A stretch of 30,170 nt of DNA, taken from a virus. The stretch is taken from the IMG/VR virus record IMGVR_UViG_3300044833_000079, positions 1 through 30,170 of that record; one strand, 5' to 3'. The translations under genes were made by a program, and so were the position numbers. Below, in pieces: positions 1 to 30,170 of the stretch (within the stretch, counting starts at the first letter, position 1; every line of letters begins with the position of its first letter). The notes under the pieces are model-generated. The model saw only the letters and a program-made list of their open reading frames with translations, was not told where the DNA came from and made no database searches.

Positions 1-188
1 CCGGCGGTACGCTGGAGCACAACACCCACACGCCCGGCTCGCGGGCGCATGTGCAGTGGATCGAGGGGTATCATGACGGTCATGCCGACCGGCTGATGAA
101 AAACCCCGATGCCGCCAACATCAAACAGGCAACGCCTCGTCGTGCCCGACGTGAGCCGGGGAATGGCGCCCAACCAGCGGCGAACTGA
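1..188 (+). CDS. 3' end of an unidentified small protein (partial)
   Basis: The frame starting at base 3 is open from the window edge to a TGA at 186-188, giving about 61 residues (GGTLEHNTHTPGSRAHVQWI and on) with the tail PRRARREPGNGAQPAAN. The segment WIEGYHDGHADRLMKNP has the W..GY.DG spacing seen in small ribosome-modulation-factor-like phage proteins, but that is only a faint resemblance. The stop overlaps the next start by one base (TGATG), so it is co-translated with the resolvase gene. The N-terminus lies outside the window, so no function is assigned. Confidence 0.6.
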   Translation, partial: GGTLEHNTHTPGSRAHVQWIEGYHDGHADRLMKNPDAANIKQATPRRARREPGNGAQPAAN

Positions 189-730
189 TGCCCGGCGGCG
201 GTGGTGTCCTGGCGCTTGATATCAGCCTGAGCACCGGTTGGTGCTGGGGCGATGAGCGCCACCTCGTAACAGGACCGGTCTGGGGGGTGTGGCTGTTGCC
301 GCCCAACGCCGCCCTGGGGCGCCGCCTCGTTGCGTTTGAAAACGAACTGGCCGACGCGATCAGCTTGCACCAACCGGCGGTGATCGCCATCGAGGCGCCG
401 ATGCCGGCTGGCGTGAAGGGCAGCGCCGAGACTGCCCGGCTGCTGCTCTGTCTGGCCGGCACGGCCGAGGCGACGGCGTATCGCTGGGAACGGAAGTTCA
501 TCGCGCTCGCGGTGCAAACGGTGCGTGCCGATGTGTGCGGCCGCTGCTGGTTGACCGAACTAGAGAGTCGCGCCGGTCTCAACGTCAAGGATCAGATCGT
601 GGCCCCATGGGTCGCGAAGATGGGCTGGCACATCACCGATAACAACGCCCGCGATGCGGCGGTGGTGTGGGCGCATGAAATGGGCATCCGCGCCGACAAA
701 GGGCGCGCAACCAAGAGGCGGGCAGCATGA
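188..730 (+). CDS. RuvC-like Holliday junction resolvase
   Basis: The 180-residue protein has an RNase H-fold endonuclease layout. An N-terminal LALDISLSTGW strand carries Asp11, IAIEAPMP carries Glu69, and DNNARDAAVVW near residues 151-161 carries the last two acidic residues (Asp151, Asp156). This D-E-D-D spacing is that of RuvC-type resolvases, which cut four-way DNA junctions; phage versions resolve recombination and replication intermediates before packaging. Length matches the family (about 160-190 residues). The ATG overlaps the preceding stop and its own stop overlaps an ATG (ATGA). The C-terminus is basic (KGRATKRRAA), fitting DNA contact. It sits at the head of the methyltransferase/replication operon. 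The family call is good; its substrate in this phage is inferred. Confidence 0.85.
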   Translation: MPGGGGVLALDISLSTGWCWGDERHLVTGPVWGVWLLPPNAALGRRLVAFENELADAISLHQPAVIAIEAPMPAGVKGSAETARLLLCLAGTAEATAYRWERKFIALAVQTVRADVCGRCWLTELESRAGLNVKDQIVAPWVAKMGWHITDNNARDAAVVWAHEMGIRADKGRATKRRAA

Positions 731-751
731 CCGACCAAAGGGAACAGTCCA

Positions 752-928
752 ATGCTACCGGAAGACCGCTGCTGTTGCGTCTGTGGTTCATTGCTGTGGA
801 TGGCGGCGGAGCCGACTGAACCGTCGCACGCATGGTGCCTGGAGCACTGGCGGCAATCCTGGGTGCGGGTGGTGAGCCACGCCGGTAAACAGGTGCTGCG
901 GGCGAAGGTCGCCGCCCTATGTCCGTGA
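752..928 (+). CDS. small Cys-rich, probably zinc-binding protein
   Basis: This 58-residue frame begins MLPEDRCCCVCGSLLW and contains a Cys cluster (CCCVCG) followed 20 residues later by CLEHW, giving a plausible C-x2-C...C-x2-H zinc site. AAGGGA at 737-743 is well placed ahead of the ATG. It fills the space between the resolvase and the methyltransferase and overlaps the latter by 10 bases, typical of this operon. A competing frame from 727 (ATGA overlap with the resolvase) ends after only 30 codons and lacks any motif. I do not recognise the family; a metal-binding regulatory or nuclease-accessory role is a guess. Confidence 0.65.
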   Translation: MLPEDRCCCVCGSLLWMAAEPTEPSHAWCLEHWRQSWVRVVSHAGKQVLRAKVAALCP

Positions 929-2214
929 CTGTCCTGCACGGCGACATGCTGGGCGTGCTCCAGACCTTGTCGGCTGAGTCGTTTCATGCGTGCGTGACCG
1001 ACCCGCCCTATCACCTGACGACCGGCAAGCGCGGCGGGTCCGGCGCTGCGTCCGTCAACCCGAACAGCCCCGCCGGTCGGTCAATGATCGGCACCGGCTT
1101 TATGGGCAAGGCGTGGGATGGCGGCGATCTCGCCAAGCGTCCGGAGACCTGGGCCGAAGTGTACCGCGTCATGAAACCCGGCGGCCATCTGCTGGCGTTC
1201 GGCGGCACGCGAACGTCGCATCGGATGGTGTGCGCGATCGAGGACGCCGGGTTTGAGATCAGGGATTCGGTGTTGTGGCTGTACGGCCAGGGGTTTCCGA
1301 AGTCGCACGACATAGCGAAGGCGATCGATAAGCATTTCGGTCGCGTTGGCGACGTGATCCCGGCCGGCGTACCGCAAGCCCGCATGATCCCCGGCGCCGA
1401 CCAGAACGGCACAGGATCGTGGATCAAGGATAACGGGCTCACCTATCAGCCGAGCGAGTATCGGCCAGCAACGGACGAGGCCGCGCAATGGGATGGTTGG
1501 GGTTCGGCGCTCAAACCCGCGCATGAGCCGATTGTGGTTGCGCGCAAGCCGCTGATCGGCACCCTGGCGGCGAGCGTGCTGCTGCATGGGTGCGGTGGTC
1601 TGAATATCGACGGGTGCCGCGTGGAAGGTGGAGAGCGGCCCTGGCGTGAGGCCTGCAGGAACGAAGAAAGCGACGAACAACGAAAGGCTTACGGCAAAGG
1701 TCTGGCCGGTAGCATGGCCGTTGATGACACGACGCTGGGCAGATTCCCGGCCAACGTCATCCACGACGGCAGCGATGAGGTGATGGAGGCGTTCGCGGCG
1801 TTTGGCGAGAAGGTGAGCGGCGGCATCACGCATCAACCGAAACGAAGCGGTTTTTCTGGTTTCGATCCAAATAGAGACAATGGAACACACGTCCAGCGTG
1901 AACCGGACACCGGCACCGCCGCCCGCTTCTTCTATTGCGCGAAAGCCAGCAAGGCGGACAGGGCCGGTTCCAAGCACCCGACCGTCAAGCCGTTGGCGCT
2001 GATGTCCTGGCTTGTGCGCCTCGTAACGCCGCCGGGCGGCACGGTGCTGGACCCGTTCGCCGGCAGCGGCACGACCGGGGAGGCGGCGCGGCTGATCGGG
2101 TGCAGCGCCACGTTGATAGAGCAGGATGCGGTATCCATCGCGGATATTCACCGCCGCCTGGGCCGCGCCGCCGGCCTCGATACGCCGCTGTTCGCGGAGA
2201 TCGCCGCCCAATGA
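919..2214 (+). CDS. DNA methyltransferase, N4/N6 type (DPPY, beta-class order)
   Basis: The 431-residue enzyme carries the amino-methyltransferase catalytic motif DPPY (28-31) near the N-terminus and the AdoMet-binding motif FAGSGTTG (380-387) near the C-terminus, preceded by KHPTVKPLALM. This order is the beta-class arrangement of the N-6/N-4 DNA methylase family (Pfam N6_N4_Mtase). DPPY usually means N6-adenine methylation, so m6A is favoured. The long middle part (about 150-340) would hold the target recognition region. No partner endonuclease is present, so it is an orphan enzyme that probably protects phage DNA from host restriction. The start overlaps the preceding Cys-rich gene; the stop overlaps the next gene (ATGATGA). 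Confidence 0.93.
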   Translation: MSVTVLHGDMLGVLQTLSAESFHACVTDPPYHLTTGKRGGSGAASVNPNSPAGRSMIGTGFMGKAWDGGDLAKRPETWAEVYRVMKPGGHLLAFGGTRTSHRMVCAIEDAGFEIRDSVLWLYGQGFPKSHDIAKAIDKHFGRVGDVIPAGVPQARMIPGADQNGTGSWIKDNGLTYQPSEYRPATDEAAQWDGWGSALKPAHEPIVVARKPLIGTLAASVLLHGCGGLNIDGCRVEGGERPWREACRNEESDEQRKAYGKGLAGSMAVDDTTLGRFPANVIHDGSDEVMEAFAAFGEKVSGGITHQPKRSGFSGFDPNRDNGTHVQREPDTGTAARFFYCAKASKADRAGSKHPTVKPLALMSWLVRLVTPPGGTVLDPFAGSGTTGEAARLIGCSATLIEQDAVSIADIHRRLGRAAGLDTPLFAEIAAQ

Positions 2215-2432
2215 TGACTCGAAACTTTGGAGGCCATTTCTTCGCGGATTTCTGTCTGGGCCAAACGGTTCAGCAGTGGTGCCGAAACTGCGGGCTGTCG
2301 TTTTTTGTTGCGACAAGCTCCTGGGATCATCCGTGCCCGCACCCTGATGCGACCGGCGGCGGCGCATACGAAGTCCAGCCCGAAATGATCGACCGGATTT
2401 GGAAACAAGTTGTAATTTCGTCGCGCGGTTAA
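2211..2432 (+). CDS. small Cys/His protein, unknown function
   Basis: The start is ATG at 2211, or the ATG at 2214 by frame-independent choice is excluded because only 2211 is in frame; it overlaps the methyltransferase stop. The product has 73 residues (MMTRNFGGHFFADFCLGQTV...). WCRNCG near residues 23-28 and PCPH near 42-45 form a possible four-ligand zinc site. It lies between two methyltransferase genes and is followed closely by another Cys-pair protein, so it may belong to the same DNA-modification group. I do not recognise the family. Confidence 0.75.
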   Translation: MMTRNFGGHFFADFCLGQTVQQWCRNCGLSFFVATSSWDHPCPHPDATGGGAYEVQPEMIDRIWKQVVISSRG

Positions 2433-2443
2433 GGATGGCCCCT

Positions 2444-2599
2444 ATGAGCCTCGACCCCAGCAAGCCGAAACAGGACGACCGGCCGATATCGTCGATCGTG
2501 TGGCGCTGTGGTGCTTGCCGCAATATCGTCGGCAATTTCGCCCACCGGGGCGCGTGCGCCGAGTGCGGTGAACCGAAACCGGCGAGCCCCGCCAAATGA
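2444..2599 (+). CDS. small zinc-ribbon-like protein
   Basis: The 51-residue product starts MSLDPSKPKQDD and has two Cys pairs, WRCGACRN and GACAECGEPK, separated by about 14 residues; this is the look of a minimal zinc ribbon. AAGGA at 2431-2435 is 8 bases before this ATG, which favours it over the in-frame ATG at 2435. The stop overlaps the C5-methyltransferase start (ATGATGAG), indicating translational coupling. The function is not known; such ribbons often bind nucleic acid or a protein partner. Confidence 0.75.
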   Translation: MSLDPSKPKQDDRPISSIVWRCGACRNIVGNFAHRGACAECGEPKPASPAK

Positions 2600-3873
2600 T
2601 GAGCAAGCCATCGATCACCTACGGCTCAGTCTGTTCGGGCATCGAGGCGGCAAGCGTCGCCTGGGAGCCATTGGGCTGGCGACCCGTCTTCTTTTCGGAG
2701 ATCGATCCTTTCCCTCGCGCGGTCCTGGCTTACCGCTGGCCGGGAGTGACGTGTCATGGCGACTTCACGACGATCGGCGCTGGAGACTACGGACCTATTG
2801 ACCTGCTTGTCGGTGGAACGCCCTGTCAGTCGTTCAGTGTCGCCGGGCTGCGGGGAGGATTGGCCGACGAGCGCGGCAACCTGGCCCTCGCGTATCTTCG
2901 TTTGGCTGACAGAAAAAAGCCCCGTTGGCTTCTTTGGGAGAACGTCCCCGGCGTCTTGTCGTCGGGAGCCGGACGGGACTTTGGTTCCTTTGTCGGGGGC
3001 TTGGGCGAACTCGGGTACGGGTTCGCCTACCGAGTGCTTGACGCTCAGTATTTCGGACTGGCCCAGCGACGGAAACGTGTGTTCGTTGTCGGATATCTTG
3101 GAGACTGGCGAGTTGCCGCAGCGGTTCTTTTTGAGCCCGCGAGCCTGCGCGGGGATTCTGCGCCGCGCCGGGAACCGCGGGAAAGAGTTGCCCCCACAAT
3201 TAGCAGCCGCACTACAGGCGGTGGCGGACTCGGGACAGACTTCGACCTTGATGGTGGATTGATCGCTGGCACGCTGAATACCGTTCCAGCCAAGGGCGGT
3301 TGGCGCATAGGGCCGGATGAGGCCACAGCCAACCATATCATTGCCTTCGGTGGCAACAACACCGCAGGCCCGACGGCCTACCGCACATCCCCGAACTGTG
3401 GCGCCTGGGATACCGGTGGCCGCATTGATGCGCTGACGAGCGGGACGGATCGGACTTCGCACGTTCTGGCCTTCCACGAAAACCAGCGCGGTGAAGTCAC
3501 GACCAATGACACCGCCGGGTCTCTGAAAGTCGGCGGCGGGAAGCCGGGCCAGGGATACCCTGCAATTCTGGGTTTCCAATCCAGCCAATCGGGCGTCCGC
3601 CAAGTCGAGACCCACGCCACGCTGGATGCCAACAACGGGTCCAGACGGCACAACGGGGCCATCGTCGGCTCCGCAGTCCGTCGCCTTACCCCACGCGAGT
3701 GCTGCCGCTTGCAGGGGTTCCCCGACGATTATCTGGACATCATCTATCGCGGGAAGCCTACGGCAGATGGGCCGAAATATAAGGCACTAGGAAACTCCAT
3801 GGCGGTGCCGGTCATACGCTGGATCGGCCAGCGCATCGCCGCCCAGGACGCTGCGATGGGCATCGTCAAATGA
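2596..3873 (+). CDS. C5-cytosine DNA methyltransferase
   Basis: The 425-residue protein shows the ordered motifs of the Dcm family: motif I SVCSGIEAAS (11-20), motif IV GGTPCQSFSVAG with the catalytic Cys77, motif VI ENV (115-117), motif VIII QRRKRVFVVG (158-167) and motif X GNSMAVPVIRW near the C-terminus. Between VIII and IX lies a long, Gly/Thr/Asn-rich recognition region (about 190-350), typical of phage enzymes with relaxed or multiple specificity. It transfers methyl groups from AdoMet to cytosine C5. No cognate endonuclease is nearby. Start 2596 overlaps the previous stop; ATG at 2599 is an equally possible start. The stop overlaps the helicase start. Confidence 0.95.
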   Translation: MMSKPSITYGSVCSGIEAASVAWEPLGWRPVFFSEIDPFPRAVLAYRWPGVTCHGDFTTIGAGDYGPIDLLVGGTPCQSFSVAGLRGGLADERGNLALAYLRLADRKKPRWLLWENVPGVLSSGAGRDFGSFVGGLGELGYGFAYRVLDAQYFGLAQRRKRVFVVGYLGDWRVAAAVLFEPASLRGDSAPRREPRERVAPTISSRTTGGGGLGTDFDLDGGLIAGTLNTVPAKGGWRIGPDEATANHIIAFGGNNTAGPTAYRTSPNCGAWDTGGRIDALTSGTDRTSHVLAFHENQRGEVTTNDTAGSLKVGGGKPGQGYPAILGFQSSQSGVRQVETHATLDANNGSRRHNGAIVGSAVRRLTPRECCRLQGFPDDYLDIIYRGKPTADGPKYKALGNSMAVPVIRWIGQRIAAQDAAMGIVK

Positions 3874-5354
3874 GCACGACCGAGCATCCCCTGTTTGGCT
3901 TGTCCCAGCGCGTCCCGCCGGCCAGCCTCGCAGCCGAACAGGCGTTACTCGGGTCGATCCTGGCGAACAACCGGGCAATCGACGGCGCCATGGCCCTACA
4001 GCCGCACCATTTTGCCGATGAGATCCACGCGCGGATTTTCGCCGAGGCGCGCAAGCTGATCGAGTCCGGCCGGGTGGCTAATGCGATCGCGCTGAAGGCG
4101 GTATTCGAGAACGCGGACGTGCTGGCCGAGGTCGGCGGCACCGCCTACCTGACGAAGCTGCTGACTGCGGTGGTCTCGCCGAGGATGGCCGGCGAATACG
4201 CCGCCATCATCCGCGATACCTGGGTCCGCAGGCAGGTGATCGATATCGGCGTCGAGGCGGTCGAGAACGCTTTCGGCACGGATACGGCGATCGACGGTCA
4301 GGCGACCATTGCCGGCGCTGTGGACCGGCTCATGGCGTTGGGCGAGCAGACCGCCGCCGCCGAGGCCGTCAGCATCGCGGACGCCGTTGACGCGGCACTC
4401 CAGGCGGCCGAGGACACCCACCGTGGCGTAGGACCGGGCGGCCTGATGACCGGCATCGCATCGGTCGATGACCTCTGGGGCGGCCTGTGGCCTGCCTGCC
4501 TGGACTGCCTGGGCGGGCGTAGCGAGCACGGCAAAACCGCCATGGGGATGCAGATCGCCACCCATGTGGCGCGCGGGCTGTTGGCGGAGCACCGGCAGGC
4601 CGGAGCCGGTCACCTCCTCGAACACGTCGAAGTCTACAGCCTGGAAATGCCGCGCACACACCTCGCGCTGCGGATGCTGGCGACCGAGACCGGCATACCC
4701 GCCCGCGAGATCCGCGCCGGCAATATCGGTGGCGACCGGGCCGTGGCGTTGGTGTCCGCCCGCGCCGCGCTGCACGCGCTGCCGCTGCTGATCCGCGACA
4801 AGCCCAGCATGTCGATCACCGACATCCTGATGGCGGCGCGGTCCAGCCGGCGCCGCCAGCACACGCGGCTGATCGTCATTGACCACCTGCATCGCATCGG
4901 ACCGGCCGACACCCGATACCGGATGCCGCGCAACGAGCAGGTGCAGGCGATCACCGAGGCGCTAAAGTCCCTGTCCACCAACCTCGGTATTCCGATCCTG
5001 CTGCTGGCGCAGCTTTCCCGGCAGGGTGAGCGCCGGGAGGATCACTGCCCGCTGGTGTCGGATATCGAATACGCCGGGGAGCGCGATTTCGACAACATCA
5101 GCTTGTTGTGGCGGCCTGAACTCTACATGGGCGAGAATCCGCCGCCGCTGCCCGACCGGCTCGACGATCAGAAGCGGTCTGAGGCGAACGCCAAGTGGTG
5201 GCAACGGCGCGATGCGGTGCGCGGTAAGGCCGAGTTCATCTTAGGGAAGGCGCGCATGGGCGCGGTCGGCTCGACGTGGCTCGATTTCGACGGGCCACGC
5301 ACGCGGTTCGCCGCGACTGTCGATACCACCGATCCACAACTGGGGATGTTCTGA
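3870..5354 (+). CDS. DnaB-type replicative helicase
   Basis: The 494-residue protein has a DnaB N-terminal domain (about 18-120, starting SLAAEQALLGSIL) and a RecA-fold motor. Walker A is GGRSEHGKT (215-223), Walker B is LIVIDHLH (334-341, Asp338), and LLAQLSRQGERR (378-389) is the DnaB H3-type motif. The usual SDLRESG segment is altered to SDIEYAGERD. It unwinds DNA at the phage fork. The Walker A loop has Cys/Leu before the glycines and His before GKT, a slightly unusual form. ATGA overlap with the methyltransferase and TGATG overlap with the next gene place it in the middle of the replication operon. Confidence 0.93.
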   Translation: MSTTEHPLFGLSQRVPPASLAAEQALLGSILANNRAIDGAMALQPHHFADEIHARIFAEARKLIESGRVANAIALKAVFENADVLAEVGGTAYLTKLLTAVVSPRMAGEYAAIIRDTWVRRQVIDIGVEAVENAFGTDTAIDGQATIAGAVDRLMALGEQTAAAEAVSIADAVDAALQAAEDTHRGVGPGGLMTGIASVDDLWGGLWPACLDCLGGRSEHGKTAMGMQIATHVARGLLAEHRQAGAGHLLEHVEVYSLEMPRTHLALRMLATETGIPAREIRAGNIGGDRAVALVSARAALHALPLLIRDKPSMSITDILMAARSSRRRQHTRLIVIDHLHRIGPADTRYRMPRNEQVQAITEALKSLSTNLGIPILLLAQLSRQGERREDHCPLVSDIEYAGERDFDNISLLWRPELYMGENPPPLPDRLDDQKRSEANAKWWQRRDAVRGKAEFILGKARMGAVGSTWLDFDGPRTRFAATVDTTDPQLGMF

Positions 5355-6244
5355 TGAATGACGCGACGGCCGCAGATGTGAGCGACTTCCCTTATATGCC
5401 GCTCTACATCGCCCGACTTCAACGGTCCAAGGCGTGGCTAATATGCAAGCGCGAACCGGCGATGGCTTTCTATTCGCTGAACCTCTGGATGAGAGCATGG
5501 CATGAGGTGCCGGCCGGTTCGATCGAGGACGACGACGACATCCTCGCCGATGCGGCGATGGCCGATCCGAAGACATGGGACAAGATCAAGGACAAGGTGC
5601 TGCGGGGATGGGAGCGGCGCGACGGTCGCCTGTTCCATGGCTTCGTTACGACGATCGCGGAAACCAGTTTCGAGGCGAAGACCAAGCAGCGACGTCAAAC
5701 GTCAGCGGCGACGGAAGCCCTGGCACGTAAGCGCCACGATAACCGTGACAATAATCGCGACGATAATCGTGACGATGACCGTGTAGCCATCGTGACGAAC
5801 ACCAAGGGAAGGGAAGGGAAGGGAGAGGGAGAGGAAAAGGGAAAGGGACAGGGAGAACTGGGTTCGCTTCGCTCACCCAGCGCGCGCGCGAGTGCAGCCG
5901 GGCGGGCACGGGAGTCGGAAACGGCGTTTGATCGGTTCTGGGCGAACTATCCCCGCCGAGATGGCAAAGCCTATGCCCGTAAGGCATTCCTGAAAGCCAT
6001 GACGAAGACGGACGAGGCCACGATCATCGCCGGCCTTGCCCGATACCGTTTCACCCCTGACCCGCAATACCACCCGATGCCCGCCACATGGCTTAACGGG
6101 GAATACTGGCTTTCCGAGCAACCGGCCCCGGCCAGCAAACCGAACACCCGCATGGAGAGCTTTGCGGCGATTCTCCAGGTGTCGCCGCCCAACAGCAGAG
6201 AACCGACCCTCGACCTCAAACCCCAAGAGTGGAGCGAAACATGA
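5354..6244 (+). CDS. DUF1376-type phage replication protein
   Basis: The 296-residue product (start MNDATAADVSDFPYMPLY) begins with a DUF1376/YdaU-like domain (about 10-110: FPYMPLYIARL...AFYSLNLWMRAWHE). A low-complexity linker follows (about 125-175), rich in D/N/R and then G/E/K. A C-terminal segment FDRFWANYPRRDGKAYARKAF ... MPATWLNGEYW is common in phage replication initiators and helicase-loader-like proteins. Adjacent helicase gene, overlapping by one base, supports a role in loading DnaB. The linker DNA carries the iteron and purine cluster described separately, as in lambda O where the origin lies inside the initiator gene. The exact biochemical role is inferred. Confidence 0.82.
   Translation: MNDATAADVSDFPYMPLYIARLQRSKAWLICKREPAMAFYSLNLWMRAWHEVPAGSIEDDDDILADAAMADPKTWDKIKDKVLRGWERRDGRLFHGFVTTIAETSFEAKTKQRRQTSAATEALARKRHDNRDNNRDDNRDDDRVAIVTNTKGREGKGEGEEKGKGQGELGSLRSPSARASAAGRARESETAFDRFWANYPRRDGKAYARKAFLKAMTKTDEATIIAGLARYRFTPDPQYHPMPATWLNGEYWLSEQPAPASKPNTRMESFAAILQVSPPNSREPTLDLKPQEWSET
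5736..5783 (+). repeat. four tandem 12-bp iteron-like repeats
   Basis: Four head-to-tail units are read directly: ACGATAACCGTG, ACAATAATCGCG, ACGATAATCGTG and ACGATGACCGTG. The third unit contains the odd palindrome ACGAT-A-ATCGT. They encode the repeated D(N/D)(N/D)R stretch of the DUF1376 protein. Iterons within an initiator gene next to dnaB are a known form of phage origin, so these are candidate initiator-binding sites. An alternative is plain coding low-complexity repeat. Confidence 0.7.
5804..5890 (+). other. purine tract with G-quadruplex motif, hairpin and CG repeat
   Basis: Bases 5804-5848 are 45 uninterrupted purines. They include four GGG runs separated by AA (5806-5823), which is a textbook two-base-loop G-quadruplex motif on the coding strand, and a possible triplex-forming tract. 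CTGGGT (5858-5863) and ACCCAG (5875-5880) form a 6-bp stem with an 11-base loop, and 5881-5890 is (CG)5. Lying directly after the iterons, this could be the melting or initiation part of an origin; it is inside the DUF1376 gene. Confidence 0.6.
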
Positions 6245-6723
6245 GCAACCCACCTGCACACCGTCACTTCCAGCCGCTGTTGTCGCCCCCGGTGCCGGAC
6301 GTGATCCCGCCGCACTGGGCTAGCCGGATCGGCACCGTATGGTCACTGGGGCCGCACACCATCGCCGACAAGCAGCGGGCGGAAGCGGCGTTGGAACAGA
6401 TCGCGCCATTCGGTGATTCGGTTAGCGAGGCGCTGGTTCGCGCGTGGTTCGCGCCGATCGCCCTGACCGCGACCAACCCGAGGCCGGCCGAACAGACCGA
6501 CAGCTACATTGCCGCGCTGATGCTGGCCCTGGACGGCGTGCCAGTGGGTGCCTTCACCGACGCCACCCAGCGCGACCTGCTGCGGTCCTGCACCCACTGG
6601 CCGGCTGCGGCGGAGGTCTATGCGGTGGTGTCACCGGCTGCTGGGCGCATCTGGGAGGATATCGCCGGCCTGCGACGGATCATCGCGGCGCCGATCAAGA
6701 TGGAAGGGGACCGGTCAACATGA
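6241..6723 (+). CDS. conserved phage protein of unknown function
   Basis: The 160-residue product starts MSNPPAHRHFQPLL; GGAG at 6231-6234 lies 6 bases upstream and the ATG overlaps the previous stop (ATGA). The sequence is Ala/Pro-rich, without membrane segments or a visible catalytic motif. A helical middle part (ADKQRAEAALEQIAPFGDSV, TDSYIAALMLALDGVPVGAF) looks like an all-helical fold. Its place after the helicase and DUF1376 genes suggests a replication accessory. I do not recognise the family. Confidence 0.8.
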   Translation: MSNPPAHRHFQPLLSPPVPDVIPPHWASRIGTVWSLGPHTIADKQRAEAALEQIAPFGDSVSEALVRAWFAPIALTATNPRPAEQTDSYIAALMLALDGVPVGAFTDATQRDLLRSCTHWPAAAEVYAVVSPAAGRIWEDIAGLRRIIAAPIKMEGDRST

Positions 6724-6908
6724 AACGCCACCCGGCGCCGATCCTGAACGACTACGTGCAGCCGAGGGGAGTATACGGCAAGGACCGCGACACATGGGAG
6801 CGGATCGGTCAATGGCAAAGGGAAGGGCTCGTGACGGTCAAGCCCACCGCCAAGGACGCCGCGACGGTGGTGTTGACCGAGAAGGGCCGCGAGGCGATTG
6901 CGCCGTGA
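6720..6908 (+). CDS. small winged-helix-like protein
   Basis: The 62-residue product begins MKRHPAPILNDYVQPRG. The segment ERIGQWQREGLVTVKPTAKD...VVLTEKGREAIAP looks like the recognition helix and wing of a winged-helix DNA-binding domain (the LTEKGREAI ending is typical). It overlaps the previous gene by ATGA. The TGA at 6906-6908 directly abuts the stop of the convergent HNH-like gene at 6909. It may be an operon-end regulator; this is inferred from the fold only. Confidence 0.72.
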   Translation: MKRHPAPILNDYVQPRGVYGKDRDTWERIGQWQREGLVTVKPTAKDAATVVLTEKGREAIAP

Positions 6909-7226
6909 TCAATCCGGAACGTAGGCTGGACTCTGCCGCCAGAGCCGTTCGGCCAGCGCGATCGGATCAATCCTTTTGGCCGCCCACCAAGTCCGCTCGT
7001 TGCCCGCCCGATGCACCCCATCACGGGCCTCGGCGACGTGGTGTGTGCCATGGCACAAGGGCACCACGTAGTTGTCGCCCGCCTTCAGGCCACGCGCCTT
7101 GCCCTCCGGCGAACAGGTCAGGTGATGCACGTCAACCGGCTCGCGCCGGCACCCAGGCACCGAACAGGGCAGCGAACCGATATAGCGCATGTGAGCCGGC
7201 GAGCGGATGCGATCGGTGATGATCAT
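6909..7226 (-). CDS. HNH/DUF968-like putative nuclease
   Basis: The 105-residue product has the pattern CSVPGCRREPVDVHH, then GDNYVVPLCHGTHH, then HRAGNERTWW. The C-x4-C pair, VHH, N-x-VPLC-x2-HH and the terminal GNE-WW are the signature of the small His-Me-finger/HNH-like phage recombination nucleases annotated as DUF968 or Ref/Rap-like. The Cys residues probably bind zinc and the HH pair is catalytic. It is the last gene of the leftward operon. The start at 7226 overlaps the next gene upstream by ATGA; an internal ATG at 7190 (MRYIGSLPC) is possible because no strong ribosome-binding site is seen for either. Confidence 0.85.
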   Translation of the reverse strand: MIITDRIRSPAHMRYIGSLPCSVPGCRREPVDVHHLTCSPEGKARGLKAGDNYVVPLCHGTHHVAEARDGVHRAGNERTWWAAKRIDPIALAERLWRQSPAYVPD

Positions 7227-7498
7227 AACCAGTGGAAACCATGTGCCATCACGCCCAGGAGCGCAGCGCCCCAGCCGATCACGACGCCAAGCAGCCAGCG
7301 AAAGTCTGAACGCATATCCGAACGCATCCCGCGCATCTCGGTCTGAAACTCGGTCCGCATCTCGCGCATCTCGGTCCGCATCTCGGCGAAGCCTTGGCGC
7401 ATCTCGCTCCGCATTTCCGCTAGGTTGTCGCGGGTATCCCTGGCGATCTGTTCCAACACCGCGACGCGGGCCGGTATGTCACTCGTTGTGTCGCTCAT
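7223..7498 (-). CDS. coiled-coil protein with C-terminal membrane helix
   Basis: The 91-residue product is a long Met/Arg/Glu-rich heptad coil (residues 10-68, with repeats of EMR and MRSEM) followed by one membrane segment, WLLGVVIGWGAALLGVMAH, and a short tail. The DNA shows matching direct repeats of CGCATCTCG between about 7335 and 7410. This architecture is shared with small phage membrane proteins of the DUF1640/XhlA type. The leader GGAGGACCGACCACATG is embedded in the end of the upstream gene. A role at the inner membrane is likely; the specific job is unknown. Confidence 0.82.
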   Translation of the reverse strand: MSDTTSDIPARVAVLEQIARDTRDNLAEMRSEMRQGFAEMRTEMREMRTEFQTEMRGMRSDMRSDFRWLLGVVIGWGAALLGVMAHGFHWL

Positions 7499-7755
7499 GT
7501 GGTCGGTCCTCCATTACCACCGCCATCCCGCAGGCGCTTGACGAGACGCGCCAGCACGCGCGGAGCGGCTTGCCACGTCTCCAGCAGAACCGGCACCCAC
7601 GACGGCACAGGCTGCTGCTCGCGGCGGCCTGGGGCGAGGGTGCGGGCCTTCCCCCAGCCGTAGATGGTCCCCCGGTCCAGCCCCGTCAGGAAGGCGAATG
7701 TGGTCTGGTTGATGCCCAGGTCGGTCAACCGTGCCTCGAACTCCTCACGTGTCAT
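7495..7755 (-). CDS. small helix-turn-helix protein
   Basis: The 86-residue product opens MTREEFEARLTDLGINQTTF and continues AFLTGLDRGTIYGWGKAR, which reads as a Cro/C1-like helix-turn-helix (helix, turn at LGINQTTFA, recognition helix DRGTIYGWGK). The C-terminus is a basic helix (LARLVKRLRDGG). Such proteins are common phage regulators. It overlaps its neighbours on both sides (ATGA downstream, 11 bases upstream). It sits mid-operon, away from the divergent control regions, so the operator it would bind is not obvious. Confidence 0.82.
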   Translation of the reverse strand: MTREEFEARLTDLGINQTTFAFLTGLDRGTIYGWGKARTLAPGRREQQPVPSWVPVLLETWQAAPRVLARLVKRLRDGGGNGGPTT

Positions 7756-8065
7756 CGGCGGCGCTCCCGCGCACCAGGGCGACGACTACGGCATGGCCGG
7801 CTATCGCCTCGTCGTGGCTGGTATAGCGGAATTGGTCGCGGTCATACGGGCCGCCGAACACCATCGTCTCCCACAGGATCGGCGGCCCGCGCCGCAGGGA
7901 ATAGCACGCAAGGCCGAGAAACACCGTCGATACCTGGACATCGCCGACCTCGGTGAATGCCAGTGTGCGCTCATGCTCGTGGGCGGCCTGCCATTCGACC
8001 CACTCCATCAAGTCCGACACCGCGACCGGGCGCTTGTCGTCGTCGAGCACATAGAGGTCGCGCAT
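7745..8065 (-). CDS. conserved phage protein (VSTVFLGL...ETMVFGG family)
   Basis: From ATG at 8065 the product has 106 residues, MRDLYVLDDDKRPVAVSDLM onward, with the conserved blocks VQVSTVFLGLACYS, GPPILWETMVFGG, and RYTSHDEAIAGHA. This matches a widespread phage family of unknown function that starts 'M..YVLD...PV..D...W..W'. AGGA at 8078-8075 lies 9 bases upstream of this ATG. An in-frame ATG at 8086 would add seven residues and overlap the previous gene; I prefer 8065 from family fit. Confidence 0.85.
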   Translation of the reverse strand: MRDLYVLDDDKRPVAVSDLMEWVEWQAAHEHERTLAFTEVGDVQVSTVFLGLACYSLRRGPPILWETMVFGGPYDRDQFRYTSHDEAIAGHAVVVALVRGSAADDT

Positions 8066-8076
8066 CACACCCGGTC

Positions 8077-8430
8077 CTAGTGCCAAAAATGGATGATCAG
8101 TGTCGCGGCCGTCAAAGCCAAGCCGGCCATGCCGACTACCGCACCTGCTGCCCAGGCCATCATCTTCCCGAGGCGCACCGTCATGCGCTGCTCCACTGCG
8201 GAAAACCCCATGTCCATATCGTGCCTCAGCGCGTCGATATCCTTCCGGATATCATCGCGCGTCGCCACCACATCTTGCCGCACTACCGTCAGTTCCTCGC
8301 GCAGCACCGCCCGCGTCACGATGGACCCCCACAGGTCCGCCAGCAGTTGCGCCAGTGTCTCGGCCTGATCGCGGGTGAAGCCCCGGCCCTCTAGTCGTCG
8401 CGTCGTCTCGATCGCGTTGAAGTCGCTCAT
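8077..8430 (-). CDS. DUF1640-like coiled-coil membrane protein
   Basis: From ATG at 8430 the product has 117 residues. It begins MSDFNAIETTRRLEGRGFTR, a DUF1640-type helical head (RRLEGRGFTRDQAETLAQLL), continues as a coiled coil (VVRQDVVATRDDIRKDIDAL) and ends in a membrane segment, AAGAVVGMAGLALTAATLII. The family is related to mitochondrial MCUR1-type proteins and is frequent in phages and proteobacteria without a settled function. It pairs with the similarly built protein at 7223-7498. Confidence 0.82.
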   Translation of the reverse strand: MSDFNAIETTRRLEGRGFTRDQAETLAQLLADLWGSIVTRAVLREELTVVRQDVVATRDDIRKDIDALRHDMDMGFSAVEQRMTVRLGKMMAWAAGAVVGMAGLALTAATLIIHFWH

Positions 8431-8521
8431 GTCGGTCGTCGCCCTTTTTATTGGCCGCAATATGCCGGTTCAGCGCGTTCCGGTCCACCGGGCCGTTGCA
8501 AGCCCGGTGTGGTGGAATGCG
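8431..8521 (-). other. intergenic leader with hairpin
   Basis: This 91-base gap holds a stem ACCGGGC (8487-8493) / GCCCGGT (8502-8508) with an 8-base loop and an extra CC/GG pair beyond a bulge. Between it and the downstream start is the leader AAAAAGGGCGACGACCGAC. The pattern, hairpin then AAGG...CCGAC leader, recurs at other junctions in this operon. Confidence 0.55.
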
Positions 8522-8848
8522 TCAGACCGCCACGTCAGTCCAGCCAGCAGGCACGGGCTCGACCGGCACATACTCGATGACGTGCATCGAACGGGTGAAC
8601 GTATCGAACCCGGCCGGCTTGCGCGCCTTCCTGTCCGCCAACTGGATCGACGGCGAGACATGCCGCCCCTCGGCCACCGCCAGGGCGCGGACCTGCGTTC
8701 CCAGATCGAGCCAGGAGCACGCCGTCACCGGGTGCTTGTCGGCGTTCAACCAATCGCTGATAGATATCTGCCAGTATTTATTGCCGCCCATCTCGTAAGA
8801 CTCGGCATCGGCAAAGCGGATTATGTAGTCGCGCATAGTTACGGCCAT
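8522..8848 (-). CDS. phage protein of unknown function
   Basis: The 108-residue product starts MAVTMRDYIIRFADAESYEM. It has no signal peptide, membrane segment or Cys pairs; it looks like a soluble alpha/beta protein with a beta-rich C-terminus (MHVIEYVPVEPVPAGWTDVA). An AAGGACCGACACAA leader stands directly before the ATG; the second in-frame ATG at 8836 is less well placed. I do not recognise the family. Confidence 0.75.
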   Translation of the reverse strand: MAVTMRDYIIRFADAESYEMGGNKYWQISISDWLNADKHPVTACSWLDLGTQVRALAVAEGRHVSPSIQLADRKARKPAGFDTFTRSMHVIEYVPVEPVPAGWTDVAV

Positions 8849-8895
8849 TTGTGTCGGTCCTTATGTTGGTTTCGTTGTCGGCCTAGACGGGGACT

Positions 8896-9159
8896 TCAGT
8901 TGCAGTACGTCGAGGTGCCCATCCGCCGGCAAACGACCGGTGGCTGATAGGGCCGATAGGTCGGCTGCGCGGTTGGCTGGGACCAATCCGTGTACCCCGG
9001 CTCCGGTGGGTGAATGTACGTGTCGTTACCCATTTGGCGCGCGCTCCATCCGTTATCGCAGTACGTCGAGGTGCCGAGAGTCCGGCACGATAGCGACTGC
9101 GCATGTGCCGCGCCGATCGGCAGTGCCAAGGCGAGAATCGCGAGAGTGTGGGTTTTCAT
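8896..9159 (-). CDS. secreted protein with two Cys-x-GTSTYC repeats
   Basis: The 87-residue product has a clear Sec signal peptide (MKTHTLAILALALPIGAAHA, cleavage after AHA). The mature part carries two copies of a short motif, CRTLGTSTYCDNG and CRRMGTSTYCN, one at each end of a Pro/Tyr/Gln-rich middle. An 18-bp perfect direct repeat (8902-8919 and 9058-9075) encodes them. The Cys pairs could form disulfides in the periplasm. Similar GTSTYCN repeats occur in small exported bacterial proteins. An effect on the envelope or superinfection exclusion is possible but unproven. Confidence 0.8.
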   Translation of the reverse strand: MKTHTLAILALALPIGAAHAQSLSCRTLGTSTYCDNGWSARQMGNDTYIHPPEPGYTDWSQPTAQPTYRPYQPPVVCRRMGTSTYCN

Positions 9160-9193
9160 CGGTTTTTACTTTCTGGTTGTTGGTCGGTTTCGG

Positions 9194-9245
9194 CCTAGAG
9201 CCGCTAAGCGGGGCGATCGATGCCGCCCCGCTGGGTAGCTCTAGG
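9194..9245 (-). repeat. nested intergenic hairpin at gene junction
   Basis: Outer stem CCTAGAGC (9194-9201) / GCTCTAGG (9238-9245) encloses inner stem AGCGGGGCG (9207-9215) / CGCCCCGCT (9224-9232). The outer right arm includes the TAG stop of the upstream gene. It is followed by the CCGAAACCGACC leader. There is no T-run, so a simple intrinsic terminator is unlikely; RNA processing, stability or translation control fits better. Confidence 0.7.
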
Positions 9246-9606
9246 CGTCCGGGCGATCGCACCGGAGGGTGGTGACGTATTCGCAGTCCCGCTCGACGGC
9301 TTCGATAGCCTCCCGGTCCTGCCCGTCCATGAAAACCGGAACCGCATCCGATCCGTGCACGTCCGCCCGGTACACGTGATAGCCCGTCTCGTTGCTGGCC
9401 AGCGCGCTACGGCTCACCGCCTCGTAGGACCGTCCAAACTCACGGACCTCGGACTCATCCAACCAGCGCGCGGCCAATGCCGGCGTCAGGCTGGCATCGC
9501 CCCACGCGGCCATCGTCTCGCCGTCGATTACGTGCGTGCTCGGTAGATTAGCGGTATCGCCGAAGATGTAGCCGGATGCGTTGTCGATCAAAATGTAACG
9601 AGGCAT
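9241..9606 (-). CDS. conserved phage protein (MPRYILIDNASGYIFGD family)
   Basis: The 121-residue soluble product begins MPRYILIDNASGYIFGDTA and contains GYHVYRADVHGSDAVPVFMD and GQDREAIEAVERDCEYV. I recall this layout from small early phage proteins of unknown function. The leader AACAAGGAGACAAGAAA precedes the ATG. No catalytic motif is visible. It sits between two structured junctions. Confidence 0.8.
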   Translation of the reverse strand: MPRYILIDNASGYIFGDTANLPSTHVIDGETMAAWGDASLTPALAARWLDESEVREFGRSYEAVSRSALASNETGYHVYRADVHGSDAVPVFMDGQDREAIEAVERDCEYVTTLRCDRPDA

Positions 9607-9634
9607 TTTCTTGTCTCCTTGTTGTCGGTTTCGG

Positions 9635-9690
9635 CCTAGTGCCGCTCAAGGGGGCAGTGCGGTTCACCCGCCCCATTGAGTGGCTCCAGG
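9635..9690 (-). repeat. intergenic hairpin at gene junction
   Basis: CCTAGTGCCGCTCAA (9635-9649) pairs with TTGAGTGGCTCCAGG (9676-9690) as a 15-position imperfect stem with G-T pairs and two mismatches, around an inner GGGG/CCCC. It ends 2 bases from the TGA of the small membrane protein gene. Layout and flanks (CGGCCTAG on one side, CAGGCG on the other) match the 9194-9245 and 10864-10919 elements, while stem bases differ in a compensating way. Confidence 0.65.
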
Positions 9691-9692
9691 CG

Positions 9693-9854
9693 TCAATGAA
9701 AGAGGGCAACCAGCACCACCACCAAGGACACGACCACGGCTGTGGCCTTGACGGTCCACTTGGCGAGCGAGAACACGATCAGCACCGCATCTTCAGGACC
9801 GGCCAGCATGACCAGCAGGATGAGGACCAGCAGGATCACCACAAGGATGAGCAT
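9693..9854 (-). CDS. 53-residue two-helix membrane protein
   Basis: The product starts MLILVVILLVLILLVMLAGP, then EDAVLIVFSLAKWTVK, then ATAVVVSLVVVLVALFH, so it is almost wholly two hydrophobic segments around a short charged loop. GGGGGAG stands about 8 bases ahead of the ATG inside the end of the upstream gene, whose TGA is only 2 bases before this start, indicating coupling. A small holin-like or membrane-stress protein is possible from size and topology, but no lysis genes are adjacent. Confidence 0.75.
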   Translation of the reverse strand: MLILVVILLVLILLVMLAGPEDAVLIVFSLAKWTVKATAVVVSLVVVLVALFH

Positions 9855-9856
9855 GA

Positions 9857-10231
9857 TCAGGACTCCCCCTCGTCATCATCGCAGCCGTGGAAATCGCCCG
9901 AGTGTGCTTCACCGTCCACGTAATCGGCGATCGACGGGAATGCCGTTATCGGCCAATAGCGGGTGCGCGTGGACCGGATGCGCTGGTCAGGCCCAGCGCG
10001 GTGTGCCGTGACGCATATCTCGGTATCGGCCGTCAGCATCGCCGACTGGAAGTCACCACCTTTCTCCGACATCACCAGTTGGATGACGTCACGCAGGGTC
10101 ACCTTGTCGCCGACGATGCGTCCGATTTCACGGGACAGATTGACGGATAGATCCATGCCGCACTTGGCACCTACCGGCCACCAAATCGGACCGCATATGC
10201 CGCCGCGAAGTGAGATATCGTAATGGGTCAT
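9857..10231 (-). CDS. phage protein of unknown function
   Basis: From ATG at 10231 the product has 124 residues (MTHYDISLRGGICGPIWWPV...). An AACAAGGCGACCGACACA leader precedes this ATG and is the same as at neighbouring genes, which decides the start over any longer frame. The C-terminus is acidic (GDFHGCDDDEGES). Middle part (VTLRDVIQLVMSEKGGDFQS) looks helical. I do not recognise the family. Confidence 0.78.
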   Translation of the reverse strand: MTHYDISLRGGICGPIWWPVGAKCGMDLSVNLSREIGRIVGDKVTLRDVIQLVMSEKGGDFQSAMLTADTEICVTAHRAGPDQRIRSTRTRYWPITAFPSIADYVDGEAHSGDFHGCDDDEGES

Positions 10232-10259
10232 TGTGTCGGTCGCCTTGTTATTGTTTCTG

Positions 10260-10832
10260 TTACGCCGCTTCGCCGAACGCGCGGCCGGACTGGAGCGCGG
10301 CCACCAGCTTTTCCAGGCATGTCTCAACGGACCAGTTAGACGACAAGCGCCCCCGCCTCTTGCCGTTTGAAATGGTCACCTCGTTGCCGGTGATCTTGAT
10401 CTGATCCGGACCAGCGAACGCAGCGAACCGGACAGGCTTGCGATCGGTCTTGGACCGCGCGGTGACGATGCGCAGTGTGCGGCCTTCGGCAATCAGGCGG
10501 TCGGCTTCGCGTGTGGCTACGCCAAGCCGGTAATGGTTCATCACGCGACCAGCCATGTAGTAGCCGTTCCCCGGCTCATGATTGCCGGGATTGATCGCCA
10601 ACCCCAGGTATTCACCCATGGCGCTGTTGTAGGGGTATCCGGTCTGCCCCTTGCCCTTCTGTGCAGCCGCGTAGTCGGACTGCGCCATCTCCATTTCATT
10701 CGCCACGTCGGCAAGGCCGCCCTGGAATGCCTCAGCCTCATCGGCCCTCAGCGCCTCGTACCATGGCTTAATTGCGCTGCGAGCGGTGATGTAGGCCATC
10801 AATGCGGGGTATTGGGCTGCTGCGTCGATCAT
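10260..10832 (-). CDS. phage protein of unknown function
   Basis: The 190-residue product begins MIDAAAQYPALMAYITARSA and includes a Tyr/Gly/Asn-rich middle (GYPYNSAMGEYLGLAINPG) and a basic C-terminal half (ARSKTDRKPVRFAAF, SNGKRRGRLS). The basic part may bind nucleic acid. The leader AACAACAAGGACCGACAAC is the clearest copy in the operon. The largest protein of this leftward set; no family recognised. Confidence 0.78.
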   Translation of the reverse strand: MIDAAAQYPALMAYITARSAIKPWYEALRADEAEAFQGGLADVANEMEMAQSDYAAAQKGKGQTGYPYNSAMGEYLGLAINPGNHEPGNGYYMAGRVMNHYRLGVATREADRLIAEGRTLRIVTARSKTDRKPVRFAAFAGPDQIKITGNEVTISNGKRRGRLSSNWSVETCLEKLVAALQSGRAFGEAA

Positions 10833-10863
10833 GTTGTCGGTCCTTGTTGTTGTTGATTACCGG

Positions 10864-10919
10864 CCTGATGCCGCGAAAGGGGGCGGTGGTGTCCCGCCAC
10901 CCCATGTCGTAGCTTCAGG
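10864..10919 (-). repeat. intergenic hairpin at gene junction
   Basis: CCTGA (10864-10868) pairs with TCAGG (10915-10919), whose right arm contains the TGA stop of the upstream gene. The interior has a GC-rich stem, GGGG-GCGG against CCGC-CA-CCCC. Position and outline match the elements at 9194-9245 and 9635-9690. Confidence 0.6.
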
Positions 10920-11427
10920 CGGTGATGAGGGCGTATTGCTTGGTGATCTGCTTGCACATGCGCGCGGAGTTGTCCTGGCAGGTGCGGGACCCCAGTTCGA
11001 ACGTCGCAACGAGCTTGCCCTTGCGGTGGATATGCAGGTTGAAGGCATCACCGTGAAAACCAGCTTCGCGCAACGCCTGCGTGGTGTGGGAGTCGGGGTA
11101 GAACTCCAGCGCGATCGCATCACCGACCCGCAGCGTCGCCAGCGCGCTTGACGCCCGACAGGCTTGCGACGGGAATAGGCTCACGCTTTCGACGCAGGAC
11201 CACGTGGCGTTCTCGTCACGGTAGTCGTGGTGGCACCGAACCGGCGCCGCGATCGCGTGGCGGACGTCGGTTGCAAATGGGTTTTTCGCGGTTTTCTCGG
11301 CGCGCTTGACCGCTTCAAACTTGCTGCCAACGACACCGTTGCAGTCGAGCCATGCAACGATGTGATAGGCGTGCCGTAGCGCGGCGATATCGATCTTGGT
11401 CAGTTCGTAGGGGGGAACGTAAGTCAT
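10915..11427 (-). CDS. phage protein of unknown function, Cys/His-containing
   Basis: From ATG at 11427 the product has 170 residues (MTYVPPYELTKIDIAALRHA...). It has scattered Cys and His (RCHHDYRDENATWSCVE, SQACRAS, SRTCQDNSARMC) and a C-terminal segment FNLHIHRKGKLVATFELGS. ACAACAAGGAAACCGACG precedes the ATG and fixes the start. No catalytic set is evident. Confidence 0.78.
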   Translation of the reverse strand: MTYVPPYELTKIDIAALRHAYHIVAWLDCNGVVGSKFEAVKRAEKTAKNPFATDVRHAIAAPVRCHHDYRDENATWSCVESVSLFPSQACRASSALATLRVGDAIALEFYPDSHTTQALREAGFHGDAFNLHIHRKGKLVATFELGSRTCQDNSARMCKQITKQYALITA

Positions 11428-11476
11428 CGTCGGTTTCCTTGTTGTCGTTGGTGGTGTGGTGGTGGTGGTGAACCGA

Positions 11477-11800
11477 TCAGGGCAACCTCGCGTGGCGACG
11501 CTCGTAGGTCTCGACGAAATCACCGACCGTGGTCAGCCGAAAGCTATCGGTCTCAATCACGTAGAGGATGGTGCTGGCGTAGCTGTCGCCGCTGTTGCTG
11601 TATTCGGCGACGATGCCGCCATCCTTGTCGCTGATGACCTCGACGCCGTGATTTTCGAGTAGCGCGTCGATACGCCGCATCCGCACTTCGCCGCGCTGGA
11701 TGGACCGGCGGATCTTCCCCAGGTTTTCGACCGGGACGGTGGGGAATGCATCGGTCAATGACCGCAGGGAGGGAGCGCGCTTTATCGCTGGGGTTGTCAT
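11477..11800 (-). CDS. small phage protein of unknown function
   Basis: The 107-residue product begins MTTPAIKRAPSLRSLTDAFP; it has a basic helix (LGKIRRSIQRGEVRMRRIDAL) and a beta-rich second half (GVEVISDKDGGIVAEYSNSG...STILYVIETDSFRLTTV). The AACAAGGACGCCGACAC leader precedes the ATG. The 49-base gap downstream is a GGTGGT-repeat leader and holds no gene. Confidence 0.75.
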   Translation of the reverse strand: MTTPAIKRAPSLRSLTDAFPTVPVENLGKIRRSIQRGEVRMRRIDALLENHGVEVISDKDGGIVAEYSNSGDSYASTILYVIETDSFRLTTVGDFVETYERRHARLP

Positions 11801-11826
11801 GTGTCGGCGTCCTTGTTGGTGGTGGT

Positions 11827-11848
11827 GGGGGCGGGCGTTGCCGCCCCC
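11827..11848 (-). repeat. perfect GC hairpin at gene junction
   Basis: GGGGGCGG (11827-11834) and CCGCCCCC (11841-11848) form an 8-bp perfect stem with a 6-base loop, 6 bases after the stop of the upstream leftward gene. It is followed in the leftward sense by ACCACCACCAACAAGGA, not by a T-run. Confidence 0.7.
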
Positions 11849-11854
11849 TGTCAG

Positions 11855-12205
11855 TCACTCGATGCCGGCGGCCTCGTCGGCAGCGGCAAGGCGGGCGATG
11901 TGTGCGTCGATCTCCGCATTCGACGGCTCTTGGACCACCCAGCTTTCGGTGGGTTTGCTGCCGTAGCCGCGATAGCGCGGCGCAGTTTCGAGTGCAGCCA
12001 ACTGTGCCGCGATACGCTTCGCCTTGCGTGCCACCAGAGAGGTGTATTCCGCTTGGTTGATCTCCTGCACCGCGATCGACCCCGGCTGCGCGCTCATGCC
12101 CCAGTTGCGGTCGTTCTCGAACCGCAGGCTGCGATAGGCTCGCGTGTCGCTGGCCCGGAAATACGTCTTGCCGTCGTGGTGGGCGGCGAAATAGCGTTTA
12201 GTCAT
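11855..12205 (-). CDS. first gene of leftward operon, unknown function
   Basis: The 116-residue product (MTKRYFAAHHDGKTYFRASD...) is basic in the first half and helical later (LVARKAKRIAAQLAALE, SNAEIDAHIARLAAADEA). CGGAGACGAC stands before the ATG. It is the promoter-proximal gene of the leftward block, the position often held by host-takeover or regulatory genes, but the sequence shows no known domain. Confidence 0.75.
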   Translation of the reverse strand: MTKRYFAAHHDGKTYFRASDTRAYRSLRFENDRNWGMSAQPGSIAVQEINQAEYTSLVARKAKRIAAQLAALETAPRYRGYGSKPTESWVVQEPSNAEIDAHIARLAAADEAAGIE

Positions 12206-12241
12206 GTCGTCTCCGTTGGTTGGTGATTAACTGACGCCGCA

Positions 12242-12271
12242 TTTATATATGGATATGTGCGATATTTGCAA
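12242..12271 (-). promoter_or_regulatory. candidate promoter of the leftward operon
   Basis: On the minus strand TTGCAA (12271-12266) and TATAAA (12247-12242) are separated by 18 bases, with an overlapping TATATA at 16-base spacing. This is close to a sigma-70 consensus and lies 37 bases ahead of the first leftward start, in the most AT-rich stretch of the window. Confidence 0.55.
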
Positions 12272-12299
12272 TTTAATTATTTACGCCATTAATTGAATT
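12270..12299. promoter_or_regulatory. inverted repeat in divergent control region
   Basis: AATTTAATTA (12270-12279) and TAATTGAATT (12290-12299) are inverted copies with one mismatch, separated by 10 bases. They lie between the leftward promoter and the rightward gene at 12387. An operator or an A/T-rich protein site is likely. The rest of 12206-12386 has no gene. Confidence 0.5.
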
Positions 12300-12386
12300 A
12301 AAACAGCGACATAACCGGAAACTGTTGCTCGCGACACAAAAAGGTGCGAAATCGATCCCTCTATCAGCACACACAGGAGCACCGAC

Positions 12387-12572
12387 ATGGGCGCACTAGG
12401 CACCAAACCACCGGGCGGACAAGGCAAGGGCGACACCCGCACCAGTAAGGGGATGGACACCAAGGTCGGTAGCGGGTCCAGGCCCGGCGCGGCATCGATC
12501 GCGATCGAGACCACCGCACCCAGCAACACCCACACGATGGACCGCAACCCGCCCGGCGACTGGCTCAAGTAA
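12387..12572 (+). CDS. small Gly/Lys/Thr-rich protein
   Basis: The 61-residue product (MGALGTKPPGGQGKGDTRTS...) is low-complexity, hydrophilic and probably disordered. AGGAG at 12376-12380 is 6 bases ahead of the ATG. It is the first rightward gene after the divergent region and precedes the terminase genes. Function not known. Confidence 0.7.
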   Translation: MGALGTKPPGGQGKGDTRTSKGMDTKVGSGSRPGAASIAIETTAPSNTHTMDRNPPGDWLK

Positions 12573-12607
12573 CCAGCACACCACCACCACCGGCCGAAGG
12601 ATCGACG

Positions 12608-12640
12608 CGAGGCGCATGACCCACCCAGGTCGGCGCCTCG
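12608..12640 (+). other. strong intergenic hairpin before terminase genes
   Basis: CGAGGCGC (12608-12615) and GCGCCTCG (12633-12640) form a perfect 8-bp stem, with an inner GACC/GGTC stem (12618-12621, 12628-12631). No T-run follows on either strand. It may be an RNA processing or attenuation element between the small first gene and the terminase operon. Confidence 0.55.
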
Positions 12641-12675
12641 TCCATGTCAGGAGATAGAGGAGGAGGACCGGTCAC

Positions 12676-13233
12676 ATGCCAACACACGATGGGCAGACAA
12701 CCAGGGCAGAGCACGCAGCTACACACATCGTCGGCCCCCTCGTCCCAGGGACCCAACGGCGCCCTAATCCACCACCAAACGTGGACATCACACCAGGACG
12801 ACCAACAACCTACCAAGACGCATTCCCAGAAATCGCGCGCCGACTCTGCCTGTTAGGACTCAGCGATGCCGAAATCGCCGCGTTCTTCGGCGTAAGAGCA
12901 GAGACAATCATCGATTGGGACGCCGCGCACCCCGAATTTCGTCAAGTTCGCGCGGGCGCACGAGACCTCGCCGACGCCAACGTGGCCGCGCGGCTGTATC
13001 AGCGTGCGATGGGTTACGAGCACCCGGAGACGCACATCGCGGTTAGCCAGGGTGTCGCCATCCAGACCCCGACCACTCGCGTCTATCCCCCTGACACTGA
13101 TGCTGCACGGTGGTGGCTAAAGAACCGCCAACCGCAGCGGTGGCGTGATCGGACGGAGGTGGAGACTTCTGGGACGGTGCAGCTTGGCGTGCTGGCCATC
13201 CCGATGAAGACCACGATCGACGGCGATGCCTGA
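12676..13233 (+). CDS. terminase small subunit
   Basis: The 185-residue product has a disordered Pro/Thr-rich N-terminus (about 1-45) and then a helix-turn-helix, LGLSDAEIAAFFGVRAETII, followed by DWDAAHPEFRQV and AARLYQRAMGYEHPET. This HTH-plus-'hPEF' layout is that of phage small terminases, which bind the packaging site and load the large subunit. WWLKNRQPQRWRDRTEVE near the end is also typical. AGGAGGA at 12661-12667 is 8 bases ahead of the ATG. It overlaps the large-subunit gene by 8 bases. The DNA upstream to 12573 may include the pac/cos recognition site. Confidence 0.88.
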   Translation: MPTHDGQTTRAEHAATHIVGPLVPGTQRRPNPPPNVDITPGRPTTYQDAFPEIARRLCLLGLSDAEIAAFFGVRAETIIDWDAAHPEFRQVRAGARDLADANVAARLYQRAMGYEHPETHIAVSQGVAIQTPTTRVYPPDTDAARWWLKNRQPQRWRDRTEVETSGTVQLGVLAIPMKTTIDGDA

Positions 13234-14584
13234 CGGTTCAGTCGTCTGGACACCGACGCCGCGCCAAGCGGAGTTCCTGGCCGCCCCCGAGGACGAGGTG
13301 CTTTATGGCGGTAGTGCTGGGGGCGGCAAGACGGATGCGCTGATCATCGACGCGCTGGGTGCGACGCATCGGGCGGTTGAACAGCCCGAGTATCGCGGCC
13401 TGATCCTGCGCCGGTCCTACCCCGAACTGAAAGAGGTGGTGGACAGGAGCAACGCGATCTATCCCCGCGTCTATGCCGGTGCAAGATATGTAGAGCCGGA
13501 ATGGAGATTCCCCAGCGGTGCTAGGCTGGAACTGGGGTTTCTCGACCGCGACGAGGATGTTTACCGGTATCAGAGCCGGCAATTTCAATACATTGCGTGG
13601 GAGGAACTGGCGCAGTGGAGGACGGACGTTGCCTACACCTATATGATGAGTCGGTTGAGGGCGCCTGAACGGCTCGCCATCCCCTGCTACGTCCGGTCCA
13701 CCTGCAACCCCGACGGCCCAGGCGCGCGATGGATCGCCGAACGCTGGGGCATTCAACCGGATGGCCGGTCATGCTCACGCACTATTCGCGCGGGTGAACG
13801 CACTTTCCGACTGCGGTTTATTGCGGCAAGGCTGGACGACAACCCGCACCTCAGCGGCACCGGCTACCGCGAGCAATTACTCAGGCTCCCCGAAAGTATT
13901 CGCAACGCGCTGCTTCACGGTCGGTGGGATGAGCCGGTCATCGAAGGCAGCATCTACGGTGACAGCCTTGCCGATGCCCGCCGCGACGGTCGCATCACCA
14001 GCGTGCCGGTCGAGCCCACCGTCCGCGTCGATACGTGGTGGGATCTTGGTGTGGCGGACAGCACGGCGATATGGTTCACCCAGGACGTCGGGCGTGAGTT
14101 GCGCGTGATTGATTACTATGAGGCATCGGGTGAGGGTCTACCGCATTACGCGGCAGTACTGGACAAGCGCGGCTATCTGTATGGCCGGCACACTGCACCG
14201 CACGACATCCAGGTGCGGGAGTTGGGCAGCGGACGGTCGCGCGTCGAGACCGCCAGCACGTTGGGCATTCGCTTCGAGACCGCACCATCGATCGGCCTGG
14301 AGGATGGCATCCATGCCACGCGCATGTTGTTCCCTCGGATGTGGTTCGATGCGGTGCGGTGCAAGGCCGGCATCGAGGGGCTCACGCACTACCGCCGCGA
14401 ATATAACCGCCGGCTCAACGAGTTCAAAGCCACGCCGGTCCATGACTGGTCGAGCCATCCGTCTGATGCCCTGCGCACCCTCGGTGTCTCGCACAAGGCC
14501 CGGCCGGTGCTGCCCAAGCCCTCGACCTATGCCATCCAAGTGGACGCTGATGCACCACCGTCACAAGCATGGCTTGGTGCATGA
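13226..14584 (+). CDS. terminase large subunit
   Basis: The 452-residue packaging motor has an ATPase with Walker A GGSAGGGKT (28-36) and Walker B region QYIAWEEL (121-128), then an RNase H-like nuclease with WWDLGVADSTAIW (Asp273) and a C-terminal HPSDALR motif holding a further acidic residue. RLDDNPHLSGTGYRE is a conserved linker element of this family. It cuts concatemers and pumps DNA into the prohead through the portal, which here is encoded some 13 kb downstream. Length is normal for the family. Confidence 0.95.
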   Translation: MPDGSVVWTPTPRQAEFLAAPEDEVLYGGSAGGGKTDALIIDALGATHRAVEQPEYRGLILRRSYPELKEVVDRSNAIYPRVYAGARYVEPEWRFPSGARLELGFLDRDEDVYRYQSRQFQYIAWEELAQWRTDVAYTYMMSRLRAPERLAIPCYVRSTCNPDGPGARWIAERWGIQPDGRSCSRTIRAGERTFRLRFIAARLDDNPHLSGTGYREQLLRLPESIRNALLHGRWDEPVIEGSIYGDSLADARRDGRITSVPVEPTVRVDTWWDLGVADSTAIWFTQDVGRELRVIDYYEASGEGLPHYAAVLDKRGYLYGRHTAPHDIQVRELGSGRSRVETASTLGIRFETAPSIGLEDGIHATRMLFPRMWFDAVRCKAGIEGLTHYRREYNRRLNEFKATPVHDWSSHPSDALRTLGVSHKARPVLPKPSTYAIQVDADAPPSQAWLGA

Positions 14585-14765
14585 GGTGACGGTGACGCGC
14601 CTCGACCTCGACCTCGGTGCACTGGCCTATGAGCCAGCCGACGCCACGCTGGCCAAGGCCCGCGCCGCCCTGGCCAGGACCGAACCGGCCAGGGGAAACG
14701 ATATCCCTTTGGCCGACGACCGGTGCCGGGGTCTGATCCCCACCCCCAGAATTCTCAAATTTTGA
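14550..14765 (+). CDS. doubtful small gene overlapping terminase end
   Basis: A 71-codon frame starts at ATG 14550 (MHHRHKHGLVHEVTVTRLDL) and ends at a TGA at 14763-14765. GTG codons at 14577 and 14586 are other possible starts. The stretch LDLDLGALAYEPADATLAKA reads like real protein, but no ribosome-binding site is convincing. It would fill the otherwise empty 14585-14801. Downstream bases 14730-14760 contain a weak GGGG/CCCC hairpin and an A/T-rich tract. Confidence 0.4.
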   Translation: MHHRHKHGLVHEVTVTRLDLDLGALAYEPADATLAKARAALARTEPARGNDIPLADDRCRGLIPTPRILKF

Positions 14766-14767
14766 AA

Positions 14768-14773
14768 TACAAT
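14768..14773 (+). promoter_or_regulatory. possible -10 element
   Basis: TACAAT lies in an A/T-rich stretch (14750-14800) before the gene at 14802, just after a weak hairpin. No clear -35 box is seen at the right spacing. It could start a transcript for the small-gene cluster that follows. Confidence 0.3.
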
Positions 14774-14801
14774 TACAGGTCTTGATGAAAGGTAAAGTCA
14801 C

Positions 14802-15221
14802 ATGGTGCCGGAAGGATTGGGTGGCCTCGACACGTTTGATGTTCTGGGTCGGTTAGTTTCTGTGGTTCGGTGTAAGCCGGGGTGGCGGTTTAGGCTGGTT
14901 GAGGAGGGTGGGGCGGTTCGGCTGGTGATTTCGGTTACTGGTCCTGATTCTCGGTCGCCTGGGGATATCACGGTGCGGCATTTCTTTCCTGTGCCGACGG
15001 CGACATACAACGAGAGGACTTGGCGTCGGTGGGTGTTTGAGCAGTGTCGGCGGTTAGAGAACCATGAGTTGGGGGAGTTCTTTATGGTCGGTGATGAACG
15101 GCCGTTTGCGCCTCTGCATGGTCCTGGTGAGGACCCATACGAGATACACGAATTCCGGCCTGAAGTTGACGCTTTCACAAAACAGGATGGATCGGTTGTG
15201 CCGCCTCCGTCGCGGCTTTGA
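14802..15221 (+). CDS. phage protein similar to actinophage family, unknown function
   Basis: The 139-residue product contains VVRCKPGWRFRLVEEGG, DITVRHFFPVPTATYNERTW and EQCRRLENHELGEFF...RPFAPLHGPGEDPY. I associate this 'FPVP.ATYNE.TWRRW' and 'PFAP.HGPG.DPY' pattern with small conserved proteins of mycobacteriophages and relatives. Codons here favour T and G in third position (GTT, GGT, TCT), unlike the C-rich neighbours, so recent transfer is plausible. AAAGG at 14788-14792 is 9 bases upstream. The role is unknown. Confidence 0.8.
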   Translation: MVPEGLGGLDTFDVLGRLVSVVRCKPGWRFRLVEEGGAVRLVISVTGPDSRSPGDITVRHFFPVPTATYNERTWRRWVFEQCRRLENHELGEFFMVGDERPFAPLHGPGEDPYEIHEFRPEVDAFTKQDGSVVPPPSRL

Positions 15222-15472
15222 TGACCGGTAAACGCGAGACCAGTTTGTATGAAGCTGAGCGTCTTCCGGATCGCGTGAAAGAGGCGATTAGGGGCCAGAA
15301 ACTATCCATTCGAGGGACATCGCTCCGGGTCGGTGTCCCGAAGACGGTACTGCACCGGGTGATGAACGGTGGTGTTCCGGATTTAGAGAGTTATTTGCGG
15401 ATAAAGGCTTGGTTGGCCGGTGAGGCGGCGTTGCTGGTTGCGCGGGCTAGGGCGCTTACGGAGGGAGAATGA
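15221..15472 (+). CDS. small helix-turn-helix protein
   Basis: The 83-residue product (MTGKRETSLYEAERLPDRVK...) contains IRGTSLRVGVPKTVLHRVMN followed by GGVPDLESYLRIKAWL, a compact HTH of Cro/C1 type with the recognition helix at PKTVLHRVM. The ATG overlaps the previous stop (TGATG); a TTG at 15218 is not needed. It shares the T-rich codon use of the gene before it, so the two were probably acquired together. It may regulate DNA in the donor phage. Confidence 0.8.
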   Translation: MTGKRETSLYEAERLPDRVKEAIRGQKLSIRGTSLRVGVPKTVLHRVMNGGVPDLESYLRIKAWLAGEAALLVARARALTEGE

Positions 15473-15473
15473 G

Positions 15474-15809
15474 ATGACCGATCCGACGGAGGTACACTGG
15501 ACTGAAGGCGTCTGCGGCGATGGCGCGGCGATCCTCTATGACGGCGCTCCGGTATCAATCGCGTGCGTGCTGGAGGCGCTTAACGATCGAGATCGGTTGC
15601 GGTCAACGCTGACCGTGGTCCGGAACGGCATCGAGAACGATCCGGGTAACCTGAACCTCGAAGCGATCGTTGATACCGTGTGGGTGAGCAGCATCGAGAC
15701 GATGGTCGATTTCATCGACGCGGCGTTGGCGCGGGCGGCGGCGCTTACGGATGGCGGCGGTGGTGTTTCCCTTCCGAATGTGGTTTTGACGAAAGGAAAA
15801 GGCACGTGA
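15474..15809 (+). CDS. small acidic phage protein, unknown function
   Basis: The 111-residue product starts MTDPTEVHWTEGVCGDGAAI; GGGAG sits upstream and the previous stop is one base away. A helical region (ACVLEALNDRDRLRSTLTVV) and an Ala-rich segment (FIDAALARAAALTDGGGG) are visible. The DNA encoding that segment resembles the end of the previous gene (GCGCGGGC...GGCGCTTACGGA near 15440 and 15738), a small local duplication. Confidence 0.75.
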   Translation: MTDPTEVHWTEGVCGDGAAILYDGAPVSIACVLEALNDRDRLRSTLTVVRNGIENDPGNLNLEAIVDTVWVSSIETMVDFIDAALARAAALTDGGGGVSLPNVVLTKGKGT

Positions 15810-16006
15810 CAGAGGCGACGGATGACGGCAGGGGCTGGGGGCACATTGAGTTTGGGGTTTGGCGGCCGTTACCGAAGGTGCCGATGCTGCTTGCCGGCCT
15901 TGGTCCACCTCCGTTCGACGTTGCCCTGCCGAGCGGCGAGGTGAGGCATGTTGTCCATGATCCGGTTGACGGGCGCCCCTCAACAACTGACGGAGAAGAC
16001 GCATGA
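15806..16006 (+). CDS. small phage protein, unknown function
   Basis: The start is GTG at 15806, overlapping the previous stop as GTGA, with AAAGGAAAAGG just upstream. The 66-residue product has FGVWRPLPKVPMLLAGLGPP and an acidic tail. The DNA has no other convincing frame here, and it overlaps the next gene by ATGA. Function unknown. Confidence 0.7.
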   Translation: MTEATDDGRGWGHIEFGVWRPLPKVPMLLAGLGPPPFDVALPSGEVRHVVHDPVDGRPSTTDGEDA

Positions 16007-16206
16007 CGGATGAGGTGTTGCGGACGTATCAGGTGACGGACACGATCGGCCGCATAAATCGGGTTGAGGGGACGCATTTTGATGTGGACCATCCAAACAA
16101 TCGGTTGTGGATTCACAAGGGGGATGAGATTGTTGCGGTCTACCAGCATTGGTCTAGCCTGATTGATCTGACCACGAGCGAGTGGAGTGCGACTGATGAC
16201 CGGTAA
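16003..16206 (+). CDS. small phage protein, unknown function
   Basis: The 67-residue product (MTDEVLRTYQVTDTIGRINR...) looks like a small beta-rich fold (THFDVDHPNNRLWIHKGDEI, VAVYQHWSSLIDL). ATGA overlap with the previous gene and an 11-base overlap with the next show tight coupling. No motif identifies it. Confidence 0.75.
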   Translation: MTDEVLRTYQVTDTIGRINRVEGTHFDVDHPNNRLWIHKGDEIVAVYQHWSSLIDLTTSEWSATDDR

Positions 16207-16387
16207 ATCCGATATCACGATCGACATGACCAGCGATGCAATGGAGGTCGTCCGCGTCCTGGGCTGGAAAACCCTGGCCGGCGCAGCTTTGCGCAAGCGG
16301 GATGCAATCGTGGCGACCAACCGCGCCGGCTTGGTCATGTTCGAGATGCCGATCGGTTGGTATGTGAAGGAGGTCGCCAATGTTTGA
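16196..16387 (+). CDS. small phage protein, unknown function
   Basis: From ATG at 16196 the product has 63 residues (MTGKSDITIDMTSDAMEVVR...); GGAG near 16183 supports this start. It reads VLGWKTLAGAALRKRDAIVA and ends EMPIGWYVKEVANV. It overlaps the Cys-pair gene that follows. Function unknown. Confidence 0.7.
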   Translation: MTGKSDITIDMTSDAMEVVRVLGWKTLAGAALRKRDAIVATNRAGLVMFEMPIGWYVKEVANV

Positions 16388-16634
16388 CCAAGTCACCGAA
16401 GACCAGCCGGCAGCCTTTGTGTGTCCGTTCTGTAGCGCGGTAAGCCACAATCCGAATGATGCCAGCCAGCGATACTGCGGCTGTTGTCATGTGTACGTTG
16501 ATGACGTGTTGGATACCTCGCCGGCGGTTCGCACGGCAATGGTGCGGTTCAATCTCCGTAAGGCCGAGGTGAGGCCGGAGCACACCGCAGCAGCTTTGCG
16601 GGCGGCTGAAATATGGGGGCATGGCTTACCGTGA
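16380..16634 (+). CDS. zinc-binding protein (CPFC...YCGCCH)
   Basis: The 84-residue product has FVCPFCSAVSHNPNDASQRY then YCGCCHVYVDD, a C-x2-C / C-x2-C zinc ribbon. 'VSHNPND...YCG.CH' is a recurring phage motif that I know from actinophages as well. AAGGAGG at 16367-16373 is the strongest ribosome-binding site in this block. A nucleic-acid or protein-binding adaptor is likely; no partner is shown. Confidence 0.8.
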   Translation: MFDQVTEDQPAAFVCPFCSAVSHNPNDASQRYCGCCHVYVDDVLDTSPAVRTAMVRFNLRKAEVRPEHTAAALRAAEIWGHGLP

Positions 16635-16680
16635 CAGGATCGGGCTGTGAGCGATAAACCACCATTGGAGGAGAACCGAG

Positions 16681-16881
16681 ATGAAGAAGCCATCGCTGCG
16701 GATGCCGGGGATGAAGACCGCCAAGCCGAAGGGGCTGAAGATGCCGGCGATGAAGACCGGTAAGATGCCTGGGATGAAGGGTGCCGGTAAGATGGCGAAG
16801 CCGGTGGCGGTGGAGCCCGAGGCGGAGCCGATGATGACCGGCGGTTCTGCACCGAAGAAGGACAAGGGCGGGCTGTTCTGA
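16681..16881 (+). CDS. Lys/Met/Pro/Gly-repeat basic protein
   Basis: The 66-residue product has five or more degenerate repeats of the form K-M-P-G/A-M-K (SLRMPGMKTAK, GLKMPAMKTGK, MPGMKGAGK), then an acidic PVAVEPEAEP and a KKDKGGLF tail. Matching 19-of-20-base DNA repeats lie at 16701-16720 and 16740-16759. GGAGGAGAA precedes the ATG. Such a chain is probably disordered; binding to DNA or RNA is a reasonable guess. The stop overlaps the next start (TGATG). Confidence 0.75.
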   Translation: MKKPSLRMPGMKTAKPKGLKMPAMKTGKMPGMKGAGKMAKPVAVEPEAEPMMTGGSAPKKDKGGLF

Positions 16882-17156
16882 TGGCCCCCGGCCGCAAACT
16901 GACAGTGACCCCTTCAATGCACCTGTCAGCGATGAAGGCTTCATACGCCCATCGGCCGGACGCGGATGCAATAGTCCATGACTTGGAGCGCGCATTCTAT
17001 CTCGGCCATGAGTTCGGTATCGACCGCGCGGCAGGCGTGGTGGATCAGTGCAACCGGGAAGGCCCTTACAACGGAGTCGGGGCGGCGTCACACATCCGCG
17101 CGTTAAATGTGGTTGAGGTCAAGCCAGTTGCTACGATCGACAAGGACTTTTTGTAG
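16881..17156 (+). CDS. small phage protein, unknown function
   Basis: The 91-residue product (MAPGRKLTVTPSMHLSAMKA...) is mainly helical (DADAIVHDLERAFYLGHEFG, RAAGVVDQCNREG) and lacks membrane segments. It is coupled to the basic repeat protein before it by a one-base overlap. Family not recognised. Confidence 0.75.
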   Translation: MAPGRKLTVTPSMHLSAMKASYAHRPDADAIVHDLERAFYLGHEFGIDRAAGVVDQCNREGPYNGVGAASHIRALNVVEVKPVATIDKDFL

Positions 17157-17173
17157 CTTAAACGGAGATGATG

Positions 17174-17419
17174 ATGAGCGAACACACCGGACTGCCCGTC
17201 GCAGGCTATCTCCCGCAATCGACCGAAAAGGTCGAACTAGTCAACACGAACAAGCGGATGGAGGAGCACTGCCTGCGGGCGCTGGACCATCTGGCAACGC
17301 TTCCCAATACCGACAAGCGATGGCTGGCGATCGGCCGCACTGGGATTGAACAGGCTTGGATGGCGGTCAATCGCTCGATTTTCCGACCCGCGCGCATCCC
17401 ATTGGCCGGCGATCCGTAA
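17174..17419 (+). CDS. Acb2/Tad1-like protein (candidate anti-CBASS/Thoeris sponge)
   Basis: From ATG at 17174 (GGAG at 17164-17167, spacing 6) the product has 81 residues. It reads GYLPQSTEKVELVNTNKRME, EHCLRALDHLATLP, then DKRWLAIGRTGIEQAWMAVN and RSIFRPARI. The order 'GY..L...E..L.N..K', a helix, and 'RW.AIG.T.IQ..FMA..RAI..P' is what I remember of the small helical Acb2/Tad1 family. Those proteins form hexamers that bind cyclic oligonucleotides and block CBASS and Thoeris signalling. Here the Q of 'IQ' is E and Phe is Trp. The call is by memory of the pattern, so moderate. Confidence 0.65.
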   Translation: MSEHTGLPVAGYLPQSTEKVELVNTNKRMEEHCLRALDHLATLPNTDKRWLAIGRTGIEQAWMAVNRSIFRPARIPLAGDP

Positions 17420-17439
17420 TGACCGAAGGAGAAGTGCAA

Positions 17440-17697
17440 ATGGTAGACGAACCGGACGGGATGTTGGCCTATCAATTGGCGATCATGTCGCCAAACCGCA
17501 ACGACCCAAACTGGCCACTGCCGTCATTCGACGCACGCGATTGGGCCAAGTCATTCGTAGAAACCGCAGCGAAGAATGGTCATCCTGGCATCGATGAAGG
17601 ATGGGCGCTGAGTTGGTTCGCGAGCGCTTTGATGCGCGGCTATGATGAGGCGATCATGCGACGCATGAAGCCCATGAACCCGGTAGTGAGGAACTGA
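17440..17697 (+). CDS. small phage protein, unknown function
   Basis: From ATG at 17440 the product has 85 residues (MVDEPDGMLAYQLAIMSPNR...); GGAG at 17428-17431 lies 8 bases upstream. An in-frame ATG at 17419 overlaps the previous stop (TAATG) and would add seven residues. DWAKSFVETAAKNGHPGIDE and GWALSWFASALMRGYDEA look helical. It follows the Acb2-like gene closely and may act with it; no motif shows a function. Confidence 0.75.
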   Translation: MVDEPDGMLAYQLAIMSPNRNDPNWPLPSFDARDWAKSFVETAAKNGHPGIDEGWALSWFASALMRGYDEAIMRRMKPMNPVVRN

Positions 17698-17701
17698 CAC
17701 C

Positions 17702-17851
17702 ATGAAAAAGCCAACGAAGACCGCCACCAAGGAGAAGGCGCAGGGCCGGATCAAGGGGACGGGCGTCAACAAGCCGGTCCACCGCGAGACGGTGCCGCAG
17801 GTCAAGGCTGGCACGACCTATGGGCGGCCGACGCAGACACAGAAGCTGTAA
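17702..17851 (+). CDS. small basic protein
   Basis: The 49-residue product (MKKPTKTATKEKAQGRIKGT...) is Lys/Thr/Gln-rich and ends YGRPTQTQKL. GAGGA sits before the ATG. It resembles the basic repeat protein at 16681 in opening (MKKP) and composition. Probably disordered; a nucleic-acid-binding role is a guess. Confidence 0.65.
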   Translation: MKKPTKTATKEKAQGRIKGTGVNKPVHRETVPQVKAGTTYGRPTQTQKL

Positions 17852-17862
17852 TTGAGGATGGC

Positions 17863-18171
17863 ATGACAGCACTTGAAGACATCGCGGCTGAACGGCAGCG
17901 GCAGGTCGATGCCGAAGGCTGGACGACGGAGCACGACGATAACCACGTTTCCGGAGAGATGGCATGTGCTGCGCTCTGTTATGTTCAGAACGCCCAAAGT
18001 CGCAACGGTAAGCCTGCATCCCCGCTTCGAGGCATTCCGGGTTTCTGGCCATGGGATGATCAGTGGTGGAAGCCAACAACACCACGCCGCGATCTGGTCA
18101 AAGCCGCTGCGCTGATCGTCGCTGAAATCGAACGCTTGGACCGGTCTGCCGAATTGCGCGATGCGACCTGA
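17863..18171 (+). CDS. conserved phage protein (ERQRQ...EGWT..HDD family)
   Basis: The 102-residue product begins MTALEDIAAERQRQVDAEGW and continues TTEHDDNHVSGEMACAALCY, FWPWDDQWWKPTTPRRDLVK, AAALIVAEIERLDR. This is a widespread phage and bacterial family. Its acidic HDD and Trp/Arg-rich WKP..RRDLVKA blocks recall MazG-like helical nucleotide pyrophosphohydrolases, but I cannot confirm activity. GAGGA sits upstream, after the stop of the basic gene. Confidence 0.85.
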   Translation: MTALEDIAAERQRQVDAEGWTTEHDDNHVSGEMACAALCYVQNAQSRNGKPASPLRGIPGFWPWDDQWWKPTTPRRDLVKAAALIVAEIERLDRSAELRDAT

Positions 18172-18454
18172 GCCGTGCAATAGCTGGTGCGTCTACGATT
18201 TGTCGCGGGGCGGGGCGTGCGTCTACTGCGGTTGGACACGGGAGAAACAAAACCAGATGGCCGAAATTCCGCGCTTTTACGACATCGATAAGGACGAATT
18301 CCGGCCGATCACCAAGGCCGACGTCGATATCCTGATGGAGACGGCGCAAGCCTACGGCAAGCTGAGGACCGCGATGCTGACGGTTCACGACCAGCTTATG
18401 GCCGAGGTCAAGGCGATCCGGGCGGAGCACAGCCGGAACGCACCGCCGACATGA
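18161..18454 (+). CDS. small Cys-pair protein
   Basis: The 97-residue product starts MRPEPCNSWCVYDLSRGGAC and has VYCGWTREKQ, so C-x3-C and C-x2-C could bind zinc. A helical second half (ADVDILMETAQAYGKLRTAM...MAEVKAIRAEH) follows. It overlaps the previous gene by 11 bases. It is the last rightward gene before the convergent leftward block and overlaps an opposite small frame at its 3' end. Confidence 0.75.
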   Translation: MRPEPCNSWCVYDLSRGGACVYCGWTREKQNQMAEIPRFYDIDKDEFRPITKADVDILMETAQAYGKLRTAMLTVHDQLMAEVKAIRAEHSRNAPPT

Positions 18455-18614
18455 ACCAGATTGGGGGCCGCCAATAGGACGCTGCACCGTCGCACGCAGC
18501 GCAATGCTCCACCTCTGTAACCGTCACTGCCCCAATCCAACGCGGAAGCCCGGTGACGGCATCGGTAAACCTGCGCGGCTTAATAATTTCCAGGTAAGGT
18601 GGAGCGTGCGACAT
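18408..18614 (-). CDS. small possible gene downstream of GH5-esterase
   Basis: The 68-residue frame (MSHAPPYLEIIKPRRFTDAV...) contains WIGAVTVTEVEHCAACDGAA, with a C-x2-C pair. It begins 15 bases after the stop of the large enzyme and overlaps the end of the rightward gene at 18161 by 47 bases. The ribosome-binding site is poor (AGG only 2 bases from ATG). The composition looks like real protein, but the evidence is thin. If it is not a gene, 18455-18629 holds nothing else visible. Confidence 0.4.
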   Translation of the reverse strand: MSHAPPYLEIIKPRRFTDAVTGLPRWIGAVTVTEVEHCAACDGAASYWRPPIWFMSAVRSGCAPPGSP

Positions 18615-18629
18615 AACCTGGAAGACGGG

Positions 18630-20615
18630 TTAAGGCGTCAGCCCGGCCAGATATGCCTTAGCCTTGGTCAGTTCTGACTGCGCGGTATCGATGTGCGCGC
18701 TGGCGGTGAGGTAGGTGGCGCTAGGTGGCATCACGACCGGGGCGGCGGCGGTGGCCCACACGTCGGTTGGCTGCGCCTTCGTCCACCAGCCGCCGGCCTT
18801 GTTCTGCTGGTACACTAGGCTGGCGTTGTAGGTGATCAGCACGACGTTGGCTGTCATCGTGTCGGCGGCGCCACCGACCGCGCACTGTCCGCCCGAGGTC
18901 AGCGTCCAGGATGCGCCGGTGGCATCGATGATCGCGGGGTCGGTCGATTTCGTGATGTTGGTGCCGTTTGCTGAGGCTGCTGCCACGGGCGTTGCTCCTT
19001 TGAGGGTTTGCTGAAATAGCCAGTTCCACGAGGTCGCCTGTGGGTAGTACGTGTCCCACACGTCGTGGCCGAGTGAACCGTCTTCGGTGTATTTCATCAC
19101 GCCGCCGATCGCCTTCATCTGCGCCGCCATCGCCCGGTCCCAGGCGAGCGGGACGGAGGTGTCCTGCCCGCCGTGGATCGCCCAGATCGGCTTGGACTTC
19201 AGCGCGGCGCATGTGGTGTTGACGTCACGCGCGTAGCTCGCCCCGGCCAGCGGCATTGCTGCGGCGAACAGCGTCGGCTTGAACGCGATCATCTCCCACG
19301 TTCCGATGCCGCCCAGGCTGTTGCCGGTCACGTAAACCCGCGCCGGATCGTATTTATGCGACGCCAGCACCGAGGCCAGCACCGCCAGCGCCATGTCGCG
19401 CCCCGCCGTGATGGAGGGGCTCACGCCACCGAAATTGACGGTGTTGCCCGTCATATCCGCACTCTGATCGAGCAGCGGGGCGACGACGATCGCCGGATGC
19501 GCCTTGAACGCCGCGCTGGTGAACCACGGGTTGATCTCAGTCATCAGGCCGCTGACCGCCCCGCCGGTGCCCATGTCGAGTTGGTGCAGGTAGAACACGA
19601 CGGGATAGGCCGTCGCGGCGTTGTAGTTGTCCGGCAACAGTATCTTGAAAGCCATGCCGCCGACGTTGCCATCCTGCCATGTCGCCACTGTGGAGCCTCC
19701 TGTTGCCGGTGCCGCTGGAAGACTGGCAACAACCGCAAGGGCGGCGGCGTTCGCCACCACACCCCAGGCGGTCAGCTTGCCGCCCTGTTGCAAAGCGTTG
19801 GCTTGGTCAGCGTCCCAATGCCAGCCCGCGAAGCCCTGCGTATGGCCCTGGGTCCACGCCCAGGTGGTGACCGCGTATTCGACCTCGGCGGCGTTGGCGT
19901 CGTCCACCACCGAGGCGGTAGAGGGGCCGGTTTCGCCGTTGATGACCGGCACCACGCCGTCCGCGCTGGTGATCGCCTGTGCGGCCAGAATGCCGGTACC
20001 GCTTGCCACGGAGCCCAGCAGGGCCGCGTTGACGGTCGCCTGATCGGTGGAATTAACCACCCAACCGTAGAAATGCAGATCCCAGATAATCCCGCGCATC
20101 AACTTGTATGTGGCGGGAGTAAGCGTCGGCGCCCCGACCCCGCCGGGATTGCCTCCCCCGACACCGCACATCAGCATGATCGGGTTATTATTGCCGGTGC
20201 CACGGATCGCGGCATAGGTCGCGGCGTGTTGGGCCGACAGGTCGCCGCCCTGCGGCTCGTTCATAGAGCCCAGCCATAGAAGGGGCTTGCCAATGGCATA
20301 GGCGGCCCAGGTCTTATACCACGCGGACTCTGTCGCGAGGTCCGTCCCCGAAAGCGCATTGATGAGGGGCCAGGGGTGATGCTCGACCTCGCACACCACC
20401 CCGGCATTCATCAGGTCCGTCAGCAGCGGTTCCCACTGTGCCGGCTGATCGTAGTTACCTAGCGGCACACGCACGAACCGGGTGTGCGGAAACAGCGCCA
20501 GGATCGTGGCGGCGGGCACGCTGTTGTCGATGTTCAGCCCGGCGGCGAGAAACCGGGCACCGCTGGGGTCGTAGATTTTGCCGTCCGAGACGGTGTAGAC
20601 GCCGTTTGCGCTCAT
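18630..20615 (-). CDS. GH5-type glycosidase fused to alpha/beta-hydrolase esterase
   Basis: From ATG at 20615 (GGAGA 8 bases upstream) the product has 661 residues. Residues 1-295 resemble a GH5 barrel: IYDPSGARFLAAGLNI, FVRVPLG, SMNEPQ with acid/base Glu120, WDLHFYGW, and VINGETG with nucleophile Glu228. Residues 320-540 are an alpha/beta-hydrolase: YPVVFYLHQ, GNSLGG with Ser433, HGGQDTSVPL with Asp485 and GSLGHDVWD with His517, as in PHB-depolymerase/feruloyl-esterase enzymes. The C-terminal GASWTLTSGGQCAVGGAADT with VYQQNKAGGWWTKAQPTDVW looks like a substrate-binding or tail-associated module. No signal peptide. It likely degrades and deacylates host polysaccharide, possibly cellulose-like. 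Confidence 0.85.
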   Translation of the reverse strand: MSANGVYTVSDGKIYDPSGARFLAAGLNIDNSVPAATILALFPHTRFVRVPLGNYDQPAQWEPLLTDLMNAGVVCEVEHHPWPLINALSGTDLATESAWYKTWAAYAIGKPLLWLGSMNEPQGGDLSAQHAATYAAIRGTGNNNPIMLMCGVGGGNPGGVGAPTLTPATYKLMRGIIWDLHFYGWVVNSTDQATVNAALLGSVASGTGILAAQAITSADGVVPVINGETGPSTASVVDDANAAEVEYAVTTWAWTQGHTQGFAGWHWDADQANALQQGGKLTAWGVVANAAALAVVASLPAAPATGGSTVATWQDGNVGGMAFKILLPDNYNAATAYPVVFYLHQLDMGTGGAVSGLMTEINPWFTSAAFKAHPAIVVAPLLDQSADMTGNTVNFGGVSPSITAGRDMALAVLASVLASHKYDPARVYVTGNSLGGIGTWEMIAFKPTLFAAAMPLAGASYARDVNTTCAALKSKPIWAIHGGQDTSVPLAWDRAMAAQMKAIGGVMKYTEDGSLGHDVWDTYYPQATSWNWLFQQTLKGATPVAAASANGTNITKSTDPAIIDATGASWTLTSGGQCAVGGAADTMTANVVLITYNASLVYQQNKAGGWWTKAQPTDVWATAAAPVVMPPSATYLTASAHIDTAQSELTKAKAYLAGLTP

Positions 20616-20706
20616 GGGTGTTCTCCGCTTGTGGGGCTCAGTGTCCATCACGAACCAATCAGGCGGCTGACAAACAATCCCAATGAACTTACGCTACTCG
20701 ATGGAT

Positions 20707-20734
20707 GCTGACCATCGGACAGTTGCTAGTCAGC
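20707..20734 (-). other. small inverted repeat at gene junction
   Basis: GCTGAC (20707-20712) and GTCAGC (20729-20734) pair around a 16-base loop and cover the TAG stop (20726-20728) of the upstream leftward gene. The 20616-20725 gap holds this, the GGAGA site of the enzyme gene and no further gene; a weak TTGTCA box near 20674 on the minus strand could be part of a promoter. Confidence 0.35.
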
Positions 20735-21016
20735 GACATCGGTGTTGGCGTGAAGCTCGACCGTTGCGGATTGCGCGACGCAGGGTTTCGGGGGGCGGCG
20801 CCACCGTCGCACCCGCCGCACAACGGCCCTACCCCCCTTGAACGCCGCCAGCACGGGCACCACCACCGGCAGTGAGGCATAGAGCACGCCCATCGCCAGC
20901 GCGGCGAACAATAGGCCGATCAGGTTCGATATGAGGAACCACCACCCGTCGTACCGTGGCTGCTTTCCACGGTCGGGGGGAGGGGGTTCAGAGTAGCGAC
21001 TGGCGTCAAGGGGCAT
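20726..21016 (-). CDS. small membrane protein
   Basis: The 96-residue product (MPLDASRYSEPPPPDRGKQP...) has a Pro-rich cytoplasmic head, two adjacent hydrophobic stretches WWFLISNLIGLLFAALAMGV and YASLPVVVPVLAAF, then a basic RAVVRRVRRWRRPPK. GAGG is 7 bases upstream. Positive-inside rule puts both ends in the cytoplasm. It precedes the polysaccharide enzyme gene; holin-like or export-accessory roles are possible but not shown. Confidence 0.75.
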   Translation of the reverse strand: MPLDASRYSEPPPPDRGKQPRYDGWWFLISNLIGLLFAALAMGVLYASLPVVVPVLAAFKGGRAVVRRVRRWRRPPKPCVAQSATVELHANTDVAD

Positions 21017-21073
21017 ACACCGGCCTCGGTCAACCTGGGAAGATAGACCCGCATCATTCCACCTACGTTGGAA

Positions 21074-21283
21074 TTAAACAAGCGGTTGAAGACCGTCGAA
21101 ATCCCACTCGTCTATCAAGTATTGAATTGCGCTGGCTTCCCGCTCGGTCACCACATGACCGGCGTGCGGCCGGACCCATTGCCAGCGCCGGTTCAACCGA
21201 TATCCCTGAAATTGAAGGAAGCTGGTCGCCTCTTTATCCCCGCCGGGCCATTCAGCCCGCAACTCGGGTGATGCTTGCGGCAT
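21074..21283 (-). CDS. conserved phage protein, unknown function
   Basis: The 69-residue product (MPQASPELRAEWPGGDKEAT...) carries FLQFQGYRLNRRWQWVRP and TEREASAIQYLIDEWDFDGL. The ending 'AI.YLIDEWDF.G' and the 'L...GY.L...W.W..P' core recur in small phage proteins of unknown role. It is preceded by 13 bases from the Cys-rich gene. Confidence 0.8.
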   Translation of the reverse strand: MPQASPELRAEWPGGDKEATSFLQFQGYRLNRRWQWVRPHAGHVVTEREASAIQYLIDEWDFDGLQPLV

Positions 21284-21296
21284 CAGTTCGCCATCT

Positions 21297-21503
21297 TCAT
21301 GTAAACGCCGATCCGGGCTGTCCCGGCTCGTTGCTGCCGGTGCAGGCTAGATCGTGGTTCGTGTGGTGCGGGCATCGTTTGTTGCCGCAGACCTCGCAGG
21401 CGTATCGGAAGTCCAGCATCGTATCAAACATCGCCTTCCAATCCCGCCCGGCGGACCGCTCGGCATAGCACCGCATACAACCGCAGACAGGTTGATCACT
21501 CAT
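21297..21503 (-). CDS. Cys-rich zinc protein (CGCMRC...CGNKRCPHH)
   Basis: From ATG at 21503 the product has 68 residues. It holds PVCGCMRCYAER, YACEVCGNKRCPHHTNHDLA and CTGSNEPGQPGS, that is six or more Cys plus His and almost certainly a zinc fold. 'CGNKRCPHHT.H...CTGSNEPGQ' is a recurring phage motif with no known function. AGGTGG precedes the ATG. Confidence 0.82.
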   Translation of the reverse strand: MSDQPVCGCMRCYAERSAGRDWKAMFDTMLDFRYACEVCGNKRCPHHTNHDLACTGSNEPGQPGSAFT

Positions 21504-21504
21504 G

Positions 21505-21726
21505 TCACCACCTGTGGTCGAGCGGTGGGGGTGCGGTGATATCGACGCCGACCGCGAGAAGTTCGGCTTTCGCGACGAAGGCCGGTCGGAAATTCGGGAT
21601 GTGTTTGCCGTGGCTGTCGAACGCGGCCTTGCCGAGACGCTTGGTGGACCACCCGACGTGTCGGAAATCAACGGCGAACATATTGCCGATCAGCACTTCG
21701 GTTGCCTCGGCTTCCGGGTGATTCAT
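21505..21726 (-). CDS. small phage protein, unknown function
   Basis: The 73-residue product (MNHPEAEATEVLIGNMFAVD...) contains FRHVGWSTKRLGKAAFDSHG and PNFRPAFVAKAELLAVGVDI. It overlaps the upstream gene by ATGA. Beta-rich, soluble, no recognised domain. Confidence 0.75.
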   Translation of the reverse strand: MNHPEAEATEVLIGNMFAVDFRHVGWSTKRLGKAAFDSHGKHIPNFRPAFVAKAELLAVGVDITAPPPLDHRW

Positions 21727-21911
21727 GTGATCGCGCGCAGGCTGGCGATGATGGCAATCTGGACCGCGATTGCGCGATCAGCTTTGGCCTGGGTCAGTTT
21801 TCCAGCGGAAACACGGCGCGGATACACCGACCGGCGCATGTGAAGCTCGCGTTCGGCCTCGGCGAGTTGCTCGGCGATCGGGATATCCTGGAACAGATCG
21901 GTTTCGGTCAT
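21723..21911 (-). CDS. conserved small helical phage protein
   Basis: From ATG at 21911 the product has 62 residues (MTETDLFQDIPIAEQLAEAE...). RELHMRRSVYPRRVSAGKLT and QAKADRAIAVQIAIIASLRA form a two-helix pattern known from many phages ('E...MR..VYPR.V..G.M....A'). GGAAG stands about 9 bases upstream. Function unknown. Confidence 0.82.
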   Translation of the reverse strand: MTETDLFQDIPIAEQLAEAERELHMRRSVYPRRVSAGKLTQAKADRAIAVQIAIIASLRAIT

Positions 21912-22159
21912 TCTTCGGTCTTCCAGACTGATTCGTTGCGCTCGTCCTCCGCACCCGGCGCAAGACGGAACAGGTCTGCCGCTGGTATACATTTCTGACA
22001 GACGATCTTGATGTCCGGGAACTGCCGAATCACGTCCTGACCGGACGGGTAGATACCGAGCCGTTCGCTGCATTCCGAGCAGAAATGGTTGTCATCCATA
22101 TGCGGGTGGACCCGACGCATATCGGCCAACCGCATCGCCACTAGGAATTGCGGGATCAT
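21908..22159 (-). CDS. small protein with two Cys pairs
   Basis: From ATG at 22159 the product has 83 residues, with NHFCSECSERLG and IKIVCQKCIPAAD, a four-Cys zinc knuckle pair. The C-terminus is acidic. It overlaps both neighbours by ATGA. Probable metal-binding adaptor; function unknown. Confidence 0.78.
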   Translation of the reverse strand: MIPQFLVAMRLADMRRVHPHMDDNHFCSECSERLGIYPSGQDVIRQFPDIKIVCQKCIPAADLFRLAPGAEDERNESVWKTEE

Positions 22160-22386
22160 GTCGGCCCATAGGTCATGATGATCCGTGCCCACCGTTGGGC
22201 ATCTTCGGGCGTCGGCGGCGGGATCGAGACTAGGTTTTCGGCCGCGACTTCGGCTTGTCCGGTGAACGCGACGGCTGTTATGAGCGCAACGACGGGCTGT
22301 CCGTTGTCGTCCGAGCCATGCCACATCCGGACCATGACATCGCCGGCCATGAAGAATTCCTCGGTCGGTTCCAGCGTGAGCTTCAT
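22156..22386 (-). CDS. small phage protein, unknown function
   Basis: The 76-residue product (MKLTLEPTEEFFMAGDVMVR...) looks beta-rich (MWHGSDDNGQPVVALITAVA) with a helix at the end (TPEDAQRWARIIMTYG). ATGA overlaps on both sides. Not recognised. Confidence 0.75.
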   Translation of the reverse strand: MKLTLEPTEEFFMAGDVMVRMWHGSDDNGQPVVALITAVAFTGQAEVAAENLVSIPPPTPEDAQRWARIIMTYGPT

Positions 22387-22628
22387 TTCTTCTCCACCGC
22401 CAGCATCACCTCGCGGGCCAGATTGCCCAGCACACGGGTGGTCGCTTCCTCGTGGCCGGTAAGCTCCTTCCAGACCTTGCGGTCCGTATGGGTCCAGGGA
22501 TTGCCGCTGTAAAACATCAACACGGCACGGGCCAATCTCTTGGCGTCGCTGATTTCAATTGGCATATCGGCTCGCAATCGCAAAGGGCGCTCATTTTCTG
22601 CCCAGTTCTGCATTTCCAGGATCGTCAT
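22383..22628 (-). CDS. small helical protein, paralog of 23566-23784
   Basis: The 81-residue product contains EISDAKRLARAVLMFYSGNP, KELTGHEEATTRVLGNLARE. The protein encoded at 23566-23784 has ITDAERLARAVLLFFRGGRW and TLTGTNDATTRTLGDLART, roughly half identical over 55 residues without gaps. Two copies in one operon argue for duplication. Helical, soluble; function unknown. Confidence 0.8.
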   Translation of the reverse strand: MTILEMQNWAENERPLRLRADMPIEISDAKRLARAVLMFYSGNPWTHTDRKVWKELTGHEEATTRVLGNLAREVMLAVEKK

Positions 22629-22813
22629 TCTTCGGCCTCGTGCGGTCTGATCAGGGTCAGCACTCCGGCGGCATGTCCGAGGTATCGTTGCCAGAGACCG
22701 TCGGGCAGTTTGAGGCCGAAGGGATCAGCCAGCAACGCCATTTTGTCGGCCGCGATCAGCCGGGCCAACGCCTCCTGCCGCTGATGGCGCGCTTCGAAGT
22801 GTTCGATCTTCAT
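22625..22813 (-). CDS. small helical protein, unknown function
   Basis: The 62-residue product (MKIEHFEARHQRQEALARLI...) is His/Arg/Ala-rich and helical, ending GVLTLIRPHEAEE. Overlaps both neighbours by ATGA. Not recognised. Confidence 0.72.
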   Translation of the reverse strand: MKIEHFEARHQRQEALARLIAADKMALLADPFGLKLPDGLWQRYLGHAAGVLTLIRPHEAEE

Positions 22814-23199
22814 GTCGGCCGAACCAATTGCACGATGTTGACGGCCTTGGTTTCATCGTCAACATATTCGATCCACAGGTTGATCGATTCCGCGATCGGC
22901 TGCATTTCGAATTCCCGCAAAATCATTTCCACACTCTCCGGATGCGGCATTTTGTCCGTCCGATCGATGCTGACGCTGAGATGATGGCACAGGCCGCATG
23001 GCTGGTGCTCTTGCGAATAGGTGACATGGAAGCCCACCGGCAACTCGATCGAGTACATGTCGAACACGTCGCGAACCTTGTCCATGTTGTCGGCCGCCAA
23101 TTCGATCACGCGGAGCGGTTCAAGCGGGTTCGCCTCGGCAAAAGCCCACAGTTCGGCGATTTTCGCCCGTTCTTCGGGTCCGATCAGTAGCCCGGTCAT
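22810..23199 (-). CDS. phage protein of unknown function
   Basis: The 129-residue product (MTGLLIGPEERAKIAELWAF...) has a helical first half, then a Cys-His segment HQPCGLCHHLSVSIDR, and a beta-rich end. The C-x2-C-HH group could hold a metal. ATGA overlaps link it to both neighbours. Confidence 0.75.
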   Translation of the reverse strand: MTGLLIGPEERAKIAELWAFAEANPLEPLRVIELAADNMDKVRDVFDMYSIELPVGFHVTYSQEHQPCGLCHHLSVSIDRTDKMPHPESVEMILREFEMQPIAESINLWIEYVDDETKAVNIVQLVRPT

Positions 23200-23576
23200 T
23201 CTTTCAGGCCCTCGAAAGCGGGGTGATCAGGATCGCAATAGTTCGCGGCGGCCATGGCGCGGTAGCTCGGATAGAGCGGACCGGACGCTTCGACCTTGGA
23301 TGGGTCGATTTTCCCCTGGGCGGCTAGCAAACGCAGCCTATTCGGCGCGTCATCACCGCACACGATCATCATGCCGGCGCAGGCCCGCGTATTTCGGTCG
23401 GGCGACATATGGCAGGCGAACAGGCCACGTGGGATGCCACCGGGTTTGCACGTGTCGGCGAGATCGTAGTAGCGCCGGGGGCGGAATTTGCCAGGGATGG
23501 ACGACAACAGCCACGGACATTCCGCGCAGGTCCGCCGCATCCCCCATTCGTCTTCGATTGGTCGGTCATTTTTCAT
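23196..23576 (-). CDS. DUF6283-like Cys protein
   Basis: From ATG at 23576 (AAGG 8 bases upstream) the product has 126 residues. It carries RRTCAECPWLLSSIPGKF, then GLFACHMSPDRN and TRACAGMMIV. The ordered C-x2-CPW, FACH and CAG blocks are what I know from the DUF6283 family of phages and actinobacteria; the Cys/His set may bind a metal. It overlaps its upstream neighbour by 11 bases. Function unknown. Confidence 0.8.
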   Translation of the reverse strand: MKNDRPIEDEWGMRRTCAECPWLLSSIPGKFRPRRYYDLADTCKPGGIPRGLFACHMSPDRNTRACAGMMIVCGDDAPNRLRLLAAQGKIDPSKVEASGPLYPSYRAMAAANYCDPDHPAFEGLKE

Positions 23577-23784
23577 GAGTTTGGCCTTTAGTCGTTGCCC
23601 GGTCGCCGTTGGGCTTAGAACTCGCAATCACCGTGCGCGCCAAGTCACCCAGCGTGCGCGTCGTGGCATCGTTCGTACCTGTCAATGTCTTCCACCGCGC
23701 CTGATCGTCAAGGTCCCACCGGCCGCCCCGGAAGAACAGCAGGACCGCACGCGCAAGCCTCTCGGCATCGGTGATGTTAGCCAT
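23566..23784 (-). CDS. small helical protein, paralog of 22383-22628
   Basis: The ATG at 23784 gives 72 residues (MANITDAERLARAVLLFFRG...). A TTG 12 bases further upstream is in frame but not needed. The paralog relation is described at 22383-22628. The tail (KPNGDRATTKGQTHEK) is unique. The start overlaps the upstream stop by 8 bases within the string ATGGCTAA, which recurs at 24370. Confidence 0.8.
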   Translation of the reverse strand: MANITDAERLARAVLLFFRGGRWDLDDQARWKTLTGTNDATTRTLGDLARTVIASSKPNGDRATTKGQTHEK

Positions 23785-24070
23785 CGGCGCGGTCAATCTT
23801 GGCGCCGGCCGCAGTGCGAGGGAGGTCGGGGGGCGGGATTGCGATGGGCGCTTCCCCCCGTAACAGCCGGGTTACACAGGCCACCGCATCGCGGATTGCC
23901 CGCGCCTCGTCGATGCGGCCACGCGCAAAAGCACCGGATTTCCCCTCCCGGTCGTCCCCCGCAATCATTTGGCGAAGGACCGGATCACTTTCCGTCTCTT
24001 CACATAGCTCGACGATGATGTTGCAGGCCCATTCAAAGCCTTCCTGCGCGGTCATGTTTTCGATTTCCAT
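23777..24070 (-). CDS. small helical protein, unknown function
   Basis: From ATG at 24070 the product has 97 residues (MEIENMTAQEGFEWACNIIV...). GAGGG stands about 6 bases upstream. Helical throughout (RGRIDEARAIRDAVACVTRL) with a Pro-rich tail. A GTG at 24097 would extend it. It ends in RADG, the same ending as 24363-24788. Confidence 0.75.
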   Translation of the reverse strand: MEIENMTAQEGFEWACNIIVELCEETESDPVLRQMIAGDDREGKSGAFARGRIDEARAIRDAVACVTRLLRGEAPIAIPPPDLPRTAAGAKIDRADG

Positions 24071-24110
24071 AGTGTCCCTCACCCCCCAATCACACACCGA
24101 ACACCAGTGC

Positions 24111-24323
24111 CTAGCGGAAGCCCTCGATCCAACGCCGCACCCCGAGCGCGTCGTGATTTATCAAATGCAACGTTCCCAGCTGCCAGAGGACCGGAGAAAT
24201 CCCGGTTTCAGGATGTTTGCTCATATCGCTACCCATGGAGGTTACGGCATTCATGAGATCGCCTTGGTCGAGATATTCCAAAGCCCTCTTTTTGCACAAC
24301 GCCAAGTGCTCTGATCGATCCAT
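24111..24323 (-). CDS. conserved small phage protein
   Basis: The 70-residue product (MDRSEHLALCKKRALEYLDQ...) includes GDLMNAVTSMGSDMSKHPET and ends GVRRWIEGFR. 'RS.HL..CK.RALEY...GD..NA..SM.SDM.KHPET' is a widespread phage family of unknown function. The start overlaps a mini-frame stop by one base. Confidence 0.82.
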   Translation of the reverse strand: MDRSEHLALCKKRALEYLDQGDLMNAVTSMGSDMSKHPETGISPVLWQLGTLHLINHDALGVRRWIEGFR

Positions 24324-24370
24324 CACAGATCATCACCCATCACGTAGCGTCGCAGGGTGATGCTAGCCAT
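24323..24370 (-). pseudogene. 15-residue remnant or linker peptide
   Basis: A mini-frame MASITLRRYVMGDDL runs between two genes, overlapping the upstream stop by 8 bases (ATGGCTAG) and the downstream start by one base (TGATG). It repeats the C-terminus of the product of 24785-25228 (SISLRRYVMGDEP). DNA at 24331-24364 and 24793-24826 matches at 29 of 34 positions. It looks like the leftover of a duplicated gene, kept perhaps for translational coupling. Confidence 0.55.
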
Positions 24371-24788
24371 CGGCGCGGCCTTCCGGTTCGGACAGCATGA
24401 ACTGGTCGAACTCGTCCCAACCGATCCGCAGCAGCAGCGCGCCGGCTGCAATCCCTTTGCCCATCATTTGCGACGATGCCCCGCCCTTCGGATTGCCATC
24501 GGCGCAGGCCCGGTCCATCTCGCGGAACCAGTTCCGGGTGAAGCTATTGGCTGGCTGATAGATATCCTCCCAGGCAGCCGCGATGTTGATGGTGTTTTCA
24601 TCAACGTCATCCGGAATGCCTGCCTGTCGCATTAGGCTGCGTTTGCTTCGCTCGCGCCATTGCGGCTTGACGTTCGGATGCGCCTCGATCCAGTTGATGG
24701 AGGCGATCATGATGCGCCGGATCGCGGCTAGATATTCCGCGTTGGTGTCGTCCTCGGGGTCATGCCAAAGCGGGTTCCACTCTCTCAT
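24363..24788 (-). CDS. phage protein of unknown function
   Basis: The ATG at 24788 gives 141 residues (MREWNPLWHDPEDDTNAEYL...). IRRIMIASINWIEAHPNVKP, WEDIYQPANSFTRNWFREMD and GIAAGALLLRIGWDEFDQFM suggest a helical fold. It ends GRADG. It overlaps the upstream gene by ATGA. A domain is not recognised. Confidence 0.78.
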   Translation of the reverse strand: MREWNPLWHDPEDDTNAEYLAAIRRIMIASINWIEAHPNVKPQWRERSKRSLMRQAGIPDDVDENTINIAAAWEDIYQPANSFTRNWFREMDRACADGNPKGGASSQMMGKGIAAGALLLRIGWDEFDQFMLSEPEGRADG

Positions 24789-25228
24789 GGCTCGTCGCCC
24801 ATGACGTAGCGCCGCAGGCTGATGCTGATCGGGTTGCCCTCCTCGATCGCGCGGCGTTGCACATCCAGCGCGTGGTCTTCCATCAACTTGGCCACTTTCA
24901 GATTGCCGCTGACCAACGGCGTCCAGCCTAACCCCGGCAAACCCTCGCCGATGATGATGCCTTCGATGCCATTCCCATCGCGCGACACCCAGGCGAACAA
25001 CCGCCTGATGTGTTGGTCCTTGATAAAATCGCATGGCGGTTCGACGGGTGTGATGTCCGCCGGCCGTTGCCGGTACTGCGGGATTGCCCCGAAGCTCGCC
25101 GCCACCTTTTCGGCGGTCTCTTGCATTAGCAAGAGTTCCCCATCGTCCGGGAATAGGTCGGGTATGGCCGTTTTTACCCAACTTCGGAACCGGTCCAGCA
25201 TCGCCCGATTCCCGATAATACCGCCCAT
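24785..25228 (-). CDS. phage protein of unknown function
   Basis: The 147-residue product (MGGIIGNRAMLDRFRSWVKT...) has a helical head, a middle YRQRPADITPVEPPCDFIKD and a beta-rich end with EGIIIGEGLPGLGWTPLVSG. AGAAGGG precedes the ATG. Its C-terminus SISLRRYVMGDEP is the parent of the copy at 24323-24370. Confidence 0.78.
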   Translation of the reverse strand: MGGIIGNRAMLDRFRSWVKTAIPDLFPDDGELLLMQETAEKVAASFGAIPQYRQRPADITPVEPPCDFIKDQHIRRLFAWVSRDGNGIEGIIIGEGLPGLGWTPLVSGNLKVAKLMEDHALDVQRRAIEEGNPISISLRRYVMGDEP

Positions 25229-25245
25229 GGTTTGCCCTTCTCTCG

Positions 25246-25671
25246 TTAAGGCCGTCCCGGTCGTGCCCTGACCTCGGCCGTCGGTTCCATTCGGGCAATT
25301 TCATCGATACGAAGGGGCTTGCGCCACGTACCGATGATTGTTGCCGGGTTAATGTCGGTCATGTCCTCATAGATGAACGGCTCATCTGTGCCGGCGCCAC
25401 GGAACACGCGGTCGCGCAGGGCCTCGGCGTGACGGAAGATCGTTGGGCTCCAACTGAGCACCCGCAGGGATCGGCCGGGAGGAATTTCCCACCAACTCAG
25501 GCTCAGATGCCAAAGCGGCCGACCGCCCGCATAGCGGGATCATTCCTGGCCGATATTGACGGTGAGGCACGCCTGGAAATGGCGGTCCGCGCGCCAGTAA
25601 TGGCCGGCGACGATCTGGGTCACCGGGTCATAGACCGGATGGGCCAAGGCAAAGCGTTGCTGTGAGATCAT
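25246..25671 (-). pseudogene. gene interrupted by an in-frame TGA
   Basis: The minus-strand frame from ATG 25671 (2 bases after the upstream TAG) reads MISQQRFALAHPVYDPVTQI, VAGHYWRADRHFQACLTVNI, GQE, then TGA at 25542-25540. It continues in the same frame as SRYAGGRPLWHLSLSWWEIP, PGRSLRVLSWSPTIFRHAEA and on to RARPGRP, ending at 25246. Protein-like sequence on both sides and exact fit between neighbours suggest one 141-residue gene with a Trp (TGG) to TGA change, or programmed readthrough. Function not recognised. Confidence 0.7.
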
Positions 25672-25673
25672 TT

Positions 25674-25940
25674 CTAGCCGCGCCCGTTCGCCGGAACATA
25701 GTCCTTGGGCGGATACACCGGCGGCTGGCCTAGCGCGGTGTCCGCCGTCGCCATCGCCATCATCATCGCTTGCGCCTTGAACATGGGCATCAACGCGACG
25801 ACGCGGGTGGTGTCCGCCGGCACGGCGTCAACCACGGCCTGCCGCACCGCCACCATGTCCGCTGCGGCTGTGATCTTGTCCCAATCTTCCAGCCGCGCAT
25901 CGTCGCACCGGATCGTCAGAAGAACGGCGATTTCCCTCAT
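25674..25940 (-). CDS. first gene of second leftward block, unknown function
   Basis: The 88-residue product (MREIAVLLTIRCDDARLEDW...) has a beta strand, a helix (KITAAADMVAVRQAVVDAV) and a Met/Ala-rich helix (MPMFKAQAMMMAMATADTAL), ending in a Pro-rich tail. It is promoter-proximal to the divergent region 25941-26185. No clear ribosome-binding site before the ATG (GGGGGGCTAA). Confidence 0.75.
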   Translation of the reverse strand: MREIAVLLTIRCDDARLEDWDKITAAADMVAVRQAVVDAVPADTTRVVALMPMFKAQAMMMAMATADTALGQPPVYPPKDYVPANGRG

Positions 25941-25987
25941 TTAGCCCCCCGTGGCTGTCTTGCTGTCACCATCAATAGCGGACTATT

Positions 25988-26009
25988 TTTCGCAACGAAA
26001 GGGGTTTCG
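25988..26009. promoter_or_regulatory. operator-like half-site cluster
   Basis: TTTCG (25988-25992), CGAAA (25996-26000) and TTTCG (26005-26009) make two overlapping inverted repeats, with a 3-base and a 4-base centre. The spacing would suit cooperative dimers of a repressor such as the small HTH proteins of this phage. Confidence 0.45.
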
Positions 26010-26118
26010 ATATATTTCCTCCCTTGAAAAGAAACCATCACACGCCGCGCCCCATGACGGTTGTTGCATTCGGCACCAAAACGCCGGATGTTGGCCGGGT
26101 CGGTTAATCAACTTCACT

Positions 26119-26153
26119 GCCGGCCGGTCCCCCCCCCCCCAAACCCGGCCGGC
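26119..26153 (+). repeat. hairpin enclosing a 12-C run
   Basis: GCCGGCCGG (26119-26127) and CCGGCCGGC (26145-26153) form a 9-bp stem. The loop has twelve consecutive C (26129-26140) then AAAC. CGGCCTTTTCC follows. It could act as a terminator of rightward readthrough or a slippage-prone switch, and could also be a place where sequencing or assembly errs. Confidence 0.6.
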
Positions 26154-26185
26154 GGCCTTTTCCGCCCGACAGAGAGGGAAGTGGA

Positions 26186-26368
26186 ATGAACGTGTGGGCC
26201 GCCACCATCAGGGAAGACCGCGTACCCTGCGTCTATCCGCTGGATGATCTTCGGCCGCACGACATCGACGGCGAATGCTGGTGCCGGCCGTTCATGGATG
26301 GGCATGTGATTGTCCACAACGCGATGGACCGGCGCGAAGAATACGAGCGCGGCAGGAAGCCGTCATGA
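26186..26368 (+). CDS. small conserved phage protein
   Basis: The 60-residue product (MNVWAATIREDRVPCVYPLD...) has DLRPHDIDGECWCRPF and VIVHNAMDRREEYERG, matching the 'PLNDLR.H...CWC.P......VIHN..D.RE' small phage family. GAGGGAAG is 5 bases ahead of the ATG. Function unknown; the C-x-C pair may bind metal. Confidence 0.8.
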   Translation: MNVWAATIREDRVPCVYPLDDLRPHDIDGECWCRPFMDGHVIVHNAMDRREEYERGRKPS

Positions 26369-26389
26369 CCGGTTGTCCGAAGCCGACCG

Positions 26390-26581
26390 ATGGACGCGAA
26401 ACCCATGTTCGGTGATCCGGCCGGACCTTGGATCAAGACGTTCGCTTGGCGCCCACGCTTCACGTTCGATGCGGGCACCGTCTGGTTCTGCACAGTCTGG
26501 AAGCGGCATATTTATAAGCATCAGTTCTTGGACGGTGGTGCCGACTGGTGGTGGCAGTACCGCCGGTTCACCCCATCATGA
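26390..26581 (+). CDS. small Trp-rich phage protein
   Basis: The 63-residue product from ATG 26390 (MDAKPMFGDPAGPWIKTFAW...) reads TFDAGTVWFCTVWKRHIYKH and DWWWQYRRFTPS. 'VW...VWKR...KHQ.L..GPDWW.QYR' is a recurring pattern of small phage proteins. CGAAG lies upstream. ATG 26365 overlaps the previous stop but its frame ends after 16 codons. The stop overlaps the next gene by ATGA. Confidence 0.78.
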   Translation: MDAKPMFGDPAGPWIKTFAWRPRFTFDAGTVWFCTVWKRHIYKHQFLDGGADWWWQYRRFTPS

Positions 26582-26814
26582 CCGACACCAAGCCGAAGAT
26601 GGCGTCCTGGCAGGAGGTCCGGTTCTACGACGCCTACATTGACGGCGATGCGGTGCGGGTCTCCGGCTTCTCCGATCGCGGCGGTGAATTCTGGAGCCGT
26701 CTACCGCTGGCGCCCGGCGGTCGATCGCGCGTCAAGCAGCGGCACAAGACGCTGGCGGCGATCGAGGAAGCGATCATCGCCGGTCATGAGCCGGGCGAAG
26801 TGGCGGTCGAATGA
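26578..26814 (+). CDS. small phage protein, unknown function
   Basis: From ATG at 26578 the product has 78 residues (MTDTKPKMASWQEVRFYDAY...), beta-rich (VRVSGFSDRGGEFWSRLPLA) with a C-terminal helix (TLAAIEEAIIAGHEPGE). The ATGA overlap decides the start. The following 26815-26904 holds no convincing gene. Confidence 0.75.
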   Translation: MTDTKPKMASWQEVRFYDAYIDGDAVRVSGFSDRGGEFWSRLPLAPGGRSRVKQRHKTLAAIEEAIIAGHEPGEVAVE

Positions 26815-26904
26815 TGACAACACGACCGGCCGTGCGCTAATACAAGACCGATCCAACCGGCTGGTGCTGCTGCCGGGCATCCTCACTCCGTCCCGAGATG
26901 CCCG

Positions 26905-27210
26905 ATGTCCCGCGCAACAACCTCCAAGCCGCATGACGCTGCCGGTGCTCCGGTCGGGCCTGATCAACCGCCACCGGACGTTATTGACCTGCCGGTCTGG
27001 GACGGCGACGTCGAACTGCCAACAGGCATCGAGGCGCGGCTGTTAGATGGCAATTGGAGCGGCACCGGTCCGCTGGTCATCTTGTGGTGCCCCGAGCACG
27101 AGTTGCACATTCCGTTCTCGTTGCGCCGGCAGAAACGGGAATTCCGGCTCGCGCTCAGTCACCTCATGCAAGCGGTGCAGCACGCCAAAAGCACAATGGC
27201 GATGCAATGA
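26905..27210 (+). CDS. small phage protein, tandem paralog of next gene
   Basis: The 101-residue product (MSRATTSKPHDAAGAPVGPD...) has a disordered head then DLPVWDGDVELPTGIEARLL and GPLVILWCPEHELHIPFSLR. The next protein shares LP.GIEARL and IILWWPVHEIAVELSL in the same order. The beta-rich core is probably one small domain. Its stop overlaps the paralog's start (ATGA). Confidence 0.78.
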   Translation: MSRATTSKPHDAAGAPVGPDQPPPDVIDLPVWDGDVELPTGIEARLLDGNWSGTGPLVILWCPEHELHIPFSLRRQKREFRLALSHLMQAVQHAKSTMAMQ

Positions 27211-27563
27211 ACCGCGCCGCGCTCCAAATCAGCACCAGCACCAGCGCCATCAACAGCGCCACCCGTCTGCTCGACGCCACGGGTGCGCTGGTCCCGTCCG
27301 CGCCCGCGCCGGCCGTCAAGGTGGATGTCCGCACCCTGCCGGTGATCGCCGCCGACGCGCTGCCGCTACTGCCCAGGGGGATCGAGGCGCGGCTGTATCA
27401 AGACCCCGATAGCGGTCATGGTCATCGCATCATTCTCTGGTGGCCGGTGCATGAAATTGCGGTTGAACTGTCGCTGGCCGCGCAGGTCGCCGACCGCAGC
27501 ACCGTCACGCGGCTCGCCGACACGATGGTCGCCAGCATCGCCAAGTTGGCGAGGTCCAAATAA
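27207..27563 (+). CDS. small phage protein, tandem paralog of previous gene
   Basis: From ATG at 27207 the product has 118 residues (MNRAALQISTSTSAINSATR...). The head is Ser/Ala/Thr-rich; the core is LPRGIEARLYQDPDSGHGHR and IILWWPVHEIAVELSLAAQV, with a helical tail. It overlaps the portal start by one base (TAATG), so the pair is translated just ahead of the portal. Possible virion or regulatory role, not shown by motif. Confidence 0.78.
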   Translation: MNRAALQISTSTSAINSATRLLDATGALVPSAPAPAVKVDVRTLPVIAADALPLLPRGIEARLYQDPDSGHGHRIILWWPVHEIAVELSLAAQVADRSTVTRLADTMVASIAKLARSK

Positions 27564-29974
27564 TGGCGCAGGACCCGCTGAAGCCCCGCGATAACGGCCG
27601 TATCCGGTTGCCACCGGTTGACGGCGGCATGAACAAGATCAGCCCGGCGTTCAAGATGGACGACAAGGGCACGGCGCTGGGTGCGCCAAAAGGCAACAAA
27701 GCCGCCCACGAAAAGCTGCTGGAGCGCATCCGCAAGCGCATGGAGCGGGCGATCGCGGCGGAGTCGGAAAATCGCAAGGCGGCTCTGGACGACCGCAAGT
27801 TCAAGAAGGGCGATCAATGGCCGAGCGAGGTGGTGGCGCAACGCAACCTCGATAAGCGGCCATGCTTGACGATCAACAAATTACCGACGTTCGTTCACCA
27901 AATTACCAATGATCAACGGCAGAACCGGCCAAGTATCAATATCAGCCCGGTCGGCGATCGCGGCGATCCGGAAGTCGCCAAGATGTACCGTGGCCTGATC
28001 CGCCACATCGAACGCGATAGCGCCGCCGACATCGCCTATGACACGGCGTTTGACGACGCGGTTTCGATGGGCTGGGGCTATTGGCGGGTGTTGACCGAAT
28101 GGGAAGCGCCGGACTCTTTCAATCTGGTGCTGGTCATCCGCCGCATCCGCAACCCGTTCACGGTCTACCTCGACCCGGCGCACCAAGACCCGACCGGCGC
28201 GGATGCGAAATGGGGGTTCATCACCGACCTGATCCCACGCGAGGAATTCGACGAGAAATATCCCGACGCTGATCCGATGCCGTACACCGCCGGTGGCATC
28301 GGTGAGACCCTGAAAAACTGGATCAACAAGGATGAGGTGCGGATCGCCGAATACTTCGAGATCGAATATAAAACCCGCACTCTGGTGGAACTCAGCAACG
28401 GTCATTCGGGCTGGGAAGACGAGTTGGCCGAGATCACCCAGGCGGCGATAGCGCGCGGCAAGATCACCGTCGTCGATGAGCGAGAAGCCCGCTGCCCAAA
28501 AGTCATGTGGTACAAGGTCACCGCCAAAGACGTGCTGATGGAACGCGAATGGCCGGGCACCACCATCCCCATCGTCAGAGTGATCGGCGAAGAGATCGAT
28601 ATCGAGGGCAAGGTTCTGCTCAACGGGGTGGTCCGCCACGCCAAAGATGCGCAGCGGATGTACAATTTTTGGAAGACGGCCGAGACCGAACTCGTTGCTT
28701 TGGCTCCGAAAGCGCCGTGGGTCGTCGAAGAGGGCCAGATCGAAGGCCACGAAGACGAATTCAAAATGGCCAACATCCGGTCGATGCCCTACCTCAGCTA
28801 CAAGGGCACCTCGATTGCCGGCACACCGGCACCGCCGCCGCAGCGCCAGCAATTCGCCGGGGTGCCGGCGGGGGTGGTGCAGGCCGCGCAGGGGGCGGCG
28901 CAGGACATGATGGCAACCACCGGCATCCGGTTCGACGCCACCATGAACGAGCGGATGATCGACGAATCCGGCAAGGCGATCCGCGAGTTGCGCCGCTCCG
29001 GTGACGTTGGCAATTTCCATTTCGTGGACAACCTCGCAAGGTCATTGCGCCGCACCGGCGAAATCCTGGTCGAGTTGATCCCGCTGATCTATGCCGACGC
29101 CCGCACCATCACTATTCTCCGCGAAGACGACAAAGAGGAGCAGGTCGGCATCGATCCGTCCCTGCCGAACGCCTCCGGGGAGATGCGCCGGCAGCAGGAC
29201 GGCAAGCGGATCAAGCTGTTCAACCCGAAGGTGGGCAAATACGGCGTCACCGTCACGGTCGGGCCGTCTTATGCAACGAAGCGGATCGAAGCGAGCGAGA
29301 ATATGATGAATTTCGCCCGCGCGATGCCGCAGACGGCGGCGCTGATCGCCGATCTGATCGCCAAGAACCAGGATTGGCCGGGTGCGGAGGAGATCGCCGC
29401 CCGGCTCGCCAAGACGCTGCCGCCGAACCTGTTGCAACCGGACATGAAGGACGTCACGCCGCAGATCCAGGCGATCATCTCATCGCAGGAAGCGCAGATC
29501 AAAGACCTCAGCCAGAAGCTCCAGCAGGCGATAGCGGCGGTCACCGACAAGAAGGCCGACCGCGAGGTGCTGATGGAGCAGATCAAGCACGATTTCGAGG
29601 CGCGGTTGTTGAAGATCGCCGCCGATACCGAGACCAAGATCGCCGCACTCCAGCAGAAGGCCGACGCACACCACCAGACCCAGATCGGCGACCACCTCCA
29701 ACAGTTGGGCGAGGAGGTCGGCAATCTGATCCAGACCATGGATGCCGGTTCACAACAGCCGGCTGCGCCCGGTCAGCCGGCGAACGACCAGGGCGCGGCC
29801 GCGCAGCCGGGGGCCGGTGGTGGCCAGCCCGCCGAGGCGCAGAAGGGCGCGGCCGCGCCGGATGAGGCACCACCGCCAGAGGCATTGCGCCACCTGAAGC
29901 CCGGCCGCGTCACCACGTTCGGTAATGGCCAGAAATGGACCCTTCAAAACGGCCAGCCGGTCCGGGCCGCATGA
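27563..29974 (+). CDS. portal protein, P22-like
   Basis: The 803-residue product has a basic head, then the P22-type portal core: FKKGDQWPSEVVAQRNLDKR, PCLTINKLPTFVHQITNDQR, QNRPSINISPV, YDTAFDDAVSMGWGYWRVLT, and VYLDPAHQDPTGADAKWGF. Portals form a 12-subunit ring at one capsid vertex through which the terminase packs DNA. The C-terminal third is a long coiled coil (about 640-730, QAQIKDLSQKLQQAIAAV region) plus a Pro/Gln/Ala/Gly-rich tail. P22 portal is about 725 residues, so this one is somewhat longer, mainly in the tail. TerL is about 13 kb upstream. Confidence 0.9.
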   Translation: MAQDPLKPRDNGRIRLPPVDGGMNKISPAFKMDDKGTALGAPKGNKAAHEKLLERIRKRMERAIAAESENRKAALDDRKFKKGDQWPSEVVAQRNLDKRPCLTINKLPTFVHQITNDQRQNRPSINISPVGDRGDPEVAKMYRGLIRHIERDSAADIAYDTAFDDAVSMGWGYWRVLTEWEAPDSFNLVLVIRRIRNPFTVYLDPAHQDPTGADAKWGFITDLIPREEFDEKYPDADPMPYTAGGIGETLKNWINKDEVRIAEYFEIEYKTRTLVELSNGHSGWEDELAEITQAAIARGKITVVDEREARCPKVMWYKVTAKDVLMEREWPGTTIPIVRVIGEEIDIEGKVLLNGVVRHAKDAQRMYNFWKTAETELVALAPKAPWVVEEGQIEGHEDEFKMANIRSMPYLSYKGTSIAGTPAPPPQRQQFAGVPAGVVQAAQGAAQDMMATTGIRFDATMNERMIDESGKAIRELRRSGDVGNFHFVDNLARSLRRTGEILVELIPLIYADARTITILREDDKEEQVGIDPSLPNASGEMRRQQDGKRIKLFNPKVGKYGVTVTVGPSYATKRIEASENMMNFARAMPQTAALIADLIAKNQDWPGAEEIAARLAKTLPPNLLQPDMKDVTPQIQAIISSQEAQIKDLSQKLQQAIAAVTDKKADREVLMEQIKHDFEARLLKIAADTETKIAALQQKADAHHQTQIGDHLQQLGEEVGNLIQTMDAGSQQPAAPGQPANDQGAAAQPGAGGGQPAEAQKGAAAPDEAPPPEALRHLKPGRVTTFGNGQKWTLQNGQPVRAA

Positions 29975-29988
29975 CAGGAGCAACGGCC

Positions 29989-30170
29989 ATGAGCGACCAA
30001 GCCAGGGATCAAGCGGACGCCATTGAGGCAATGCACCGCGCGATCTGCCAAGAGAATTGCGCGTTTCGTGGCGAACCAGCGTGCTGGGAGATCGAGGGCG
30101 AGTGGCCCAATCCGAATTGCGATGAACCGGGATGCCATGCCAAGGCGCTTGCCGCGATGTCGGCACTGAA
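29989..30170 (+). CDS. Cys-rich protein (partial, 5' end)
   Basis: From ATG at 29989 (AGGAG 8 bases upstream) the open frame runs off the window. It reads MSDQARDQADAIEAMHRAIC, QENCAFRGEPACWEIEGEWP, NPNCDEPGCHAKAL. Five or more Cys with a His suggest a metal site. An in-frame ATG at 29971 overlaps the portal stop (ATGA) and would add six residues. Function unknown. Confidence 0.7.
   Translation, partial: MSDQARDQADAIEAMHRAICQENCAFRGEPACWEIEGEWPNPNCDEPGCHAKALAAMSAL

Follow-up and report, generated by a model that had tools for sequence, protein, structure and literature searches.

An imperfect hairpin element of 54-58 nt is found at three minus-strand gene junctions within one leftward operon of the viral DNA analysed here (IMG/VR record IMGVR_UViG_3300044833_000079, positions 1 to 30,170, referred to in full as the window). 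Because 31 of the 58 alignment columns are identical in all three, the hairpins are, judged by their sequences, homologous copies of one element. The copies differ from each other in ways that preserve the hairpin, which suggests that the hairpin probably functions within the mRNA, keeping neighbouring genes apart. Action at the RNA level is likely, and there is about an even chance that the element serves as a cis-acting boundary hairpin in the polycistronic mRNA, decoupling neighbouring genes of the operon.

Architecture of the hairpin and its leader

The element has the general form GCCTnnAGCYAC ... GCGGCnnnAGGC with an A.C mismatch that is invariant across the copies. In the alignment the stem feet read GCCTAGA/TCTAGGC, GCCTGGA/ACTAGGC and GCCTGAA/ATCAGGC, and homology among the copies extends from near the element foot through the leader, stopping short of the next start codon. 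The genes flanking the copies were compared and are mutually unrelated and not paralogous, for which reason segmental gene duplication was rejected; CRISPR-repeat mimics were rejected as well, since the copies differ and their spacing is irregular. Several other junctions of the leftward operon are without the hairpin, and the sequence of another hairpin, at about 8465-8512, bears no relation to that of the element.

The preliminary description had listed four GC-rich hairpins at stop codons, with stems differing in sequence but alike in shape. Three of these stand, with their boundaries corrected to the positions in Table 1, and pairing is indeed kept in them; the extent of identity makes them homologous copies rather than look-alikes. 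The fourth, at 11827-11848, is a plain stem.

Table 1. Positions of the operon, the element copies, the doubtful or partial sites and the leaders within the window.
Feature	Positions	Strand	Remarks
Leftward operon	7223..12205	-	~13 small, mostly orphan genes housing the modules; from ORFs
Copy 1	9193..9246	-	54 nt; TAG stop of gene 9241-9606 inside stem 5' foot; fold z -5.16
Copy 2	9634..9691	-	58 nt; starts 1 nt past TGA stop of gene 9693-9854; fold z -5.10
Copy 3	10863..10920	-	58 nt; TGA stop of gene 10915-11427 inside stem 5' foot; fold z -5.27
Short perfect hairpin	11827..11848	-	3' of gene 11855-12205; 8-bp stem; membership doubtful
Possible remnant	8870..8895	-	apparent right foot TCTAGGCCGA at 8870-8890, hairpin missing; z 0.04
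Leader CATAAGGACCGACACAA	8849..8867	-	before start 8848
Leader ACAACAAGGAGACAAGAAA	9607..9629	-	before start 9606; CCGAC portion degenerate, SD retained
Leader AACAAGGCGACCGACACA	10232..10249	-	before start 10231
Leader AACAAGGACCGACAAC	10833..10848	-	before start 10832; exact consensus
Leader AACAAGGAAACCGACG	11428..11443	-	before start 11427
Leader AACAAGGACGCCGACAC	11801..11817	-	before start 11800
Leader variant TAAAAAGGGCGACGACCGAC	8431..8450	-	before start 8430
Leader variant GGAGGACCGACCAC	7499..7512	-	before start 7498
Leader variant GGAGCACCGAC	12376..12386	+	before rightward start 12387

The stem at 11827-11848 is matched or surpassed in stability by 18 of 200 shuffles (z -1.36), and against the full model it aligns with the apical part only (positions 18-42; 10.6 bits, E 1.9, not significant), while its local similarity to copy 1 is reached in 1 of 2000 shuffles. 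A fifth candidate site, overlooked in the preliminary description, lies at 8870-8890 and is perhaps a deletion remnant of the element, as its apparent right foot would suggest; its similarity to the other copies is not significant by itself.

Upstream of several operon starts a ribosome-binding leader with the consensus AACAAGG...CCGAC-ATG is found. AACAAGG occurs exactly ahead of starts 9606, 10231, 10832, 11427 and 11800, and as CATAAGG ahead of 8848. CCGAC lies within 12 nt of seven of the 13 operon starts (7498, 8430, 8848, 10231, 10832, 11427 and 11800; the list of 13 being our own choice) compared to 19 of 985 other ATGs (26 of 998 in the whole window), corresponding to a Fisher p of 5e-9 for enrichment in the operon. 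ACCGAC-ATG likewise precedes the rightward start 12387. The leader had previously been placed before at least eight starts; it is real, and the number eight is attained only with looser variants. The 20 nt upstream of the starts are predicted to be 54-79% unpaired, and the start codons, about 27-34 nt past the stem, are predicted to be mostly unpaired too.

Fold stability and compensatory changes

When each junction is folded, the three copies are found at z values of about -5.1 to -5.3 relative to dinucleotide shuffles, in contrast to the sites at 11827-11848 and 8870-8895, and few 60-nt folds anywhere in the window are as stable as two of the three hairpins. In each copy 20-21 of the 24 stem positions are paired, with internal mismatches present, although the copies carry 11-15 substitutions in their arms. 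Compensatory double changes are observed at five of the 24 stem positions (5/54, 6/53, 13/46, 14/45 and 16/43). This exceeds what simple null models give, with a p of 0.005-0.025 if bases are permuted in the same columns and of 0.0002-0.005 with random columns; the covariation is weak when the 3' letters are reshuffled among the three copies, the score being reached in 49 of 500 shuffles. Because no relatives were found in the databases searched, the covariation is drawn from three copies in one genome.

Leave-one-out tests (n=2), in which a model was built from two copies and the third left out, recover copy 1 with 38.3 bits (E 9.8e-7) and copy 3, from copies 1 and 2, with 45.7 bits (E 3.5e-9). 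Both DNA strands fold about equally at the hairpins, but the left-out copies score higher on the mRNA strand than on the opposite strand (38.3 versus 28.5 bits for copy 1, 45.7 versus 22.0 for copy 3), and G-U outnumbers A-C on the mRNA strand by 6 cells to 1 with the invariant A.C column excluded. The structured RNA module proposed in the preliminary description thus gains support from the compensatory changes and from the leave-one-out models.

Relatives and genome context

No relatives of the element were found in IMG/VR, in phage records or in the sampled bacterial genomes. Exact-pattern scans returned 27, 44 and 2 matches in IMG/VR and 50 in GTDB genomes, all of which were set aside as apparent chance matches by fold, context and model score, the best reaching 26.6 bits versus 65-82 bits inside the window. 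Model R1 retrieved nothing from terminase-related phage records and BcepNazgul, nor from 599 bacterial genomes of two guessed orders (E limit 1e-4, strict filters), so that these negatives carry little weight. Rfam gave no match in the window at the gathering threshold, and a lax search only matches far below gathering scores.

No relatives were found for the protein encoded at 10260-10832, for a joined query of five operon proteins or for the helicase query, and plasmids likewise yielded no relatives of operon proteins. Among the operon-protein queries, only gene 11477-11800 has distant relatives, including one with 36% identity in phage BcepNazgul, and their loci lack the module. Judged by terminase, the closest phage is L029 (78%), a 5 kb fragment in which the operon is absent. 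The operon proteins have no Pfam family at cut-off and no convincing PHROG match. Between 7000 and 13500 a single promoter-like site is present (7249-7222); it is located outside the modules, and ESAS-like promoters were rejected on this ground.

Proposed role and comparison with known systems

Lying at the stop codon, ahead of an SD leader predicted to be largely unpaired, the hairpin would be well placed for a part in RNA processing, in stability or in the control of translation. Should it act on RNA, translation insulation is somewhat less likely than processing or stability. We infer a decoupling role for the hairpin as a boundary element, in which hairpin and leader would have been copied together to several gene junctions. 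The hairpin would block ribosome run-on and reinitiation past the stop codon and would protect the 3' end of the upstream message. Host RNase III or another double-strand-specific nuclease may cleave the stem, and the leader would supply the next gene with a start of its own. Since the lower stem half would be hidden beneath a ribosome positioned on the stop codon, stem formation may depend on the level of upstream translation. Structure directly after a stop is known to reduce coupling (PMC12548453), and attC hairpins at the same position reduce downstream translation without ending transcription (PMC8876359). It is conceivable, if rather doubtful, that the module represents a family of cis-regulatory RNA new to phages, with a start-associated leader and a stop-associated hairpin whose folding is set by the terminating ribosome, copied between junctions and insulating each inserted gene. 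Small genes are frequent additions to phage operons, and little is understood of how each newcomer's expression level is controlled; if true, a portable unit of this kind, made up of stop, hairpin and leader, would be a natural genetic insulator.

Alternatively, a segment with a strong hairpin might have been copied recently during operon growth and be drifting or being lost without any role. This is unlikely, as pairing is kept beyond the null models in spite of the arm substitutions, although the homology spanning the whole junction including the leader, the possible truncated remnant at 8870-8890, the junctions without the element and the failure to find relatives conserving it would all agree with such a history. 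Improbable to a greater degree is a translational operator, i.e. a site bound by an RNA-binding protein of phage or host that would repress or activate the gene downstream, and in which the invariant A.C mismatch and the conserved foot would form the recognition site. The invariance of GCCTnnAGCYAC / GCGGCnnnAGGC and of the mismatch, next to a middle stem varying with compensation, speaks for it; against it, no RNA-binding protein was recognised among the operon proteins scanned, and the start codons lie well past the stem and predicted mostly unpaired.

At the DNA level, an attC-like site of cassette exchange, or one where a recombinase recognises a cruciform or a hairpin of single-strand DNA, would be in line with imperfect hairpins at gene ends that keep structure over sequence, with the similar folding of both strands and with the RuvC-like resolvase encoded at 188-730. 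Such a site is very unlikely, given the bias towards G-U among non-Watson-Crick pairs of the mRNA strand and the coupling of the hairpin to an SD leader. The cassette-exchange sites considered in the preliminary description are weakened further by the unrelated flanking genes, by the lack of any relative found and by the lack of a recognised integrase among the scanned proteins, which comprise part of the ORFs of a linear record that is possibly a fragment; attC sites proper were rejected, the core GTTRRRY being absent (core from PMC8876359). Least probable are factor-assisted terminators or attenuators stepping transcription down along the operon, compatible as they are with strong GC-rich hairpins at the gene ends of one operon, since there is no U-tract, the post-stem sequence CCGAAACCGAC being nearly U-free, and the two terminator-like sites in 7000-13500, fewer than in shuffles, are not at a hairpin. 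The earlier statements that T-runs are absent and that ordinary terminators do not explain the hairpins hold for all three copies, and intrinsic (Rho-independent) terminators were rejected for want of a U-tract or terminator-like match at any module.

The proposed boundary hairpin shares single features with several known systems. The RNase III (R) sites of T7 are irregular intergenic hairpins of about 60 nt in polycistronic phage mRNA, with stems of about 20 pairs and internal loops. The element described here is likewise an irregular intercistronic hairpin with 20-21 of 24 pairs and internal mismatches, its cleavage being putative; unlike the R sites, for which no coupling with a common start leader is known, it is linked to such a leader. 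Bacterial intercistronic REP sequences are stable palindromes at gene ends as well and can protect upstream mRNA, but the foot of the element is GCCT/AGGC and not GTAG, which led to the rejection of REP, and in contrast to REP/BIME, which are present in many chromosomal copies together with a RAYT transposase, no RAYT was seen among the scanned proteins and no copies in the 599 genomes (two orders, E limit 1e-4).

Integron attC hairpins also sit at gene ends, overlap the stop codon, retain structure over sequence and are reported to reduce translation of the next cassette (PMC8876359). The element shares this location and this mode of conservation; it differs in that the RYYYAAC ... GTTRRRY core is missing at its stem foot, the following gene is provided with an SD leader and no integrase was seen among the scanned proteins. 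In cluster K mycobacteriophages, SAS are conserved short SD-containing sequences just before many starts, a subset of which has an imperfect inverted repeat upstream (ESAS), with small non-structural genes; ESAS carry SigA-like promoters, and according to Pope et al. the changes in their arms do not support RNA pairing (PMC3203893, PMC11373665). The conserved SD-bearing sequence near several starts is similar here (CCGAC at 7/13 starts, p 5e-9), as are the imperfect inverted repeat upstream of some of them and the small size and non-structural kind of the genes, whereas the leaders AACAAGG..ACCGACA do not match the SAS consensus GGGATAGGAGCCC (PMC3203893), no SigA-like -35/-10 promoter is seen in the modules and the arms change in step at five pair positions. 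In contrast to SAS/ESAS, whose role has been open since 2011, the test for RNA pairing is thus positive. On the best reading, the element would resemble SAS/ESAS in layout, with real RNA pairing, and would act much as attC hairpins or the RNase III sites of T7 do, insulating or processing a gene boundary.

Hairpins at the gene junctions

The gene junctions at 9193-9246, 9634-9691 and 10863-10920 on the minus strand (copies 1, 2 and 3; 54, 58 and 58 nt) all form the same long imperfect hairpin, with fold z-scores of -5.2, -5.1 and -5.3, respectively. The preliminary description had cited a fourth hairpin of this kind at 11827-11848 (-), which is merely an 8-bp stem with a z-score of -1.4. In the alignment of copies 1-3, 31 of 58 columns are common to all. 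Models built from two copies recover the left-out one (copy 1, E 9.8e-7; copy 3, E 3.5e-9; roughly calibrated), in both cases with better scores on the mRNA strand, and since the best chance scores of the three-copy model elsewhere in the window are only near 10 bits, the copies are homologous beyond reasonable doubt. The similarity spans the junction and excludes the genes, which argues that the junction is the unit that was copied.

In mRNA direction, the stop codon lies inside the 5' foot (copies 1 and 3) or immediately before it (copy 2), followed by the lower stem, an internal loop, the GGGG/CCCC upper stem and the 3' foot AGGCCG. Downstream, a U-poor stretch rich in CA and CAA leads to the Shine-Dalgarno sequence, CCGACA and ATG. 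No promoter-like site overlaps the fold and no U-tract follows it, in agreement with the earlier statement that these are not intrinsic terminators.

In the symmetric register 21, 21 and 20 of 24 positions pair in copies 1, 2 and 3, respectively, and at five of them a double change keeps a standard pair in two copies (Table). All three copies have an A.C mismatch at position 11/48. Fewer pairs are kept by nulls with permuted bases in the same columns (means 16.6-17.7, p 0.005-0.025) and with random columns (means 12.7-14.7, p 0.0002-0.005); a weaker result was obtained on dealing the 3' letters among the three sequences, where the covariation score was reached in 49 of 500 shuffles. The evidence for selection on pairing, drawn from three copies of one genome, is moderate. 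Folding energy does not discriminate between the strands; on the mRNA strand, with the A.C column excluded, six G-U cells stand against one A-C cell, and because of this excess we lean towards a hairpin acting as RNA.

Table. Compensatory double changes in the junction hairpin
Alignment positions	Change
5/54	A-U to G-C
6/53	G-C to A-U
13/46	U-A to G-C
14/45	C-G to A-U
16/43	G-C to A-U

A rough survey took in 83 contigs (9 kb or longer) and was biased by how the loci had been obtained; in it, the window ranks third for similarity among its own strongest hairpins. Nearly all matches in eight other loci inspected lie inside ORFs; only L122, a 118 kb phage contig, has a clearly intergenic copy. 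Its two similar GC-rich hairpins (CCGTCAGGCCCCGG...CCGGGGCC) are located at 10614-10680 and 13716-13780, at least one being clearly intergenic, and a pattern search of the entire record found no additional exact copies.

Start leader and operon

AACAAGG or CATAAGG precedes six starts (8848, 9606, 10231, 10832, 11427 and 11800), mostly running on to CCGACA and ATG. Of this leader, AAGGA is an ordinary Shine-Dalgarno sequence, and what is unusual is the conserved CCGACA spacer. CCGAC occurs at most 12 nt upstream of 7 of 13 operon starts versus 19 of 985 other ATGs in the window (Fisher p = 5e-9), and CCGACA is likewise present before starts 7498 and 8430 and, on the opposite strand, before 12387. 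That the leader occurs without the hairpin is seen at junctions 10232-10259 and 11428-11476 and also at the remnant-like sequence at 8870-8890. At hairpin junctions, the start codon and the 20 nt before it have a predicted unpaired probability of 0.54-0.79. CAC-rich triplet runs (ACCACCACC) directly upstream of two Shine-Dalgarno leaders, at 11446-11470 and 11814-11826 (-), are probably unstructured ribosome-loading stretches.

The virus record is linear (30,170 bp, 62% GC), encodes DNA methyltransferases, a DnaB-like helicase, a replication initiation or primosomal protein, a terminase, a P22-like portal and a RuvC-like resolvase, and contains no tRNAs or Rfam families; segment 6000-13900 has no nucleotide relatives among GenBank phages. 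The modules are carried by the leftward operon 7223-12205, about 13 small genes between the replication genes and the terminase, which we delimited from ORFs and codon-position GC. No Pfam family matches its proteins at cut-off, and none of the PHROG matches is convincing. Relatives of the module were not found in IMG/VR, phage records or sampled bacterial genomes, and nearly all operon genes likewise yielded none. The sole operon gene with relatives, 11477-11800 (-), resembles BcepNazgul gp04 (36%) and genes of two contigs, L137 (350 kb, phage) and L138 (62 kb), and has a conserved C-terminus, RLTTVGD.VE. The AT-rich gap 12206-12340, which separates the operon from the rightward genes, is likely a divergent promoter region; a sigma-70 scan gave no match in it.

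The product of gene 8896-9159 (-) is small, begins like a signal peptide (MKTHTLAILALALPIGAAHAQ) and has a motif that recurs close to both ends of its mature part (CRTLGTSTYCDN ... CRRMGTSTYCN); at the DNA level, the repeat is 83% identical across 30 nt. Two small coiled-coil proteins (7223-7498 and 8077-8430, both (-)), each with a C-terminal hydrophobic stretch and similar leaders at their starts, seem to be distant paralogues (28% over 46 aa, E 0.005), and the CCDC90-like Pfam matches of both are weak and fall below cut-off. The long ORF 18630-20651 (-) (673 aa, weak putative-esterase match, E 3.6e-6) overlaps forward ORF 19173-20279, and either could be the coding frame.

Proposed function and known systems

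In phage T7, irregular hairpins of similar size between genes are RNase III sites. The simplest reading of the module is probably an mRNA boundary element, in which a structure directly 3' of the stop codon would lower translational coupling, as has been reported for such structures (Brown and Wade review, PMC12548453). A terminating ribosome would sit over the lower stem, and folding may therefore sense upstream translation. Where integron attC sites form hairpins at this place, translation of the following cassette is lowered but transcription is not terminated (PMC8876359); the module lacks the attC core.

The layout comes close to the start-associated and extended start-associated sequences (SAS/ESAS) of cluster K mycobacteriophages, where a start-associated sequence is joined, at a subset of genes, by an upstream inverted repeat (PMC3203893). 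Membership is contradicted by sequence, by promoter (PMC11373665) and by pairing: changes in the ESAS arms do not support RNA pairing (Pope and colleagues), whereas those in the module of the window do.
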